Assembly (NCBI GenBank): GCA_019752015.1
Contig: JAIEMQ010000052.1
Location: 1 to 64,000, forward strand
From: Cyanobacteriota bacterium
GTDB taxonomy: Bacteria; Acidobacteriota; Vicinamibacteria; Vicinamibacterales; UBA2999
Length of the DNA: 64,000 nt
Direction: 5' to 3'
Each line of letters opens with the position of its first letter. Position 1 is the first letter of the stretch. A model generated the notes under the pieces. That model had not been told where the DNA came from, ran no database searches, and saw nothing but the letters and a program-made list of their open reading frames with translations. Below are positions 1-64,000 of the stretch, piece by piece. The position numbers were made by a program, and so were the translations under genes.

Positions 1-121
1 CCACATCGCACGCTGCCGCAATGGAACTACACGCTCAGGCCGCATGAAAAGTAAACTTTATTTTGTGGTGAGCCCTATGCGGACCGCGCGCACGTCATCG
101 CTGGTGGCGCGGACTTCGATG

Positions 122-596
122 TCAGCCACACCGGAATCGCGGCGGCGGCCGCACCGTCAGGACGACAAAATAAAAGCGCGCGTTGTGTTGATCGGATCGG
201 CTGATCGACTCGAGCTTGATCAGCAGCGACTCGCACAGCACCGTGCCGCCGACGTAGAGGAACATCCACTCGAGGGCCGGGCGCATCTGTTCTCCAGCCC
301 GATTCATGAACGCGCCCAGCGGACCGCGCAGCCCCCAGATGCGGACGCTGAGGTCCTTGTGCCCGGCGTTCTTGCCGAAGGTGGTGCTGAAGATCATGTC
401 GCCGGCGCTGATGCCGGCGAGGATGCCGACGCATAGATCGCGATGTGCGGCGCCGACCAGAACGTCGCGTCCGATCGATCGATGCCACGCAATGTCCCAG
501 TGCCCGCCGAAGAATGCCGACGTGACGGCCAGGGCCCCGCACCACAAGTACCCCGGGGATGCGCGCGCGATTCTCGCTGCTCTCGATCGCGGGCAT
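122..596 (-). pseudogene. Frame-broken integral membrane protein
   Basis: I do not recognise the family. A plausible protein begins at the ATG at 596 (MPAIESSENRARIPG) but must change frame in the CCCCGGGG run at 551-558 to continue as YLWCGALAVTSAFFGG followed by HWDIAWHRSIGRD, change again near 464 to give FWSAPHIAIY, and return near 431 to VGILAGISAGDMIFSTTF. The reconstructed text contains hydrophobic segments and a WH...GRD...FW..PH motif that reads like a conserved membrane-enzyme motif. The frame reaches a stop at 122, but a further shift would allow a conserved-looking end (VRATSDDVRAVRIGLTTK). Three or more small indels point either to a decayed gene or to sequence errors near a contig edge; the homopolymer site favours the latter for at least one of them. 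Confidence 0.45.
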
Positions 597-636
597 GTGC
601 GCACTCTAACCTAGTTCGCGCGTGGGCTGAGCTTGG

Positions 637-1017
637 ATGAGCGGCATGTCGCACGTGTCGCGGCGTGCGGTCCTGATGGGCCTGACCGGCGCAGTGCTCG
701 GGGCGCGTCCGGTCGTTGCGCAGAGTACGAGCCGTCAACGCCTCGTGTCGCCGCCGCGCCAGATCGCCGGCACCTATCGGCGTTCGCTGATGTCCGTCGA
801 CGGGCAGTTTCTCTGCCTCGGCGAGCTCGGACATTTGTCATGGATGGACCTCTCGCCGAAGGGCTACAAGGAAGTGTCGCGCGCGCAGTTGTTCGTGGCG
901 CGCGAATCGTGGGCGCTGCCGGTGCTGAGCCGGGGACTGCTCTACGTGGTGCAGAACACGCGTGACTTCATGTCGGGCACCCAGCCGCGGCTGCGCTGTT
1001 ACGACCTGCGGGCGTAA
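637..1017 (+). pseudogene. Tat signal joined to the C-terminal blade of a PQQ-type beta-propeller
   Basis: The 126-residue product starts with a Tat-type signal (SRRAVLMGLTGAVLGARPVVAQ) and, after about 20 residues, passes straight into what looks like the last blade of a secreted PQQ-like beta-propeller (SVDGQFLCLGELGHLSWMDL, then SWALPVLSRGLLYVVQ and a terminal RLRCYDLRA). Proteins of this type are normally about 400 residues, so roughly 300 residues of propeller appear to be missing. The most economical reading is an internal in-frame deletion that kept the export signal and the C-terminus. A small intact domain is possible but less likely, because a single blade would not be expected to fold alone. 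Confidence 0.45.
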
Positions 1018-1022
1018 GTCCG

Positions 1023-1853
1023 CTACTTCTTCTGCTCCACTTCGGCAATGAACGCGCGCGCCTCGCGAATCACATCGTCGGTGATGCCCATGTGACCCTT
1101 ATCGGTGTAATGGACGTAGCGATGCTGAACACCGGCGGCCTTCAGTTTCTCGACCATGTCCGCCGCCTGCTGCACCGGCACCGACTTGTCGTCATCGGAG
1201 TGGATGACGAGCAGCGGTTTCATTGCAGACGAGACATGGTTGATCGGCGACGCGTGCCGCCGCGCTTCTTCGACCTTGCCGTCAACAGGGGTCCACAAGT
1301 TTCCCCATGACAGCGAATTCAATTCATAAGTCGCCGCAACGCTGATCACCGCTTTGACGTCCGTGCGTGCTTTCTCCCAACCGCCGACGCGCGGGAATCC
1401 GGCTTCACCGGCGGTGGCGAACAGCGAGACCATCTGGCCGCCGGCCGACTGGCCGATCAGGTAGACGCGCTCGGGATCGATTCGATATTCGTCGGCGTGC
1501 GCGTGCAGCCATCGAATCGCGGTGAGCATGTCGATGTATGGCGCCGGCGCCGGCGATCCGCCGACGAGGCGATAGTCGATCGACATCGCGAAGTAACCGA
1601 ACTCCGCCCACTGCGTGACCTTGATGCTGCTCGCATCGGCGCGATTGCCGGCACGCCATCTTCCGCCATGCACCGAAATGATCGCGGGCTTGAGAGAGGG
1701 GCCGTCGGGATACGCGATGTTCGCGAGCAGCGCGGCGCCTTCCACGCGCCCATAGATAACGTCGGTCTTCGTGACGACGGGAGCGTTCGGCTGCGCATTC
1801 GCCAATGACGGACCGAGCATGAGAATTGCGGCCGCGAGCGCAGTCAAGCGCAT
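1023..1853 (-). CDS. Secreted alpha/beta hydrolase (esterase-like)
   Basis: A 276-residue alpha/beta hydrolase of the BD-FAE/esterase-lipase type, likely periplasmic: it opens with a signal peptide (MRLTALAAAILMLGPSLANA). Visible catalytic features are the oxyanion motif SVHGGRW near residue 60, the nucleophile elbow GQSAGG near 136, an acid in VIHSDDDKSVPV near 220 and the histidine in DKGHMGI near 254. Length is normal for the family. Relatives often remove acetyl or feruloyl groups from plant polysaccharides, but the substrate cannot be read here. It precedes, on the same strand, nothing closely coupled; upstream lies a heptamer tandem repeat separating it from the gluconate-dehydrogenase-like small subunit. 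Confidence 0.8.
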   Translation of the reverse strand: MRLTALAAAILMLGPSLANAQPNAPVVTKTDVIYGRVEGAALLANIAYPDGPSLKPAIISVHGGRWRAGNRADASSIKVTQWAEFGYFAMSIDYRLVGGSPAPAPYIDMLTAIRWLHAHADEYRIDPERVYLIGQSAGGQMVSLFATAGEAGFPRVGGWEKARTDVKAVISVAATYELNSLSWGNLWTPVDGKVEEARRHASPINHVSSAMKPLLVIHSDDDKSVPVQQAADMVEKLKAAGVQHRYVHYTDKGHMGITDDVIREARAFIAEVEQKK

Positions 1854-1859
1854 GACATC

Positions 1860-1890
1860 CCCTGATCCCTGATCCCTGATCCCTGATCCC
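1860..1890. repeat. Heptamer tandem repeat (CCCTGAT)4
   Basis: Four perfect copies of the 7-base unit CCCTGAT run from 1860 to 1887, followed by a degenerate partial copy. The array fills the gap between the minus-strand small subunit gene and the esterase start. A different heptamer array lies at 45927-45961, suggesting a class of short tandem repeats in intergenic DNA. Confidence 0.85.
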
Positions 1891-1893
1891 CGA

Positions 1894-2514
1894 TTAGTCG
1901 TAACTGACGCCCAGCTTCTTCAACGCTTCTGGCGGACAGCCATTCCATCGCGCGACGGAACGATTGCCCATGTATTGCAAATCATCAATGCCCATGCGCG
2001 TCGTCCAGAAGCCGCTGGCAGTCAGATCGCGGAAGCTGCTGAAGAACGCGACGCCGTGAGCGAAATCAGGCTTCGCCTTCGCCGGCCACGCAATGTCGTC
2101 GAGCACGGCCGTCCGCTCGCTGTCGACGCAGTTCAGAAACGTCTTGTCGAACCGCCGCTGGCATTCGACATCGAGCCAGGCGAGGCCGCCGCGCATCGCG
2201 ACCTGGCGCGTTGGCTGGTCGACCATCATGAAGTCCATGAACTCGGGCACGCCCGCATCGGTCGCGCTGCCCGATCGCTCGTCCTTCGGGATGACGATGT
2301 CGGCGAGCACGCGCACCAGCTTGAACTCGGTCTCGGTGAAAAATTTGGGAACGAATGGCTTCGCTGTCGCAGCCGTTCGAGCCGTTTGCGCGGCCGCGAC
2401 CGCTTGTGCCGCTTCGGCCTCGGTCCACGCAAACGTGGCGGCCGGCGCCGAGAGAAGGACTTTAAGGGCGTCGCGTCTGCTTGGTCTCCGTAGCTTTAAC
2501 GAAGGAGGTTTCAT
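1894..2514 (-). CDS. Gluconate 2-dehydrogenase subunit 3 family protein (small Tat subunit)
   Basis: A 206-residue protein of the small-subunit family found with FAD-dependent GMC sugar dehydrogenases. The ATG at 2514 was chosen because it follows GGAAGG and forms an ATGA overlap with the stop of the upstream GMC gene; an in-frame ATG further upstream lies inside that gene. The N-terminus has a Tat motif (SRRDALKVLLSAPAATFAW) and is followed by a low-complexity Ala-rich linker and the family core (FTETEFKLVRVLADIVIPKD). In characterised complexes this subunit exports the cofactor-loaded catalytic subunit through the Tat system by piggy-back and helps to electron transfer. No cytochrome c subunit is seen nearby. 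Confidence 0.85.
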   Translation of the reverse strand: MKPPSLKLRRPSRRDALKVLLSAPAATFAWTEAEAAQAVAAAQTARTAATAKPFVPKFFTETEFKLVRVLADIVIPKDERSGSATDAGVPEFMDFMMVDQPTRQVAMRGGLAWLDVECQRRFDKTFLNCVDSERTAVLDDIAWPAKAKPDFAHGVAFFSSFRDLTASGFWTTRMGIDDLQYMGNRSVARWNGCPPEALKKLGVSYD

Positions 2515-4232
2515 ATCGTGCCCGCCTTCCGCTGCTCGGCGATGGACTCGCTCGTGCGCATCGCGAGGGCAAGAATGGTCCACGTCACGTTCTTATCGGG
2601 ATTGGTCACGAACGGCCCCCCGTCAGTGACGAAGAGATTCCGGCAATCGTGCGACTGGCAATTGCCGTTGAGCACCGAAGTCTTCGGATCCTTGCCCATG
2701 CGAACACAGCCGACCTCGTGGATGATGCGGCCGCCAGGCTCAATGCCGTAATCCTGTTCGGCGGTCGGCATGGTCGACATTGGAGTCCCGCCCATTTCGT
2801 TGATGATGGAACGGAAGGTTTCCTGCATGTGCTTGACCTGCTTCAGCTCGTGGTCGCTCCACTTCCAGTGGAAGCGCAACACCGGAATGCCCCATCGATC
2901 GACCGTCGTTGGATCGATCTCGCAGTATGAATTCTCGTTGGGGATCATTTCGCCGCGGCCCGCGAAGCCGACCGTCGCGCCGTAGTAACGGCGATAGTCG
3001 TCCTTCAGTTGTTTGCCGTAGCCGCCGCCCTGCACCAGGCCGCCGTCGCCCGCAGTCGTGTGATAGAGATGCACGCCGCTGAGCGTGCCGAAGCCCGGCA
3101 TCCGTCGCCCGCCGCCAAGCTCGATGTGATACCCGCGCGGGAAATCGAGCTTCTTGTTGTCGCCCCACCACGGCATATAGAGATGTGAGCCGCTGGCGCC
3201 GTCCTCGTTGTGCGGCACGCCGTTCAGCATCTTCGGAATGAAACCGCGCACGCTCGTGCCGGTCGTATCGGTGAGGTACTTGCCGACGACGCCGCTCGAG
3301 TTGCCGAGACCCTGCGGGAATCGCGACGACTTCGAGTTGAGCAACAGCCGCGCGGTCTCGCACGCGCTTGCGGCCATCACGACAATGCGGCCGCGCGCGT
3401 GATTCTCGCGTCCGGTGGTCTTGTCGACATACGTGACGCCGGTTGCGAGTCCGTCATCACCAACGGTGACTTCGCGGGCCATCGCATTCGTGACGATGGT
3501 CAAGCGCTTCGTTGCCAGCGCCGGCGGCAGCAACACCGACGGCGATGAGAAATTCGCGTGGGCCGCGCAGGCGCGTCCGCATTGACCGCAGTAATGGCAC
3601 GCCGGCCTGCCGTTCAACGGCTGCGTCAGGATCGAAAGGCGAATCGGGATGCAGCGGATGCTCAACCGCTCCGACGCCTGCTTGATCAGCAGCTCGTAAC
3701 AACGCGGCTTCGGCGGCGGTTGAAAGATGCCGTCGGGATCGTTCGGCAGTCCCTCGTTCGATCCGAAGAGGCCGATGTATCGATCGATGCTGTCGTAGTA
3801 CGGTTTGAGATCGTCGTAGGTGATCGGCCAGTCGTCGCCGAGGCCGTCGAGGCTCCTGCGCCGGAAATCGTCCGGACCGAAGCGCAGCGAGATGCGGCCC
3901 CAGTGATTGGTGCGGCCGCCGAGCATGCGCGTGCGGAACCAGTCGAATCGATCGCCCGGCGCCGATGTGTAAGGCTCGCCTTCGAGCGTCCAGCCGCCCC
4001 ATCCCGCATCGAACTCGCCGAACTGCCGCTCGGGAACGGGCAGGCCGCGGCGCGGCGATTGATACGGCCACGCCATCATTTTCGAATCGCGGCGCGAGTC
4101 GAACATCACGCCGGCCTCGAGCATCAGGACGTTGGCCCCCGCCCCGGTGAGGACCTTCGCGGCCATGCCGCCGCCCGCCCCCGAGCCGACGATGACAACG
4201 TCGTGAATGGTGCGGTTGCGGATGATCTGCAT
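2511..4232 (-). CDS. GMC-type FAD oxidoreductase, catalytic subunit of a periplasmic sugar dehydrogenase
   Basis: A 573-residue flavoprotein. The start at 4232 (MQIIRNRTIHDVVIVGSGAG) puts the FAD-binding motif GSGAGG at residues 13-18, as expected; longer in-frame starts only add non-homologous sequence. Around residues 210-222 it has PACHYCGQCGRAC, a Cys cluster in the place where FAD-glucose dehydrogenases of the Burkholderia type bind a [3Fe-4S] centre. The C-terminal GMC domain shows HEVGCVRMG (catalytic His near residue 505) and a final TDGGPFVTNPDKN motif. It has no signal peptide of its own, consistent with co-export by the Tat-tagged small subunit encoded downstream. Context suggests oxidation of a glycoside or sugar at C3; gluconate or another sugar acid cannot be excluded. 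Confidence 0.85.
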   Translation of the reverse strand: MQIIRNRTIHDVVIVGSGAGGGMAAKVLTGAGANVLMLEAGVMFDSRRDSKMMAWPYQSPRRGLPVPERQFGEFDAGWGGWTLEGEPYTSAPGDRFDWFRTRMLGGRTNHWGRISLRFGPDDFRRRSLDGLGDDWPITYDDLKPYYDSIDRYIGLFGSNEGLPNDPDGIFQPPPKPRCYELLIKQASERLSIRCIPIRLSILTQPLNGRPACHYCGQCGRACAAHANFSSPSVLLPPALATKRLTIVTNAMAREVTVGDDGLATGVTYVDKTTGRENHARGRIVVMAASACETARLLLNSKSSRFPQGLGNSSGVVGKYLTDTTGTSVRGFIPKMLNGVPHNEDGASGSHLYMPWWGDNKKLDFPRGYHIELGGGRRMPGFGTLSGVHLYHTTAGDGGLVQGGGYGKQLKDDYRRYYGATVGFAGRGEMIPNENSYCEIDPTTVDRWGIPVLRFHWKWSDHELKQVKHMQETFRSIINEMGGTPMSTMPTAEQDYGIEPGGRIIHEVGCVRMGKDPKTSVLNGNCQSHDCRNLFVTDGGPFVTNPDKNVTWTILALAMRTSESIAEQRKAGTI

Positions 4233-4277
4233 GGCGGTGCGGCGATTGTAGTAGCATCGCGCCCGAGAGGCCAGCCG

Positions 4278-5792
4278 ATGATCTCCAGACGCAAATTCGT
4301 GGCAAACGTGGCAGCGACGACCGCGGCGGTCACCATCGTCCCCCGGCACGTGCTGGGCAAGGGCTACACCGCGCCGAGCGACAAACTCAACATCGCCGGC
4401 ATCGGCATCGGGGGCATGGGCCGGACCAACATGCTGAACCTCGGCCTCGACAACAACATCGTCGCGTTGTGCGATGTGGACTGGGGCTATGCGGGGCCGC
4501 AGTGGACCGCGGACGCATTCGCAACCGGGCTCAAGAACGAGGAAGCGCGGCTGCTGAAGACCGACCTCACGCCGGAGTCGCGCAAGAACAGCGAACACCG
4601 CGTTGCCTCGCTGAAACGCATCGCAGCCGAAGATCTCGCGAGGATCAAGCGCTACACCGACTATCGCCTGATGTTCGAACAGCAGAAGGACATCGATGCG
4701 GTGGTGGTGGCGACGCCGGATCACATGCACGCGCCGATCGCGATGGCGGCGCTCGACCTCGAGAAGCACTGTTACGTGCAGAAGCCGTTGTGCTGGTCGG
4801 TCGATGAAGCGCGCAAGCTGTCGCGCAAGGCGCGCCAGACGCCGAAGGCCGTCACGCAGATGGGCAACCAGGGCCACTCGTGGGATGACGGACGCAAGGC
4901 GGTGGAGTGGGTGCAGTCAGGCGCGATTGGCGACGTCACCGAAGCGCACGTGTGGACGAATCGTCCGCTCTCCTACTGGCCGCAGGGTATTCCGCGGCCG
5001 GAGCCGAAGCGCATCTCCGCCAACATGGCCTGGAACATGAGGGGCGTGATGGCGCGGCTGGCGAACGCGATGGGCATTTATTCGAAGCCCGACGAGCTCG
5101 ACTGGGATCTGTTCCTCGGCTGCGGCCCGTCACGCGACTATCACCCGGTGTATCACCCGTTCAACTGGCGCGGCTGGATCGACTGGGGCGGCGGCGCGAT
5201 CAGCGACATGGGCGCGCACCTGATCGATTTCCCATATTGGGCGCTGGAGCTCGAGTACCCAACATCAATCGAAACTGTGTCGACGCCGTTCGACGGCGAG
5301 TGCTATCCGATCGCGACGAAAACGTACTTCGAGTTCCCGGCGCGCGGCAGCAAGCCTCCGGTCAAGCTGACGTGGTACGACGGCGGGATGTTTCCAGCGA
5401 CGCCGCCCGAGTTTGCCGAAGGCGAGAAGCTCAACGGCGAAGGCGGCGTGATCATGGTCGGCAGCAAGGGCAAGGTGATCTGCAACACCTATGGCCTGCA
5501 ATCACGCCTGCTGCCCGACTCGCTGCACAAATCGGTCGGCGATCCGCCACGCACGCTCGAGCGCATCACCACCAGCCACGAAGTGAACTGGTCGAACGCG
5601 TGCAAGGGCATTGGCAAGGCGTCGACGCCGTTCGAGTACGCGGCGAGGCTGACGGAAGTAATGCTGCTGGGTGTCGTGGCGTTACGCGCCGGCGTGAAGA
5701 TCCACTACGACGGCGCCAATATGCGCGTCACCAACTCGCGCGAGGCCAACGATCTACTGAAGCGCGACTACCGAAGGGGCTGGTCGCTGTAG
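4278..5792 (+). CDS. Tat-exported Gfo/Idh/MocA family oxidoreductase
   Basis: A 504-residue protein with a Tat signal ([19 protein letters not shown]) followed by a Rossmann domain ([16 protein letters not shown] near residues 40-55) and the long C-terminal half typical of periplasmic Gfo/Idh enzymes. The usual EKP motif is changed: the text reads [13 protein letters not shown], with Gln for Glu. The C-terminal half has the family hallmark [19 protein letters not shown]. Such exported enzymes retain NAD(P) tightly and interconvert hydroxyl and keto groups on sugars; they occur in 3-keto-glycoside clusters. It is divergent from the GMC gene with a 45-base gap that must hold both promoters. The start at 4278 gives a canonical Tat n-region. 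Confidence 0.85.
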
Positions 5793-5931
5793 AACTGTTT
5801 GACTGCACCACGTCCGCCGCAGCTTCTCCGAGGCAAAACGACGAGAGTACGTTTCGAGCTTGTACGCAGCGGGTCTGATGATACGGTGCCCGGATGCCTT
5901 AGCCAGAGGAAACCAAACTCAAGGAGCTGAA

Positions 5932-6405
5932 ATGATGCTGCGCACCCTTATCTACGTGTTCGTGTTGGGAGCGGTTGTCGCGTGTTCCCAGGCTGCCCCG
6001 AGCGAGGCGGACGCCCGCCGAAGCGTTTCGCAGGCTTTGGATGATGGGGATGAGACTCGGCTCAAGGTCGTGTCCTTCACGAAGCGCGATGCTCGGTCGA
6101 TGGAGTTCGGCGGAATGCAGTCCCACGAAATCTTCTTCACCGCCGAAGCAGAGTTCGTGACGGATGCCATGTTCGAAACGAACGGGCCGATGGGCATGAA
6201 TCAATTCGTGCGCGAGATCAGCACATCCGCCGCACAGCCTGATGGCGGACTCCTGGACCAGTTCCGGCTCAATGGCCTCGGCTTGCAGCGCGCCAAGAAG
6301 GGCGAACGTTTGCTACTAAGCGGGACGGTCGCCTTCGAGAGGCGCGAGTCGGGCTGGGTGGCGGTGGGAAGGAGTATGAGCCTGCAGAAGGTAGCGGCGC
6401 GATAA
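5932..6405 (+). CDS. Hypothetical lipoprotein
   Basis: A 157-residue product beginning MMLRTLIYVFVLGAVVAC, a lipoprotein signal peptide with the cysteine near residue 18. The ATG at 5932 is preceded by AAGGAG at good spacing. The remainder is soluble, with the segments LKVVSFTKRDARSMEF and EIFFTAEAEFVTDAM that resemble a small alpha/beta fold of membrane-associated sensor-like lipoproteins. I do not recognise the family. It stands alone between the Gfo/Idh gene and a kinase remnant. The 139 bases upstream show no other gene. Confidence 0.65.
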   Translation: MMLRTLIYVFVLGAVVACSQAAPSEADARRSVSQALDDGDETRLKVVSFTKRDARSMEFGGMQSHEIFFTAEAEFVTDAMFETNGPMGMNQFVREISTSAAQPDGGLLDQFRLNGLGLQRAKKGERLLLSGTVAFERRESGWVAVGRSMSLQKVAAR

Positions 6406-6432
6406 GCCGCATTGGTGACGCACGTGAAGCAG

Positions 6433-6648
6433 CTACCTCGTCAGCGGTAGTATGCCGGCGATATGTCGCACTTCAAAGAGATTCTCCCGTGCCCGGCCCC
6501 ACCGCTTCTTCATCACGACAGCAATCAGTTGGGGCTTCTCGATGGCCATCTCGTAGAGCATCACGCCCAACGAGAAAATGTCGGATCGCCCATCGACGGT
6601 CCTGCCTTCGGCTTGTTCCGGCGACAGCAGCCTGGATGGTTGCCACAA
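6433..6648 (-). pseudogene. Serine/threonine protein kinase fragment
   Basis: Only the activation-loop and helix F part of a bacterial Ser/Thr kinase remains: [22 protein letters not shown] then VMLYEMA, which correspond to kinase subdomains VIII (the APE-like SPEQ) and IX (DxxSLG). The N-lobe, catalytic HRD loop and DFG are missing, and the C-terminal part runs into unrelated sequence ([18 protein letters not shown]). No start codon of a full gene lies upstream; it abuts the VapBC promoter. Acidobacteria carry many such kinases, so this is best read as a leftover of a deletion. Confidence 0.7.
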
Positions 6649-6675
6649 GAATACAAATCAAGCTAGTTTGGAAGC

Positions 6676-6879
6676 ATGAAGACCACGGTTGATATCCCTG
6701 ATGACGAGCTCGAGGATGTGATCCGTTTCACGCGGGCGCGCACCAAACGCGAAGCGATCGTCACGGCCATCACCGAATTCAATCATCGCCGCCGCCAGTC
6801 GGAGTTGGCGAAGCGGGCGGGCACGTGCCCCAACCTGCTGACGACCGACGAACTGCGACGGCAGCGCCGCAAGGGCTGA
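6676..6879 (+). CDS. vapB: VapB-type antitoxin
   Basis: A 67-residue protein with the compact N-terminal fold of VapB antitoxins (MKTTVDIPDDELEDVIRFT, then TRARTKREAIVTAITEF), a ribbon-helix-helix DNA-binding motif, followed by a basic C-terminal tail that would occupy the toxin groove. It ends one base before the VapC start. Antitoxin and toxin together normally autorepress their promoter, which must lie within the kinase remnant upstream. Confidence 0.85.
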   Translation: MKTTVDIPDDELEDVIRFTRARTKREAIVTAITEFNHRRRQSELAKRAGTCPNLLTTDELRRQRRKG

Positions 6880-6880
6880 C

Positions 6881-7255
6881 GTGGTCCTGGTCGACACTTC
6901 GGCGTGGATCCACTTCCTGCGGCCTGACGGCGACGCCGCGATCCGCGCCCGCGTCGTCGCGCACTTGACGGCGGGCACCGCCCACTGGTGTCCGATCGTC
7001 AGGCTCGAGCTCTGGAACGGCGCCGGCGGGGAGCGCGAAAAGAAAGTGCTGCGCGAGTTCGAGCGCCTCATTCCCGAACTGGCGATCACGACCGGGGTGT
7101 GGAACGACGCCTGCGATCGAGTCCGCCGCTGTCGCACGGCCGGCGTGTCCGCACCAGCCAGTGACGTGCTGATCGCGGCGTGCGCCCGCCATCATGGTGC
7201 CCAACTCGAACACGCCGACAGTGATTTCGATCTGATCGTTCTTCCGCACCCATAA
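6881..7255 (+). CDS. vapC: VapC-type PIN-domain toxin ribonuclease
   Basis: A 124-residue PIN-domain protein that starts with GTG one base after vapB. The acidic active-site residues are in place: Asp in VDTSAWIHFL near residue 4, Glu in RLELWNG near 46, Asp in PASDVLIAACA near 93 and a last Asp in DSDFDLI near 113. PIN toxins of this group cleave RNA, often initiator tRNA or rRNA loops, using Mg2+ or Mn2+. The pair looks intact, so it is probably functional, and is typical of accessory DNA. Confidence 0.9.
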   Translation: MVLVDTSAWIHFLRPDGDAAIRARVVAHLTAGTAHWCPIVRLELWNGAGGEREKKVLREFERLIPELAITTGVWNDACDRVRRCRTAGVSAPASDVLIAACARHHGAQLEHADSDFDLIVLPHP

Positions 7256-7326
7256 CGCTCCGCTCGCATCCGTATCGGCGCGCGCGAGCGTCACCGCGCG
7301 GCTGTCGTAGAGGACGGTGCCGCCTG

Positions 7327-7346
7327 CCCTGAGCGAAGTCGAAGGG
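7327..7346. repeat. Dispersed repeat, family B (CCCTGAGC..GTCGAAGGG)
   Basis: A 20-base imperfect palindrome, CCCTGAGCGAAGTCGAAGGG, in the 188-base gap between vapC and the DUF1080 gene. The same motif recurs at 50334-50352, 58824-58843 and 63970-63989, and as an expanded form at 43244-43302. Confidence 0.85.
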
Positions 7347-7382
7347 CCGCGGGTCGTGGGCACTTTGATCGGTCATGCTCGC

Positions 7383-7419
7383 AGCCTGGCTTGCCGTGGC
7401 CTTGGCGAAGGCGGCCACG
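7383..7419. repeat. Dispersed repeat, family A
   Basis: Intergenic copy of the element with core TTGGCGAAGGCGG, here flanked by the inverted arms GTGGCC and GGCCAC. It lies 37 bases after the family B copy, so the gap between vapC and the DUF1080 gene is largely made of repeat DNA. Confidence 0.75.
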
Positions 7420-7443
7420 CTGATCCAGAGAAGTCCCGTCTCT

Positions 7444-8133
7444 TCATAACGGTTTGATCTTCAGGTTGCGGTACATGACGACCGACTCATGATCCTGCAG
7501 CGCGATGTAACCGCGCTTGACCGTGGCATACGGCGGAATCTTGCCGAACTTGCTCGCCTGCACGCGCTTCTTCCAGTCGGCGCTGTCGATCTCGTAGTCG
7601 ACGACCTTGACGCCGTTCAGCCAGTGCTCCACGTGATTGCCCTTCGCGACGATGCGACCCTCGTTCCATTGCCCGACGGGTTTCGTCACGTCCTTCACCG
7701 GCTCGTTCACAGCGTAGTTCGATCCAGCCGAGGTGATCGCGTTGGCGCCGTCGGGGTGATGCCCGTTGTCCAGGACCTGGTATTCAGGCCCGGTGTGCCA
7801 CGGATACGGCTCGGTCGTCGCGATGCGGTAAATGATCCCGCTGTTCCCGTACTCGGTAATCTTCCACTCGAAGCGCATGTCGAAGTCGCCGTACTGCTCG
7901 ACGGTCATGAGATCGCCGCCACCGCCGAGTCGAACGAGCTCGCCGTTGAAGGCCCGCCACCCACCCGGCGCTTTCTTGTCGTCCTTGTAGCCGCGCCAGC
8001 CGTCCAGCGACTTGCCGTCGAACATCAATTTCCAGCCGTCGGCCTTCTCAGCCGGAGTGAGGGCCGGCATCTGGGCATTCACGACGGTGGTTCCGAGAGC
8101 CAGCAACGCAGCAGCGACAAGACGAAATCTCAT
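7444..8133 (-). CDS. DUF1080 (3-keto-disaccharide hydrolase) domain protein
   Basis: A 229-residue secreted protein (signal peptide MRFRLVAAALLALGTTVVNA) consisting of one DUF1080 domain: WKLMFDGKSLDGWRGY near residue 35, FDMRFEWKITEYGNSGIIYR near 90 and NGVKVVDYE near 175. The domain has a concanavalin-like beta-sandwich fold and is named for hydrolysis of 3-keto-disaccharides. With the neighbouring oxidoreductases it would cleave a glycosidic bond activated by C3 oxidation. It follows the TIM-barrel gene closely on the same strand (7 bases), which supports a joint role. Confidence 0.88.
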   Translation of the reverse strand: MRFRLVAAALLALGTTVVNAQMPALTPAEKADGWKLMFDGKSLDGWRGYKDDKKAPGGWRAFNGELVRLGGGGDLMTVEQYGDFDMRFEWKITEYGNSGIIYRIATTEPYPWHTGPEYQVLDNGHHPDGANAITSAGSNYAVNEPVKDVTKPVGQWNEGRIVAKGNHVEHWLNGVKVVDYEIDSADWKKRVQASKFGKIPPYATVKRGYIALQDHESVVMYRNLKIKPL

Positions 8134-8140
8134 AGCGGGA

Positions 8141-9040
8141 TTATAGGCCGAGCGCCCGGCGGCAGTACGCCAGGCACTTCCCGACCTCGTCCACGGTGTC
8201 GGCGCCCTTGTATTCGTATTCGATGTTCATCGGGATCGGCCAGCCGTTGTCGCGCACCAGCTGCAACGCCGCAACGATCGGCGTGTCGCCGGCGCCGAAC
8301 TCGACGTTCGGGCCTTGATCGCGCTTGCGATCCTTGATGTGCAGCGTGACGATGCGCGCGTGGTGCTGCTTGATGAAGGCGATTGCATCCTCGTTGGTCG
8401 CGGTGAAGTGGCCGATGTCCAGGTTCGTCCAGATGTAGCGGTTCGCCGCCATCGCGTCGGTCAGGCTCTTCGCGGTCGCAAACTCGTTGGGGTCGATCCG
8501 CGAGTGGTTATGCATCGCGACGACGATCTTTCGCTTCTCCGCGACGGGCGCGATGCGCGCGACCGTCTTGATGTTGGAAGACGAGGTGATGAGCGGCGCG
8601 CCGAGCGCCCTGGTCATGTCAAACGCACGCTCGATCTCGGCGTCGGAAAACGTGTCGGTGATGCTGATGTTGTAGGCGTTGAGCGTGATCGCGGCCCGGG
8701 CCAGCTTGTCGCGAACGGCATGGAACACGTCGAGCGGCACGGTCTCGCGCCACTTGCGCAGCTCCTCTCGCGGCGTGTTGCGCGGCTCGATGTGCGCCTG
8801 CCACAGCTCGCAGCTCTTCAGCCCGAGCTTGTTCATCGCCGCGATCGCATCGTCCAGCGATCGATCGCGGAAGCTGTAGCTCTGGACGCCGATGGTCACA
8901 GCCTGTCTCGCCGAAGCCCTGGCGAAGGCGGACTCTCGAGACAGTCCGATTGCAACGCCCGCGGCGGCGGCGCCGAACTCCCGCCGCGTCAGCGCCTGGC
9001 CGGCGGCGGCACGTACGACTGCAGGTTCGACGGTTTCCAT
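8141..9040 (-). CDS. Tat-exported TIM-barrel enzyme (sugar phosphate isomerase/epimerase family)
   Basis: A 299-residue member of the xylose-isomerase-like TIM-barrel family (PF01261). It has a Tat signal (LTRREFGAAAAGVAIGL) and barrel motifs SYSFRDRSLDDAIAAM, AMHNHSRIDPNEF, NLDIGHFTATNED and NIEYEYKG, including likely metal-binding Glu, His and Asp residues. Close relatives in 3-keto-glycoside clusters act as beta-eliminases or isomerases of oxidised sugars rather than on sugar phosphates. The start at 9040 overlaps the preceding gene by 52 bases; no closer start codon precedes the Tat motif. A family A repeat (8901-8944) is read in frame right after the signal peptide and adds ESAFARASARQ, leaving the domain intact. 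Confidence 0.82.
   Translation of the reverse strand: METVEPAVVRAAAGQALTRREFGAAAAGVAIGLSRESAFARASARQAVTIGVQSYSFRDRSLDDAIAAMNKLGLKSCELWQAHIEPRNTPREELRKWRETVPLDVFHAVRDKLARAAITLNAYNISITDTFSDAEIERAFDMTRALGAPLITSSSNIKTVARIAPVAEKRKIVVAMHNHSRIDPNEFATAKSLTDAMAANRYIWTNLDIGHFTATNEDAIAFIKQHHARIVTLHIKDRKRDQGPNVEFGAGDTPIVAALQLVRDNGWPIPMNIEYEYKGADTVDEVGKCLAYCRRALGL
8901..8944. repeat. Dispersed repeat, family A, in frame in a coding region
   Basis: Best-formed copy of family A: perfect 8-base arms CTGTCTCG (8903-8910) and CGAGACAG (8937-8944) enclose the core CCGAAGCCCTGGCGAAGGCG. It is translated on the minus strand as part of the junction between Tat signal and TIM barrel. Confidence 0.85.
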
Positions 9041-10215
9041 TCGATCACCCGCTCTTCCTCGGCGCTCATGTAGCACGCCATCAAGAGTTCCGTCACGTCG
9101 CGCCCCGCGTGGAAGTTCAGCTCCGGCTGAACGCCATCGAGAAAGGCGCGCGTGAAATGCCTGTTCTCGTGCTCGTACCCGTACTCCGCCGCCTCGTTGC
9201 CGACGACGGGCATCAGGCCCTGCTCGGCATTCTGCTTTTCGATCAAATCCTCGCCGGTCTGCTGATCCTGCAGACGACGCGAGAAAAACACTTTCGCGCC
9301 GCCGTCGAGCGTGCTGACGGACATCGAGTACTCAGGACCGAGTAACTCCATCGTGAGCCTCAAGCCGGCACCGACATAACTCCAGGACGTCGTCGCCTCG
9401 ACGATCAGCGGAGTGTCATGCTCGTCGAGATACGTCACACTAGCGCGCGCAAAGTCTTCGGCCGGGTGACGGCCGTAGTCGACCTTGTCGGTCATTTCGC
9501 CGCGCAGCTGCTTCACATAGGCGGGGCGTGACCACTTGAGCGACGCAATCTGCGCGGACACCTTGATCGGCCGGATCGAGTCGCGCGGGGCGCCGGGCTT
9601 GGTCAACAGGTGCCGCCCCACTTCGAGACTGTGGCACATCATGTCGTTGAGCACGCCGCCGCCCTGCAGATCGCCCTGCCAGAACCACGGCATGTGCGGG
9701 CCGCCATGCTCTTCGGCGGCACGCGCGAGATACGGACGCCCCGCCGCGGCTGCGCCGCGCGCCCATACGATCTCGCGGCCGCGCACGACGGCGGGAGCGA
9801 AGAGCTGATTTTCGAGATAGCCGTGAAGGACGCCGGCCTCCTCCACGAGCTCCACCATGCGCGCCGCTTCAGCGGCGTTTCTACCGAGCGGCTTCTCGCA
9901 CGCAATGCCTTTGAGCCTGCCGCCCTTCTTGATCGCGGCGACGATCCGCTCCATGTTCTCGACGCGCGCGAAATTGGGTCCGCACAGCCAGATGCAGTCG
10001 ATCGACTCGTCCGCGACCATCGCCTCGATCGATCCGAACGCCTTCGCATCGCCGACGTGCAGCGAGCGGGCCAGCGCCGCCGCGTCCTCGGCGTTGGCGC
10101 GGGTCGGACTGTAGATGCCGCGGATGTCGGCGTCGCGCACCGCTTCCCACGACCGGATGTGAAAGCGGGTCATGAACCCGCTGCCGATGAACCCCACGCC
10201 AAGCCGTCCCGCCAT
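8989..10215 (-). CDS. Gfo/Idh/MocA family oxidoreductase (cytoplasmic)
   Basis: A 408-residue NAD(P)-dependent oxidoreductase without signal peptide. The Rossmann motif is at the N-terminus (LGVGFIGSGFMTRFHIR), the EKP motif is intact (ACEKPLGRNAAEA, near residue 107), and the C-terminal half has GGGVLNDMMCHSLEV, where the conserved histidine would act in catalysis. Unlike the plus-strand paralogue at 4278 it should work in the cytoplasm, perhaps reducing the 3-keto sugar back after uptake. It overlaps the TIM-barrel gene, so the three minus-strand genes (this, TIM barrel, DUF1080) form one operon, divergent from the MFS permease. Confidence 0.87.
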   Translation of the reverse strand: MAGRLGVGFIGSGFMTRFHIRSWEAVRDADIRGIYSPTRANAEDAAALARSLHVGDAKAFGSIEAMVADESIDCIWLCGPNFARVENMERIVAAIKKGGRLKGIACEKPLGRNAAEAARMVELVEEAGVLHGYLENQLFAPAVVRGREIVWARGAAAAGRPYLARAAEEHGGPHMPWFWQGDLQGGGVLNDMMCHSLEVGRHLLTKPGAPRDSIRPIKVSAQIASLKWSRPAYVKQLRGEMTDKVDYGRHPAEDFARASVTYLDEHDTPLIVEATTSWSYVGAGLRLTMELLGPEYSMSVSTLDGGAKVFFSRRLQDQQTGEDLIEKQNAEQGLMPVVGNEAAEYGYEHENRHFTRAFLDGVQPELNFHAGRDVTELLMACYMSAEEERVIEWKPSNLQSYVPPPARR

Positions 10216-10243
10216 GGGGATGAACTATAGTTCACCTCCAACC

Positions 10244-11452
10244 ATGACCGCTGCCTCGACTCGCCTCTCGGTGATGATGTTCCTCGAATATTTGATCTGG
10301 GGGTCGTGGCTGCCGCTGCTGGCGCTGTACCTCAGCGGCGTGCTCGGCTTCAGCGGCGCCGAGATCGGTTACGTCTTCTCGACGCAGGCCATTGCGTGCG
10401 TGTTCGGCCTCTACTTCGGCGGCCAGATCGCCGATCGCATGCTGTCCACCGAAAAGCTGCTGGCGGTCCTGCATCTGATCGGCGGCGCCGCCATGTTCGC
10501 GCTCGCGTTCCAGAAATCCTTCTGGCCGTTCTTCATCGTCATGCTGATCTACCAGCTGGCTTATATGCCGACGATGTCGCTGACCAACGCGATCTGCTTC
10601 CACCACATCTCGAACGCGCAAACCGAATTCGGCAAGCTGCGGCTGTGGGGAACGATTGGATGGATCGCCGCGAGCTGGCCGTTCGTGTTCATCCTCGCGG
10701 GAAAGACCGGCGCCGATCTGAACGCCGCGCTGTCGAACATCTTTACCGTCGCCGGCGTCGCGTCGATCGCGCTGGCGGGCTTTTCATTGACGCTGCCGCA
10801 CACGCCTCCCGCACCGCGCGAAGAAGGGGCGAGCGCGCCGATGAAGGCGGTCGGTCTGCTGAAGGATCCCACGATGCTCGTGCTGTTCATCGCCACGACG
10901 ATGGATGCGCTCGTGCACCAGTGTTATTTCCAGTGGACCAGCCCGTTCCTGCAGCAAGCCGGCGTTGCCGAGAACTGGATCATGCCGGCGATGAGCATCG
11001 GCCAGATCGCCGAGATCGCGTCGATGGCCATGCTGGGCTGGACGCTGGCGCGTCTTGGCTGGAAGTGGACGATGACCGTCGGCATCCTCGCGCATGCCGC
11101 GCGATTCTTCGTCTTCGCGATCGGCGATCCGCTGTGGCTGATGGTCGGCATCAACGTCGTCCACGGGATGTGCTACGCGTTCTTCTTCGCGGCGGTCTAC
11201 ATCTTCGTCGACGAACGCTGTCCGAGAGACGCTCGCGCGAGCGCGCAGGGCCTGTTCAATCTCGTGATTCTCGGCATCGGGCCGTTTGCCGGCAGCCTGC
11301 TCTGGGGATGGCTCGGAGATGTCTTCCGCACGGCCGGCGGCGCCGTCGACTTCTCGCGCCTGTTCCTCGCGCCCGCGGTGCTCGCGCTTGCGGCGGCGAT
11401 CCTGATGGCGGTCGCGTTCAACCCGCGAGCGACGCCGACGCGCGCAAGTTAA
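10244..11452 (+). CDS. MFS permease of the nucleoside/sugar:H+ symporter type
   Basis: A 402-residue transporter with about 12 hydrophobic segments. The N-terminus RLSVMMFLEYLIWGSWLPL and SGAEIGYVFSTQAIACVFGL match the nucleoside:H+ symporter (NupG-like) branch of the major facilitator superfamily. In Acidobacteria and Planctomycetes such permeases often sit in sugar-catabolic clusters, and the divergent Gfo/Idh operon suggests a sugar or keto-sugar substrate; this is inference. The start at 10244 was chosen because earlier in-frame Met codons lie within the divergent gene. Only 28 bases separate the two starts. Confidence 0.85.
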   Translation: MTAASTRLSVMMFLEYLIWGSWLPLLALYLSGVLGFSGAEIGYVFSTQAIACVFGLYFGGQIADRMLSTEKLLAVLHLIGGAAMFALAFQKSFWPFFIVMLIYQLAYMPTMSLTNAICFHHISNAQTEFGKLRLWGTIGWIAASWPFVFILAGKTGADLNAALSNIFTVAGVASIALAGFSLTLPHTPPAPREEGASAPMKAVGLLKDPTMLVLFIATTMDALVHQCYFQWTSPFLQQAGVAENWIMPAMSIGQIAEIASMAMLGWTLARLGWKWTMTVGILAHAARFFVFAIGDPLWLMVGINVVHGMCYAFFFAAVYIFVDERCPRDARASAQGLFNLVILGIGPFAGSLLWGWLGDVFRTAGGAVDFSRLFLAPAVLALAAAILMAVAFNPRATPTRAS

Positions 11453-11453
11453 C

Positions 11454-11682
11454 GATCCACAGATTTGACACAGATTCACACAGATGCCGAGCGGCCCGCC
11501 GGCGCCGGCTTCGCCGGCGCTCGTCGAAGGCCGGTCGAGGTCCGGAGATGAGTGAGCCGCCTCTCATGACACTCATCTCCGGGCCTCGACCGACCTTCGC
11601 GCGGCCGAAGGCCGCGGCGGGCCGCTGCATTCCGGTGAGCGCGTCGAAATCGCAATCTGTGAAATCTGTGCAATCTGTGGAC
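11454..11682. repeat. Nested palindromic repeat between convergent genes
   Basis: This gap of about 230 bases is built from at least three nested inverted repeats. Outer arms are CAGATT-rich direct repeats (11457-11485) mirrored by AATCTGTG-rich ones (11654-11680). The middle pair is perfect: GCGGCCCGCC at 11491-11500 with GGCGGGCCGC at 11616-11625. The inner pair, 11533-11554 with 11570-11591, matches over about 21 bases with one mismatch and a 15-base loop. Because it lies between two gene 3' ends it may act as a two-way terminator, but its complexity looks more like a mobile repeat. Confidence 0.85.
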
Positions 11683-11684
11683 GA

Positions 11685-12458
11685 CTAATCGAGGAAAAAC
11701 CAGAGGCCGCGCGGACGCGCTTTGACCTCGGACGACGGGATCGGTCCTGGTGTAATCGTGTCGAACAGCGCGAGCCGCGCCGCTTCGATCAGGCCGCGCG
11801 CGGTGAATGGTTTCTCGATGAACGACGCGCCGGGCTCGAGCTCCCGCCTCGACTTGAACAGCTGATCGCTGAATCCCGTCTGATACAACACTCGCAAGTG
11901 TGGAACCGGCTTCCGCAGCGACTCGGCAAGTTGTGATCCGCTGAAGCCGGGCATCATCAAATCGGTAATCAACAAGTCCGGCCTGATGTTGTCGTCGTGC
12001 ACCAGGTCGAGCGCGGTATCGCCGCGATCCGCGGCGATCAGCTCGTAATTCTCGATGCTGAGAATTTTCAGGATCAAGTCGAGCATCGCCGGATCGTCTT
12101 CAACCACCATCACCGTGCGCCGCTCCGGGAGATCAGGAAGGTCCGGCGGCGCGACGGCGTGTTGCGTCGAGCGATGAATCAGCGGAACTTCCGGAAGCGC
12201 GTCGTCTTCATCCGGAAGCGAGATCGAATAGCCCTGCGGATTGTTGCCGCGCGCCGCCACGATCCACAGCTTCGCGAGCAGGCTCGGCGGCAGAGCCATC
12301 ACGACGGCGGCTTCGTACACTTCCGCGCACAACGCTTCCAGCTCGCGGATGCGCTGCGCCATCGCCGCGTGGCTGGTCGGAATGTCGCTGATCGCCGGAT
12401 ACGTGCCGATCGGCAGGTGGCCGGGACCGTGCGGGTTGTGCGGGCCCCCCGATGACAT
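11685..12458 (-). CDS. Response regulator with N-terminal extension
   Basis: A 257-residue protein whose C-terminal half is a receiver domain: TVMVVEDDPAMLDLILKIL with the acidic pair, phospho-acceptor Asp in DLLITDLMMPGFSG, and the conserved Lys in FIEKPFTARGL. The first 110 residues are a Pro/Gly-rich start and a helical stretch (AAMAQRIRELEALCAEVYEA) without a recognised output domain, so it may act through protein contacts. The start at 12458 was preferred over an upstream in-frame Met because the longer form adds only non-conserved sequence. No histidine kinase is adjacent. Confidence 0.75.
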   Translation of the reverse strand: MSSGGPHNPHGPGHLPIGTYPAISDIPTSHAAMAQRIRELEALCAEVYEAAVVMALPPSLLAKLWIVAARGNNPQGYSISLPDEDDALPEVPLIHRSTQHAVAPPDLPDLPERRTVMVVEDDPAMLDLILKILSIENYELIAADRGDTALDLVHDDNIRPDLLITDLMMPGFSGSQLAESLRKPVPHLRVLYQTGFSDQLFKSRRELEPGASFIEKPFTARGLIEAARLALFDTITPGPIPSSEVKARPRGLWFFLD

Positions 12459-12540
12459 CACTGTCCTCCGGATCACAACTTTCGTGCCCCAGCGATAGCT
12501 GGAGTTCGTCCGTTGATCAGGATGCAATCGGGCGACCAAT

Positions 12541-12564
12541 CACACGGTGAATCGCCACCGTGTG
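12541..12564. terminator. Hairpin downstream of the permease gene
   Basis: Perfect 9-base inverted repeat CACACGGTG / CACCGTGTG with a 6-base loop, 19 bases past the stop of the minus-strand permease. Position suggests a transcript end, but no U-rich tract follows, so intrinsic termination is doubtful. Confidence 0.4.
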
Positions 12565-12582
12565 AAAGGCCGGGAAGATGAG

Positions 12583-14973
12583 TTAGTCGGCGCTCAGCGC
12601 TTCGGAAGGACGGATGCTCAGTGCTCGCCGCGCGGGCACCCAGCACGCAACCGCGCCGGCCAGTGCGAGCGTCGCGACGATCGTCGCCGGCATCCACACC
12701 CCGGGCGCGGGAATGCTGATCAGGATCATCGTTCTCAGCTCCGCGAAGAGGATCCCGAGCGCGGTGCCCAGGACGCCGCCGATCGCGAGATACACCGCCG
12801 CGCCGCCGGTAATCGATCGCAGCACCTGCCAGTTGGCGGCGCCGAGCGCAACGCGAATGCCGATCTCGCGGGTGCGCCGCGTCACCATGAACGACAGCAG
12901 CGCGTAGATCCCGACGACCGACAGCAGTAACGCCATCCCGCCCATCGCCGTGAGCGCCGTCGCCACGCCTGACAGGAACACGCGTTCGTCCTGGCCTGCG
13001 TCTTCGAGCGTCCGCTCCTCTTCGAGCTGAATGTCGGGATCGATGTTGGCGACCGCTGCGCGCAGCGACGCGGTCAACGCGCGCGGATCCTGCGTAGTGC
13101 GGACCGCCAGGAACCACAACATTTCGTCGCGCACCGGGACATAAAAACCCGCGGCCAACGCGGGATCGCCGACGCTCAATCCAAGATCGGGCACGACGCC
13201 AACGATCTCGCGCCACGGCTCCGGTTCCGCTCCGTCTTCTCGCCGACTCTCGATGCGGATGCGGCGGCCAATCGGGTTGCGGCCGCCGAGGAACTTGGCG
13301 ACGAACGGCTCGTTGACGATCGCCACCGGCGCGGCGCCGGCAACGAAGTCGCCGGCGGCCAGCAGCCGGCCGTTGACCGCGCGCGCGCCGATCGCCTCGA
13401 GAAATCCATTGCCGACGGCATGGCCAGGCGCGGGCTGCGGCGCCATTGCCGGCTCGTCACCGATCGGCTCGACCGCGGTCGGCCGCGGCGGCGGATAGAG
13501 TCGCGGCAACTGCTGGCCGGCGCCGGCGGCGACGACACCCGGCAGCTCCCGCGCGGCTGCCACCACTCGATCCCGCAACTCCGGCGTTGGAATGCGTCCG
13601 AGTTGCGCGGTGAGGATCTGGTTCTTCGGCAGCGCCGGAATCTCGTTGTAGTACGCGGTGAACGCTCGCGTCATGGTCACAGCGCCGTTGAGCAGCGCAA
13701 CCGACAGCGCGATCTCGGCAACCAGCAATACCGCGCCGGTCTTGCCAAAGCCGCCGAAGGCGAAGCCGCGCCCGCCATAGAGCGTGTTGCGCAGGTCATG
13801 CCGCGTCACGCGCCAGGCCGGCAGCAGACCGCTCACCGCGCTGACCAGCAGCGTCAGCGCGATCACGAACAGCACGATGCGCGGATTCGGATCGAGACCG
13901 ATGTAGAACGGCCAGCCTTCGAATGAATTCTTGATGTAGCTCAGCGATCCGAACGCGCCGGCCATGCCGATGACTGCGGCTATCGATCCGAGCAACAGCG
14001 TTTCCAGGAACAACTGCCCGACGACGCGGGTGCGGGCGGCGCCGAGTGCAGTACGGACCACGAGCTCCGGCGCGCGCGACCACGTCCGCGCAAACACCAG
14101 CGTCGCCACGTTGCTGGCGACGACCAGCAGCACCATCACCAGCACGCCGACCAGCACCGACGCCGCAACGCCGCCCTGGTTCGCTTCCGAGGCAAAGGGA
14201 CGGACCATGACGCGCATTTGCGTCGCGTCAGTGGTGGTTGACGGAATCATGCGCGACAGCGATGCGACCTCGGTCGTCGCCTGTTCGAAAGTGGCGCCAT
14301 CCCGGATCACGCCAAACACGCGCACCGCGGTGCCGATGGCTGTCTCGCCTCCACCCAGTGTCGCTTCCTCGAGCGGCATCCAGAGCTCGCCGCTCGCGGG
14401 GAATTGAAAGGTGTCGGGCATGATGCCGACGACGGTTCGAGCCTCGCCGCCGATCGTCAGTTGCCGGCCGATCACCGCAGGATCGCCGCCGTAGCGCCGC
14501 TTCCACAGGCTCTCTCTGATCACGACGACAGGCTCGGCGCCGGCTTCGGCGTCGGCTGCAATCAGGTTGCGGCCGAGGCTTGGTGACGCTTCGACCCAGC
14601 TCATCGAGCGCGGCGTGATGTAGGCGCCGCGGATCGGCTCGACTTCCTTCGCGCTGTGCGCCAGCGTGAACGGCCGCGCGCCGAAGGCGCCGAGATGCTC
14701 GAACGATGCGGCGCGATCGCGGAAGGCGTGGTAACGCTCGGGGTCGATCTCGACACGGCCGCGATCCTTGTCCTGCGCCTCGAGCCGGCCGAACCGCTCA
14801 CCGGCCGCGTAGGGCAGCTTCGCGTTGACAATCTCATCCCTCAGCGTGAATCCCATCGTCGCCAGGCAGATGCCGGTGGCGAGAGCAAGGATGATCGTCA
14901 ATGAAAGGATGGGCTGCTTGGCAATCAGCCGGAGGCCAAGGCGCACCTCTCCCAGCGAAATGAATCGGTTCAT
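12583..14973 (-). CDS. FtsX/MacB-type ABC permease (acidobacterial duplicated orphan permease class)
   Basis: A 796-residue membrane protein with two copies of the MacB periplasmic domain plus FtsX permease unit: first TM at residues 17-40, periplasmic core (RYHAFRDRAASFEHLGAFGA, SLWKRRYGGDPAVIGRQLTI, VVGIMPDTFQFP), three TM, then a second TM/periplasmic block and a final three TM (SFMVTRRTREIGIRVALGA). The class is abundant in Acidobacteria and is usually coded without its own ATPase, as here; the name ADOP refers to it. Substrate unknown; relatives move macrolides, lipoproteins or peptides. It stands alone, with a hairpin after its stop. Confidence 0.88.
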   Translation of the reverse strand: MNRFISLGEVRLGLRLIAKQPILSLTIILALATGICLATMGFTLRDEIVNAKLPYAAGERFGRLEAQDKDRGRVEIDPERYHAFRDRAASFEHLGAFGARPFTLAHSAKEVEPIRGAYITPRSMSWVEASPSLGRNLIAADAEAGAEPVVVIRESLWKRRYGGDPAVIGRQLTIGGEARTVVGIMPDTFQFPASGELWMPLEEATLGGGETAIGTAVRVFGVIRDGATFEQATTEVASLSRMIPSTTTDATQMRVMVRPFASEANQGGVAASVLVGVLVMVLLVVASNVATLVFARTWSRAPELVVRTALGAARTRVVGQLFLETLLLGSIAAVIGMAGAFGSLSYIKNSFEGWPFYIGLDPNPRIVLFVIALTLLVSAVSGLLPAWRVTRHDLRNTLYGGRGFAFGGFGKTGAVLLVAEIALSVALLNGAVTMTRAFTAYYNEIPALPKNQILTAQLGRIPTPELRDRVVAAARELPGVVAAGAGQQLPRLYPPPRPTAVEPIGDEPAMAPQPAPGHAVGNGFLEAIGARAVNGRLLAAGDFVAGAAPVAIVNEPFVAKFLGGRNPIGRRIRIESRREDGAEPEPWREIVGVVPDLGLSVGDPALAAGFYVPVRDEMLWFLAVRTTQDPRALTASLRAAVANIDPDIQLEEERTLEDAGQDERVFLSGVATALTAMGGMALLLSVVGIYALLSFMVTRRTREIGIRVALGAANWQVLRSITGGAAVYLAIGGVLGTALGILFAELRTMILISIPAPGVWMPATIVATLALAGAVACWVPARRALSIRPSEALSAD

Positions 14974-14982
14974 CCCTGTCTG

Positions 14983-15837
14983 TTACGGATTCGTCCCTGC
15001 GGCCGTTCCCCTTGTCCGGGGAAAACATGCGCCCTTCAGGGGGCAGCGCGAGTCTCCCGTTTTCTTCCCGTATCCGCAGGCGTTCATCATGCCGAGGTGG
15101 CAGATCGAGAAGTCGAACTTGATAGGGTCGACGGGATCGATCGCGCGCAAGGAGGCGGTGATGTCGGCCGCCATGCGCCAGCCTGGACTCTTCAGCTTCG
15201 TCAGCCGCAAGCACTGGCCGACGCGGATGATGTGCGTATCGAGCGGCACGATCAACTGGCCGGGCCTGACCTTTTTCCACACGCCGAGATCGACGCGATC
15301 TTCACGCACCATCCAGCGCAGGAACAGGTTGAGCCGCTTGCATGCGCCGCCGGACGAGGGGCGCGAGAAAAAATAGGCGACGCCCGGCTTCGGCCGCTTG
15401 CGGCCATACACCGCGGACACATCGAGCGCGAGCGCGCGTGTCGAGAAGGATTGGAGCGCGGCGCCGACATCGACCGCATCGTCCGCCAATCCCTCGGCGA
15501 AGAAATTTTCGATCGATCCACTGCGATCGATCATCTGCTTCATGATCCACACCAGCGCCGCGAAGTCGGCGCCGTTCGTCCAGCGGTGCACGAGAGGCTT
15601 GAAGCACTCGCGATCGCGCGCCGGCGTGAAATCGCGCACGAATGCGGCCGGCGACTGGCCCATCACCTTCAACATGCCCTCGATTGAATTGATCACACTC
15701 TGGACGCGGCCGAACGCGAGGGCTGACGCAATGAAGGCCACGACTTCCTGGTCCTCGGGCCGCTCGTGGCGATGCACCATCCACACCGGATCGGTCACCG
15801 ATTGGCCGGCATTGAATTCCGAGTAGAGTGTGTCCAA
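14983..15837 (-). CDS. TIGR02757 family (DUF2400) protein
   Basis: A protein of about 284 residues of unknown function, conserved in many bacteria. Recognisable blocks are DPVWMVHRHERPEDQEVVAF, the WKKVRPGQLIVPLDTHIIRV segment that resembles a helix-hairpin-helix glycosylase core, and a C-terminal Cys cluster (SICHLGMMNAC ... CPLKGAC) laid out like the [4Fe-4S] loop of endonuclease III. This suggests an Fe-S nucleic-acid or repair protein, but that is inference. The TTG at 15837 is proposed as start because homology begins just after it; upstream in-frame sequence overlaps the divergent gene and is not conserved. Confidence 0.72.
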   Translation of the reverse strand: MDTLYSEFNAGQSVTDPVWMVHRHERPEDQEVVAFIASALAFGRVQSVINSIEGMLKVMGQSPAAFVRDFTPARDRECFKPLVHRWTNGADFAALVWIMKQMIDRSGSIENFFAEGLADDAVDVGAALQSFSTRALALDVSAVYGRKRPKPGVAYFFSRPSSGGACKRLNLFLRWMVREDRVDLGVWKKVRPGQLIVPLDTHIIRVGQCLRLTKLKSPGWRMAADITASLRAIDPVDPIKFDFSICHLGMMNACGYGKKTGDSRCPLKGACFPRTRGTAAGTNP

Positions 15838-18061
15838 CCCGGACCGAAGGATGAGACTCGACTTATTCCTGATCAGCTTTCTCACGCTGTTTCTCGAGCT
15901 TACCTGCATTCGCTGGTTTCCATCCCACGTCCTGTTCCTGACCTTCTTCACCAACACCGTGCTGCTGGCATCGATCCTCGGCATCTCGGCCGGCTGCCTC
16001 GCCGCGAATCGCAAGAGCAACCTGCTGCTGTGGACGCCGCTGATTCTGGTGATCGGACTCGGCAGCGCGCACTTCGTCGAGTGGCAGCGGCAGGCGTCAC
16101 AAAGTGTGATCGACGTCGGCAACCAGGCGTCGCCGCAAATGGTGTTCTTCGGCGTCGAGTACCAGGCGCGCGACCTTTCGAGCTTCGTGATTCCGATCGA
16201 AGCCATCTGCGGCTACTTCTTCCTGGTCATCGCGCTGGCGATGATGGGACCCGGCCAGCAGCTTGGCCGCGCCCTGGCGCGGATGTCGGACCGTCTCGAG
16301 GCCTACACCATCGACATCCTCGGCAGCATTGCCGGGATCATCGCGTTCGCGGCGTGCTCGTTCCTCGAGCTGCCGCCGACGTGGTGGTTCGCGGTCGTGA
16401 TGGCTGGGGTCGCCTATTTTCTACGCTCGCTCGCCTGGCCGGCGATGCTTCGAATGGCGGCGCCGGCCGCGGCCGTGCTGCTGATGGCGAGCGGCGCCTG
16501 GTTCGCGGGATTCGGGGAACAATGGTCGCCGTACTACCGCGTCACCTACATGCGTGACCAGGGGCTGATCAATGTCAATTTGATCGGGCATCAACAGATG
16601 CAGCCCCTGAGCGCGCCATTCCCTGCGTACGCGCTGCCGCATTTGCTCAATCGTGATGCCGGCAGCGCTCCGTTTGGCGACGTGTTGATCATCGGCGCCG
16701 GATCGGGCAACGACGTCAGCCGCGCGCTGGCGTGGGGCGCGGAGCGCGTCGATGCGGTCGAGATCGATCCCGTCATTCAGCGGATCGGCAAGCAAGACCA
16801 TCCCAATCGTCCATACGACGATCCTCGCGTCACCGTCCACCTCAACGACGGCCGCAATTTTCTCAAGTCCGGCGACAAGCAGTACGACCTGATCATCTAC
16901 GCGCTGGTCGATTCGCTGGTGCTGCACAGCAGTTACAGCAACATCCGGCTCGAGAGTTACCTGTTTACGAAACAAGCCGTTTCCGACGTGCGCCGCCGGC
17001 TCAAACCCGGCGGCGTCTTCGTCATGTACAACTACTTCAGGCAGGGATGGATCGTCTCCCGGCTCCAGAACTCGGTGCGCGCCGCGTTCGGCGCCGACGC
17101 GCTCATCCTCAATCTGCCCAGTCGAGATACGCTCGACGCCGACGAGAATCTCGAAAACAGCTTCACCATGTTCATCGCCGGCAACCACACCGCCATCGGC
17201 AACGCCTTTGCGCGCCGGCCGGCGTATTGGCTCAATACGAGCGCCGCGCTCGACTGGAATGCGCCGAACGGATTTCGGGACGAGGCGCCGCCCGGGGCGG
17301 GCGCGAGCGAGTGGCAACAGTTCCGGCTCACCACGCTCAGGGCCGGTAACGAACCGCCGCGGCTCGCCACCGACGACTGGCCAATGCTCTACCTCCGCGA
17401 GCCGATGATTCCGGGCGTCAGTTTGCGCGGCGCCGCGATCATGGCGGTGCTCGCGATCCTGCTGCTCGCACCTTTCATGCGCCGAACCACCGCACCATCC
17501 ACGCAACCCGCGGGACTGCTACTCCAGATGTTCTTCCTCGGCGCCGGCTTCATGCTGATCGAGACCAAGGCGGTCGTGCACATGGCGCTGCTGTTCGGCG
17601 GCACGTGGATCGTGAACTCGGTCGTGATCTTCGCGGTCCTGGTGATGATCCTGATCGCCAACCTGTTCGTGGCGATCGTGCGTCCCGCGCGGCTGGCCTT
17701 CTACTACGCGGCGCTGCTGGCATCGCTGATCGTCAGCGCGCTCGTGCCGATGGACACGTTCCTCGGGATGGATCGCACGGCACAGATTGCGGCCGCGTCG
17801 GTGCTCGCGTTCACGCCGATCTTCTTCGCCGGCGTCGTGTTCGCGGTCTCGTTCACGCGCGCGGTTGAACCCGATCGCGCCTTCGGCGCCAATATCGCGG
17901 GCGCGATGTTCGGCGGCCTTGCCGAATACAGCTCGATGCTGCTCGGATTCCAGTACCTGCTCTTCGTCGCGGTCGCGCTCTATGTCATTTCGATCTTCGG
18001 CTATCAGAAAGCCGTGATCGGAATGCCGGCGTCGCACATCGGGCAGGAGCCGGCCGCGTAG
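15830..18061 (+). CDS. Multi-spanning membrane protein with spermidine-synthase-like domain
   Basis: A 743-residue protein in three parts: about seven N-terminal TM helices (LFLISFLTLFLELTCIRW at the start), a methyltransferase-fold spermidine-synthase-like domain near residues 280-420 (VLIIGAGSGNDVSRALAWGA with the nucleotide loop, then VDAVEIDPVIQRIG and HLNDGRNFLKS), and about six C-terminal TM helices. Similar fusions are widespread in soil bacteria; their substrate is not established and they need not make spermidine. The GTG at 15830 is the listed start; the ATG at 15851 is nearly as good. The start region overlaps that of the divergent TIGR02757 gene, and its 3' end overlaps pyrE by 58 bases. 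Confidence 0.8.
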   Translation: MSNPDRRMRLDLFLISFLTLFLELTCIRWFPSHVLFLTFFTNTVLLASILGISAGCLAANRKSNLLLWTPLILVIGLGSAHFVEWQRQASQSVIDVGNQASPQMVFFGVEYQARDLSSFVIPIEAICGYFFLVIALAMMGPGQQLGRALARMSDRLEAYTIDILGSIAGIIAFAACSFLELPPTWWFAVVMAGVAYFLRSLAWPAMLRMAAPAAAVLLMASGAWFAGFGEQWSPYYRVTYMRDQGLINVNLIGHQQMQPLSAPFPAYALPHLLNRDAGSAPFGDVLIIGAGSGNDVSRALAWGAERVDAVEIDPVIQRIGKQDHPNRPYDDPRVTVHLNDGRNFLKSGDKQYDLIIYALVDSLVLHSSYSNIRLESYLFTKQAVSDVRRRLKPGGVFVMYNYFRQGWIVSRLQNSVRAAFGADALILNLPSRDTLDADENLENSFTMFIAGNHTAIGNAFARRPAYWLNTSAALDWNAPNGFRDEAPPGAGASEWQQFRLTTLRAGNEPPRLATDDWPMLYLREPMIPGVSLRGAAIMAVLAILLLAPFMRRTTAPSTQPAGLLLQMFFLGAGFMLIETKAVVHMALLFGGTWIVNSVVIFAVLVMILIANLFVAIVRPARLAFYYAALLASLIVSALVPMDTFLGMDRTAQIAAASVLAFTPIFFAGVVFAVSFTRAVEPDRAFGANIAGAMFGGLAEYSSMLLGFQYLLFVAVALYVISIFGYQKAVIGMPASHIGQEPAA

Positions 18062-18642
18062 TTCGGCGGCGCCTTGTATTCGACCAGCGTGACGTTGGGC
18101 ACGTCGAGCATCACGCACGCCTCGCAGCGATCGATGATTTGCATCGTGCCAATCACCACACCCCCGGCGGCGCTCACCAGATCCGCGCATCGCTTGAAGG
18201 TTGTCCCCGTATTCCGGACATCGTCCATGATCAGGACGCGCTTGCCTTTCATGCGTGATGCGTAGAACGGGCTGAGCAGCGGCAGTCCCTCGTATTCGCT
18301 GAACGGCGCGAATGAGTATGGCTGGCGAGTCATTGGCCGGCGGCCGTCGAGCAGTCCCGCCACGGTGTGCGCCAGCAACGCGCCGCCGGTGGCAGGACCG
18401 GCAACAATCTCCGCCTGGTCGACGAAATCCGGCGGCATCACGTCGATCAGATCCTGCGCCACCCGCCAGATCGTCGACGGATATTGGAACAGCTGGTGGG
18501 GATTCAGATAGAGCTTGCCGTGAAAGCCGTTGCCGTAATCGAAGTGTCCGTCCATCACCACTTCGAAGCGCCGCAGGTCCTCGAACGCGCGCGCCCGCAC
18601 CTGATCGTGACGCGCGTTGCCGGCTGCCAGTTGTGTTGTCAT
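18004..18642 (-). CDS. pyrE: Orotate phosphoribosyltransferase-like protein
   Basis: A 212-residue type I phosphoribosyltransferase. The PRPP-binding motif VLIMDDVRNTGTTF is complete, and EIVAGPATGGALLAHTVAG matches the orotate branch. An unusual C-terminus, CPMCDAGIPITAF, carries a CxxC pair that relatives in this subfamily share. Its position as last gene of pyrR-pyrB-pyrC makes orotate plus PRPP to OMP the natural role; no other pyrE candidate is present in the window. The last 58 bases overlap, tail to tail, the membrane spermidine-synthase-like gene. A hairpin lies directly upstream, between it and pyrC. Confidence 0.82.
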   Translation of the reverse strand: MTTQLAAGNARHDQVRARAFEDLRRFEVVMDGHFDYGNGFHGKLYLNPHQLFQYPSTIWRVAQDLIDVMPPDFVDQAEIVAGPATGGALLAHTVAGLLDGRRPMTRQPYSFAPFSEYEGLPLLSPFYASRMKGKRVLIMDDVRNTGTTFKRCADLVSAAGGVVIGTMQIIDRCEACVMLDVPNVTLVEYKAPPNYAAGSCPMCDAGIPITAF

Positions 18643-18651
18643 GTTTTCCTC

Positions 18652-18673
18652 AGGCGGGTCTAAAGACCCGCCT
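18652..18673. repeat. Hairpin between pyrC and pyrE
   Basis: Perfect 9-base arms AGGCGGGTC and GACCCGCCT around a TAAA loop. The pyrC stop codon (TAG, complement of 18660-18662) falls in the stem-loop, and the last residues of PyrC (VEAGL) are encoded by it. It may set the relative expression of pyrE, or simply be a dispersed repeat. Confidence 0.8.
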
Positions 18674-19967
18674 CTACTTTGGGGTTCCTGTAGACGACTT
18701 TTCCGCCGACGATGGTTGCGGCCACTCCGCCCTTGAACGACCAGCCGTGATACGGAGTGTTCTTCGACTTGCTGACGAGCTTCGCCTTATCGATCGTCAC
18801 GGCCAGATCCGGTGCGAGGATCGTGATGTCAGCCGGCGCGCCGGGCGACAGCGTGCCGCCGGGCACGCGCAGGATCTTCGCGGGGTTCACCGACATCAGC
18901 TCCACCATCCGCGGCAGCCCGATCACGCCGGCGTGCACCAGCTTGTCGAGCGTGATCGAGATCGCGGTCTCGAGTCCGACGATGCCGAAGGGAGCCCGAT
19001 CGAATTCAACGTTCTTCTCGTCGTAGTGATGCGGCGCATGGTCGGTTGAGATCACGTCGACCGTGCCGTCCTTGATGCCGGCGATCATCGCATCGACATC
19101 GCGCTGCTCGCGCAGCGGCGGGTTCATCTTGGCGTTGGTATCGTAGGCAATCGGCGACTGGAGCAGGTCGTCGGTCAGCGTGAAGTGATGCGGGCAGACC
19201 TCGCACGTCACCTTGACGCCGCGGCTCTTGCCCTGCCGCACCGCCTCGATCGTCGGCCACGCGCTCATGTGCGCAATGTGCACGTGCCCGCCCGTCATTT
19301 CCGCCAGCAGGATGTCGCGGCCCGCCGTGATTGCTTCGGCGACGCCGGGGATGCCGCGCAGGCCGAGTGACGCGGCGATCGGTCCTTCATGCGCGACACC
19401 GTCGCCCTTGAGCGATTGATCCTCGCAGTGCTCGATCATCGGCATGTTGAACATGCTGGTGTATTCGAGCGCGCGGCGCGCGAGGATCGCCGTCGCCACC
19501 GGCAATCCGTCGTCCGTGACCGCCACGCAACCGGCTTCCTTGAGCTCCGCGATGTCGGCAAGCTCCTCGCCCTTTTGTCCGCGTGACACGGCGCCGATCG
19601 GATACACGCGCGCCAGGCCCGCTTCCTTTGCCTTCTGCAGAATCAACTGCGTGACGCCGGCGTTGTCGTTGACCGGCTTCGTATTCGGCATGCATGCGAC
19701 GGCGGTGAATCCGCCCGCAACCGCCGATGCCACACCCGTCGCCACCGTTTCCTTGTGCTCCTGTCCCGGCTCGCGCAGGTGCACATGCATGTCGATGAAG
19801 CCCGGACACACGATCAATCCCGCCGGCACGTTGACGATCTCGGCGCCGTCCGCCTTCAAGCCCGTGCCGACCTCGGCGATCCGATCGCCGTCGATCAGCA
19901 CATCGAAAATGCCGTCCTTGCCGTTGGCCGGGTCGACGACCCGTCCGCCCCTAAGCAACCGTTTCAT
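18660..19967 (-). CDS. pyrC: Dihydroorotase
   Basis: A 435-residue class I dihydroorotase of the amidohydrolase superfamily, which closes N-carbamoyl-aspartate to dihydroorotate. Metal and substrate motifs are intact: [19 protein letters not shown] near residue 60, Asp in CVAVTDDG near 155, His in [11 protein letters not shown] near 180, HIAHMSAW near 235 and ISTDHAPHH near 310. The start at 19967 overlaps the pyrB stop by 17 bases, a sign of translational coupling. The alternative upstream start lies further into pyrB. Confidence 0.93.
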
Positions 19968-20931
19968 GTTCCGTCCCACCAGCAAGGAGATAGAGCACCG
20001 CCATTCGCACCGCCACTCCGTTTGCGACCTGATCGAGGATTACCGACGCCGATCCGTCCGCGACTTCCGACGCGATCTCCACGCCGCGGTTGATCGGGCC
20101 GGGGTGCATGATGATCGCGTCCGGCTTGGCGCGCTTGACGCGCGCTTCGGTCATGCCGAAGGTCGTGAAGTATTCACGCAGCGAAGGAAAGTAGCCGCCC
20201 TGCATCCGTTCCAGCTGCATTCGCAGCATCATGATCACGTCGGCGCCCTCGACCGCTTCGTCGACGTTCGTCGTGACGCGCACGCCCATCTGCTGCATGC
20301 CGACGGGAATCAACGTCGCCGGCGCACACACCCACACCTCGGCCCCGAGCTTCGTCAGCAGCAGCACATTCGACCGCAGCACGCGGCTGTGCAGCAGGTC
20401 GCCGACGATGGCGACTTTCAATCCTTTGAGTTTGCCCTTGCGCTCGCGAATCGTGAAGGCATCGAGCAGCGCCTGCGTTGGGTGCTCGTGCATGCCGTCA
20501 CCGGCGTTGACGATCGCCGCCTTGCAGATGCGCGACAGCAGGTGACACGCGCCCGACGAGGCATGGCGCAGCACGATCATGCTGGGCGACATGGCCTCGA
20601 GGTTCATCGCCGTATCGACGAGCGTCTCGCCTTTGACGACGCTCGACGACGCAATCGCGACGTTGAGCGTATCGGCGCTGAGCCGCTTCTCGGCGATCTC
20701 GAACGACGTGCGCGTGCGCGTGCTCGGCTCGAAGAACAGGTTGATGACGGTGCGGCCGCGCAGCGTCGGCACTTTCTTGATGGTGCGGCGGCCGACTTCC
20801 TTCATCGCCTCGGCGGTGTCGAGAATCAGCACGATCTCTTCCGCGCTGAGGTCGGCAATGCCGAGCAGGTGCTTGTGTTTCAGCTCGGTGAGCGGCGGCG
20901 CCGCCGGTGCGTCGTTGCGGGCAACGTCCAT
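19951..20931 (-). CDS. pyrB: Aspartate carbamoyltransferase catalytic chain
   Basis: A 326-residue catalytic chain that joins carbamoyl phosphate and aspartate. The carbamoyl-phosphate motif [13 protein letters not shown] is at residues 63-75, [12 protein letters not shown] near 155 and [12 protein letters not shown] near 285. N-terminal extension of about 15 residues before [14 protein letters not shown] is common. No regulatory chain (pyrI) is present, as expected when pyrR is the regulator. Three bases separate it from pyrR. Confidence 0.95.
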
Positions 20932-20934
20932 CGC

Positions 20935-21471
20935 TCACGCCTTTCCTTGCAGAACGACTTCGTCGATGCCATCGAGCTCGCGCAGCTTGACCTGCACGCT
21001 CTCCTGCCGCGACGTCGGCACGTTCTTGCCGACGTAATCCGCCTTGATCGGCAGCTCGCGGTGGCCGCGATCGACGAGGGCGACGAGTTGAATCGATTTC
21101 GGCCGGCCGAAATCCGTCAGCGCATCGAGCGCCGCGCGCGTCGTTCTGCCGGTATAGAGAACGTCGTCGACGAGCACGATCGTGCGGCCGTCGATCGAGA
21201 ACGGTATCTCGGTTTTGCGGACCAGCGGTTTGATGCCCGCTGACGCACCCATGATGTCGTCGCGATAGAGCGTGATGTCGAGCGCGCCGACGCCGATTTC
21301 CTCGCCGGAAATCTTGCGCAGGTCGTCCGCAATGCGCTGCGCGATCGGCACACCACGGCTGCGGACGCCAACGAGCGCTAAATCGGAAAGACCGCGGTTA
21401 TGTTCGAGGATTTCGTGCGCGATTCGCGTGAGCGCGCGAGAGATGCGCTCCGCATCCATGACGACTGGCAT
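20935..21471 (-). CDS. pyrR: Bifunctional pyr operon regulator and uracil phosphoribosyltransferase
   Basis: A 178-residue Pyr[18 protein letters not shown] near residue 10, the specific [13 protein letters not shown], and the PRPP loop [18 protein letters not shown] near residue 95. PyrR binds UMP-dependently to a stem-loop in pyr mRNA and lowers expression; it also has weak uracil phosphoribosyltransferase activity. It is first in the operon and has a matching RNA hairpin in its own leader (21478-21513). The start at 21471 has AAAGAGGG seven bases upstream. Confidence 0.94.
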
Positions 21472-21477
21472 TGATAC

Positions 21478-21513
21478 CCTCTTTGCGGACTCTCAGGTCC
21501 GCGTTTAAAGAGA
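21478..21513 (-). promoter_or_regulatory. Candidate PyrR-binding loop overlapping the pyrR ribosome binding site
   Basis: As minus-strand RNA this segment folds into a lower stem UCUCUUU/AAAGAGG (7 pairs, one G-U), a 4-nt 5' bulge AAAC, an upper stem GCGGAC/GUCCGC and the hexaloop CUGAGA. The hexaloop fits the CNGNGA consensus of PyrR-binding loops, which also have an A-rich 5' bulge. The 3' side of the lower stem is the Shine-Dalgarno sequence of pyrR, so bound PyrR would stabilise the stem and block translation, as described for mycobacterial pyrR. The stop codon of the preceding gene lies in the bulge region. Confidence 0.65.
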
Positions 21514-21921
21514 CTGACGGATTATAACACGCCGCTTTGCCGTCTTCTTGAGCGGCGGATCCGCGCATTTCAGCGCTGCTTTCATCAGCGCCTTCACGGC
21601 GGGCCTGTCCAAATCGTCGGCGCTATTGATACGGATGTGCCGGACCATTGCGCCGGAGCCCTGGAGCAGGTGCTCCGGATCGTCGAGCGCGTCGCCTTCG
21701 AAGAAATAGAGATTGATCCATTTTCGATAGACCGCGATCGAATTGATGACATTCGAGGGACGCTCGTCCGGGCAAAACCCGATCACGAGAGAATTTTTCT
21801 TGTCGTAGACCATCTCGATCGCGCCGGGAAAACGCGGCCGCAGCTTCGCGAGCACCGCCCTGGTCAGCTTCGCCATCTCCGGCGGCTGCTTGGCGATGAT
21901 GCGATCGAGATCGCTCTTCAC
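21505..21921 (-). CDS. DUF1801-type protein (YdhG/YjbR-like fold)
   Basis: A 138-residue soluble protein. The segments FPGAIEMVYDKKNSLVIGFC and SIAVYRKWINLYFFEG are typical of the DUF1801/YdhG family, whose function is not known; structures show a small alpha/beta fold related to frataxin-like or CyaY-type scaffolds in some members. The GTG start at 21921 overlaps the amidase stop by four bases (GTGA), so it is translated with the amidase. The basic C-terminus (PLKKTAKRRVIIRQSL) ends inside the pyrR leader hairpin. Confidence 0.7.
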   Translation of the reverse strand: MKSDLDRIIAKQPPEMAKLTRAVLAKLRPRFPGAIEMVYDKKNSLVIGFCPDERPSNVINSIAVYRKWINLYFFEGDALDDPEHLLQGSGAMVRHIRINSADDLDRPAVKALMKAALKCADPPLKKTAKRRVIIRQSL

Positions 21922-23291
21922 GACACCTTCGGCCGGCGGCGTCCAAACCCCGTCGCCTGTTCGAACGCCTGCCCGAGGCTCAGCACGTTGAAGTCCTGGT
22001 TGATGCGGCCAACGATCTGGATGCCGACCGGCAAGCCGTCGTCCGTGAAACCCGCGGGGACCGACATCGCCGGACAGAGCGTCGCTGAAATCCAGTAGGT
22101 CGATTTCATCCAGGAGATGTAGTTTTCCATTCGACTGCCATCGATCGAAGTGGGCCAGGGCACTGAATGATCAAATGGCGGCACTTGATTGACCGCGCAA
22201 ACCAGGAATTGGTGACGCGTCTGAAATGACAGGAAGCGAGTCATCAGTTGCTGGAGACCGAAGAAAGCCTGTTGTGCGATTTCGGCGTTCAGCCTGGACC
22301 CGGCCTCAATCTCCCAAACCGCTTCGGGTTTCAACTGGTCGCGGTGTCGTCCCAGCAAATCTCTATATGTGTTCCAGCTCGCCCATTGCCTGCACGTCAT
22401 GAAGTCCTCATCGACATTGCCGAAGTCTGGACACGCATCTTCGACAACACAGCCGAGATCCTCGAACGTTTTTCGATGACCATCGATGATTCTTCTGACC
22501 TGGCTGTCGAGTGGAAGTCCGCCGAGGTCAGGGCACCATGCGACGCGCGCGCCGCGCGCAACGCCATCGACCACGCCGGCCAGCAACTGGCTGTTGTATT
22601 GATTCGCCACGCAGCCCAGCCCAAAGGACAAATCGTCAACCGTTCTCGCCAGCATGCCTTTCGTCGAGAACACGTTGTGGAATTGGACCGGCTCGATGGG
22701 CACCAGTTCAGGACTTGGCCGCAGCGCGACGATGTTGTTGAAGTTCGCCGGGTTACGAAGCGAGCCGCCGAGGTCTCCTCCATCAGCCAGCGGCAGCATC
22801 CCGGCCGCGACCGCAACTGCCGCGCCGCCGCTCGATCCGCCCGCGGTTTTCGTTGGGTCGTACGGATTGCGCGTCACGCCATAAACGTTGTTGTAGGTCT
22901 GCGATCCCATGCCGAACTCCGGAACGTTCGTCTTGCCGATCGGGATCGCACCCGCTCGACGAAGTCGCCCGACGAGAACCGAGTCGGCGTCCGGCATGAA
23001 GTTCCTGAAGATTGGCGAGCCCTTGCTTTGCGGAAAACCGATCGCAGGCTCCAGATCCTTGAAGGCGATTGGCAGCCCGTGCAGGGGCCCGATCGGACCG
23101 CCATTACCGAGCGCGTGGTCGGCTTTGTCAGCAAGAGCAAGACACTGATCGTCGTCCAGCTTGGCTACGATGGCGTTGAGTTGCGGGTTGAGGCGCTCAA
23201 TCTGCGCGAGGAAGGCCGTCATCACCTCGCGGGCCGAAATCCGGCGCGACCGGATCTGCTTCGCCAGATCACGCGCGCTCGCGAAGATCAC
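21918..23291 (-). CDS. Amidase signature family enzyme
   Basis: A 457-residue amidase. The Ser-cisSer-Lys triad is visible: Lys in GLPIAFKDLEP near residue 80, the cis-Ser in TAGGSSGGAAVAVAAG near 155 and the nucleophile in DGGDLGGSLRNPANF near 179. The C-terminal part ends PAGFTDDGLPVGIQIVGR as in the family. The GTG at 23291 forms a GTGA overlap with the corA stop and starts directly at the conserved helix (ASARDLAKQIRSRRISAREV); longer forms are non-homologous. Substrate not determined; the absence of GatB nearby argues against a role in tRNA amidation. Confidence 0.85.
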   Translation of the reverse strand: MIFASARDLAKQIRSRRISAREVMTAFLAQIERLNPQLNAIVAKLDDDQCLALADKADHALGNGGPIGPLHGLPIAFKDLEPAIGFPQSKGSPIFRNFMPDADSVLVGRLRRAGAIPIGKTNVPEFGMGSQTYNNVYGVTRNPYDPTKTAGGSSGGAAVAVAAGMLPLADGGDLGGSLRNPANFNNIVALRPSPELVPIEPVQFHNVFSTKGMLARTVDDLSFGLGCVANQYNSQLLAGVVDGVARGARVAWCPDLGGLPLDSQVRRIIDGHRKTFEDLGCVVEDACPDFGNVDEDFMTCRQWASWNTYRDLLGRHRDQLKPEAVWEIEAGSRLNAEIAQQAFFGLQQLMTRFLSFQTRHQFLVCAVNQVPPFDHSVPWPTSIDGSRMENYISWMKSTYWISATLCPAMSVPAGFTDDGLPVGIQIVGRINQDFNVLSLGQAFEQATGFGRRRPKVS

Positions 23292-24253
23292 ATCCACTTG
23301 GCCTTCTTGAATCGATACACGAGATACAAATCGATCAAGACCATGGTTGCCAGCGCCGCTGGATATCCGTACGACCATTGCAGCTCCGGCATGTTCGAGA
23401 AATTCATCCCGTACACGCCGGCAACCATCGTCGGCACCGCGACCAGCGCGGCATACGCGGCGAGGCGCTTGGTGACTTCGTTTTCCTGAATGGTGATCAG
23501 CGACAGGTTGACCGAGATTGCCGTCGCCACCATGTCGCGAAGATTGTCGATCGACTGGCCGAGGCGAACGAGGTGGTCGTAGACGTCTCGGAAATAATCC
23601 TGCAGGCCCGAACAAATCGGCGGGACCCGCCCGCCATGCAGCTTGCCGGCGACCTCGAGCAGCGGTTGCGTTGCGTGGTGAAGCGTCATGAGCTTGCGCT
23701 TCAACGAATACAGCGCCTCGATCTGCGCGCGCGTCGTCTGGCCGGCAAAGATCCGATCTTCTATCTCTTCGATTTCCGCCGAGAGCCGATCGAGCACCGG
23801 AAAATAGCGATCGACGACGTTGTCCATCAGCGCGTAGAGGACGTAGGCCGGCCCATGCTGCAGCAATTCCGGCTCCTGCTCGCAGCGCCGGCGCACGTCG
23901 ACGAAACCAAGCTGCGCGTCGCGGCGGACCGACACGATGTACTGAGGGCCGACGAAGATCGCCACTTCGCCGGTCTGCAGCTCGGCGCCAACCGGCTCGA
24001 TCAGATGCAGGACGATGAAGAGTGACGAGCCGTACTCTTCGATCTTCGGCCGCTGGTGGCCATGCTGCGCGTCTTCGATGGCGAGCTCGTGGAGCGAGAA
24101 CTCTTCCTGCAGCGTCGCGAGCTCGGCGACTTCAGGATCTTTCAGCGCGACCCAGACGAAGCATCCCGGCTTGGCCAGGTGCGATCGCACCTCCTTCAGC
24201 GGAATGTCGGACAGCTTCTGGCCGCGATCGTAGGCAACACAATTGACGATCAT
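23288..24253 (-). CDS. corA: CorA family divalent cation transporter
   Basis: A 321-residue CorA-type Mg2+/Co2+ channel: a long soluble N-terminal domain, an extended helix (RYFPVLDRLSAEIEEIEDRI), and two C-terminal TM segments with the selectivity loop YGMNFSNMPEL between them (GMN near residue 285). The basic C-terminal end (YRFKKAKWM) is typical. It heads a three-gene minus-strand run with amidase and DUF1801. The 133 bases upstream of it contain no gene. Confidence 0.9.
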   Translation of the reverse strand: MIVNCVAYDRGQKLSDIPLKEVRSHLAKPGCFVWVALKDPEVAELATLQEEFSLHELAIEDAQHGHQRPKIEEYGSSLFIVLHLIEPVGAELQTGEVAIFVGPQYIVSVRRDAQLGFVDVRRRCEQEPELLQHGPAYVLYALMDNVVDRYFPVLDRLSAEIEEIEDRIFAGQTTRAQIEALYSLKRKLMTLHHATQPLLEVAGKLHGGRVPPICSGLQDYFRDVYDHLVRLGQSIDNLRDMVATAISVNLSLITIQENEVTKRLAAYAALVAVPTMVAGVYGMNFSNMPELQWSYGYPAALATMVLIDLYLVYRFKKAKWM

Positions 24254-24386
24254 CGCGTCGGCGAGATTGTAGTCCGATCACCGCCGTTTCATGTTCTTGG
24301 CCTTGTTTCAACTGGACAATGGTGCTCCAGCGCCATAGGAGAAGTTCTTGCGCTTCGTCCATCTCGTTCGCGCTGGGCGGCGCAGC

Positions 24387-26150
24387 CTAGCGTCCGTACG
24401 ACGGTATGTAGGTTACTGGTTTATCACTGGTGAAGGCCGGTGTGAACAGGTCAATTCGCGCAAAGCCGTCCATATCGCGCGCAACGGGCAGGCCGAGAAA
24501 ATACAAAATCGTCGGCGCCAGATCGACCACCGATGCACGCGGCGGCCGCCCCGCGGCCACGCTTGCGCCGAACGCGAGGACAAATCCGTCAGGCGCGGGT
24601 TCGTGCGTGCCGCTGATCTGTGCATTCCCCGCGAAAAATTCGAGCACGCGTTTGCCGGGCGAGAGCGGCTCCATGCCGAACGCCGAGACGACCAGCAGCA
24701 GATCATTCGGGCCGAGCCGCTCCATCTCACGGCCGACGAGCGTGTCGAGAAATCCGTAGTATTGATTCAATACGCCGCCGAACTTCGCGCGCTCCTCTTC
24801 GGATACATCGCCGAACGCGGCCGGGTCCGCATAGCGCAGGAATCGATGACCCACTGCGTCGATGCCGGGGAATCGCACCGCCAGCAGCTGCGGCGACGGC
24901 GTGTCGAGCGCATTCAGCAGCTGCAGGTGCACGCGATCGGCGACGATCGGCGCCTGGTCGCGGCGCACATCGTAATCGTTGACCGGCTGCGGCGCGCCCA
25001 TTGCGGTCACCAGCGAGACCGGATCGGGATCGGCCGGCATCTGCAGTGCGGTGAGCGCTTCGTCGAGCAACCCGCGCGGCCATAACGCCGGGGTCGCGTC
25101 GAGACTGAGCTCTGCATCCGGCAGGCGATGGAAGGCGTCGCTGACCATGAAGCCGTTCACTGCTGATGCGGGCTGCGTCAGCGGCCAGCCGATGATGCCG
25201 ACGCTCGCACCGCGATCGCTCAGGATGTTCCAGATCGGCCGCGCCAGCAGATCGTTCGCGGTTTGCGATTGTTCGGTAAGGAAACCGAACGTGACCAGCG
25301 CCTGCGTGAAGCAGTAGTCGGGCAGCAACTGGATCGGCGTGCCGCCGAGCCCGAGCGCCCGATAGACGACGGCGGAGCGGACGCCGTTCCACATCGGATA
25401 ACGCCCCGTCGCAATCGCGCTCCACACCGGCTCGGCCTGCGTCGGTCTCAAAGTCGCGAGATGGAGCACCGATCCTTTGTCGAGGATCCGCGCCATGTTC
25501 GGCAGCCGCCCGGCGGCGACCGACGAAAAGATCACGTCGAGCGAAGCGCCATCGAACATCAGCATCCTGATGGTCGACCCCGATGAGGTCGCGCCGCCGG
25601 CGACCGGCAGTGGCGCCGTCTCCTGCACCGCTGGCTGCCGCGCCGGCCCGCGCGCGACGATCGGCGACACCAGCGACAGCACGATCGTGGTCGAGAGGAC
25701 GGCCGCGCTGATTCGTCCGCCACGGCGGCCAAGATGCGCGAGGCCGAGGCCGAGAAAGATCACCGCCGATGCGGTGACGAGAACCGCGCCGATGAACATG
25801 CGATCGCGCGTCACCGGATCGAGCACGTCGCCGAAGCCGCGCAGGTTCAGCCACATCAGCGTTGACCCCGCGGCCGCGGCGATCGTGCAGAGCCACGACA
25901 ACAACCGGACGCTGAGCCAGCCCGGCGAGAGCACTTCCACGGCAAGGATCTGCCGCATCACGATCAGCGCGTAGAACGCCACGGTCAGGTTGGCGCCGTA
26001 GGCGACGCCAAACACCAGCGCCAGCGGCAGCAGCGTCGCGGGATCGATTGAAATCGACGGATTGAGCTGGAGCACGAGCGCCGTCAGGTAACCCGATGCC
26101 ACGCCCGCGGCAATCACCGAGTTCGACAGCATCCGCAAGTAGCGCATCAC
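24387..26150 (-). CDS. Membrane protein with alkaline-phosphatase superfamily domain
   Basis: A 587-residue protein with about five TM helices in the first 180 residues, then a type I phosphodiesterase/nucleotide pyrophosphatase-like domain: first metal site in IRMLMFDGASLDVI near residue 200, the nucleophile region AEPVWSAIATGRYP near 245 (Ser where many relatives have Thr), GIDAVGHRFLRY near 430 and VVSAFGMEPLSPG near 490. Such proteins hydrolyse or transfer phospho-groups on lipids or glycans outside the membrane. Start is GTG at 26150 or ATG at 26147; only ten bases separate it from the divergent pyrK. Confidence 0.78.
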   Translation of the reverse strand: MMRYLRMLSNSVIAAGVASGYLTALVLQLNPSISIDPATLLPLALVFGVAYGANLTVAFYALIVMRQILAVEVLSPGWLSVRLLSWLCTIAAAAGSTLMWLNLRGFGDVLDPVTRDRMFIGAVLVTASAVIFLGLGLAHLGRRGGRISAAVLSTTIVLSLVSPIVARGPARQPAVQETAPLPVAGGATSSGSTIRMLMFDGASLDVIFSSVAAGRLPNMARILDKGSVLHLATLRPTQAEPVWSAIATGRYPMWNGVRSAVVYRALGLGGTPIQLLPDYCFTQALVTFGFLTEQSQTANDLLARPIWNILSDRGASVGIIGWPLTQPASAVNGFMVSDAFHRLPDAELSLDATPALWPRGLLDEALTALQMPADPDPVSLVTAMGAPQPVNDYDVRRDQAPIVADRVHLQLLNALDTPSPQLLAVRFPGIDAVGHRFLRYADPAAFGDVSEEERAKFGGVLNQYYGFLDTLVGREMERLGPNDLLLVVSAFGMEPLSPGKRVLEFFAGNAQISGTHEPAPDGFVLAFGASVAAGRPPRASVVDLAPTILYFLGLPVARDMDGFARIDLFTPAFTSDKPVTYIPSYGR

Positions 26151-26160
26151 TTCAGGATGG

Positions 26161-27021
26161 ATGTACCATACTCGATTGATGCCGCCGGTTGATATCGACG
26201 CGACTGTGATCGCGAACGCGCGCCTGTCGCGCGACTATTCGGTGCTGAGCCTCGCGGCGCCCGAAGTCGGCCGGCGCACCCGGCCCGGGCAGTTCGTGAT
26301 GGTGAAACCCGCGGGTGTCACCGACCCGCTGCTGCGACGGCCGTTTTCAGTGTTCGAAGTGCTGCGTAATGCCGCCGGCGACGTGACCGGCGTCAGCATT
26401 CTCAACAAGCGCGCCGGCCGCAGCACCAAAAAGCTCTATGAGCTCGAGGTCGGCGACGTGGTGTCGTGCCTCGGTCCGCTCGGCGTGCCGTTCAAGCCGG
26501 TTGGGCCGCCGGTCGAGGCGTGGATGGTCGCCGGCGGTGTGGGCCTCGCGCCGTTTGCCACGCTCGCCGAATCACTGGCGGCGGCGAAAGCGCCGACGAC
26601 GTTGTTTTATGGCGCGCGCACCGCGGAAGAATTGTTCTATCTCGATTTCTTCGAGAAGCTCGGAATCAAACTCGTCTTGACCACCGAGGACGGCGGCAGA
26701 GGCGTGAAAGGGCGCGTCACCGGGCCGCTCGAAGCCGCGCTGAAAGGTGTCGGACCCGCAGGAGCCATGGTCTACGCGTGCGGGCCGGAGCCGATGCTCG
26801 AAGCCGTCGCGAAACTTGCCGCTCGATACAACCAACGCTGCGAGGTGTCGGTTGAGCGCGTGATGGGCTGCGGTCTCGGCGGCTGTTACAGCTGTGTCCT
26901 ACCCGTCAAACCCACCTTCGCCAAGGCTACGGTGGGCGGGCACGGCGACGGGCACGCGAACCTCGTTCGCTCGTGCATCAGCGGCCCCGTCTTCGACGGC
27001 GCCGAACTGGTTTGGGAATGA
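26161..27021 (+). CDS. pyrK: Dihydroorotate dehydrogenase electron-transfer subunit
   Basis: PyrK carries electrons from the PyrD FMN through an FAD and a [2Fe-2S] cluster to NAD+. The FAD-binding motif RRPFSVFEV, the NAD-binding GGVGLAPFATLAESL and the CGPEPMLEAV segment are in order. The cluster ligands are MGCGLGGCYSC plus a distant Cys in VRSCISGPVF. Between the third and fourth ligand lies a family A repeat (26911-26936) read as KPTFAKATVGGHG, which lengthens a loop that is normally short. Start is ATG 26161 (AGGA upstream) or 26179. The stop overlaps pyrD by ATGA. Confidence 0.9.
   Translation: MYHTRLMPPVDIDATVIANARLSRDYSVLSLAAPEVGRRTRPGQFVMVKPAGVTDPLLRRPFSVFEVLRNAAGDVTGVSILNKRAGRSTKKLYELEVGDVVSCLGPLGVPFKPVGPPVEAWMVAGGVGLAPFATLAESLAAAKAPTTLFYGARTAEELFYLDFFEKLGIKLVLTTEDGGRGVKGRVTGPLEAALKGVGPAGAMVYACGPEPMLEAVAKLAARYNQRCEVSVERVMGCGLGGCYSCVLPVKPTFAKATVGGHGDGHANLVRSCISGPVFDGAELVWE
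26911..26936. repeat. Dispersed repeat, family A, inside pyrK
   Basis: Arms CCCACC (26911-26916) and GGTGGG (26931-26936) flank TTCGCCAAGGCTAC, the reverse-orientation core of family A. It is in frame between the third and fourth cluster cysteines of PyrK. Confidence 0.85.
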
Positions 27022-27959
27022 TGGCCCCGGATCTTTCGGTCACGCTCGGCACACTGACGCTCCCGAATCCGCTGATTGCGGCGAGCGGATGCTTCGGATA
27101 CGGCCTCGAGTACGAGCAGGTCGTCGATCTCTCGACTCTCGGCGGCGTCGTGTCCAAGGGCCTTTTCATGAAGGAGCGCCAGGGTCATCCGCCGCCGCGA
27201 ATCGTAGAAACGCCCGCGGGGATGATCAACGCCATCGGCCTGCAAGGCATCGGCGTGCATCGATTCGTCAAAGAGAAGCTGCCGCTGCTCAACAAAGCCG
27301 GCGCGCGCACGTTCGTCAACGTCTGCGGCACGACGCTCGACGAATACGTTGAAGTCAGCAAGGTGCTCTCGCAAGCCGAGGGTGTGGCCGCGATCGAATT
27401 GAATATCTCGTGCCCGAACATCAAGGAAGGCGGCATCCAGTTCGGTTGCAGCCTGACCGGCACTCACGACGTCGTCAGCGCGGTGAAAAAGGCCACACAC
27501 CTGCCGGTGATCCCGAAGCTGACGCCGAACGTGACGGACGTCGCCTCGTTCGCGCGCGCCGCCGAAGACGCCGGCGCGGATGCGGTGTCGCTCGTCAACA
27601 CGTTCCTTGCCATGGCGATCGACGTCGAAACACGACGGCCGAAGATCACCAACGTGCTCGGCGGATTGAGCGGCCCCGCGATCCGTCCGATCGCCGTCCG
27701 CATGGTGTGGGAGTGCTACCAGCTCGTGAAGATCCCGATCATCGGCATGGGCGGCATCACCGACGCGCGTGATGCGATTGAATTCATGCTCGCCGGCGCG
27801 ACCGCGGTGCAGATCGGCACGCAGAACTTCGTCGATCCGTTCGTGTGGCCGAAAGTGCTCGACGGGCTGAAAGACTACATGACGCGCCACAACGTCGCGA
27901 AGATCAGCGATCTGATCGGCACGTTCGATCCGACGCCGCCAAAACCCGTCCACGCATGA
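27018..27959 (+). CDS. pyrD: Dihydroorotate dehydrogenase, class 1B catalytic subunit
   Basis: A 313-residue FMN enzyme that oxidises dihydroorotate to orotate and pairs with PyrK. The class 1 active-site base is the Cys in ELNISCPNIKEGG near residue 133; FMN and substrate motifs LPNPLIAASGCFGYG, LTPNVTDVASFARAAEDAGA, LSGPAIRPIAVRMV and PIIGMGGITDARDAIEFMLAGA are all present. The ATG at 27018 gives an ATGA overlap with pyrK; a second ATG follows immediately. It overlaps pyrF by ATGA as well. Confidence 0.94.
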   Translation: MMAPDLSVTLGTLTLPNPLIAASGCFGYGLEYEQVVDLSTLGGVVSKGLFMKERQGHPPPRIVETPAGMINAIGLQGIGVHRFVKEKLPLLNKAGARTFVNVCGTTLDEYVEVSKVLSQAEGVAAIELNISCPNIKEGGIQFGCSLTGTHDVVSAVKKATHLPVIPKLTPNVTDVASFARAAEDAGADAVSLVNTFLAMAIDVETRRPKITNVLGGLSGPAIRPIAVRMVWECYQLVKIPIIGMGGITDARDAIEFMLAGATAVQIGTQNFVDPFVWPKVLDGLKDYMTRHNVAKISDLIGTFDPTPPKPVHA

Positions 27960-28660
27960 ACCCGATTCTCGTCGCCCTGGATGTGGAGTCGGCGGCCAAG
28001 GCGGTCGCGCTCGCCGATTCGCTGCGCGGCTCGGTCGGCGGATTCAAGATCGGCAAGCAGCTGTTCACCGCGGCCGGACCCGCAATGGTGCGCGAGCTGA
28101 CCAGCAAAGGCGATCGTGTCTTTCTCGATCTGAAGTTTCACGACATTCCCAACACGGTGGCCGGCGCGGTGCAATCCGCCGTCGCAACCGGCGCGTGGAT
28201 GGTGAACGTGCATGCGTCGGGCGGCAGCGCGATGATGAAGGCCGCGGCCGAATCCGCTCGCAATGCCGCGGCCGCGCTCGATCGCCCGCGGCCGCTGGTG
28301 ATCGCGGTCACGGTGCTGACCAGCATGGACAACAAGGCGCTCGACGAGATCGGCGTGACGCGGCCCGTGCTCGATCAGGTCGTGCACCTCGCCAAGCTCG
28401 CAAAGACCTCAGGCCTCGACGGCGTCGTCGCCTCGCCGCAGGAAGTCACGGCGATTCGACTCGCGTGCGGTCCGGATTTTCAGATCGTGACGCCGGGGAT
28501 CAGGCCTGCGGATCAACAGGCCAAGGACGATCAGGCGAGGACGTTGACGCCGGCGGAGGCGATGACGGCCGGCGCGTCATTCCTGGTGATCGGCCGCCCG
28601 ATAACGGCGGCGGCCAATCCCAGGGAAGCTGCGGAAAAAATCTCGGCTACTTTGCCGTGA
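27956..28660 (+). CDS. pyrF: Orotidine 5'-phosphate decarboxylase
   Basis: A 234-residue OMP decarboxylase, last step to UMP. The catalytic DxKxxD motif is intact (FLDLKFHDIPNTV, near residue 60), followed by MVNVHASGGSAMMKAA, the phosphate-binding IVTPGIRPADQQAKDDQART and FLVIGRPITAA at the C-terminus. The start at 27956 is set by the ATGA overlap with pyrD. The last 14 bases overlap, tail to tail, the pal gene on the other strand. Confidence 0.94.
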   Translation: MNPILVALDVESAAKAVALADSLRGSVGGFKIGKQLFTAAGPAMVRELTSKGDRVFLDLKFHDIPNTVAGAVQSAVATGAWMVNVHASGGSAMMKAAAESARNAAAALDRPRPLVIAVTVLTSMDNKALDEIGVTRPVLDQVVHLAKLAKTSGLDGVVASPQEVTAIRLACGPDFQIVTPGIRPADQQAKDDQARTLTPAEAMTAGASFLVIGRPITAAANPREAAEKISATLP

Positions 28661-29222
28661 CGACGAAGTGACCGCGGCGGTTCTCCTGCCAGCAGCTCTC
28701 GTTTGACTGGGTGCAGAAGGGCGCTTCCTTGCCCTTGCTGACAACGGTGATGCTGCTCGCCGGCACACCGAGCTCGACGAGATACGCTTTTGCCGCATTG
28801 GCGCGGCGATCACCAAGCGCGAGGTTGTATTCCGCGGTGCCGCGCTCGTCGCAGTGGCCTTCGATGGTCACGCGCACGCTGGTCCAGCGCTTCATGTAGT
28901 TCGCATTCGCGGTCAACGAAGCGCGACCAGCGTCCTTGATCGTCGCGTTGTCGAGATCGAAATAAACGTCCTGGAAGTTCTTCTGGACTTCCTCGCGCGA
29001 CGCCTGCGCAAAAATCTGGTCTTCAGTCATTCCCGCGCGCGGCGCCGGCGCCGCGGTCGGGGCCGAGGGCGGCGCGGGCGGAGCCGGCGGCGCAGTCGGA
29101 TTGGCCGGAGCGACCGGTGGCGGTGGAGTGACGGCGGGTGCCTTCTTGCCGCACGCCGCAACACCAAGACCCAAAATCACTGAGAACGCGGCTATCGCAG
29201 CCGTCCGTTGATACACGCTCAT
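28647..29222 (-). CDS. pal: Peptidoglycan-associated lipoprotein
   Basis: A 191-residue outer-membrane lipoprotein of the Tol-Pal system. Signal and lipobox are at the N-terminus (SVILGLGVAACGKK), then a Pro/Ala-rich linker of about 45 residues and a C-terminal OmpA-like domain: YFDLDNATIKDAGRASL, VTIEGHCDERGTAEYNLALG and DRRANAAKAYLVELGV hold the diaminopimelate-binding residues. It supports a diderm cell envelope. No tol genes are adjacent, which is unusual; it stands alone with a 46-base gap to the upstream glycosyltransferase stop. Confidence 0.92.
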   Translation of the reverse strand: MSVYQRTAAIAAFSVILGLGVAACGKKAPAVTPPPPVAPANPTAPPAPPAPPSAPTAAPAPRAGMTEDQIFAQASREEVQKNFQDVYFDLDNATIKDAGRASLTANANYMKRWTSVRVTIEGHCDERGTAEYNLALGDRRANAAKAYLVELGVPASSITVVSKGKEAPFCTQSNESCWQENRRGHFVVTAK

Positions 29223-29268
29223 TGTCAGTCGCTCCTAATCCCGCTGGGAGTAGTGGTTGCTGCGCAGA

Positions 29269-31572
29269 TTAACGACTACTTTCTGCCGGTGTCAATCCAT
29301 TAGAGACCTGAATTGCAAACACCCGCAGCCCTAACCGCCTTCGGTCCGTTGCACTGCCTCGTTCAGCGGGGACGAAACTCTTATCGGTCTGAATCGAGAT
29401 TGCTCCACCCGACGCCGCCAGTGCATCCGCGGGCACGTCAAAGGCCCAATCACCGGTGCTGGAAATCGTGGAAACGGCCAGTTCCCGCTCTCCCGCGAAG
29501 GCGCGGACCGTGGCGGCCGAGTCGAAATAGCGCAGCGGCGATTCGATCCGCATCGTGATGCGCACTGCGCGCGGCGGGCCGTAAATACGCAGCGTTGCAC
29601 GATCGCTGGCCCATCGCCATGGCCCCAGGGCCATGCTGTATTCGACCTCCTGCCACCCCTGGTCGTATCCCCACATCGTCGCCGTGCCGTCCTGCACATC
29701 AAATTGTTCGACGGTGGTCTGGATGGACGACGGCGTTGACTCGACGGAGACCGTGGACCACGTTCCGGTTCCCGAGAGCCGGCCGGCCGGAACATCAAAC
29801 GCTTTCAGGAAGAACCCGGGCGGCACATCCCACTCCTGGAACACCACCCCATCGATCGACATCTTGAAGTGAGAGGGCGGATCGTTCGGTCCCGCGAGCG
29901 TGCGGCCGCCGATCAACAGCCGCGCGGCTCCGGGCCGGCGGCGGACCATCGCGTTGATCGGACCAAGATACGAGCCTCGTCCCATCAATGCCGCCATGCC
30001 GCCGGTTTCGGCTGTCAGCGTCCACCCTTCTTCGAGGAACCAGCCGGGCACCGGCATGCGATACCAGCGCACCGCGGCAGGCCGCATGCCGCCGAATGCG
30101 GGCCGGTCGACCAGCGGCCACCGAAGCTCTGTTGAATCCTGGCGGCTCGCGGGATCGATCAGGGCCAAATCACTGCGCATCGGATCGGCAAGAAACCAGA
30201 TCGGATCGGTTCCGCCGGACTTCCAGTACTTCACCAGCTCGAGCCATTCGCGCCGCGGCGGCGCGGGCAGTTGCGGTGTGATGCCGACCTCCTCCGCTTC
30301 GAGCGGGCGAACGAACGTCTGATGCATGGCCAACGCGCCAGGCCGCGACTCCAGCGCCTGCATCTTCATGGCGTCGATCACACGCACTTGCGGACTCGGG
30401 TCGGCGCTATAGGCGACGAGCACCGGACTCGCGACCGCGACGCAGGCGATCGAAAGCAGCGAGGCAGCGGCGGGCACGGCCTTCGTCGACACCAACACCA
30501 CGCCTCGTACCGCCAGGAACGCGGCCACCGGCACCAGCGGCAGCGCGTACCGAACGAACGACGTGTCCTGGAACAGCAGATGGAAAAGGAGATACGGGCC
30601 CGCGATCGCGATCACCGCCGCCAGCGATCGCCGATCGCGCCACAGCAACTGCACGAGCCCGGCGGCCGCCAGGATCACCACGACCGCCGCGATCGCCGTT
30701 GAGTCCCATGGATAAACGAACGTTCGCAGCAGCGCGAATGCGGCCGCGCGCGAATTGGGATTCGTGTACAGCATCTCGCCCGACGCAAAGTCTTCGCCGG
30801 CCTGCGTGCCGAGCGCGGCGAGATAGGCATGGAGTCCGCCGCTTGCGACGAGCAGAGGAATTCCCCAGGCGAGGCCTCCAGCGACGAACGCCACCGTGCT
30901 GCCGATCATCGCGCCGGCGACGCCCCGGCCCACGCGATCGGACAGGACGAGCACGAGCAGCGGCGCCGTGAACCACAGCGTTTGCGATCGCAATCCAATG
31001 CTGAAGGCGGCAAGGAACGCGCCGATCACGATCATGCGGCCCGACGCGGCCGTCATGGCTGGTGACAGCCGCCGATCGCCGCCGGGACCCGGACGCTGAA
31101 TCCGCCACGCCGCCATCAGGCACGCCTGCGACGCGAGGGCCGCCGTCAGGCCGGGCAGATCGCTCATCGGCCGCGCGCCGAGATACCAGAACAGCGGGCA
31201 CGACGCGGTGATCGCAGTGGCCGCGAAGGCTTCGATATCACACCCTTCCGATCGTCCCATCGCGGCAAATAGCCGATACAGGAAGACGATCGCGACGAGG
31301 CCCGCGATGAGCGACAACACCGCGAGCGCTCTCGCTTCGATCGTCGATGCCGGCGCGTCCGTCACTGCTCCGGTCACGGCCGCCGCAATCTTGCCGAGCG
31401 CGATGTAGACGGGATAACCGGGCGGGTGCGGACGATGGGCCGCGACGTCGAAGTCGCGGACGCCGAGCGCGAAGTTGACGGAGTCGATGTCTTCGAGAGA
31501 CCCGGCCAGGAACGGCACGTGCGCGATCGCGAAGATCAGCGCGAGCGCGGCGAGCGCCCTGGACGGGGTCAC
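29269..31572 (-). CDS. GT-C type membrane glycosyltransferase-like protein
   Basis: A 767-residue protein with 10-12 TM helices in the first 400 residues and a periplasmic C-terminal part. The first extracytoplasmic loop has EDIDSVNFALGVRDFD followed by HRPHPPGYPVYIALG, an acidic pair and a HPPGYP motif characteristic of GT-C/DUF2723-like lipid-linked sugar transferases. The C-terminal region (about 500-767) is beta-rich, with a jelly-roll-like look (WRWASDRATLRIYGPPRAVR), possibly carbohydrate-binding. Start is GTG at 31572, in a GTGA overlap with larE. Donor and acceptor are unknown. Confidence 0.72.
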   Translation of the reverse strand: MTPSRALAALALIFAIAHVPFLAGSLEDIDSVNFALGVRDFDVAAHRPHPPGYPVYIALGKIAAAVTGAVTDAPASTIEARALAVLSLIAGLVAIVFLYRLFAAMGRSEGCDIEAFAATAITASCPLFWYLGARPMSDLPGLTAALASQACLMAAWRIQRPGPGGDRRLSPAMTAASGRMIVIGAFLAAFSIGLRSQTLWFTAPLLVLVLSDRVGRGVAGAMIGSTVAFVAGGLAWGIPLLVASGGLHAYLAALGTQAGEDFASGEMLYTNPNSRAAAFALLRTFVYPWDSTAIAAVVVILAAAGLVQLLWRDRRSLAAVIAIAGPYLLFHLLFQDTSFVRYALPLVPVAAFLAVRGVVLVSTKAVPAAASLLSIACVAVASPVLVAYSADPSPQVRVIDAMKMQALESRPGALAMHQTFVRPLEAEEVGITPQLPAPPRREWLELVKYWKSGGTDPIWFLADPMRSDLALIDPASRQDSTELRWPLVDRPAFGGMRPAAVRWYRMPVPGWFLEEGWTLTAETGGMAALMGRGSYLGPINAMVRRRPGAARLLIGGRTLAGPNDPPSHFKMSIDGVVFQEWDVPPGFFLKAFDVPAGRLSGTGTWSTVSVESTPSSIQTTVEQFDVQDGTATMWGYDQGWQEVEYSMALGPWRWASDRATLRIYGPPRAVRITMRIESPLRYFDSAATVRAFAGERELAVSTISSTGDWAFDVPADALAASGGAISIQTDKSFVPAERGSATDRRRLGLRVFAIQVSNGLTPAESSR

Positions 31573-32459
31573 GAGACCGGGCGCAGCCGCAGCGCCTCGT
31601 TGAGGCTTCCGAGGCGGTAGCCCTGAAGGTCAAGGCTCACGTACTGATAGCCGAGCGCCTTCAGCGCCGAGACGAGCTGCGTGTTGATCTCCGGGTCGAG
31701 CGCGCGCGGCATTTCGCTGCGTGCGATCTCGAGGCGCGCGACCGTATCGTGGTGGCGAACGCGAAAGATGCGGAAGCCGAGCTCGCGCAGCACGGTTTCG
31801 GCCTGCTCGATCTGCCGCAGCTTCTCGTCCGACACCTCGGTGCCGTACGGAATGCGTGATGAGAGACACGCCGACGCCGGCTCGTTCCAGCTCTCGAGCC
31901 CCGCTGCACGCGCGAGCTCGCGGATCTCGTCCTTGGTCAGATCCGCTTCATCGAGCGGGCTGCGCACGCCGTGTTCGCGCGCCGCCTGCCGTCCGGGACG
32001 GTAGTCGCCGCGATCGTCGGCGTTGTTGCCGTCGATCACCACCGCGAGGCTGCGCTCGGCGGCCAGCGAGGTGAGCCGCGAATAGAGTTCGTCCTTGCAG
32101 TAGTAGCAGCGGTTCGCGGGATTGGCGCGATATTCGGGGCGCTCGAGCTCGTCGGTGTGAACGACCTCGTGCGCGAAGCCGAAGTCGTTCGCGATCGACA
32201 GCGCGAGACGCCGATGCGAATCCGGGTAGCTCGGGCTGTCGGCGGTCACGGCCAGCGCGCGATCGCGCAGGACCTCGGCTGCCGCAATGGCCAGGTAGGC
32301 GCTGTCGACGCCGCCGCTGAAGGCGATCAAAACGGACCGGTAACTCGAAAGGAGGTCCTGGAGACGCTGTCGTTTTTGCGCAAGCCTCCGGCGCGCCGGC
32401 CCCGCGAGGACGCTACTCGTCTTCGTCGCGGACGTCGTCGTCGTCTTCCTCGTCGTCAT
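31569..32459 (-). CDS. larE: ATP-dependent sacrificial sulfur transferase LarE-like
   Basis: A protein of about 296 residues of the LarE family, which adenylates and sulfurates a pyridinium carboxylate to build the nickel-pincer cofactor of lactate racemase. The PP-loop SVLIAFSGGVDSAYLA, the CYYCKDELY Cys pair, DGNNADDRGDYRPGRQAA and SACLSSRIPYGTEVS are present. The start is uncertain: the region before RLQDLLSSYR is low complexity and overlaps the zinc-ribbon gene; ATG 32459 is a compromise. No larB, larC or larA is seen here, so the cofactor pathway must be completed elsewhere or the role differs. Confidence 0.82.
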   Translation of the reverse strand: MTTRKTTTTSATKTSSVLAGPARRRLAQKRQRLQDLLSSYRSVLIAFSGGVDSAYLAIAAAEVLRDRALAVTADSPSYPDSHRRLALSIANDFGFAHEVVHTDELERPEYRANPANRCYYCKDELYSRLTSLAAERSLAVVIDGNNADDRGDYRPGRQAAREHGVRSPLDEADLTKDEIRELARAAGLESWNEPASACLSSRIPYGTEVSDEKLRQIEQAETVLRELGFRIFRVRHHDTVARLEIARSEMPRALDPEINTQLVSALKALGYQYVSLDLQGYRLGSLNEALRLRPVS

Positions 32460-32688
32460 CGCTGTCTTCGTCGTCGTCGTCGGCACGATCGTCTTCTTCC
32501 TCGCGATCGTCCTCCTCATCGTCGTCGTCCAGATCGTCGTCTTCGTCGGCGACCTCGAACTCGAGCGGCGAATCGCTCGCCACGCGCAGCAGGGACCCGC
32601 ACTCCGAGCACGTCAGCTCATCGCCGACGTCGACATCGAACTCGTCAACGTCAATGGGCGAATCACACTCGGGACAAATCGCGGACAT
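32413..32688 (-). CDS. LysW-like zinc-ribbon protein with long acidic tail
   Basis: A 91-residue protein. Residues 1-45 are a zinc ribbon with two CxxC knuckles (AICPECDSPIDVD and LTCSECGSLLRVAS) very like LysW, the amino-group carrier of lysine/arginine synthesis in some bacteria and archaea. LysW ends with a conserved EDWGE; here the C-terminus is instead about 45 residues of almost pure Asp/Glu. That makes a carrier role unlikely unless the tail has replaced the function. It overlaps the larE start region by about 47 bases in another frame and is on the same strand, so the two are co-expressed. Confidence 0.75.
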   Translation of the reverse strand: MSAICPECDSPIDVDEFDVDVGDELTCSECGSLLRVASDSPLEFEVADEDDDLDDDDEEDDREEEDDRADDDDEDSDDDEEDDDDVRDEDE

Positions 32689-32789
32689 GGGTGGAAGCTC
32701 CTTGGCGGGACAATCGTTTCAGGCCGTCCAAATTATAGGCAGAACCTGATAAAGTCTGCAACGAACAGGACGCGTTACACGCGCGCGTT

Positions 32790-33512
32790 ATGAGCTCATC
32801 TCCGACACGCAAGACCGTGGCAGTCGCCACCGACACCGCTTTCGCGCGCGATCGGTTCAAGACCGCTCTCGACGCGGCCGGCCATCGCGTCATGATCGTC
32901 AAATCCGCGGCGCAGCTGCTGGCCCACGTGCGCGCCGACTTCGACGATCTGCATCTAATCGTGCTCGATCTGCGCATGCCGCATGCCGCCGGTGTCGAGC
33001 TGGTGAAGCGCATCCGCAAGCTTGACGGCGGACGGCTGCCGATCCTGGTGTTCAACGGCAGCGTCACGAGCGTCGACGAAGTGCGCGAGCTGGCGTCGCT
33101 CGGCGTCGCCGGCTACCTGAACGAGTACAGCGCGGTCGAGCACATCCTGCCGTCGATCGCGCCGCACCTCTTCCCTGAAACGTTCCACAAGCGCGAGCAC
33201 GCCCGCGTGGTGATGGGGATCCCGGTGTCGTACCGGATCGGCAAGACGATCACGGCGGCGATCGCGATGGACCTGAGCCAGGGCGGCATGGCGATCCGCA
33301 CCAAGAACCCGCCGGTCCGCGGCACCGTGCTGAAAGTGAAGTTCGCGCTGCCCGGATCGAAGCGCCAGCTCGAAGCAGAAGGCGTGGTGTGCTGGAGTGT
33401 GCCGCGCGCCGGCACCGGCATGCAGTTCACGAAGGTGAAACCGGCCGATCAGGCGCTGATCGACGGCTTCGTCGAAGCGCACTTCTTCCGATCGACGAAA
33501 CGCGAAGAGTAG
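32790..33512 (+). CDS. Response regulator with receiver and PilZ domains
   Basis: A 240-residue regulator. The receiver domain (residues 8-120) has the Asp in HLIVLDLRMPHAAGV near 60 but lacks the usual N-terminal double-acidic pair (VAVATDTAF), so phosphorylation is uncertain. A PilZ domain follows from about residue 128: HKREHARVVMGIPVSYRI, MDLSQGGMAIRT and GVVCWSVPRAGTGMQFTKV. PilZ domains often bind c-di-GMP through an RxxxR and DxSxxG motif; here KREHAR and DLSQGG fit loosely. REC-PilZ proteins control motility or exopolysaccharide in delta-proteobacteria and Acidobacteria. It is monocistronic. Confidence 0.82.
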   Translation: MSSSPTRKTVAVATDTAFARDRFKTALDAAGHRVMIVKSAAQLLAHVRADFDDLHLIVLDLRMPHAAGVELVKRIRKLDGGRLPILVFNGSVTSVDEVRELASLGVAGYLNEYSAVEHILPSIAPHLFPETFHKREHARVVMGIPVSYRIGKTITAAIAMDLSQGGMAIRTKNPPVRGTVLKVKFALPGSKRQLEAEGVVCWSVPRAGTGMQFTKVKPADQALIDGFVEAHFFRSTKREE

Positions 33513-33515
33513 CCG

Positions 33516-35438
33516 CTACGTAAAACGCCGCAGCCGCACCGCGTTGGCGACGACGAGAGCCGATGCGCCGGTGTCGGCCAGCACCGCCATCCACAACGTC
33601 GCGACGCCGGCGACGGCGAGAACGACGAACGCCACCTTCAGCCCGATCGACAACGCCACGTTGACGCGAATGTTGGCGAGCGTCGCGCGGCTCAGGCGAA
33701 TCGTGTACGGCACTTTCGGCAATTCATCGGTCATCAACGCGATGTCGGCGGTCTCGAGCGCGGCATCGCTGCCCATCGCGCCCATGACGATGCCCACGTC
33801 CGCGGCCGCCAGTGCCGGCGCGTCGTTGACGCCGTCGCCGACCATGGCAATGGCGCCATGCGCGTGGCGGAGATTCTCGACGGCGGTCACCTTGTCTGCC
33901 GGCAACTGTCCGGATCGCACCTCGTCGACGCCGAGCTGCGACCCGGTCGCGCGCGCGGCCGCATCGTGATCGCCGGTGATCATCGCAACACGCGAGACCC
34001 CTTGCGCGCGCAGGTCGGACACCACTTGCGCCGCGCCGGCCTTGGGCCGATCTTTCACGCCGAGCACACCAATCGGTACGCCGTTGCGCGCCACCACGAT
34101 CGGCGAGAGCCCTTCGTCGACCACCTGCTGCGCGAGACGGCCAATCACCGGGGTCATCGCGCCACGTTCGGCAAACAGGCGCGGCGTGCCGCAGGCGATC
34201 GTGACGCTGCCAACGGTGCCCTCGACGCCAAGACCGGGAAGTGCCCGGACGTTTGCCGGTGCTGTCAGTTGAATCAACCGCTCGTGCGCCGCATTGAGAA
34301 TCGCCTGGGCGATTGGATGTTCGGATTGCGATTCAATTGATGCTGCGAGCGTCAACAGATCATCGGCGGTGTGGCCGTCGAGCGGATGAATCGCATCGAG
34401 CGTCAGACGCCCGGTGGTCACCGTTCCGGTTTTATCGAACGCGACGACGCGCACGCCGGCGAGGCGCTCGAGATGGATGCCGCCCTTCACCAGCACGCCC
34501 TGCCGCGCGGCTCCCGCAAGTGCGGACACGATTGACACCGGCGTCGAAATCACGAGCGCGCACGGACAGGCGACGACCAGCAGCACGAGCGAGCGATATA
34601 ACCAGATGTCGAACGGGAGTCCGAGGACGAGCACCGGCACCGTCGCCACCAGCAGGGCGAGCATCACGACAGCCGGCGTGTACCACGCCGCGAAACGATC
34701 GATGAACTGCTGCATCGGCGCGCGCTTGGCCTGCGCGGATTCGACGAGATGAACGATGCGCGCCAGCGTGCTGTCCGCCCGCCGGCGCGTGACGGCAACG
34801 GTCATCGCGCCGTGGCCGTTGATGGTGCCGGCAAAGACTTCATCGCCCTCGAGCTTCTCGATCGGCAGCGATTCGCCGGTGATGGGCGCCTGGTTCACGT
34901 CGGAGCGGCCGCTGCGCACGATGCCGTCGAGCGCGATCTTCTCGCCGGGCTTGACGATCATCAGCGCGCCGGGCAGGACCTGCTCGATGGCGATCGAACG
35001 ATCACCGCCGGCGTCGCGCACCAGCACCAGCGACGGCGCGAGGTCGAGCAGCGTGCCGATCGCCTTGCGGGCGCGATCGAGGCTGTGCGCCTCGAGCCAT
35101 TGTGCCGCCGCAAACAGCGACACCACCATTGCCGCTTCCTCGTATTCACGAATCCCGATCGCGCCGGCCACCGCGATGATCATCAGCACGTTGATGTCGA
35201 GCGCGCCGCGCTTGATCGATTTCCACGCGCGCTCGGCCGGGAACACCGACCCGGCCAGGGCGGCGGCGATGAAGATCGGCACGCTCCAGTCGGGGAACGG
35301 CGTGAACCAGCTCAGTCCGCACGCCACCACGACGAGCGCCGCGGCGATCGCGGTGAACCAGCCGCGAATCCGCGCGCCGGTCGGTTTCGGCTCGTCTTCG
35401 CAGTGCGCGCAGCCGATGTGATCGGCGTGGGCGGCCAT
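33516..35438 (-). CDS. Heavy-metal efflux P1B-type ATPase (Zn/Cd/Pb type)
   Basis: A 640-residue P-type ATPase. Eight TM helices are expected; the metal-translocation motif CPCALVIST lies near residue 292, the phosphorylated Asp in VAFDKTGTVTTG near 337, the nucleotide-binding HP dipeptide in SQSEHPIAQAI and the hinge GDGVNDAPALAAADVGI near 536. There is no HMA domain; the N-terminus carries only a short HADHIGCAHCEDE stretch that could bind metal. It follows the ArsR gene with no gap, indicating metal-induced efflux of a soft divalent cation. Confidence 0.9.
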   Translation of the reverse strand: MAAHADHIGCAHCEDEPKPTGARIRGWFTAIAAALVVVACGLSWFTPFPDWSVPIFIAAALAGSVFPAERAWKSIKRGALDINVLMIIAVAGAIGIREYEEAAMVVSLFAAAQWLEAHSLDRARKAIGTLLDLAPSLVLVRDAGGDRSIAIEQVLPGALMIVKPGEKIALDGIVRSGRSDVNQAPITGESLPIEKLEGDEVFAGTINGHGAMTVAVTRRRADSTLARIVHLVESAQAKRAPMQQFIDRFAAWYTPAVVMLALLVATVPVLVLGLPFDIWLYRSLVLLVVACPCALVISTPVSIVSALAGAARQGVLVKGGIHLERLAGVRVVAFDKTGTVTTGRLTLDAIHPLDGHTADDLLTLAASIESQSEHPIAQAILNAAHERLIQLTAPANVRALPGLGVEGTVGSVTIACGTPRLFAERGAMTPVIGRLAQQVVDEGLSPIVVARNGVPIGVLGVKDRPKAGAAQVVSDLRAQGVSRVAMITGDHDAAARATGSQLGVDEVRSGQLPADKVTAVENLRHAHGAIAMVGDGVNDAPALAAADVGIVMGAMGSDAALETADIALMTDELPKVPYTIRLSRATLANIRVNVALSIGLKVAFVVLAVAGVATLWMAVLADTGASALVVANAVRLRRFT

Positions 35439-35870
35439 CTATCCCCTGCCCTTCGGGCCCGCCTGAGCCTGTCTCGCCGTAGCGACCCGGCCGCGAGGCC
35501 GGGTCGCGGAGGCGGATTCCTCGACATGCTGCAGTGTCTGCTTGAAGATCGACATGATGTGCTGATCGTCGAGCGAATAGAACATGACCCGGCCGTCGCG
35601 GCGCGGCCGCACCAGCCGCATGCCGCGCAGCAGGCGCAGTTGATGCGACACCGCGGACTGGCTCAGGCGCAGCACGGCGGCGAGATCGCAGACGCACAGC
35701 TCGCCGTGCGAGAGCGCATCGAGGATGCGCACGCGCGTCGGATCGCCCAGCGCGCTGAAGGTGTCGGCCAGCCCCTGCACGGCGTCGGGCTGCACCAGCT
35801 CGGCGCGAATCTTCCGGACGCGGGTCAGGTCGATCTGGACCAGGTCGCAGACTTCGTCATCTTTGAACAT
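35439..35870 (-). CDS. ArsR/SmtB family metal-responsive repressor
   Basis: A 143-residue winged-helix repressor: FSALGDPTRVRILDAL, GELCVCDLAAVLRLSQSAVS (recognition helix; the CVCDL motif is the CadC-like thiolate site) and GRVMFYSLDDQHIMSIFKQ, where Asp and His residues of the last helix form the CzrA-type zinc site. Having both sites suggests Cd/Pb/Zn response. The C-terminal 25 residues (ESASATRPRGRVATARQAQ...) are encoded by a family A repeat and are not part of the fold. The gene lies directly before the ATPase and its start codon sits inside an operator-like palindrome. Confidence 0.88.
   Translation of the reverse strand: MFKDDEVCDLVQIDLTRVRKIRAELVQPDAVQGLADTFSALGDPTRVRILDALSHGELCVCDLAAVLRLSQSAVSHQLRLLRGMRLVRPRRDGRVMFYSLDDQHIMSIFKQTLQHVEESASATRPRGRVATARQAQAGPKGRG
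35467..35520. repeat. Dispersed repeat, family A, at the 3' end of the arsR-type gene
   Basis: GCCTGTCTCGCCGTAGC at the left and GGAGGCGGATTCC at the right enclose a second perfect hairpin, CGACCCGGCC (35483-35492) and GGCCGGGTCG (35497-35506). It supplies the last 20 or so codons of the repressor. Confidence 0.85.
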
Positions 35871-35891
35871 ATGAGCAGCTGTTCATATGTT
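35866..35891. promoter_or_regulatory. ArsR-type operator palindrome
   Basis: A 26-base palindrome with a single asymmetric base pair (two mismatched positions), arms beginning AACATATGA and ending TTCATATGTT. Half sites of the form ATATGAnCA are typical of SmtB/CzrA operators. It covers the start codon of the repressor gene, so binding would block transcription of repressor and ATPase. Confidence 0.75.
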
Positions 35892-35932
35892 AGGGTGGGC
35901 CGCTGCCGGTGTCAAATCGCCGGTTTTGGGCC

Positions 35933-38353
35933 CTACGGTGAGAGGATCAGCCGGTGTTGCGACGCGGCCGTAATCGCGCCGCGGGAGAACGGCTGTGTTC
36001 GATACTCCCCGGTGCGCCAGGCTTCGTTCTGATCGAAATAGAACGGGCTCAAAGGGTGGCCCGACTGCCCCGCGGGCATCGCGACGCGCGAGTCGTCCCA
36101 CTGCCCCACGTCGAACAGCTGCCGCCAGGACGGGTGTTCCCACGCCTCGAACGGCCGGAGGCGATTCCAGCTGACGCGCATCAACGTGGTGCCGTCGCCG
36201 TCGATCGGCACCGGGCCGCGGCTCAGGAACCAGCGCAGTGGCAAGGCGCCGCCGAGCGGATGGCTGAACCGCGCGCCGTGGACCTTGTCCCAGGCGCGGT
36301 TCGATTCGCCGCCGTAGTCGCCGTCGAGTTTTTCGCCGGCGTCACGAATCGCCAGCATGAAAATGTCGTCGCGCGTTTCCTTCTTCTCGACGGTGGTGAT
36401 GTCGTCCCACCACCGCGAGTTGCGATCGTTGAGGATCGTGAACAGGCCCGCCGGCTTTTCCGCGCCGGCCCATTCGTAGAACTTCAGGAACAGCGCGTCT
36501 TCCATTTCGTCGACAAAGGTCCGGCGCCACACCGCGTCCTCGAACGCCTCGTAGAGCGACACCACCGGCCGCGAATCCACCACGCGATCCCATTTCGCGA
36601 GCTGATCGAGCATGCCGGCGACGCCGGCATTGCCGTCCTGCGCGCGGGCGGTCTTGATCGCGTCCGGCACGCCGGCCAGCATCGCCTCGGCCGCGAGGCT
36701 GCGCTTGTCGGTCTGCAGCGACATCATCGTGACGAGATCGACGCCCTGCGCTTTCGACAGCTCATCTCGCAATCGCGAGGCGCGGAAGCCCGCCGTCCAG
36801 TCGCGCGTGATCAAGCCGCTGAAGCTGCGATCGATTTCGTTGTTGGCCGAATAGATCACGCCCGACGGCGGATTGAAAAGCCGCGGCAGCGAACCCGGCT
36901 CGATCGATCCGCTCCACGCCGGCGCCGAGTTGCCGTCCGACGGCATCGTGCCGTCGCCCGCGGCGCGGATCGGGAGACGACCCGACATCGCATAGCCGAT
37001 GTTGCCGTCCACATCCGCATACACGATGTTCATCGACGGCACCGCCAGCGCGCCGACGGCAATGGTGAACGAGTTCCAGTCGGTCGCGCGGTTGATCGCT
37101 TCGAACGCGGTCGCGAGATCGCCGCCCGGATCCCAGCGCAGCGAATACGCCTTGCGCTCGTCCGCCGGACGATCGTCGGGCGACAGCCACGACGGCGGCG
37201 TTTCCCAGTCGAGATCGTCCTCGGCGTAGATCGGGCCGTTGCGCGTCTTCCACACTTCGAACGGCAGCGGCGAGCGGCGCCCGCTTACGGGAATGTTGGC
37301 TTCGATCGTTTCGATCGGCACCCATTCGCCGCGATAAAACGATCGCTTCCTTCCCACGTCGACTCGCTCGACGGTGAGGTCCTGGACGTCGGCGCCCGTC
37401 GCGGTCATGCCCCACGCAATGCGCGCGTTATGGCCGAGCGCGATGAACGGCACGCCCGGAATGGTCACGCCGATCACATCGAGACCCGTCGCAATCAGAT
37501 GCATCTCGTACCACACCGACGGGAATTCGATCTGTAAATGCGGATCGTTGGCGAGAATCGGCCGGCCGTTCTTCGTTCGCCCGCCGGCAAGAACCCAGTT
37601 GTTGCTGTTGCCGCGGCGCGACCCCGACTTCAACCACTCGAGTCCTGGCGGCGCCGTGAGCGGCGCACGCCGTTCAGCCGTCGGCGCTGCCGCCGATCCC
37701 GTCTGCATGATCGACGGGGCCGACGATGGATAGACGCCGGTGAGCTGTCTCGCGGCGGTTTCACCGAACTTCGCCGTCAGTGCCGCTCGAACCAGCTCCG
37801 CCTGGTGATTCTCCGCAAGACGCCACGTCAGCAGCCGCCCGACCGCGAGCGAATCGATCGGCTCCCAATCCGGCGGCATGAATCCGAGCAGCTGGAATTC
37901 GATCGGCCGCGTCCGCCCTTGCATCTGCGCGGTCGCGGCGTTGACGCCGGCGGCATATCGCTCGAGCGCGGTCTTCACCTGCGGCGGCACGCGCTCCCAT
38001 TCCGCTTTCGCCGCATCGCGAAGGCCGAGTGTCAGGAAGCGCTTGTCGAATGGAATGGTCGTGTCGCCGAGGACTTCGGAGAGCCGCCCCATCGTGACGC
38101 GGCGATACAACTCCATCTGCCAGCGGCGATCGCGCGCGTGCATGACGCCCGCGGTAAACCACGCATCCTCGATGTCGTATGCGTACACCGACGGCACGCC
38201 GTGCGCATCAAACAGCACTTCGACCGGCGCCTTCAGGCCTGGGATCTGGAGCTGGCCTTCGAGGATCGGGAGGGAGCTGCGCAACCACCACCAGCCGGTC
38301 CACCCGGCTGCTATCACAAGTACGATCGTCAGAACGGGCAGCAATCGTTTCAT
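35933..38353 (-). CDS. Penicillin acylase family (peptidase S45) N-terminal nucleophile hydrolase
   Basis: An 806-residue pro-enzyme. An uncleaved or cleaved signal segment (LLPVLTIVLVIAAGWTGWWW) leads to the alpha chain (VEVLFDAHGVPSVYAYDIEDAWFTAGVMHA), a spacer, and the autoprocessing site: RRGNSNNWVLAGG near residue 251, where the Ser becomes the N-terminal nucleophile of the beta chain. NDPHLQIEFPSVWYEMHL follows as in the family. These periplasmic enzymes cleave amides such as acyl-homoserine lactones or beta-lactam side chains; the substrate is not predictable. Divergent from the ABC operon across a 139-base gap. Confidence 0.87.
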   Translation of the reverse strand: MKRLLPVLTIVLVIAAGWTGWWWLRSSLPILEGQLQIPGLKAPVEVLFDAHGVPSVYAYDIEDAWFTAGVMHARDRRWQMELYRRVTMGRLSEVLGDTTIPFDKRFLTLGLRDAAKAEWERVPPQVKTALERYAAGVNAATAQMQGRTRPIEFQLLGFMPPDWEPIDSLAVGRLLTWRLAENHQAELVRAALTAKFGETAARQLTGVYPSSAPSIMQTGSAAAPTAERRAPLTAPPGLEWLKSGSRRGNSNNWVLAGGRTKNGRPILANDPHLQIEFPSVWYEMHLIATGLDVIGVTIPGVPFIALGHNARIAWGMTATGADVQDLTVERVDVGRKRSFYRGEWVPIETIEANIPVSGRRSPLPFEVWKTRNGPIYAEDDLDWETPPSWLSPDDRPADERKAYSLRWDPGGDLATAFEAINRATDWNSFTIAVGALAVPSMNIVYADVDGNIGYAMSGRLPIRAAGDGTMPSDGNSAPAWSGSIEPGSLPRLFNPPSGVIYSANNEIDRSFSGLITRDWTAGFRASRLRDELSKAQGVDLVTMMSLQTDKRSLAAEAMLAGVPDAIKTARAQDGNAGVAGMLDQLAKWDRVVDSRPVVSLYEAFEDAVWRRTFVDEMEDALFLKFYEWAGAEKPAGLFTILNDRNSRWWDDITTVEKKETRDDIFMLAIRDAGEKLDGDYGGESNRAWDKVHGARFSHPLGGALPLRWFLSRGPVPIDGDGTTLMRVSWNRLRPFEAWEHPSWRQLFDVGQWDDSRVAMPAGQSGHPLSPFYFDQNEAWRTGEYRTQPFSRGAITAASQHRLILSP

Positions 38354-38492
38354 GCGTGTAACTTGCCGCCCTGTGGCGGTTCGACTAGGATGGGGGGCTG
38401 GACGAGCCTAATTGACGTATCCATTAGGTTTACGCCAATAAGGCATCAGCAGTGTAGAGCTTACACCGATTTCACTTTTCCGGAGACCTCTC

Positions 38493-39467
38493 GTGATCGA
38501 GGTTCAGCATCTTTCCAAGAAATACGGTCCCTTTACGGCCGTGGACGACGTCAGTTTTCGAGCAGAGTCGGGAGAAATTCTGGGATTTCTCGGGCCGAAC
38601 GGCGCAGGCAAGACGACCACCATGCGCATCATCACCGGTTACATGCCGGCCACTCAGGGCAAAGCCACGGTCGCCGGCTTTGACGTCTTCGATCAACCGC
38701 TCGAAGCCAAGCGGCGAACCGGCTACCTCCCCGAGACGCCGCCGCTCTATCCCGACATGACGGTGAAGGAGTACCTGCGCTTCGTCGCGAAGATCAAGGG
38801 CGTGCGCGCCAAGCTCGACGATCGCGTCAACGCGGTGATGAAGAAGACGTGGGTCGCCGACGTCGCCAATCGTCACTGCGGCAGGCTCTCGAAAGGTTAC
38901 AAGCAGCGCGTCGGACTCGCGCAGGCGCTGATCCACGAACCCGAGGTGCTCGTGCTCGATGAGCCGACGGCGGGACTCGACCCCAAGCAGATCATCGAGA
39001 CGCGGCAGCTGATTCGCGAGCTCGCCGGTTCGCACACGATCGTGCTGAGCACCCACATCCTTCCGGAAGTCTCGCAGACCTGCCAGAAGGTCGTGATCAT
39101 CAACAAGGGAAAAATAGTCGCCACTGATACGCCTGATGCGTTGACCCAGCGGTTCCATGGCACCGTGATGATGTTCGTCCAGGTCGACGGCCCTGCTGAC
39201 GACGTGCTGCGCACGTTGCACTCCATTCCCGGAGTGGTGCGCGCCAGCGTCAAGGAGACACGTGGGAACGTGACCAACTTCGACATCGACACACAGCCCG
39301 ACGTCGATCTGCGCCGCGAGGTCGCGGCCGCGGTCGTGCGCGGCGGCTGGGGCCTGCTCGAGCTGAGGCCGGTGCGAATGAGTCTCGAAGACATCTTCCT
39401 CAGCCTCACCACCACCGAGACCGAAACCGAAGATCTCGAAGCCGAGAAGGTGGTGGCCGATGCGTAA
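38493..39467 (+). CDS. ABC transporter ATPase, gliding/GldA type
   Basis: A 324-residue ATPase. Walker A (GPNGAGKTTT) is at residues 36-45, the Q-loop in YLPETPPLYPDMTV, the signature as LSKGYKQRVGLAQAL, Walker B VLVLDEPTAGLDP and the H-loop STHILPEV. The extended C-terminus (beyond residue 230) matches the GldA-like group that pairs with GldF/GldG-type proteins. GTG start with GGAGA upstream; a TTGACG box at 38412-38417 could be part of a promoter. It overlaps the permease start by eight bases. Confidence 0.87.
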   Translation: MIEVQHLSKKYGPFTAVDDVSFRAESGEILGFLGPNGAGKTTTMRIITGYMPATQGKATVAGFDVFDQPLEAKRRTGYLPETPPLYPDMTVKEYLRFVAKIKGVRAKLDDRVNAVMKKTWVADVANRHCGRLSKGYKQRVGLAQALIHEPEVLVLDEPTAGLDPKQIIETRQLIRELAGSHTIVLSTHILPEVSQTCQKVVIINKGKIVATDTPDALTQRFHGTVMMFVQVDGPADDVLRTLHSIPGVVRASVKETRGNVTNFDIDTQPDVDLRREVAAAVVRGGWGLLELRPVRMSLEDIFLSLTTTETETEDLEAEKVVADA

Positions 39468-40221
39468 CGTCATCGCCATCACTCAGCGCGAGCTGAACGC
39501 CTACTTCAGGAGCCCGATCGCCTACGTGATGATTGGCTTCTTCCTGATCCTGTTCGGCTACTTCTACAGCGTGCCGCTCTATTTCTTCGTTCAGCAGAGC
39601 GCGCAGATGGGGCAGAACCCCGGGCCGATGAACATGAATCAGCAGTTGATCGGGCCGACGCTGATGAACACCACCGTGATCATGCTGTTCTTCTTCCCGC
39701 TGGTCACCATGCGGACCTACTCTGAAGAGAAGCGGTCCGGCACCATCGAACTCCTGCTGACCTCACCGATCAGGGACGTCGAAATCATCCTCGGCAAATT
39801 CATCGGCGCGTTGTTGCTGTACATCGCGATGCTGGCGTTGACCCTGATTCACATCGGAATCCTCTTCTACTTCAGCGATCCGGAGTGGAAGCCGATCGTC
39901 ACCGCCTACCTGGGCCTGATCCTGATGGCCGGCTGTTTCCTCGCGCTCGGGATGTTCATTTCCAGCCTGACGAAAAACCAGATCGTCGCCGCCATGGCGA
40001 CGTTCGCCGTGTTCCTGATGCTGTGGGTGATCAGCTGGATCAGCTCGTTCACCGGACCGACCACGCAGGCGGTGTTGCAGTACCTGTCGCTCACCGAGCA
40101 TTTCGATGATTTCGCCAAGGGCATCATCGACACCAAGCACGTCATCTACTACCTCAGCTTCATGGCCTTGGGCCTCTTCCTCACCGCCAAGTCGGTGGAC
40201 AGCGAAAGGTGGCGAGGCTAG
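39460..40221 (+). CDS. ABC-2 type permease, GldF-like
   Basis: A 253-residue membrane protein with six TM helices. ITQRELNAYFRSPIAYVMIG at the N-terminus and MRTYSEEKRSGTIELLLTSP after the second helix are hallmarks of the ABC-2 permeases that work with GldA-like ATPases. In Bacteroidota GldAFG is needed for gliding and secretion; in Acidobacteria the role of this cassette is unknown. The start lies within the ATPase gene, and the next gene follows after two bases. Confidence 0.87.
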   Translation: MRNVIAITQRELNAYFRSPIAYVMIGFFLILFGYFYSVPLYFFVQQSAQMGQNPGPMNMNQQLIGPTLMNTTVIMLFFFPLVTMRTYSEEKRSGTIELLLTSPIRDVEIILGKFIGALLLYIAMLALTLIHIGILFYFSDPEWKPIVTAYLGLILMAGCFLALGMFISSLTKNQIVAAMATFAVFLMLWVISWISSFTGPTTQAVLQYLSLTEHFDDFAKGIIDTKHVIYYLSFMALGLFLTAKSVDSERWRG

Positions 40222-40223
40222 TC

Positions 40224-41834
40224 ATGCAGAAGATTTTTGGAATCATCGGCTGGATCGGCACCGTCCTGGTTTTTGGTGCCGTCGCGGTGCGGCTCGGCGT
40301 CCGCTTCAATTCCCTCAATCCCGATTGGAATCAGTACGCGACCTACGCGGCGTGGGCCGGTCTGGTGGCCGTGCTCCTTTACATGGCCGGCCAATGGCGA
40401 GACGTCGCCAGGTTTTACGAAGGCCGCGGCGCGCGTTACGGCACCATGTCGGCCGTCAGCATCGTCGTGTTCGTGGCGATTCTGATCGCCATCAACTATC
40501 TCGGCACGCGCCAGAACAAACGCTGGGATCTCACGGCCAACCAGGTCTACAGCCTGTCCGATCAAACGATCAAGATCCTCAAGGAGCTCAAGGAGCCGGT
40601 GCAGGTCACGGTGTTCGAACGGAAGGATCAGCAGGACACGCACAAGGGCCGGCTGAGGGAATACGAGTACCAAACGACGCTGCTGAAAACGACTTACATC
40701 GATCCGGACCGCGAGCCGGCGCTCGCGGCCAACGCCAAGATCGACACGCTGCCGACGATCCTGTTCGAATACAAGGGCCGCACCGAACGCGTCACGTCGA
40801 CGAACGAGCAGGACCTCACCAACGCGTTGATCAAGGTGATCACCGGAGCGGCGCGCAAGGTCTACTTCACGCAGGGCCACGGCGAAAAGGACTTCAACTC
40901 GAGCGAGCGCGCCGGCTTCAGCGCGGCGATCGCGCAGATGCGGCAGGACAACTTCACCATCGAACAACTCGTGTTGATGCAGCAGAAGACGATCCCGGAC
41001 GACGCCACGATCGTCGTGATCGCCGGCCCGACGACCGACTTCTTCCCGCCCGAGATCGAAGCGGTGAACGCCTATGCCGCCAGGGGCGGCAAAGTGATGG
41101 TGATGCTCGATCCGCTCCTGAAAGGACCGGCACAGCCGCTGCTCACGCAGTTCCTCGCCGACTGGGGCATTGATGCCGGCCGGGACGTGGTGTTCGATGC
41201 GAGCGGCATGGGCCAGATGCTCGGCACCGACGCGTCAACGCCGGTGGCTGCGCAGTACCCTCCGCACGCGATCACCGAAGGCTTCCGCGTCATTACCGCG
41301 TATCCGTTGGCACGATCGATGGCACCGATCAGCGGCGGCTCGAACACGCATACCGCGCAGCCGCTGGTGATGACCAGCCCGCAAAGCTGGTCGGAGGCGG
41401 ATGTGGCCGGGCTCTCGACCGGCAAGGCCGAGGTTCAATTCAACGCCGACAAGGGCGACAAGCAGGGACCGATCACGCTTGGCGCCGCGGTCTCGGCGCC
41501 CGCCACCGCCACTCCGCCGCCGCCATCGGGCAACGCGTCGCCGTCCAATCCGGACTCCGAACGCAAACCCGAAACGCGCGTCGTCGCGATCGGCGATTCC
41601 GACTTCGCCTCGAACATGGCGATCGGCATTTCCGGCAACCGCGACTTCTTCATGAACTCGCTGAACTGGCTGTCGCAGCAGGAAAACCTGATCGCGATCC
41701 GGCCGCGGCAGCCGCAGGATCACCGGCTGACCCTGACCGAACAGCAAACGCTCAGCATCCTGTTCCTGAGCTTGCTGTTGCTTCCCGGACTGGTATTCGC
41801 GACCGGCATTTTCACCTGGTGGCAGAGGCGGTAG
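40224..41834 (+). CDS. GldG family ABC accessory protein
   Basis: A 536-residue protein: three TM helices in the first 110 residues (including MSAVSIVVFVAILIAINYLG), a large extracytoplasmic domain beginning RWDLTANQVYSLSDQTIKIL, and a final TM helix (LFLSLLLLPGLVFATGIF). The YFTQGHGEKDF and IVVIAGPTTDFFPPE segments are typical of GldG/DUF4350-like proteins, distantly related to IFT52/GIFT domains that bind glycans. The ATG at 40224 follows GCGAGG; a GTG at 40209 would also be possible. Forms a complex with the permease. Confidence 0.82.
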   Translation: MQKIFGIIGWIGTVLVFGAVAVRLGVRFNSLNPDWNQYATYAAWAGLVAVLLYMAGQWRDVARFYEGRGARYGTMSAVSIVVFVAILIAINYLGTRQNKRWDLTANQVYSLSDQTIKILKELKEPVQVTVFERKDQQDTHKGRLREYEYQTTLLKTTYIDPDREPALAANAKIDTLPTILFEYKGRTERVTSTNEQDLTNALIKVITGAARKVYFTQGHGEKDFNSSERAGFSAAIAQMRQDNFTIEQLVLMQQKTIPDDATIVVIAGPTTDFFPPEIEAVNAYAARGGKVMVMLDPLLKGPAQPLLTQFLADWGIDAGRDVVFDASGMGQMLGTDASTPVAAQYPPHAITEGFRVITAYPLARSMAPISGGSNTHTAQPLVMTSPQSWSEADVAGLSTGKAEVQFNADKGDKQGPITLGAAVSAPATATPPPPSGNASPSNPDSERKPETRVVAIGDSDFASNMAIGISGNRDFFMNSLNWLSQQENLIAIRPRQPQDHRLTLTEQQTLSILFLSLLLLPGLVFATGIFTWWQRR

Positions 41835-41835
41835 C

Positions 41836-43236
41836 ATGCGCGGCTTAACGTCAACATTGATCCTCGTGGTGGTCCTCGCGGGGCTTGGCGCCTACATCTA
41901 TTTCGTCGACTCGAAACGTCCGGCGGCGTCCGCCGGCGGATCGTCGCCGGAGACCAGGGAAAAGGTCTTCACGATCGAGGCCGACAAGATCAACGAGCTC
42001 CGCGTCGTGTTCGCGGGTGAATCGTCGCTCCTCAGGAAGGAGCCTGGCGGCTGGAAGATGATCGAGCCGGCGGCGATCGAGGCCGATCCGCCCGAGGCGA
42101 TCGGTGTCGCCACGGCGCTCGCCAACGTCGACATCGTGCGCGTCGTCGACGAGAACGCCACCAACCTCGAGCAGTTCGGCCTGGCGAATCCATCGATCAC
42201 CGTATCCTTCAAGGCCGAGGGCGGCGCCGAGGGCACGCTGAAGCTTGGCAGCAAAAACGTCACGCAAGGCGAGATTTACGCGCTCAAGGACGGCGAGAAG
42301 CGCGTGTTCCTGGTGCCGGCGTTCCAGGAAACGAGCTTCAACCGCAGGCCGTTCGACCTGCGCGACAAGAAGATCCTGAAGTTCGATCGCGACAAGGCGG
42401 ACTCGCTGGTGCTGACAAAAGGCGGCAGCACGATCGAAATGTCGCGATCCGGCAGCGAGTGGAAGATCGTGAAGCCGATCCCGACGCGCAGCGATTACAG
42501 CGTCATTGAAGGCTTCCTCTCGCGCCTGGCGACGAGCAATATGTCCAAGCTGCTCGAGGAGAATCCCAAGGATCTGTCGAAGTACGGCCTCGACAAACCT
42601 GTGATGACCGTCACGATCGGCGCGGGCAGCGCCCGGACGGTGCTGCTGGTCGGCAAGAGCGAAAACTCCGACACCTATGCAAAGGACGCATCGCGGCCGG
42701 TGGTGTTCACCGTCGACACGACCGTGAGCGACGATCTGAACAGGAAATTCGACGACTATCGCAAGAAGGAGCTGTTCGAGTTCAGGCCGTTCTATCTCGA
42801 CAGGTTCCGCGCGGTGCTCGATGCGCCGGCTGGTCCCAAGACCTACGAGTTCGAAAAGCAGAAACCCGCGAAGCCCGCGGACCCGGAAACGTGGAAGGTG
42901 ACGCGCGTCGGCGGGGCGAGCCACACTCCGGATCCGGCGGCGATGGATGATCTGCTCAACAAGCTGGCCGGGATCAGGGCGGAGTCGTTCGTCGACGCCA
43001 AGACCAAAACCGGTCTCGACAAGCCGGCGCTCGTGGTCGGCGCCAGCTACGACAATGGTAAATTCGAGCGCGTGCGTTTCGGACGGGTCGGCGAGAACGC
43101 GTTCGGACTGCGCGACGGCGATATCGGCGCCGCGAAGATTGATGCGACATCAATGGCCAATGCCATGCGGGCATTCGATGTCGCGGTGACTCCCAAGGAC
43201 TCGACGCCGGCGCCCAAAGAAGGCGACAAGAAGTGA
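41836..43236 (+). CDS. DUF4340 domain protein
   Basis: A 466-residue protein with one N-terminal TM anchor (LTSTLILVVVLAGLGAYIYFV) and a long extracytoplasmic region that repeats a unit of the form EVKVFTIEADKINELRV ... WKMIEP, FDLRDKKILKFDRDKADSLV ... WKIVKP and DRFRAVLDAPAG ... WKVTRV. Three such blocks, each with a conserved Trp-Lys, are the pattern of DUF4340. This family is almost always encoded next to GldAFG-like genes, as here, and may form the outer part of that transporter. One base after the previous stop; overlaps the next gene by GTGA. Confidence 0.83.
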   Translation: MRGLTSTLILVVVLAGLGAYIYFVDSKRPAASAGGSSPETREKVFTIEADKINELRVVFAGESSLLRKEPGGWKMIEPAAIEADPPEAIGVATALANVDIVRVVDENATNLEQFGLANPSITVSFKAEGGAEGTLKLGSKNVTQGEIYALKDGEKRVFLVPAFQETSFNRRPFDLRDKKILKFDRDKADSLVLTKGGSTIEMSRSGSEWKIVKPIPTRSDYSVIEGFLSRLATSNMSKLLEENPKDLSKYGLDKPVMTVTIGAGSARTVLLVGKSENSDTYAKDASRPVVFTVDTTVSDDLNRKFDDYRKKELFEFRPFYLDRFRAVLDAPAGPKTYEFEKQKPAKPADPETWKVTRVGGASHTPDPAAMDDLLNKLAGIRAESFVDAKTKTGLDKPALVVGASYDNGKFERVRFGRVGENAFGLRDGDIGAAKIDATSMANAMRAFDVAVTPKDSTPAPKEGDKK

Positions 43237-44813
43237 CCGAAGGCCCTGAGCGACGCTCCCTTCGCGTGAATGCGTGGAGCGAGCGGAGTCGAAGGGTCAG
43301 GGCGGGCGCATTCGCAGCCGTTGCGCTCGCGCTCGTTGTCGCCGGCTGCGCTGAAAAGACCGCCGCGCCGGTGACCCGGCCCGCCTCGGGCGCGCGACTG
43401 ACGCCCGAGGATCAGCTGCGCCGCGATCTGCAGGCCATCTTCACCGACAGCAACGTCGATCACGCGTTCTGGTCGGTATCGGTGCAGTCGCTCAAGCACG
43501 GCGGCTCGCTCTACAGCCTCAATGCATCGCGCATGCAGGTACCGGCTTCGAACCAGAAGCTGATCACGAGCGCGGTCGCCGCCGAACGACTCGGCTGGGA
43601 CTACCGCTACTCGACGAAAATTTACACCACCGGTCCGCTCTCGGAGGGCGGCGATCTCGACGGCGACCTGATCATCGTGTCGAACGGCGATCCGACGATT
43701 AACCCGCGGCATCCGGATCGGTGGGGCGCGTTCGATGCGTGGGCCAGGCAGCTTTACGCGAAGGGCATTCGCCGCGTCGGTGGAAATCTGATCGGTGACG
43801 ACAATGCGTTCGCGGAGCCCGGCTATGGGTTCGGATGGGCGTGGGACGACCTCGTCACCGGCTACGGCGCCGCCGTCGGCGCGCTGCAGTACAACGAAAA
43901 CGAGATCGAGCTGATGATCCTGCCGGGGGAGGCGGCGGGCAACCGCGCCATCATCAGCCTGTCGCCCCCTGGCGGCGGCGTGCTGCTGGATCACGGCGTC
44001 ACGACCGCCGCGGCGGGACAACCGTCGCGCATCAACGTTGCGCGGATTCCTGGTGCCGCCATCCTCCGGGTCAGCGGCCAGGTGGCGATTGACTCGCCGC
44101 CCGTCACCGAGCACGCAGCAGTGCCGAATCCGACTCACTTTTATCTGAACGCCCTTCGTGCCACGCTCGAGCGCCACCGCATTTTCGTCGGCGGCAGTTC
44201 GCTCGACGTCGACGATCAGCGCGTCAAGCCCGATTACAGCCGCGCGACGCTGGTGCTGGAGGATCAGTCACCGACGCTCGATGCGGTGATTGACGTCGTC
44301 CAGAAATGGAGCAGCAACGTCTATTCGGAAACGCTGCTGCGATCGCTCGCGCCTGGCGGCGCCGAGGCGACCGCCGAAGCAGGCCTCGCGGTCGTGAACG
44401 AAACGTTGACGAAATGGGGCGTGAAGCCGGAGCTGTATGTCGCTCGCGATGGTTCAGGATTGTCGAGAAACGACTACATCGCGCCGGACGCGTTGATCGC
44501 ACTGCTGACCCACGTATGGGGCGACGACCGCCTTCGTGAGAAGTTCCAGGCAACGCTGGCGTTGTCGGCAACGAACGGACTGCTGGCCGAACGAATGAAG
44601 GACACGCCGGCGGCCGGGCGCGTGTGGGCCAAGACCGGATCGATGTCGAACGTGCGATCGCTGTCCGGCTACGTGATGACGCTCGACAGCGAGCCGCTGG
44701 TGTTTTCGATTATCGTCAACGGCTACCACGTGCCGTCATCACGCATCGAGGCGGCGATGGACGAAGCGCTCGTCAGGCTGGTGAAATTCCCCCGTGAACT
44801 GCACGAGGAATAG
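43233..44813 (+). CDS. dacB: D-alanyl-D-alanine carboxypeptidase/endopeptidase, PBP4 type
   Basis: A 526-residue penicillin-binding protein (peptidase S13). Active-site motifs: SxxK in PASNQKLITSAVAAERLG near residue 107, SxN in WSSNVYSETLL near 360 and KTG in VWAKTGSMSNVRSLSGY near 468. A large insert between the first two motifs is normal for PBP4. A lipoprotein or signal segment (ALALVVAGCAEK) lies at residues 30-45; the preceding 25 residues (ERRSLRVNAWSERSRRVRA) are encoded by a palindromic family B repeat, so the native start may be the GTG at 43266 or the element has extended the n-region. Coupled to the DUF4340 gene. Confidence 0.88.
   Translation: MTEGPERRSLRVNAWSERSRRVRAGAFAAVALALVVAGCAEKTAAPVTRPASGARLTPEDQLRRDLQAIFTDSNVDHAFWSVSVQSLKHGGSLYSLNASRMQVPASNQKLITSAVAAERLGWDYRYSTKIYTTGPLSEGGDLDGDLIIVSNGDPTINPRHPDRWGAFDAWARQLYAKGIRRVGGNLIGDDNAFAEPGYGFGWAWDDLVTGYGAAVGALQYNENEIELMILPGEAAGNRAIISLSPPGGGVLLDHGVTTAAAGQPSRINVARIPGAAILRVSGQVAIDSPPVTEHAAVPNPTHFYLNALRATLERHRIFVGGSSLDVDDQRVKPDYSRATLVLEDQSPTLDAVIDVVQKWSSNVYSETLLRSLAPGGAEATAEAGLAVVNETLTKWGVKPELYVARDGSGLSRNDYIAPDALIALLTHVWGDDRLREKFQATLALSATNGLLAERMKDTPAAGRVWAKTGSMSNVRSLSGYVMTLDSEPLVFSIIVNGYHVPSSRIEAAMDEALVRLVKFPRELHEE
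43244..43302. repeat. Expanded family B palindrome at the 5' end of dacB
   Basis: Outer arms CCCTGA (43244-43249) and TCAGGG (43297-43302) and inner arms CCCTTCG (43258-43264) and CGAAGGG (43290-43296) form a nested hairpin read in frame at the start of dacB. Confidence 0.85.
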
Positions 44814-44815
44814 AT

Positions 44816-45916
44816 CTACAAGTGGACGAATCGGCCAAAAATAATCGCCATCGTCATACCGACGGCTCCGACGACGAGCGCGCCGGCCATACCGACGGCA
44901 AAGGGCTTGAGACCGACGCCCTTGAAGACCGCGAAGTTCGTGTTCAGTCCGACGGCCGCCATCGCCGTTCCCAATAAAATCTGCGACGCCCAGTAATCGC
45001 CAAGCGATTTCGTGAGCGAGGCCCACTGCGCGGCGCTCAGGACGCCGAAGGCCTCACCCGACGTCAACGTCCAGTCGCCGAGCGAGCGCAGCGCAGCCAT
45101 CGACAGGAAGCCAATGACAAACCCCGGCACGAGCGAAGTGCTGACGGCGCCAATGGCGCCGGCACCGAGCCGCTGCGAACGCACATGCATCCAGGTGAGA
45201 ATGGGAATCACCGCAGCCAGGAAAATGTTGCGCGTCAGCTTCGTCACGGTCGCTACGCGCAAGACGATGTCGTCGCTGTAGACCTGCTTGTAGGTCAGCG
45301 CGGCGCCGACAACCTGTGATGTGTCGTGCACGGCGGTGCCGAGGAACAACCCGATCGTTTCCGACGATCCGAGCACGGCGTGCGCGAGATACGGATACGC
45401 GAGCATCCCGAACAGACCGAAGGCGACCACGTTCGCGACCGCGTACGCGACTTCCCTTTCATCGGCGTCGATCGCCGGCGCGGTCGAGACGATCGCCGTG
45501 ACGCCGCAGATGCTGGTGCCGGCGGCGATCAGAGTGCCAAGCCGTGGCGGCAGACCAAGTTTGCGGTTGAACCACGTCACGAACAGCAATCCGGTCGTGA
45601 TTGCCGCGAGCACGACCGGTATTCCTGCGATACCGAGCTTGACGACGTCGAACACGCTCAGGCGAATACCAACGAGCACGATGCCGGCGCGCAGAATCGT
45701 CGTGGTCGCGAACTTGAGCCCGGGATTGAGCGACGCCGGCAGGGGCAGCGTGTTTCGCAGCAGCAGACCGAGCACGATCGCGACGGGAACGCCTGATAAC
45801 GGGCTGCTGCCGCTCAGGCCCTGCATGGCGAGGATCTGCTGACCGATCAGATCGGCGAGCCAGAAGCCCGCGAGCATCACGACCACGGCCGCCAAAACGC
45901 CCGGGATGTATTTCAT
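44816..45916 (-). CDS. YeiH family putative sulfate exporter
   Basis: A 366-residue membrane protein with 10-11 TM helices of the YeiH/PF03601 family. Conserved loops are present: SLNPGLKFATTTILRAGIV near residue 60, GTSICGVTAIVSTAPAI near 150 and FLGTAVHDTSQVVGAALTY near 205. Members are listed as putative sulfate exporters on weak evidence. The start at 45916 (MKYIPGVLAAVVVML) directly opens the first TM helix; longer forms would translate the heptamer repeat upstream. Convergent with dacB, two bases apart. Confidence 0.85.
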   Translation of the reverse strand: MKYIPGVLAAVVVMLAGFWLADLIGQQILAMQGLSGSSPLSGVPVAIVLGLLLRNTLPLPASLNPGLKFATTTILRAGIVLVGIRLSVFDVVKLGIAGIPVVLAAITTGLLFVTWFNRKLGLPPRLGTLIAAGTSICGVTAIVSTAPAIDADEREVAYAVANVVAFGLFGMLAYPYLAHAVLGSSETIGLFLGTAVHDTSQVVGAALTYKQVYSDDIVLRVATVTKLTRNIFLAAVIPILTWMHVRSQRLGAGAIGAVSTSLVPGFVIGFLSMAALRSLGDWTLTSGEAFGVLSAAQWASLTKSLGDYWASQILLGTAMAAVGLNTNFAVFKGVGLKPFAVGMAGALVVGAVGMTMAIIFGRFVHL

Positions 45917-45926
45917 TGAGCTCGTT

Positions 45927-45961
45927 CGGCTCCCGGCTCCCGGCTCCCGGCTCCCCGCTCC
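45927..45961. repeat. Heptamer tandem repeat (CGGCTCC)4-5
   Basis: Four perfect copies of CGGCTCC plus one degenerate copy, placed between the YeiH start and the stop of the next minus-strand gene. Same unit length as the array at 1860-1890 but a different sequence. Confidence 0.85.
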
Positions 45962-45966
45962 CGGAT

Positions 45967-46548
45967 TCATCGCCCGACCAGCCAGACTCCGCCGATCACC
46001 AGCGCGGTTGCGGACGAGGCATAGAGCAAACCTTTGAACTGCCCGAATCGAATCGCAACCAACCCAACGCCCGCTGCGAACACCGCCATCGCAACAATCG
46101 CGCCGATGCCGAAGCCGGCGAGGTAAACGACCGCATCAGCGCGAACGGCAAACGCCAGAGCGGGAAGCACGCCGAAAAGATGCGAGCTGCCCGCCAGCCC
46201 GTGAAGCGTTCCAAACGCGAAAGACTTCCTGGCGTGTGTGTGCACCGAGGCACCTCGCGGCACGCAGGCACTCCGGATTCCCCATAAACCGACTGCAATC
46301 AGCGCAACGCCAACAATGCGCTCGCTGTACGCCGCGATCGCCTCGAGCGGCAACCGTTCACGTAACACCAGTAACGCCGCTGCGATGATCAACACGCCGG
46401 CGGTATGCCCCGCACCCCATTGCAATCCAACGCTCCATTGATTGCGACTGCGATCGACGGCGAGCGGCGCGACCGCCGCGAGATGATCGGGACCCGAAAA
46501 CACATGCAGGATGCCGGCGGCGAGTCCCGTGAAAAAGGCAAACGTCAT
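45967..46548 (-). CDS. UreH/HupE-like membrane transporter
   Basis: A 193-residue protein with six TM helices. The first helix carries [17 protein letters not shown], the His/Asp motif of nickel-cobalt type transporters and UreH-like proteins, and the second [19 protein letters not shown] has a further conserved His. A short His-containing loop ([13 protein letters not shown]) and [20 protein letters not shown] follow. Substrate could be Ni or Co; no urease or hydrogenase gene is nearby, though a LarE homologue 13 kb away also implies nickel use. ATGA overlap with the aldehyde dehydrogenase. Confidence 0.75.
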
Positions 46549-47957
46549 CGCTGAATCGATTTCAGCTGGAAGTATTCTTCGATCGCCAGCGGCCCGATCT
46601 CACGGCCGATCCCCGACTTCTTGTAGCCGCCGAACGGCGCCAGCGCGTTGAAGCGGCCGCCGTTGATGTCGACCTGCCCGGTGCGCAGCTGTTTCGCGAC
46701 CTCAAGAGCGCGTTCGTTGGTGCCGCCCCACACGCCGCCGGCCAGCCCGTACTGCGAGTCGTTCGCGATTGCGATCGCGTCCGCTTCCGATCCGTACGGA
46801 ATGATCGCGAGCACGGGACCAAAGATCTCTTCCTGGGCGATCGTCATCTTGTTGTCGACGTGCGCGAAAATCGTCGGCTCGACATAAAACCCGGTCGGCA
46901 GATTGGCGGGCTTGCCGCCGCCGGCAACCACCGTCGCGCCTTCTTTCTTCCCCTGTTCGATGAACCCGAGCACGCTATCGCGCTGCGCCGCGGAGGCGAG
47001 CGGGCCGAGACGAGTGTTCTTGTCGAACGGATCGCCGAGCGTCAGCTTGGCCAGCTGGCCTTTCGCAAACTCCACCGCCTCGTCGTGCCGTGACCTCGGT
47101 ACGAGCATGCGCGTCCACGCCGAGCATGTCTGCCCGGAGTTCTGCATGCAGTTGTTCACTCCCGCCGGGATCGCCTTGTCGAACGGCGCGTCGTCCAGGA
47201 CGACGAACGCGGACTTGCCGCCGAGCTCCAGACAGACTTTCTTGATTCCTTCACCGGCGACCGATGCGATCCGCCGGCCCGCCTGCAGCGATCCCGTGAA
47301 ACTGACCATGTCGACATCGGGATGCGCGACGATCGCCTCGCCGACGACGCGGCCGGATCCGGAGACGACGTTCAGCACGCCCTTCGGCAGCCCGATCTCA
47401 TGCGCGGCATCGGCGAGCATCAACGCGCTCAGCGGCGCCATTTCCGCCGGCTTCAGCACGACCGCGCAGCCGGCCGCGAGCGCGGGAGCAATCTTGCAGA
47501 CCACCTGGTGAAGCGGATAGTTCCACGGCGTCACGCAGCCGACGACGCCGATCGGTTCCTTGATGACGAGCGAGTTGCCGAGCTCCTCTTCGAGCTTCGT
47601 TTCGCGGATGAACTTCGCGTTCATCCCGATCATCATGATCGGGAACTCGGCCTGGACCTTGGTCGCGAATCCGATCGCGGTGCCGACTTCATGCGCGATG
47701 GCCTCGGCGATCCGCGGCACGCGCGTCTTCATTGCCGCCGACAACTTTTCGAGCCATTGCGCGCGCTCCTCGACCGGCAGCCGGCGCCACGATTCGAAGC
47801 CACGGCGCGCCGCCTTCACCGCGCGATCGACGTCCTCAGCGGTGCCCCGGGGCACGCGCGCCACTTCCTGTTCGGTTGCCGACGAAATCACCGCAATCGT
47901 CTCGCCGCCGGTCGACGACTGCCAGGTACCGTCGTAGTAGTGCTTGTCGTAGGTCAT
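46545..47957 (-). CDS. Aldehyde dehydrogenase family protein
   Basis: A 470-residue NAD(P)-dependent aldehyde dehydrogenase. Cofactor motif [21 protein letters not shown] near residue 150, [20 protein letters not shown] near 225, the general-base Glu in [16 protein letters not shown] near 247 and the nucleophile Cys in [13 protein letters not shown] near 281 are intact, and [14 protein letters not shown] near 380 is typical. Specificity unknown. It is divergent from an SDR gene across 34 bases, which may form an alcohol/aldehyde pathway, and is coupled to the UreH-like gene. Confidence 0.9.
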
Positions 47958-47991
47958 GAATCTTTCAATTCTACGTTATGCTTTTTCTCTT

Positions 47992-48759
47992 ATGCAGATT
48001 GCCGGCAAAACCTTCATTGTGACCGGCGGGGCATCGGGCCTCGGCCGGGCGAGCGCCGAGACGATACTCGCGGCAGGCGGCAATGTCGTCCTGATCGACG
48101 TCAATGCTGAGACGGGTGCGGCTGCCGCGCAGGCGATGGGCGGCAAGGCGAAGTTCGCGCAGTCGGATGTCACGAGCGAGGAACAAATCAAGGCTGCCGT
48201 TGACCTGGCGGTGTCGTCGTTTGGCGGGCTGCACGGCGCCGTCAACGCCGCCGGCATCGGTCCGGCGGCGAAAGTGCTCGGCCGTAACGGCCCGCATGCG
48301 CTCGATCTCTTCGAGAGAACGATCAAGGTCAACTTGGTCGGCACCTTCAACGTCATTCGCCTCGCCGCGGCGGTGATCTCTCAGAACCAGCCACACGATA
48401 CCGGTGAGCGCGGCGTGATCATCAACACCGCATCGATTGCGGCGTTCGACGGCCAGATCGGCCAGCCGGCCTATGCGGCGTCGAAGGGCGGCATTGTCGG
48501 CATGACGCTGCCGATCGCGCGCGAGTTCGCGCAGCTCGGCATTCGTGTCGTCACCATCGCGCCGGGAATTTTCGATACGCCGCTGCTCGCGGGACTGCCC
48601 GAGCCGGCACGTGTGTCGCTGGGACAGCAAGTGCCGTTTCCGTCGCGACTGGGCCGCCCCGCTGAATACGGCGCCCTCGTGCGGCACATCCTCGAGAACG
48701 AGATGTTGAACGGTGAGGTGATTCGCCTGGACGGCGCGTTGAGAATGGCGCCGAAGTAA
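47992..48759 (+). CDS. Short-chain dehydrogenase, HSD17B10/3-hydroxyacyl-CoA dehydrogenase type 2-like
   Basis: A 255-residue SDR with the Rossmann motif [10 protein letters not shown] at residues 10-19, NAAGIG near 88, catalytic Ser in INTASIAAF near 150 and YAASKGG (YxxxK) near 167. The stretch [20 protein letters not shown] and the ending [15 protein letters not shown] match the type 2 3-hydroxyacyl-CoA dehydrogenase group, acting in fatty or branched-chain acid breakdown. The start at 47992 lies just before the first beta strand; an earlier start would overlap the divergent promoter. Confidence 0.87.
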
Positions 48760-48772
48760 GAAAAGGTCCAGG

Positions 48773-48808
48773 GGTTCCAACGGTTCCAAGGGTTCCAAGC
48801 GTTCCAGA
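48773..48808. repeat. 9-base tandem repeat (GGTTCCANN)
   Basis: Four units of the form GGTTCCAAC, GGTTCCAAG, GGTTCCAAG, CGTTCCAGA in tandem, followed to about 48841 by scattered TTCCA motifs. It fills half of the 147-base gap after the SDR gene. The same motif recurs at 59565-59651. Confidence 0.85.
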
Positions 48809-48906
48809 GGTTTGGTTCCCTGAAGTTCCAGGTTCAGGGTTCTACCCGCACGGAACGCATGATGGCTTCCGCCAGTCGCAGAGCGCACACGCCTCTACGC
48901 AGGAGA

Positions 48907-50067
48907 TCAAATCGATGCTTTCAGAAATGTGATCAACTCGGAAACGGGAGCGGTGAACCCGCCACCCTGAGCGAGGTCTGGTTTGCCGCCGCCCTTGCCT
49001 CCAAACCTCGCCGCGAGCTGTTTGACCAACGCGCCTGCATCAATCTTTGACGTGACGCCGCGCGCAACGACCACCTGACCGGTATGCGTGAACAGCGCGA
49101 CGGAGGCATTCGCGTCGGCGGTGGTGATCGCGGCCGCGATCGCCTTGATGCCTTGCGCGTCCCAGCCATCGAGCATCTCGATTACGACCGGGCCTTTCGC
49201 CAGCAGGGCTTGCGCCTCGTGCGCGGCGAGCTTTTCCTGGAAGGCGCGAATCGCTCGCGTGGCCCCTTTGGCGTCCTCCTGCATCCGTTCGATCGACGCG
49301 GCCATCTCGATCGGCGGCACCGGCAAATGCTTTTGCATTGCCGCCAGCGCGCCGCGCCACACCCGGAATCGCTCGAGCGCGCGGCCGCCGCACAGAAATT
49401 CGACGCGCGATCCGCCCTTGAACTTCTCCACGCCGCCGATCGCGATGACGCCAATGGCACCGGTGCGTTCGACATGCGTGCCGCCGCACGCGGACAGATC
49501 GTATCCGGTCACGTCGATCAGCCTGAGCGTTCCGGTGCGCGCCGATTCCTTGCGCATCCCCATCGACGCCGCGTCTTCCGCCGTCGCGAACCTGATCGCC
49601 ACCGGGCGATCCTCCCAGACCACGCGATTCGCATCGTCTTCGGCTTTCGCCGCTTCCGACGGCGTCACCTCCCGCGCGAGATCGACCGTGGAGGAGAGCT
49701 GACCCATGTGGAAGCTCTCGGTCCGGACGCTGAACAACCGATCGAACGCCGCCGACAGCAGGTGCTGCCCGGTGTGCTGCTGCATGTGATCGAAGCGGCG
49801 CGCCCAGTCGATCTCACCGCTCACCTCGTCGCCGACGTTCAATGAGCCGGAGGCGACATGAATGACGGCGCCGTCCTCTCGATCGATCACGTCCGTGACC
49901 GCCGCGCCGCCAAGCGTGCCGGTGTCGAACGGCTGGCCGCCGGACGTCGGATAGAACGCCGTTTGATCGAGGGTGACGTGCGCGTGGCCGGCGACGATAT
50001 CGACGCTCATTACTTTTGCGTCGAACGAACGGCGATAGGGCTCGGCGTAGTAGATGCGCTCGGTCAT
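48907..50067 (-). CDS. Alanyl-tRNA editing protein AlaX-like with DHHA1 domain
   Basis: A 386-residue protein corresponding to the editing domain and C-terminal DHHA1 domain of AlaRS without the synthetase part. The zinc-binding motif HMQQHTGQHLLSAAFDRLF near residue 95 and CGGTHVERTGAIG near 190 complete the HxxxH...CxxxH site. It clears mischarged Ser- or Gly-tRNA(Ala). The C-terminal DHHA1 part has the glycine-rich FGGKGGGKPDLAQGGG. Overlaps the stop of the sensor kinase by one base (TAATG). Confidence 0.9.
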   Translation of the reverse strand: MTERIYYAEPYRRSFDAKVMSVDIVAGHAHVTLDQTAFYPTSGGQPFDTGTLGGAAVTDVIDREDGAVIHVASGSLNVGDEVSGEIDWARRFDHMQQHTGQHLLSAAFDRLFSVRTESFHMGQLSSTVDLAREVTPSEAAKAEDDANRVVWEDRPVAIRFATAEDAASMGMRKESARTGTLRLIDVTGYDLSACGGTHVERTGAIGVIAIGGVEKFKGGSRVEFLCGGRALERFRVWRGALAAMQKHLPVPPIEMAASIERMQEDAKGATRAIRAFQEKLAAHEAQALLAKGPVVIEMLDGWDAQGIKAIAAAITTADANASVALFTHTGQVVVARGVTSKIDAGALVKQLAARFGGKGGGKPDLAQGGGFTAPVSELITFLKASI

Positions 50068-51923
50068 TACGGAAGTTGATCGTTCGGGACGATCGGCAGC
50101 TCGAAATAGAAAACGGCTCCACCCAATTTACCGCGCCGATAGCCGATCCGTCCGTTGTGCGAGCGGATAATGTCGTAGCTCACCGACAGGCCCAGGCCGG
50201 TGCCTTCGCCGACCGGCTTGGTCGTGTAAAAGGGTTGGAACAGCTTGGCTTCGTGTTCGGCGGGCACGCCGGGGCCGGTGTCTTCCACTTCAATCCACGC
50301 CCAGCCGTCGCGCCCCTCGGCAAGCTCGGGGCGCCCTGAGCCCGTCGAAGGGCGATCGCCGTTGCGAATGATGACGCGCCGCTCCGTCGAATTCGCGTGC
50401 ACGAGCGCCTGCTCGGCATTGATCGCAAAGTTGAGCACGACCTGCTGCAGCTCGGTGAAGATCGCCATCACCAGCGCCGAAGAGTGTTCCTCGAGCTCGA
50501 CCTTGATGTTCAGCTCTTCGAGCTTGCGCTGACGGAGCTCCATCACCGAGGCCACGACGTCACGCAGCCGCACCGGCGTCGGCTCGGACATCTGCCGCCC
50601 GAACCTGGACAGGTTGCGGATGATGGCACTGGCGCGCGTGCTCTCTTTCTGAATCAGCGTCAGGTCGGCGCGCGCCTGTTCCGGCATCCCCTGCTGCATC
50701 TGCAGCAGCTCGGCGAAGCCGAGGATCGCCTGCAGCGGGTTGTTCAATTCGTGCGCCACGCCGGACACCAGCACGCCGATCGCCGCGAGACGCTCCTGGC
50801 GAATCACCTGCTGCTGCAGCGACTGCAGCTCTTCGCGCATCCGCCGCTCGTCGCTCACCTGCGCGGCGATCGATTCGCGCGCCTTCTGCAGGCTGGTGAT
50901 CATGCTGCTCACCGTGGCTTGCAGCCGGTCCATCTCCGCGGTCGGCATCGGCGTCGTCTGTAGCGGCGATAGATCGCCGCGGCTCACCCGCTTCGCGGTC
51001 TCGTCGAGGTGATCGAACGCCGTCAGCCACTGGCGTCCAAACAGCCACGTCAGCGCGACGATCACCACCGTCATCACGATCGCGATCGTGAAGTTGCGCT
51101 CGAAGATCGGCCACGTGCGCTCGAGCGCGACGGACGTCGGAATGCCGACGCTCGCCAGCCACGGCCCGCGCTCAACGACGCCGTTGCCGAACACGCGCTC
51201 GATACCGTCCACGCCGGTCAGGATCGCCGACGCCGGCACTTCGAAGGGATTTCGCGCGCGGCCGCCCGGCGCCGCCGAGCGGCCGACATACTGCGCCGCA
51301 TCGAGGCTGCGCGCCACCACGACGCTGTTCTCGTCGGTCAGCGTGACCACCGAGCCTGGCGGCAGCGGGATCGATGCGAGCACGCGCTCGAGCGCTTCGA
51401 GGTGAACGGACAGGCCCAGCACGCCGACCACCTTGCCGCCGTTCGCAATCGGGTAGCCGAGCACGATCGCATGTGCCGTGTCGCCGGCTCCGCCAAGCAT
51501 CGGGCTGATCAACGACTTGCCCGTGGTAACGACGGTCTTGAGCCAGGCGTGATCGAGCTTGGCCTCCACCGCCGCGTCCGGTGGCTTCGCCCACGCGACC
51601 ACGTCGCCTTCCGTATCCGCCACGAGCGCGTTACGGAGCAACCCCTCGTCGCCGGCCAGCGGCCTCAACACGTCGTTTGCCGAGGCCGGGTCGAGCGCCT
51701 GCAGGCCGGGGTGACGCGACGCCACGAACGCAACCGAGTCGGCGGTCTCGAGATTGCGGTTCACATACACCACGACCGTCGCCGCCATCGTCCCCGTCTC
51801 GGCGGCGAGCTGGCGGACGTGTTCGTTGTAAGTAAGCCGCGCTCCGTAGCCGATCGCCACGTAGACCAGGATCGTCATGATGACGACGACGAACAGGACC
51901 TGGCGTCTGAGAGGTTGTGCCAA
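50067..51923 (-). CDS. Membrane sensor histidine kinase with double-CACHE-like sensor
   Basis: A 618-residue kinase: TM at residues 8-28, a periplasmic sensor of about 260 residues (dCACHE-like), TM near 290, HAMP, a coiled coil, and a kinase core with SGVAHELNNPLQAILGFAELL (His near residue 391), VVLNFAINAEQAL and EDTGPGVPAEHE, GEGTGLGLSVSYDI. A family B repeat (50313-50353) is read in frame at residues 524-537 as STGSGRPELAEGR between two beta strands of the ATPase domain, where it would lengthen a surface loop. Start is TTG 51923. The partner response regulator is not adjacent. Confidence 0.85.
   Translation of the reverse strand: MAQPLRRQVLFVVVIMTILVYVAIGYGARLTYNEHVRQLAAETGTMAATVVVYVNRNLETADSVAFVASRHPGLQALDPASANDVLRPLAGDEGLLRNALVADTEGDVVAWAKPPDAAVEAKLDHAWLKTVVTTGKSLISPMLGGAGDTAHAIVLGYPIANGGKVVGVLGLSVHLEALERVLASIPLPPGSVVTLTDENSVVVARSLDAAQYVGRSAAPGGRARNPFEVPASAILTGVDGIERVFGNGVVERGPWLASVGIPTSVALERTWPIFERNFTIAIVMTVVIVALTWLFGRQWLTAFDHLDETAKRVSRGDLSPLQTTPMPTAEMDRLQATVSSMITSLQKARESIAAQVSDERRMREELQSLQQQVIRQERLAAIGVLVSGVAHELNNPLQAILGFAELLQMQQGMPEQARADLTLIQKESTRASAIIRNLSRFGRQMSEPTPVRLRDVVASVMELRQRKLEELNIKVELEEHSSALVMAIFTELQQVVLNFAINAEQALVHANSTERRVIIRNGDRPSTGSGRPELAEGRDGWAWIEVEDTGPGVPAEHEAKLFQPFYTTKPVGEGTGLGLSVSYDIIRSHNGRIGYRRGKLGGAVFYFELPIVPNDQLP
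50313..50353. repeat. Dispersed repeat, family B extended, inside the sensor kinase gene
   Basis: Two adjoining parts: CCCCTCGGCAAGCTCGGGG (50313-50331) and CCCTGAGCCCGTCGAAGGG (50334-50352), each near-palindromic. In frame with the kinase. Confidence 0.85.
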
Positions 51924-51939
51924 ACCGGACGAAATGGTA

Positions 51940-52626
51940 TCAGCGCGAGGGACGAATTAGCGGATCCGTTGCACCAGCTTCTTCAAACCCGGCAGCGCGC
52001 AAGCGGCAGCTGTCGCAATGACCGCACGGACCGCCGTCTGGCAACGGGTCATAGCAGCTGTGGGTCAAGCCATAGTCGAGCCCGAGCGACAGGCCCAGCC
52101 TGATGATCCCGGCCTTCGACAGCGCGATGAGCGGCGTATGAATCGTCAGCGGCCGGCCCTCGACGCCGGCTTTCGTCGCCAGCCGGGCCAGCTGCTCGAA
52201 CGCACGGATGAACTCGGGCCGGCAGTCCGGATACCCGGAATAGTCGAGCGCGTTGACGCCGATGAAGATGTCCGATGCACCCAGCACTTCCGCCCAGCCC
52301 ATCGCGACGGAGAGGAAGATCGTGTTTCGCGCCGGGACGTAAGTGCTCGGGATGACGCCGGGATCGATCGGTTGATCCTTGGGCACGTCAATGCGGTCGG
52401 ATGTCAACGCCGATCCGCCGATGCGCGTCAGATCGAGTGGGAGCTCGAGACGGCGCTGCACGCCGAGCGCTGTCGCGACGACGCGCGACGCGTCGAGCTC
52501 CTGCGAATGCCGCTGGCCGTAGTGGATGCTGAGCGCGAACAGATTGAAGCCGTCGCGCTTCGCCACTGCCGCCGCCGTATATGAATCCAGACCGCCGCTC
52601 AGCAGAACGACGGCGTTAGACCCCAC
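51940..52626 (-). CDS. queC: 7-cyano-7-deazaguanine synthase
   Basis: A 228-residue PP-loop ATPase that makes preQ0 from 7-carboxy-7-deazaguanine. The loop [16 protein letters not shown] is at the start and the four-Cys zinc site is at the end ([11 protein letters not shown] then [11 protein letters not shown]); [15 protein letters not shown] matches the family. GTG start at 52626; overlaps queE by 11 bases on the same strand, so both act in queuosine precursor synthesis. Other queuosine genes are outside the window. Confidence 0.94.
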
Positions 52627-53257
52627 GAGTGTCGGGGCTCCAAATGTACTTGTGAACCTGGAGCTGGACGCGCACGTCGAGCCGATCGGCGATCACCCAT
52701 TCCGACAGCTGCTTCGGATCGAGCTCGCCGTGGACCGGCGAGAATAACACCGCGTTGACGCGCGACGGCAGATTTTCGCGCCGCACGGTGTCCTTCGCGA
52801 ACTCGTAGTCGCGCCGATCGGCGATCACGAATTTCACTTCGTCGCTGTGGTTGAGGTGCGTGAAGTTGCTCCAGTCATTGTTCTCCGACTCGCCGGAGCC
52901 CGGGCATTTCACGTCCATGATGCGAATCACGCCGGGCGGCACAGCCGCGATGCTGCGATGCCCGCCGGTCTCGATCAGCACGGTCTTGCCCGAGTCGAGC
53001 AGGCGCTGCATCAGCGGATAGACGTCGGCCTGGAGCAGCGGCTCGCCGCCGGTGACTTCCACGGTCTGGCAGCCACGCGCCTCGACGTCCGCAATCACGT
53101 CGTCCACGCTCATCTTGCGGCCCTCGTGGAAGGCGTACGGCGTGTCGCACCAGCGGCAGCGCAGGTCGCAGGCCGTCAGGCGCACGAACACACAGGGCCG
53201 GCCCGCATGGGTCGACTCGCCCTGGATCGAATGGAAGATCTCGTTAATCGTGAGCAC
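52616..53257 (-). CDS. queE: 7-carboxy-7-deazaguanine synthase
   Basis: A 213-residue radical SAM enzyme. [20 protein letters not shown] is the family start; the cluster motif is [14 protein letters not shown] (CxxxCxxC), and [11 protein letters not shown] binds SAM. It converts 6-carboxy-tetrahydropterin to CDG, which QueC then uses. GTG 53257 is chosen because the homology starts there and upstream in-frame sequence is antisense to the DUF72 gene region and not conserved. Divergent from the DUF72 gene. Confidence 0.92.
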
Positions 53258-53308
53258 TGGCCACAGAAGGCTCAGAAAGCGCAGAGCCCATCCTGTTATT
53301 TTAGTCTC

Positions 53309-54241
53309 GTGAGTCTTCGGATTGGCACATCCGGCTGGAATTACCCGACCGGCAAAGGCACGTGGAACGGCATCTTTTACCCGGCGCCCGAGGATCGGGA
53401 GCGCGGCTTCGATGAGCTGCGCTTCTATTCCGAGCGCTTCAACACCGTCGAGGTGAACAGCACGTTTTACGGCCAGCCGCGCGCGAACGTGACGCTGGGG
53501 TGGGCGAGGCGCACGCCCGCGGGCTTCGACTTTGCCGTCAAGCTGTTCCAGAAATTCACGCATCCGAAGCTGTCGATCGACCAGAGCCCGGTGACGCAAG
53601 CCGACATCGACGCGTTTCGCGGCGGAGTGGATCCGCTCGCCGCGGCCGGCAAGCTCGGTCCGCTGCTGGCGCAATTCCCATCCAGTTTTCAGCGGACGCC
53701 GGAAGCCGTCGAGTATCTCGAATGGCTGTTGAAGGCATTCGCCGGCTACGAAATGGCCGTCGAGCTGCGCCATCGATCGTGGAGCGACGCGCCCGCAACG
53801 GTGGCGCTCCTTGATCAACACAAGGCCGCGTGGGTGCAGATCGACGAGCCGAAGTTCTCGTCGTCAATCCGGCAGGATCGGGTTGGCGGAAACGCCGGGA
53901 CGTATTACATGCGTTTCCATGGACGAAACGCGAAGGAGTGGTGGGACCACGCCGAATCGGAAGACCGCTACAACTACTTTTATTCGAAGGACGAACTGGA
54001 GCCGATTGCGGAAGTGGTTCGCGACGTGCTCGATCTGGCGCGGACGCGCCATAAAGAAAAACTGAAGAAGGCCTACCTCTTCATGAACAATCACTTCTCC
54101 GCGCAGTCGGTTGCCAACGCGGTGACGCTGAAGCACATGCTCGACGAGCCGATCAGCGGGAAGATGCCGGCCGAGCTCGTCGAGCGATTTCCCGATCTCG
54201 CCGGAATCGTCTCTACGTTCCCTCGCGCACGGTTACTCTGA
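53309..54241 (+). CDS. DUF72 domain protein (YecE-like)
   Basis: A 310-residue TIM-barrel-like protein of unknown function, conserved widely. It begins SLRIGTSGWNYPTGKGTWNG and has NTVEVNSTFYGQPRANVTLG, DFAVKLFQKFTHPK, LGPLLAQFPSSFQ and YLFMNNHFSAQSVANA, all characteristic. Start is GTG 53309. Its last 29 bases overlap the cyclophilin gene tail to tail. Some relatives co-occur with Fe-S repair proteins, but no function is established. Confidence 0.85.
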   Translation: MSLRIGTSGWNYPTGKGTWNGIFYPAPEDRERGFDELRFYSERFNTVEVNSTFYGQPRANVTLGWARRTPAGFDFAVKLFQKFTHPKLSIDQSPVTQADIDAFRGGVDPLAAAGKLGPLLAQFPSSFQRTPEAVEYLEWLLKAFAGYEMAVELRHRSWSDAPATVALLDQHKAAWVQIDEPKFSSSIRQDRVGGNAGTYYMRFHGRNAKEWWDHAESEDRYNYFYSKDELEPIAEVVRDVLDLARTRHKEKLKKAYLFMNNHFSAQSVANAVTLKHMLDEPISGKMPAELVERFPDLAGIVSTFPRARLL

Positions 54242-54752
54242 CGATCCGATCGGCGTAGTTGAGCTTGTCGGCGACGTCCATTCCGGAAATCACTTTGCCG
54301 AACACGACGTATTTCATGTTGAGGCGCGGCGTATCCGCCAGCGTCACGTACATCTGCGTGTCGGCCTTCGACGCATCGCCGTTGTGCGCCAGGCCGACCG
54401 CGCCGCGGACGTGGGTGCGGAGCTTTGAAAACTCCGCGACGCCGACCGCCGGTCCTTCGATGCGGCCCCACATTTTTTCCTTGGTCATGTCGCGCGTTTG
54501 CTGATCGCCGAACTGCATCACGAATCCCGGCACCACGCGATGCACGCGCTGGCCGTTGTAGAAACGCTTGTTGACGAGACCCAGGATGTGCGCCACGGTC
54601 TTCGGCGCCTCGTTGGGATAGGTTTCGATTTCGATCGTGCCCTTTTCGGTTTCGACGACGATCACCGGCCCCGCGCCAGGCGAGGTCTTGGTCTGCGCGG
54701 ACGCCGAAATGCTGATGACCATCAGCGCGCCGCATACCGCGAGAATTCTCAT
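54213..54752 (-). CDS. Secreted cyclophilin-type peptidyl-prolyl isomerase
   Basis: A 179-residue protein with a signal peptide (MRILAVCGALMVISISASA) and a cyclophilin core: ETEKGTIEIETYPNEAPKTV, FYNGQRVHRVVPGFVMQFGD with the catalytic Arg, GLAHNGDASKADTQMYVTL and YVVFGKVISGMDVADKL. It speeds prolyl bond isomerisation in the periplasm. The ATG at 54752 gives an ATGA overlap with the endonuclease III stop. Confidence 0.92.
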   Translation of the reverse strand: MRILAVCGALMVISISASAQTKTSPGAGPVIVVETEKGTIEIETYPNEAPKTVAHILGLVNKRFYNGQRVHRVVPGFVMQFGDQQTRDMTKEKMWGRIEGPAVGVAEFSKLRTHVRGAVGLAHNGDASKADTQMYVTLADTPRLNMKYVVFGKVISGMDVADKLNYADRIVRVTVREGT

Positions 54753-55432
54753 ATGCGTTTCACACCCTGTCTCGCCGAAGCCCTGGCGAAGGCGGACTTG
54801 CCGACGCGGGTCACGTCGACGCGCCGGCACGCGGTGACGATCGCGCAGTCCCCACAGCGAGGATACACCGGCCGGCACATGTTCTGTCCCCAGGTCACGA
54901 GATACAAATTGACGATCGGCCACCACTGGCGATCGAGCGTTTTGTAGAGCGCCTGCTCGGTTTCCTCCGGCGTCCGCGTTTGCACCCAGCCGAGCCGATT
55001 GGCAATGCGATGCACGTGGATGTCGACGCAGATGTTGTCGCGGCTCTTGAACGCGAGGATCATCACGAGGTTCGCGGTCTTGCGGCCGACGCCCGGCAGC
55101 GTGATCAATTCCTCGAGCGTCGACGGCACGCGGCCGCCGAACCTGTCGACGATCATGCGGGCCGTGTCCCTGACGAACACCGCCTTGTTGCGATAGAAGC
55201 TGACCGGATAGATCAGCTTTTCAATCTGGCTGACGCGCAGCTTCGCGATCGCTGCCGGCGTGCTCGCCTTCGCGAAGAGACGCGTCGACGCCGCCAGCGT
55301 GGTCGCATCCTGCGTCCGCGCCGAGAGCAGCGTCGAGATCAGGATTTGAAACGGATCTTGTTTCTGGCTCTCCGAGATCTTCTCGACGGCCGGCAGCTCG
55401 AGCCCATCGATCTGGCGGGCCAGCACCCGCAT
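54749..55432 (-). CDS. nth: Endonuclease III
   Basis: A base-excision repair glycosylase/lyase for oxidised pyrimidines. The helix-hairpin-helix LPGVGRKTANLVMI carries the catalytic Lys, CVDIHVHRIANRLGW the catalytic Asp, and CRPVYPRCGDCAIVTAC has the exact C-x6-C-x2-C-x5-C spacing of the [4Fe-4S] loop. The C-terminus after the loop, GKSAFARASARQGVKRI, is encoded by a family A repeat. Another family A copy lies just upstream of, or within, the N-terminus (55441-55475): the ATG at 55432 avoids it, while an in-frame ATG at 55522 would translate it. Confidence 0.92.
   Translation of the reverse strand: MRVLARQIDGLELPAVEKISESQKQDPFQILISTLLSARTQDATTLAASTRLFAKASTPAAIAKLRVSQIEKLIYPVSFYRNKAVFVRDTARMIVDRFGGRVPSTLEELITLPGVGRKTANLVMILAFKSRDNICVDIHVHRIANRLGWVQTRTPEETEQALYKTLDRQWWPIVNLYLVTWGQNMCRPVYPRCGDCAIVTACRRVDVTRVGKSAFARASARQGVKRI
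54766..54798. repeat. Dispersed repeat, family A, at the 3' end of nth
   Basis: CCTGTCTCGCCGAAGCCC followed by TGGCGAAGGCGGACT; nearly identical to the copy at 8901-8932. Encodes the C-terminal tail of endonuclease III. Confidence 0.85.
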
Positions 55433-55440
55433 TACCCGCT

Positions 55441-55475
55441 CCCGCCTTCGCGCCTCGCGCTCCGGCGAGGCAGGC
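55441..55475. repeat. Dispersed repeat, family A, at the 5' end of nth
   Basis: Reverse-orientation, diverged copy beginning CCCGCCTTCGCGCC and ending CCGGCGAGGCAGG. Its minus-strand sequence supplies the GGGAGCGGG just before the ATG at 55432. Confidence 0.7.
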
Positions 55476-55490
55476 TCTGTAACCGGCGGT

Positions 55491-56435
55491 TTAGGGCACC
55501 GGAGTGATAGCGGGCTTGCCATTCAGGATTGCAATTGCGTTCGACACCGCGAGGTCGGCCATCGCCGTGCGGGTTTCAGTCGTGGCGCTGGCCAGATGCG
55601 GAATCAACAGCACGTTCTCGAGCTGCATCAAGGCAGGGTGTATCTCAGGCTCTTTCTCGTAGACGTCGAGCGCCGCGCCGGCGATCAATCGTTCCTTGAG
55701 CGCCCACGCGAGCGCCGCTTCGTCCACGACCGGGCCTCGCGAGGTGTTGATCAGGTAGGCGGTGCGCTTCATCCGCGTCAGCGCCTTCTGGTCGATGAGG
55801 TGCTTCGTCTCAGGCGTCATCGGCACGTGCAGCGAGACGACGTCCGACGTCGCGAGCAGCCGATCGAGCGGCATCTGCGTCGCGTTGGGAATGTCGGCAG
55901 GTCTCTGATCCGCATACGCGATCGTCATCCCGAAGGCCGGCGCTTTCTCCGCTACCGCGCCGCCGATGCGGCCGACGCCGACCAGGCCAAGCTGCTTGCC
56001 GCGCAGCTCCATGCCGAGCATGTAATCAAGCGCCCAGCCGCCCCACTTGCCGGCGCGCACGACGCGTTCGCCTTCGCCCAGCCGCCGCGTGATCGCCAGA
56101 ATCAGGCCCCACGTGAAATCGGCGCACGCGTTGGTGAGCACATCGGGAGTATTCGTGACCGCAATGCCGCGGGCCCGGCACGCCGGCACGTCGACATTGT
56201 TGTAGCCGACGGCGACGTTGGCCACGATCTTCAGCTGCGGCCCGGCGGCGTCGAGCACTTCGCCATCGATGGTTTCGGTGAGCAGGCAGATGATTGCGTC
56301 AACACCCTTGACGCGCTTCAGCAATTCCTCGCGCGAGATCGCGCTGCTGCCGACGTAGAGATCGACGGCGGCGGCGGCTTCGAGCTTCGCCATCACCGAA
56401 GACGGAAGTTTGCGTGTGACTAATGTCCGTGGCAC
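55491..56435 (-). CDS. D-isomer-specific 2-hydroxyacid dehydrogenase
   Basis: A 314-residue NAD(P)-dependent dehydrogenase of the glyoxylate/hydroxypyruvate reductase group. The cofactor motif GLVGVGRIGGAVAEKAPAFGM is near residue 150; catalytic Arg lies in INTSRGPVVDEAALAWAL, Glu in VYEKEPEIHPAL and His in LIPHLASATTETR. GTG start at 56435, overlapping by 16 bases the Cys-rich gene of the microcompartment locus, so it belongs to that operon and may reduce a product of the aldolase such as an alpha-keto or aldehyde acid. No encapsulation peptide is obvious. Confidence 0.88.
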   Translation of the reverse strand: MPRTLVTRKLPSSVMAKLEAAAAVDLYVGSSAISREELLKRVKGVDAIICLLTETIDGEVLDAAGPQLKIVANVAVGYNNVDVPACRARGIAVTNTPDVLTNACADFTWGLILAITRRLGEGERVVRAGKWGGWALDYMLGMELRGKQLGLVGVGRIGGAVAEKAPAFGMTIAYADQRPADIPNATQMPLDRLLATSDVVSLHVPMTPETKHLIDQKALTRMKRTAYLINTSRGPVVDEAALAWALKERLIAGAALDVYEKEPEIHPALMQLENVLLIPHLASATTETRTAMADLAVSNAIAILNGKPAITPVP

Positions 56436-56680
56436 TTACAGAATCCGCAGTGATTGCATTGGACGGCCGGTTCGATGAGGCACGACGTATCTCCAGCTGC
56501 ACGTTCGAGTCGGTACTGACCAAAGCTGATTGATACGACCGGTGCATCAGCGGGAACAATCCGGCTAAAGCCGGATGCCCCACTGTCAGTGACGACTGAT
56601 CTGCTGGTATCGGCCGTCGATCCATCGACGTGTTTCTGGATCGCGGCGCGAATCAACGATCTCAGTTCATCGTCGTTCAT
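56420..56680 (-). CDS. Small microcompartment-linked protein with Cys/His-rich C-terminus
   Basis: An 86-residue protein I do not recognise. The N-terminus MNDDELRSLIRAAIQKHVDG reads as an amphipathic helix of the type used as encapsulation peptide, a Ser/Thr/Asp-rich linker follows, and the last 20 residues hold SCLIEPAVQCNHCGFCKCHGH, with five Cys and two His that could bind a metal or Fe-S centre. It sits between the BMC-P genes (ATGA overlap) and the dehydrogenase. A redox or metal carrier inside the shell is a guess from this layout. Confidence 0.65.
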   Translation of the reverse strand: MNDDELRSLIRAAIQKHVDGSTADTSRSVVTDSGASGFSRIVPADAPVVSISFGQYRLERAAGDTSCLIEPAVQCNHCGFCKCHGH

Positions 56681-56949
56681 TCCACGAACTCCAGTTGATC
56701 GACAATGCCGACGATGGCGGCATCGACGGGCGCCAGTTTCTTGCCGAGCGCCTCTCCCGCCGCGCGGCCTTCGAGCACCACGATCACGCGCTCGCTGACG
56801 CCGGCGCCGACCGAATCAATCGCCAGCAGCGTCGTGCCTTTCGCTTCGCCCTGCGGCGTCTCCGGCTGCACCAGCAGCAGCTTCGCGCCCTCGAACTGCG
56901 GACGCTTCTGCGTGGAGACGACGGTGCCGACGACGCGCGCGAGGATCAT
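56677..56949 (-). CDS. EutN/CcmL family BMC-P shell protein (third copy)
   Basis: A 90-residue pentamer-forming vertex protein: MILARVVGTVVSTQKRPQFE, KLLLVQPETPQGE, LAIDSVGAGVSERVIVVLEG and PVDAAIVGIVDQLEFVE are the standard beta-strands and the pore-side loop. Compared with its neighbours it has the longest middle loop (GRAAGEALGKKLAP). Vertex proteins close the icosahedral shell. ATGA overlaps on both sides show tight coupling. Confidence 0.92.
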   Translation of the reverse strand: MILARVVGTVVSTQKRPQFEGAKLLLVQPETPQGEAKGTTLLAIDSVGAGVSERVIVVLEGRAAGEALGKKLAPVDAAIVGIVDQLEFVE

Positions 56950-57218
56950 CGCTGTGGCACGTGATACGAATCGACAATGCCGACGATGCCGGCATCGGCG
57001 GGAACCTCGGTCGGGTACCAGGGAAAACTGGCTTCCTTGCCGCGCACGAAAAAGATCGTCTCGGCAACGCCGGCGCCAACCGAATCGACCGCGACCAGCG
57101 GCCGGCCGACATCCTTGCCGTCGGCGCCGATCGGCTGCACCAGCAGCAGCTTGATGCCGTCGAAGTTGGGATCCTTCTGAGTGGCGACCACGTCGCCGAT
57201 GACCCGGGCGAGCTGCAT
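56946..57218 (-). CDS. EutN/CcmL family BMC-P shell protein (second copy)
   Basis: A 90-residue vertex protein: MQLARVIGDVVATQKDPNFD, KLLLVQPIGADGKDVG, VAVDSVGAGVAETIFFVRG and PADAGIVGIVDSYHVPQR. The middle loop EASFPWYPTEV, with two aromatic residues, differs from the other two copies and may give a distinct pore. The start at 57218 lies four bases after the previous stop; longer in-frame extensions would overlap that gene. Confidence 0.92.
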   Translation of the reverse strand: MQLARVIGDVVATQKDPNFDGIKLLLVQPIGADGKDVGRPLVAVDSVGAGVAETIFFVRGKEASFPWYPTEVPADAGIVGIVDSYHVPQR

Positions 57219-57222
57219 TGGT

Positions 57223-57492
57223 CTATTCCGCGACGTCGATGGTGTCGATGATGCCGACGATCGCGGCATCCACCGGCGTGTCCTTCATGCCCGCCGCCAT
57301 GCGCGCCGAGCTGCCGCTGACAATCAACACCGTTTCGCCGACGCCGGCGTCGACGGTGTCGATCGCGACGAGGTAATTGCCTTCGGCTTTGCCCTTGGGA
57401 TCGATTGGGCGGGCCAGCAACAGCTTGTTGCTGACCAGCCGCGGATCTTTTCTCGTCGCGACCACGGTCCCGACGATGCGAGCGAGGAGCAT
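57223..57492 (-). CDS. EutN/CcmL family BMC-P shell protein (first copy)
   Basis: An 89-residue vertex protein: MLLARIVGTVVATRKDPRLV, KLLLARPIDPKGKAEG, VAIDTVDAGVGETVLIVSG and PVDAAIVGIIDTIDVAE. It begins immediately after the BMC-H stop codon. Three different BMC-P proteins with a single BMC-H is a high vertex-to-facet gene ratio. Confidence 0.92.
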   Translation of the reverse strand: MLLARIVGTVVATRKDPRLVSNKLLLARPIDPKGKAEGNYLVAIDTVDAGVGETVLIVSGSSARMAAGMKDTPVDAAIVGIIDTIDVAE

Positions 57493-57783
57493 TTATCCTT
57501 TCGCGTTCGCCTTGCCGATCGGCAGCACGTCTTCGAGGTTGGCGTGCGGGCGGGGAATCACATGGACCGAGACGAGCTCGCCGACGCGGCGGGCCGCGGC
57601 CGCGCCGGCATCGGTCGCCGCCTTCACGGCAGCAACGTCACCGCGCACGACCGCGGTCACGTAACCGGCGCCAATCTTTTCCCATCCGACCAGCGTCACC
57701 TTGGCAGCCTTGACCATGGCATCGGCCGCTTCAATCATCGCGACCAGGCCCTTGGTTTCGACCATGCCGAGTGCTTCACCCAT
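57493..57783 (-). CDS. BMC-H hexameric shell protein
   Basis: A 96-residue single BMC domain (PF00936): [23 protein letters not shown] at the start, [32 protein letters not shown] in the middle and [17 protein letters not shown] at the end, matching EutM/PduA-like hexamers that tile the facets. GAGAGGATT upstream of the ATG gives a good ribosome site. It is the only facet protein in the window; no tandem-domain BMC-T is present. Confidence 0.94.
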
Positions 57784-57800
57784 TTACGGAATCCTCTCTT

Positions 57801-58661
57801 TTACTTGAGTGCGCGGACCGCGTCTTCGATCAACGCGGTGAGCTCGCGGTATGTTAATCGAATTTCGGGCACGAAGGCGGAGTATCCGCCTTCGCGAACC
57901 GAGGACACGGAGGACGGCGACGCCACCAGCCTGGTGGCCGAGTCGGGTGCCTGGACGACCTGGCAATCGAGCTGGCCGCTCGCCGCCGTCGAATCGTCGG
58001 TGCAAATCGGGGCCGGCGACGCAATCCCATACATGCCGCGCAGGCCCTGCAGGCGGTCGACCTCGTCGCGCGACAGCAGGTTCTCGCGCCCGAGCGTGCG
58101 CGCCACCAGGCTGATCTTCGCGAAATGCTCGATCGTCTCCATCCGGTAATACGCCGACATCACGTCGCCGGCCAGCGCCAGCGCGCCGTGGTTGGCGAGC
58201 AGCAGGCCGTCGTGCGCCTTGACATATTTGCGGACGGCGGCGGGCAGCTCCTCGGTTGAAGGCGTGGCGTACTCGGCGATCGGGATACTGCCGAGCGTCG
58301 TGATGACTTCCGCCAGCACCGCGCGATCGAGCGCGATGCCGGCGACCGCGAACCCGGTCGCGGTGGGCGGATGCGCGTGCACCACCGCCCTGGCGTCCGG
58401 CCGGTTGCGATACACCTCGAGGTGCATCTTCAGTTCGGACGACGGATCGCGCTCGCCGGCGATCTTCGTGCCGTCGAGATCGGTGATCACCATCATGTCG
58501 GGGGTCATGAACCCCTTCGACACGCTCTTCGGCGTGGTGATCAAGCGGTGGTCGTCGAGGCGCACGCTGATGTTGCCGTCGTTGGAAGCGACGTAACCGC
58601 GCTCCCACAGCCTCCGGCCGACTTCAACAATGTCCGCGCGCGCCTGCTCTTCGGCTTTCAT
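57801..58661 (-). CDS. Class II aldolase (fuculose/rhamnulose-phosphate type), microcompartment cargo
   Basis: A 286-residue zinc aldolase. YVASNDGNISVRL near residue 25 binds phosphate, SSELKMHLEVYR near 74 has the catalytic Glu, VVHAHPPTATGF near 95 and LLANHGALALAG near 155 give the zinc histidines. In related compartments the enzyme splits a deoxyhexulose phosphate to DHAP and lactaldehyde, which the shell retains. After the aldolase fold comes a linker in which a palindrome (57872-57894) is translated as SVREGGYSAFV, then LTYRELTALIEDAVRALK, an amphipathic helix that looks like a C-terminal encapsulation peptide. Confidence 0.88.
   Translation of the reverse strand: MKAEEQARADIVEVGRRLWERGYVASNDGNISVRLDDHRLITTPKSVSKGFMTPDMMVITDLDGTKIAGERDPSSELKMHLEVYRNRPDARAVVHAHPPTATGFAVAGIALDRAVLAEVITTLGSIPIAEYATPSTEELPAAVRKYVKAHDGLLLANHGALALAGDVMSAYYRMETIEHFAKISLVARTLGRENLLSRDEVDRLQGLRGMYGIASPAPICTDDSTAASGQLDCQVVQAPDSATRLVASPSSVSSVREGGYSAFVPEIRLTYRELTALIEDAVRALK
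57872..57894. repeat. Dispersed repeat, family A short form, inside the aldolase gene
   Basis: Perfect 10-base arms CGAAGGCGGA and TCCGCCTTCG around a 3-base loop. In frame in the linker between the aldolase domain and the putative encapsulation peptide. Confidence 0.85.
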
Positions 58662-58945
58662 CGTGATTGATACTCAGCGCGGCATTTCTCGCTGTCGAAG
58701 TAAATCGGCGTGCCGCCGCTGACCATGCTGATCGCTTTCCCCGGCACGACGTAAGTGCCGCACACCGGGCACTGCGACATTTTCACCGCGCTCTGCTGTC
58801 CTGGCCGCCGTCCACGGTGCTGGCCCTGAGCGGAGTCGAAGGGAGGCGCCGGCCCCGCCACGCCGCGCAGAATCGCGTCGATGAAGCGCCAGAACGTCCT
58901 CGCGATCACCACGAACAGGACGAGCAGCAGGATAAAGCGCGCCAA
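58658..58945 (-). CDS. Small membrane-anchored zinc-ribbon protein
   Basis: A 95-residue protein: N-terminal TM helix (FILLLVLFVVIARTFWRFI), a linker and a C-terminal metal site CPVCGTYVVPGKAISM ... YFDSEKCRAEY, as in small YHS/TRASH-like or PP0621-type proteins. The linker contains PPFDSAQGQHRGRRPG, encoded by a family B repeat (58824-58843). It precedes the aldolase with an ATGA overlap, so it is the first or second gene of the microcompartment operon, although a shell role is not evident. Confidence 0.72.
   Translation of the reverse strand: MARFILLLVLFVVIARTFWRFIDAILRGVAGPAPPFDSAQGQHRGRRPGQQSAVKMSQCPVCGTYVVPGKAISMVSGGTPIYFDSEKCRAEYQSR
58824..58843. repeat. Dispersed repeat, family B, inside a small membrane-protein gene
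   Basis: CCCTGAGCGGAGTCGAAGGG, one base different from the copies at 7327 and 63970. Translated in the linker between TM helix and zinc ribbon. Confidence 0.88.
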
Positions 58946-58950
58946 CTGAT

Positions 58951-59550
58951 TTACCTCGCGTTGCCCTGCGCACTCTTGATGCCCTCGAGGCCCTTCCTGG
59001 CGGCCAGCCCTTCCGGCGAATTCGGCGCGAGATCAACGACCTGCTGCCACGCCTTGCCGGCGCCCGCCAGGTCCTGCTTGCCGAAGGCGCGGACAATGCC
59101 GACGTTCAACAGCGTCTTGATGTGTCTCGGATCGATCGCCAGCGACCGATCGAATTGCGCGAGCGCCTTGTCCGGCTGATTCGTGTAGTAATACGCCACG
59201 CCGAGATCCGTCGACACATTCGCGTCGCCTGGATTGATCGCCAGCGCCTGCTCGTACCACGTGATCGCCTGCGGATACTGCTCGCCGTCGAAAAAGATGT
59301 TGCCGAGCTGCACGCGCGACTGCGTGTCCTTCGGATTCTTCGCGGCGGCGTCCTGCAACGCGCTGACGCGCGTGGGATCGATCGGCTGCGGACCGGCCGC
59401 CTGCTGCTGTGGTTGTTGCGCCGGGGCCGACTGCGCCACGGGCGCCGCGACCGGGCCGGTGCGCGCCGCCTGCTGGCTGCCGAGCACCCAGCCGATGATC
59501 AGGCCGAAGAGGCTGCCGGCGATGCCGAAGACAATGGCGTCCGCTCTCAT
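58951..59550 (-). CDS. Membrane-anchored TPR protein
   Basis: A 199-residue protein with an N-terminal TM anchor rich in Gly (IVFGIAGSLFGLIIGWVLGS), a Pro/Gln/Ala linker and about three tetratricopeptide repeats (SRVQLGNIFFDGEQYPQAI, VSTDLGVAYYYTNQPDKAL, TLLNVGIVRAFGKQDLAGA). TPRs mediate protein contacts. It is five bases upstream of the small zinc-ribbon gene and probably transcribed with the microcompartment operon. Confidence 0.82.
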   Translation of the reverse strand: MRADAIVFGIAGSLFGLIIGWVLGSQQAARTGPVAAPVAQSAPAQQPQQQAAGPQPIDPTRVSALQDAAAKNPKDTQSRVQLGNIFFDGEQYPQAITWYEQALAINPGDANVSTDLGVAYYYTNQPDKALAQFDRSLAIDPRHIKTLLNVGIVRAFGKQDLAGAGKAWQQVVDLAPNSPEGLAARKGLEGIKSAQGNAR

Positions 59551-59564
59551 GAATTCTCAATTGT

Positions 59565-59651
59565 TCCATGAGTTCCAGCGGTTCCAAAAGTTCCAAAGGT
59601 GGGTTCCAAAACTGCCTTTGGAACGATTGGAACTACTGGAACCCCTGGAAC
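59565..59651. repeat. TTCCA/TGGAA inverted repeat region
   Basis: About 90 bases of TTCCA units on the left mirrored by TGGAA units on the right; the perfect core is GTTCCAAAGG (59590-59599) with CCTTTGGAAC (59615-59624). It fills the gap between the pdxJ fusion stop and the TPR start and could form a long hairpin. Same motif family as 48773-48808. Confidence 0.8.
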
Positions 59652-59652
59652 C

Positions 59653-61089
59653 CTAACTAAACGAGCGTCGCAGCCAGTCCACCAGCGCACGCCCCACGTC
59701 GCTGTCCTTGTCAAGCAAGACGGTGCCGTGCGCCAGCGCGGTCGACAGGTGCTGCTCGCGCGGGCCGGAGGGCTCGGCGGCAATGTCGCGCAAGGTGCGC
59801 AGCGCCAGCGGATCCTGATCGCTGGCCGCGAGCCAGATCGACCGTGATCCGAGCCGCGTGATGAGCGCCGTGTCGGTCCTGAGGCCGCGATAATCGAGCG
59901 ACGGCGACAGCAATCCGATCGCGCGTACTTGCGGCACGTCGACAGCGGCCAGCAGCGCGAGGGTCGCGCCGAGCGATGCGCCGACGATCGCAATCTGATC
60001 GGCGCGGATGTTCGGACGCGTTCCGAGCCAGTGCACCGCCGCGCGCACGTCCTGGACCATCACCTGGAGATCCTGCGCGGATCCCGTTGATTGGCCGTGG
60101 CCGCGCAGATCGATCGACAGCGCGGTAATGCCGGCGTCGCGAATGCGATCGGGCCAGTCACGCCAGTCGCCGCGGCTGCGCGACAGCATGTGCACCAGCA
60201 CGACGGCGGGAGCCGGTCTCGACGACGCTTCGTAGAGCTCGCCGGCAATCGTGACGCCATCCGCCGGCGAAAAGCTGACGCGCGTGCCCGCCTCGGCGCC
60301 GGAGGTCATCAACACGATCGACAGCAGCACGATCGAAAGCGCCGCGAGATACTCCTTCACGACCTTGCCGAGGCCGACGAAGATCGCGCGGCTGATCAAC
60401 GCGTGACCGATCGACACCTCGTCGAGATGCGGCAGCGTCTTGAACAACGTCAGGTTCTTGAGATCGAGATCGTGACCCGCATTGACGCCGACACCGAGCT
60501 CGTAGGCGAGATTCGCGGCCGCCCTGTACTTCTCGAAGCTCGCTGACGCCGCATCAGGCCCGCGGTCGAACGCGCGCGCAAATGGCTCGGTATACAACTC
60601 CACCCGATCCGCGCCCATCGTCTTTGCCCAGCGAATGGCGTTCGGTTCCGGATCGACGAACAGGCTGACGCGCACGCCCGCCGCCTGGAGCGCGCCAACG
60701 GTCCCCGCCAGCGCGTCGGCCGGCGTGTTGGCCGGCCATCCGGCCTCGCTCGTGATCTCACCCGGCTTCACCGGCACGAGCGTGCACTGATCGGGCTTCA
60801 CCGCGAGCACCAGCTCCAGAAATCCCGGGCGTGGATCGCCTTCGATGTTGTACTCAACGCTATGTTTTTTGGCCAAGCCTCCGGCGGCTTTGAACGGCGC
60901 CAGCTCTTCGGCGATGTCGTAGACATCTTGCGTCGTGATGTGGCGCGCATCCGCGCGCGGATGCACCGTGATGCCCGGAGCGCCGGCATCGATGCAGGTG
61001 CGAACCGCTTCGATCACGCTCGGCTGACTGCCGCCGCGCGAGTTGCGAACCGTCGCGACCTTGTTGACGTTCACCGACAGCTTCGTCAT
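59653..61089 (-). CDS. pdxJ: Pyridoxine 5'-phosphate synthase fused to a membrane-anchored alpha/beta hydrolase
   Basis: A single 478-residue frame. Residues 1-242 are PdxJ: KLSVNVNKVATVRNSRGG, GITVHPRADARHI, SVEYNIEGDPRPGF, LVPVKPGEITSEAGW, VSLFVDPEPNAI and VNAGHDLDLKNL, ending HALISRAIFVGLGKVVKEY. It would make pyridoxine phosphate from DXP and aminoacetone phosphate. Then LAALSIVLLSIVLMTSGAEAG forms a signal anchor and residues 270-478 are an alpha/beta hydrolase (VVLVHMLSRSRGDW, nucleophile GASLGA near 373, a late His). PdxJ is normally about 240 residues. Internal GTG codons at the join could start a separate hydrolase. ATGA overlap with glmM. Confidence 0.83.
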   Translation of the reverse strand: MTKLSVNVNKVATVRNSRGGSQPSVIEAVRTCIDAGAPGITVHPRADARHITTQDVYDIAEELAPFKAAGGLAKKHSVEYNIEGDPRPGFLELVLAVKPDQCTLVPVKPGEITSEAGWPANTPADALAGTVGALQAAGVRVSLFVDPEPNAIRWAKTMGADRVELYTEPFARAFDRGPDAASASFEKYRAAANLAYELGVGVNAGHDLDLKNLTLFKTLPHLDEVSIGHALISRAIFVGLGKVVKEYLAALSIVLLSIVLMTSGAEAGTRVSFSPADGVTIAGELYEASSRPAPAVVLVHMLSRSRGDWRDWPDRIRDAGITALSIDLRGHGQSTGSAQDLQVMVQDVRAAVHWLGTRPNIRADQIAIVGASLGATLALLAAVDVPQVRAIGLLSPSLDYRGLRTDTALITRLGSRSIWLAASDQDPLALRTLRDIAAEPSGPREQHLSTALAHGTVLLDKDSDVGRALVDWLRRSFS

Positions 61090-62456
61090 GCCAGGTTCTC
61101 GCGCACGACATCGGCGATCTCATTCGCCCACTGCTTGATCTCCCCGTCGTCCTTGCCCTCGAGCATGATTCGCAGCAGCGGCTCGGTCCCCGAATAGCGG
61201 ACCAGCAGCCGGCCGTTGCCGGCGAGACCCTCCTCGACCTTCTTCATCGTGGTCGCGATCGCCGGCACCGTCGACAGATCGGTGCGCTGCTTCACGCGCA
61301 CGTTGACCAGCACCTGCGGATACGTCACCAGTTGTCCGGCCAGATCCGAGAGCTCGCGGCCGGTGTCCGCCATGATGCGCACCACGTTCAGCGCGGTCGC
61401 GAGGCCGTCGCCCGTAAAAAGGTGATCGGAAAAAATCACGTGGCCCGATTGCTCGCCGCCGAGCGCATAACCGCTCTTCACCATCTCTTCCATCACGTAC
61501 TTGTCGCCGACCGCGGTCCGGATCAACCTGATGCCGCGATCGCGCAGCGCGATCTCGAGACCGATGTTGCTCATCACCGTCGCAACGACGGCGGCACCGG
61601 GCAGACGGCCGCGATCCTTCAGGTAAATGGCCGCCGTCAACATCACGGCGTCGCCGTCCACGATCTTGCCCTCGTGATCGACGAACAGCGCGCGATCGCC
61701 GTCGCCGTCGAACGCCACACCCAGCCGCGCCTTCGTCGCCACCACCGCGTTCGCCAGCCCGTCGAGGTGCGTCGACCCGCAATCCAGATTGATGTTGCGG
61801 CCATTCGGCGACACGCCGATCGTCTCGACGTCGAAGCCGAGCTGCGTGAACAACGCCGGCGCGATCGGCGTCGTTGCGCCGTTGGCGCAATCGACCACGA
61901 TCTTCGACCCGGACAGCGGGCCGGCACTCTTGATGATCTCGAGGAGGTGCGTCACGTAATGCGCGGACAGCTCTTGCGCACCAGCCTGTCTCGCCGAAGC
62001 GTCTTCGCGAAGGCGGAATCCGGGCTGCTGCCGCGGTACCGACCACGACTGGTCCGCAACCGACGCTTCAACCGACGATTCGAGTTGCGCCGTCAGTTTC
62101 GTACCGGCGCCGCCGAACACCTTGATGCCGTTGTCTTCGTAAGGATTGTGCGATGCGGAGATAACGATTCCGGCGTCGAAGCCTTCCGTGCGCGCCAGGT
62201 ACGCGATCGCCGGTGTCGGAACGACGCCGGCGCTGACGACGCTGGCGCCTTCCGCGGTCAGCCCGCGCGCCAGTTCCTCCTCGATCCACGTTCCCGATTC
62301 GCGCGTATCGCGGCCAATCACATAGCGCATGCGGTGACTCGGATCGCCGGCGATCATCGTTTTCACGAGCGCGCCGCCGACGCGTGCCACCGTCTCGGGC
62401 TCCAGCGGCGCCTGGCCCGCCTTGCCGCGAATTCCGTCTGTCCCGAATAGCTTCAT
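61086..62456 (-). CDS. glmM: Phosphoglucosamine mutase
   Basis: A 456-residue enzyme that converts glucosamine-6-P to glucosamine-1-P for peptidoglycan and LPS. FGTDGIRGKAGQ at the start, the phosphoserine loop ISASHNPYEDNGIKVFG near residue 100, metal loop AFDGDGDRALFVD near 245, sugar loop GGEQSGHVIFSDH near 330 and phosphate loop RYSGTEPLLRIMLEG near 425 are intact. A family A repeat (61984-62023) is read in frame near residue 150 as FRLREDASARQAG in a loop before the second domain. Coupled to ybbR by ATGA. Confidence 0.94.
   Translation of the reverse strand: MKLFGTDGIRGKAGQAPLEPETVARVGGALVKTMIAGDPSHRMRYVIGRDTRESGTWIEEELARGLTAEGASVVSAGVVPTPAIAYLARTEGFDAGIVISASHNPYEDNGIKVFGGAGTKLTAQLESSVEASVADQSWSVPRQQPGFRLREDASARQAGAQELSAHYVTHLLEIIKSAGPLSGSKIVVDCANGATTPIAPALFTQLGFDVETIGVSPNGRNINLDCGSTHLDGLANAVVATKARLGVAFDGDGDRALFVDHEGKIVDGDAVMLTAAIYLKDRGRLPGAAVVATVMSNIGLEIALRDRGIRLIRTAVGDKYVMEEMVKSGYALGGEQSGHVIFSDHLFTGDGLATALNVVRIMADTGRELSDLAGQLVTYPQVLVNVRVKQRTDLSTVPAIATTMKKVEEGLAGNGRLLVRYSGTEPLLRIMLEGKDDGEIKQWANEIADVVRENLA
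61984..62023. repeat. Dispersed repeat, family A, inside glmM
   Basis: GCCTGTCTCGCCGAAGC on the left and TTCGCGAAGGCGGAATCC on the right. In frame in glmM. Confidence 0.85.
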
Positions 62457-63103
62457 GGTTGCCTTGGCGTGATCGTTACGGTGACCACCGCGGTCTGCGG
62501 CGTGCGCAGGCGCAGGCTCGCGTCGGGGACGCCGATCGTCACCACCTCGCGAACCGTGCGCGTTTGATCGACCACCGACACCGGTTCGGTGATGGCGGAT
62601 TGCAGCAGCTTCAATGCGGTCTCAGGTCCCGCAACTTCCACGGTCTCCGGATCGCTCTTGACCTCGGTGACCTCGTAACCCTGCGCCGGACGGCCGTCGA
62701 TGTCGGGCTCGACTCTCACGCGCCGGATCCCCGACAGCTCGAATTCCACTGTCAGCGTGGACGGCCCGACCTGCACGATCTCGATGCCATACGGAACCGT
62801 GACCTGGCTCGAGGTGATGTGAAACAGGCGGCGGCCGGGACGGGCCGTCGACAGATCGAGCACCGCCGACATGTCGCCCGCGCCCATCCGGCTCAACGCT
62901 CCCGACGATCCGCGCAGCCGCACTTCAACGGTGTCAGGCGGATTGCCCACCAGCTCGAGTCCCGCGGGAAGATTCTGGAACTCGACCGGCGCGCGCATCA
63001 CGCGCTCGACGACGCGCTCGCCGGCGACGATCAGCCACAGCATGATCGCGACCAGCGTCGAGAGGAGCTTCAGCCCGAGGTTGCGGAAGGGATGGTACGC
63101 CAT
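62453..63103 (-). CDS. ybbR: YbbR-domain protein (CdaR-like)
   Basis: A 216-residue protein with one N-terminal TM helix (LGLKLLSTLVAIMLWLIVAG) and two YbbR domains (VEFQNLPAGLELVGNPPDTV and VEPDIDGRPAQGYEVTEVKS regions). In Firmicutes CdaR modulates the diadenylate cyclase encoded next to it. The start at 63103 overlaps the cdaA stop by one base. Longer forms would read the cyclase gene in another frame. Confidence 0.88.
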   Translation of the reverse strand: MAYHPFRNLGLKLLSTLVAIMLWLIVAGERVVERVMRAPVEFQNLPAGLELVGNPPDTVEVRLRGSSGALSRMGAGDMSAVLDLSTARPGRRLFHITSSQVTVPYGIEIVQVGPSTLTVEFELSGIRRVRVEPDIDGRPAQGYEVTEVKSDPETVEVAGPETALKLLQSAITEPVSVVDQTRTVREVVTIGVPDASLRLRTPQTAVVTVTITPRQP

Positions 63104-63936
63104 CAGCTGAATGAGTATCCGGCCTGGCGCTCCTTGCCCCTGGCCCGGCGAAGGGTCACCACCGACTTCAGCCGCGTGCGCAGCCGGTCGGCGTCGATGT
63201 CGTACTCGAGATCGCCGTCTTCGACGATCGAGATGCGTCCGGTTTCTTCCGACACCACGATCGCCACCGCATCGTTCTCTTCGGTGACGCCGATCGCGGC
63301 GCGATGCCGCGATCCCAGCTCGCGGCTCAACCGCGGATTGATCGTCAGCGGCAGGAAGCACGCCGCCGCCGCGGCACGATCGCCTTGCATGATCACGGCG
63401 CCGTCATGCAGCGGCGAGGTCGGCTGAAAGATGCTGACCAGCAGGTCGTAGGTGAGCTTCGCGTCGAGCGGGATGCCGCTCTCGATGTAGTTGCGCAGCC
63501 CGATCGATCGCTCGATGACGACGATCGCACCCGTCTTCTTCGCCGACAGCGTCGTCGCCGCGACCACCAGCTCCTCGACCGTGTCGTCGTCACTGACCTT
63601 GCGGTCGAGACGCCGGAACAACTTGCCGCGGCCGAGGTGGATGAGCGCACGCCGGATGTCGGCCTGCAGCAGCACGATGACCGCGAAGACAACGTAACCG
63701 ATGATGTTGCGAATCAGCCAGTTGAGCGTTTCAAGCTGGAGGCCGCGGGACACGTAGAAGAGGCCGATGATCGAGGCAATGCCGACGGCCATCTGCACCG
63801 CGCGGGTGCCGCGGATCAGCTTGAGGACCTCGTATATCAGGATCGCGACGACCAGGATGTCGAGCACGTCCCACCACGTCACTGGCGGACGCCGCAGCAG
63901 GTCGGTAAAGCGCTCGAGCAGCTCTGACGGGTTCAT
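63103..63936 (-). CDS. cdaA: Diadenylate cyclase CdaA
   Basis: A 277-residue enzyme that makes c-di-AMP from two ATP. Three N-terminal TM helices (DILVVAILIYEVLKLI, VQMAVGIASIIGLFYVS, IGYVVFAVIVLLQADI) precede the DAC domain with the DGA motif in SPLHDGAVIMQGD near residue 190 and RHR in ELGSRHRAAIGVTEENDAV near 222. The order cdaA-ybbR-glmM is the conserved c-di-AMP operon; GlmM is known to bind and restrain CdaA in Gram-positive bacteria. A family B repeat lies 34 bases upstream. Confidence 0.94.
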   Translation of the reverse strand: MNPSELLERFTDLLRRPPVTWWDVLDILVVAILIYEVLKLIRGTRAVQMAVGIASIIGLFYVSRGLQLETLNWLIRNIIGYVVFAVIVLLQADIRRALIHLGRGKLFRRLDRKVSDDDTVEELVVAATTLSAKKTGAIVVIERSIGLRNYIESGIPLDAKLTYDLLVSIFQPTSPLHDGAVIMQGDRAAAAACFLPLTINPRLSRELGSRHRAAIGVTEENDAVAIVVSEETGRISIVEDGDLEYDIDADRLRTRLKSVVTLRRARGKERQAGYSFS

Positions 63937-63969
63937 GGCGCGGGCAGAAGAATCCTATCAGCCTGCTTG

Positions 63970-63989
63970 CCCTGAGCGAAGTCGAAGGG
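63970..63989. repeat. Dispersed repeat, family B, near the window end
   Basis: CCCTGAGCGAAGTCGAAGGG, identical to the copy at 7327-7346, 34 bases upstream of cdaA. Confidence 0.9.
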
Positions 63990-64000
63990 AGCGAGCGGCC

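Follow-up and report, generated by a model that had tools for sequence, protein, structure and literature searches.

We have found that the hairpin at 21478-21513 on the minus strand of the DNA analysed here (64,000 nucleotides, hereafter the window) is, with high probability, a PyrR-binding loop that doubles as a translation-initiation operator. We establish how this hairpin folds, that it covaries and is linked to pyrR and pyrC, that it has a promoter-like spacing and no terminator-like site, and that folding models pair the Shine-Dalgarno sequence. In Gram-positive bacteria PyrR is familiar chiefly as a protein of attenuation; across the order studied here, which belongs to a phylum of Gram-negative type (Acidobacteriota), it seems to work as a translational operator. 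The window copy alone is another case of the kind known from Mycobacterium smegmatis; what seems new is the order-wide form in which the loop covers the start of a leader ORF.

Structure of the hairpin and the pyr operon

Read from 21513 to 21478, the minus-strand RNA is UCUCUUUAAACGCGGACCUGAGAGUCCGCAAAGAGG. The 5' arm of the lower stem, CUCUUU (21507-21512), is followed by the 5' bulge AAAC (21503-21506), the 5' arm of the upper stem GCGGAC (21497-21502), the hexaloop CUGAGA (21491-21496), which fits CNGNGA, and the 3' arm of the upper stem GUCCGC (21485-21490). The 3' arm of the lower stem, with which CUCUUU pairs, is the Shine-Dalgarno sequence of pyrR, AAAGAGG (21478-21484), 6 nt from the ATG at 21471. 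The earlier note on this DNA had described the hairpin, and its arms, bulge and hexaloop are present as described, with the Shine-Dalgarno sequence as the 3' strand of the lower stem. It had counted seven pairs in the lower stem; the stem exists, with six pairs, and the seventh (U21513-G21478) forms in the longer folds only and is not conserved among relatives. A pattern for the 16S 3' end gave no match in this genome and so did not confirm its anti-Shine-Dalgarno sequence.

The isolated 36-mer folds at -15.1 kcal/mol with a z-score of -3.86, and 0/200 shuffled sequences fold as well. With 50 nt of context the z-score is -2.64 (4/200 shuffles as good) and within 111 nt it is -1.76 (11/200), so the fold becomes less exceptional in longer context; the hairpin is present in every minimum-energy fold at these three lengths. 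In the folding model, the lower stem of the window contributes -2.8 kcal/mol and the upper stem alone -10.8 kcal/mol, close to the medians of 119 leaders of the order (-2.8 and -10 kcal/mol). This combination of a weak lower stem and a strong upper stem suits a protein clamp. The Shine-Dalgarno sequence is unpaired to 1% in the window and to a median of 19% in the 119 leaders by the same model. Accordingly, the RNA fold alone already masks the Shine-Dalgarno sequence in the model, and part of the repression could be independent of PyrR.

The hairpin precedes four genes on the minus strand. The first, as the earlier note had stated, is pyrR (20935-21471), which encodes a genuine PyrR as judged by the NCBIfam PyrR equivalog (250 bits); the best-scoring solved chains are PyrR 1ufr and 1non, and the protein, the predicted regulator, looks intact from its sequence. 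It is followed after 3 nt by pyrB for aspartate carbamoyltransferase (19951-20931), by pyrC for dihydroorotase (18660-19967), which overlaps pyrB by 17 nt, and, 17 nt after pyrC, by a phosphoribosyltransferase gene (18004-18642) whose product is orotate phosphoribosyltransferase-like and scores under the family cut-off. The upstream neighbour on the same strand is a DUF1801 gene (21505-21921), which is not part of the device and whose stop codon lies inside the hairpin (CUUUAA).

Similarity to PyrR-binding loops and covariation

The hairpin shows the features of a PyrR-binding loop, namely a CNGNGA hexaloop, a GC-rich upper stem, a 5' bulge, a lower stem and a position in the leader of a pyr operon. 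The Rfam PyrR model RF00515, which presumably was not built from these sequences, matched it with 28.6 bits (E 0.047 in a 401-base search), and in a search of the whole genome (5.9 Mb) it was the only match at E<=10 (E 0.166). The alignment spans the bulge and lower stem of the hairpin and skips 71 positions downstream of the loop. The gathering cut-off of this 115-position model (54 bits) was missed because the terminator half of the model is absent here. We also built a covariance model (R1) from 40 equal-length hairpins of the order, in which the window hairpin is one seed row; in its own genome this seed row scored 55.6 bits, and the runner-up site 16.0. The hairpin is thus beyond chance.

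Covariation was counted in an alignment (A2) of 40 equal-length hairpins of the order, from which hairpins of other lengths had been dropped before the pair counts. In the upper stem, 5/6 pairs have changed on both sides, and 95.8% of the cells pair. The covariation score was 0.281 against a shuffled mean of 0.115, 0/500 shuffles were as high, and structures slid along the alignment reached at most 0.078. The lower stem is near-invariant and contributes no covariation evidence. Within CNGNGA, the C, G, G and A are invariant in 40/40 sequences, and the N positions vary. Compensatory changes in the upper stem around a fixed CNGNGA are what the earlier note had anticipated from related pyrR leaders, and together with the RF00515 alignment and the adjoining pyrR they bear out its assignment of a PyrR-binding-loop architecture, including the hexaloop motif.

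Promoter-like element and terminator search

Upstream of the hairpin lies the -10-like element TGTTATAAT, with the box TATAAT (21521-21526, minus strand) and an extended TGT (21527-21529); the end of the box is separated from the lower stem by 8 nt. In the leaders of the order, the 3-30 nt before the lower stem were searched for the best -10-like hexamer, and the distance from its end to the stem was 7-10 nt in 99/119, a figure that has no null for comparison. A scan with a two-hexamer consensus found no promoter. From the spacing of the -10-like box, the transcript is predicted to start at about the first base of the hairpin.

A terminator scan found no terminator-like site at 20900-21700 in the window, in agreement with the claim that the loop has no terminator partner. 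The distance from the end of the upper stem to the ATG is 13 nt, which leaves no room for a terminator upstream of pyrR.

Distribution among relatives

With the window's own genome included in every count, pyrR matches were obtained in 39/40 near genomes and 180/199 genomes of the phylum (E<=1e-20) and in 133/149 genomes of the order (E<=1e-40). Model R1 matched in 129/149 order genomes at E<=0.05. At this threshold the loop is found in 128/133 pyrR-bearing order genomes, as judged by comparing coordinates by eye; 127 of these genomes have it on the pyrR contig, no more than about 350 nt upstream of the gene, and in the remaining one, G299, one contig ends at the loop and another at pyrR. Among the 16 order genomes that gave no pyrR match, 15 have no loop, and G302 has a partial match of 19.5 bits. 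A member of the window's genus (G002, 98% complete) has neither pyrR nor the loop. Many of the order genomes are incomplete MAGs, and the large search had stricter filters that lose weak matches.

Five of the 133 pyrR-bearing order genomes gave no loop match. In two of them the cause is an assembly gap, with a run of N upstream of pyrR in G307 and pyrR at a contig edge in G277. The other three (G244, G309 and G311) belong to genus g153 and have no loop match anywhere in the genome at E<=0.05. Apparent loss of the hairpin where pyrR is kept, which the earlier note had named as counter-evidence, was found in this one genus, and the loop is kept in the large majority of the pyrR-bearing genomes. 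As a side observation, the PyrR of genus g153 (L210, L212, L299 and L315-L317) departs from two residues that are conserved elsewhere, R39 and N150. We considered R39 as a marker of loop loss and dropped it, since three of the four other proteins with G39 (L105, L121 and L126) have a nearby RF00515 match; the fourth, L115, has none.

The second kind of counter-evidence named there, the same hairpin at many non-pyr sites, did not appear. Every additional R1 match of at least 40 bits off the main leader lies before pyrC (G003 and G005), at a second pyrR start (G313) or at the contig edge mentioned above (G299). In G005 the second loop precedes an open pyrC 9.5 kb from pyrR and is followed by a 19-codon ORF, read from the sequence, whose stop overlaps the pyrC ATG. 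The second pyrR start of G313 has a loop and a leader ORF. Among weaker matches, one of 26.7 bits (G148:C69) is not a pyr leader as read. There were 17 R1 matches of 19-23 bits away from pyrR in the order genomes, among them one of 23.4 bits at G264:C111 and 15 of 19-21 bits, and the only one of these that was read (G004:C15, 20.7 bits) lies inside an unrelated, non-pyr gene.

Some further variation was seen among the relatives. In G003 (L246, G003:C26), a second, decayed pyrC follows a PyrR loop that has a leader ORF of its own, beside a full-length pyrC that follows pyrB in the pyr operon. Family f11 (G034, G229, G237 and G260; L025, L147, L149 and L159) keeps the loop with the 3' arm AAGATC or AAGAAC, by which the Shine-Dalgarno sequence is gone in this family, a point against the operator. 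Five members of the window's genus (L004 and L006-L009; G003 and G005-G008) have, by eye, an extra GCGGAG/CTCCGC hairpin that follows the -10-like box and immediately precedes the PyrR loop; its 3' arm could compete with the upper stem of the loop; this hairpin is absent from the window.

Leader ORFs in the order

We scanned 134 leaders of the order, of which the leader finder scored 119 well and 15 as weak or absent. Since the finder favours CNGNGA, the presence of this motif in 119/119 is partly selection, and alignment A2 and the model matches are the better evidence. Of the remaining 15, nine have an R1 match just upstream of pyrR (G009, G015, G027, G189, G241, G234, G039, G314 and G305), G016 was judged by eye, and five are without a loop or cut (G307, G299, G309, G244 and G311).

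The 119 leaders take two forms. Direct leaders, a class defined by a spacing of at most 16 nt, number 32/119, and the start of AAGAG lies 10-15 nt from the pyrR ATG in 32/32 of them, a spacing that suits initiation. The window, which has no leader ORF, is of this form. In 87/119 leaders the loop lies further upstream; two of these 87 are in-frame N-terminal extensions of pyrR, which were later counted as direct, and in 85/119 the loop is too far upstream for pyrR's own start. A leader ORF is present in 81/87. It starts 8-17 nt after the start of AAGA, with ATG preferred, else GTG, else TTG, and ends between -8 and +16 relative to the pyrR start, with 56 of the 81 ends at +13 and 15 at +10. These ORFs have 11-103 codons (median 38). 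Four of the 87, all from genus g164, have no start codon in the 8-17 nt range. The claim that the hairpin sequesters the Shine-Dalgarno sequence of pyrR itself accordingly holds for the window, but in most of the order leaders examined it is that of the leader ORF which is covered.

Most leader ORFs use a common reading frame. In 79/83 scored leaders they share one frame, against a mean of 19.9 and a maximum of 31 of 83 when interiors were shuffled and the frame was random, and a mean of 53.8 and a maximum of 62 of 83 when interiors were shuffled with the frame kept (200 runs). The leader peptides differ freely among the matches listed, and it therefore seems that the act of translation is conserved rather than the peptide. 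PyrR in these relatives would act via translational coupling, as judged from the overlap of the two reading frames. A Shine-Dalgarno-like tetramer stands just before pyrR in 60/85 leader-ORF leaders; pyrR there might also start independently, which speaks against strict coupling.

The stop codon of the leader ORF is mostly supplied by pyrR codons 3-5 in the +1 frame. Such a +1 stop occurs in the first 16 nt of pyrR in 82/85 leader-ORF leaders versus 8/34 direct leaders (p 4e-16, ignoring relatedness), and for stops in the other frame there is nothing (3/85 versus 0/34). Met5 is preceded by GTG or GTA in 69/80 leader-ORF versus 4/33 direct leaders, a count that leaves out 6 rows lacking the motif and whose p-values ignore relatedness. 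By family, the corresponding fractions for leader-ORF and direct leaders are 4/9 versus 0/18 in f1, 16/18 versus 0/2 in f5, 19/21 versus 0/1 in f8, 3/3 versus 4/9 in f10 and 5/5 versus 0/3 in f74; the separation by this codon alone is less clean in f1 and f10.

A PyrR tree with 40 rows from the order requires no fewer than 5 changes of architecture, 4 of which are forced by well-supported branches. The 4 independent supported pairs differ on average in the expected way in 3.7 cases and show no difference in 0.3, with hardly any in the opposite direction; the pairs test of the +1 stop signature gave a median p of 0.125, 4 pairs being too few for significance. The window's genus is direct, and its neighbours on the tree are leader-ORF lineages; some of the branches concerned have weak support. 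On this placement, the direct form may have been derived within the window's family.

The composition of the leaders was compared in 79 leader-ORF leaders of at least 60 nt with enough flank. In the stretch from the loop to pyrR, C exceeds G in 72/79 (mean C 38.7%, G 25.9%), while the same holds for 40/79 upstream flanks and, over the initial 70 nt of pyrR, for 19/79 (paired Wilcoxon p below 1e-12). A T run of six was found in 0/85 leader-ORF leaders and a T run of five in 2/85. Two rho genes, both full-length and both scoring over the family cut-off, are present in the window's genome (G000:C6:39568-40803 and G000:C5:57253-58494).

Loops in other classes of the phylum

Outside the order, 162 genomes have a pyrR match, and 58 leaders from these were examined. 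A PyrR loop with a T run was found in 13/58; in 6/58 a loop whose 3' arm contains AAGGAG lies no more than 45 nt from pyrR; and in 39/58 the finder, which misses some, reported none. The leader of G183 (L050) looks like a loop with a T run, yet it was counted as none. RF00515 matched at E<=0.01 in 17/199 phylum genomes, and 16 of these matches adjoin pyrR.

Nine of the 13 leaders with a loop and T run have an ATG or GTG ORF that begins 8-17 nt after AAGR and extends beyond the point where the T run begins, a count made without a null. In L045, the ORF that crosses the T run stands behind a second Shine-Dalgarno-like AGGAGG. L049 and L286 have an 8-codon ORF that ends before the T run, and in L042 and L264 every start codon in range is TTG. 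Taking these leaders together with those of the order, PyrR may gate whichever ORF follows the loop, with the purine arm serving as its Shine-Dalgarno sequence, and what the gated ORF acts on may differ, being a terminator, a coupled pyrR start or pyrR itself. The RF00515 consensus already has an AAGG arm, which would ease a change to a Shine-Dalgarno sequence; the order of these events in evolution is our inference.

Discussion

Considering the position of the -10-like box, transcription in the window would begin at the base of the hairpin. With ample UMP, PyrR in its UMP-bound state would grip the CNGNGA hexaloop and the upper stem and would clamp the weak lower stem (about -2.8 kcal/mol), by which AAAGAGG would be hidden and neither pyrR nor the pyrB, pyrC and phosphoribosyltransferase genes packed tightly behind it would be translated. 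When UMP is scarce, PyrR would release the RNA, the lower stem would breathe and ribosomes would enter. PyrR binding, the dependence on UMP and the effect on translation are predictions from the sequence features described above, and we consider that the earlier note is very likely right on the function of the hairpin.

Other explanations of the hairpin should be weighed against this operator. PyrR could bind the loop with the fate of the transcript as its main output, in that the block of translation triggers an attack by RNase or Rho on the naked 5' region. The position of the hairpin at the predicted extreme 5' end, the C-rich and G-poor leaders of the leader-ORF relatives, with flanks that are not so, and the two rho genes of the genome are in line with it; the direct form of the window, however, has no C-rich leader, and we regard this reading as rather unlikely. 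For most of the order, we put forward a related proposal only tentatively: PyrR would gate a variable leader ORF that leads into pyrR, and when this ORF is silenced, its exposed C-rich, G-poor leader would recruit Rho. Leaders that are C-rich and free of T runs would permit control by Rho, and they fit a loading of Rho that is shielded by translation; the composition could instead simply keep the leader unstructured. If the proposal is true, PyrR controls pyr transcription through Rho in these bacteria, and one loop has been rewired among intrinsic termination that is coupled to the ribosome, coupling through a leader ORF, in which Rho may or may not take part, and plain occlusion of a Shine-Dalgarno sequence.

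The pairing of the Shine-Dalgarno sequence by the RNA alone in folding models would also be expected of a 5' hairpin that works without any protein, either as a stability element or as a temperature-sensitive mask. Such a mask needs no fixed CNGNGA, yet its four defined bases are invariant throughout A2, and the element tracks pyrR and pyrC and matches RF00515, so that we hold this to be very unlikely. Classical PyrR attenuation with a missed downstream terminator is more improbable still: PyrR loops with T-run terminators do occur in other Acidobacteriota (the 13/58 above), but no terminator-like site was found at 20900-21700, only 13 nt separate the upper stem from the ATG, and no T run of six occurs in the 85 leader-ORF relatives. 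Finally, a chance inverted repeat or a by-product of the coding end of DUF1801, whose TAA lies within the 5' arm and bulge, is refuted by conservation and can practically be dismissed, as the CTCTTTAA arm and the covarying stem recur in relatives where the sequence further upstream is unrelated by eye, and the hairpin is unique in its genome.

The PyrR-binding operator in the window can be compared with known systems. In M. smegmatis, PyrR reportedly represses the pyr operon at the level of translation, as Fields and Switzer are said to have described in 2007. That system is reported to have, like the window, a PyrR loop that lacks terminator and antiterminator and lies over the ribosome-binding site with which the pyr operon begins, and by these features the window element is probably to be placed with the M. 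smegmatis type of repression. Unlike it, the present case is from another phylum, the loop stands at the predicted 5' end of the transcript, and among the order leaders examined it is mostly a leader ORF whose site is covered. With the PyrR attenuators of Bacillus subtilis described by RF00515, the element shares CNGNGA, the GC upper stem, the 5' bulge after CUUU(U)AA, the purine-rich AAGR 3' arm and the location in a pyr leader. It differs in that no terminator was found, the score is under the cut-off and the AAGR arm is the Shine-Dalgarno sequence, and it is not an RF00515 attenuator.

For Thermus ZO5, a ribosome-coupled PyrR attenuation with a leader-translation model is said to have been proposed by Van de Casteele et al. 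in 1997. In that model PyrR decides on the translation of a leader, and the leaders of some other Acidobacteriota in which an ORF crosses the T run resemble it; the window and the order, on the other hand, show no terminator, and the leader ORF of the order, where present, overlaps pyrR. The earlier note had called translational control by PyrR mainly mycobacterial; M. smegmatis is the nearest type, but given the model reported for Thermus, mycobacteria are not the sole precedent.

Two other systems resemble the leader-ORF form of the relatives. The RNA-binding protein CsrA is reported to block the initiation of a short upstream ORF whose stop overlaps the iraD start, and to repress iraD by translational coupling (PMC5574718). 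The likeness lies in a stop that overlaps or adjoins the next start, as in 81/87 order leaders with an upstream loop; the difference lies in the protein and in that the relatives, not the window, would show autoregulation of the regulator's own operon. In Mycobacterium tuberculosis, a leader ORF stands under the control of the ppe2 B12 riboswitch, a 5' RNA sensor, and the downstream gene is reportedly reached by termination-reinitiation (PMC11260477). Its sensor is a metabolite-sensing RNA, unlike the protein-binding loop here. We recognised no description of PyrR with an overlapping leader ORF among the matches listed; the subscription literature lies largely outside them, and this is no proof of novelty.

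The PyrR site thus appears in three different settings within one phylum. The leader-ORF form makes exact and cheaply testable predictions on how regulatory RNAs change mechanism while keeping the same ligand. Elements of this kind stay unseen because the Rfam PyrR model includes the terminator half, and its cut-off was reached in 0/199 genomes of the phylum sample.

Two minor observations concern the neighbouring genes of the window. The DUF1801 stop codon lies at 21505-21507 within the hairpin, and ribosomes that end there on a read-through transcript might open the hairpin and bypass PyrR. At the other end of the operon, a plus-strand ORF (15830-18061) with weak similarity to spermidine synthase overlaps the tail of the phosphoribosyltransferase gene by 58 nt. 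In G003, G005 and G008, a gene of the same direction directly follows the phosphoribosyltransferase gene and by eye resembles the window ORF at 14983-16206; accordingly, the plus-strand ORF looks like an insertion in the window's lineage.
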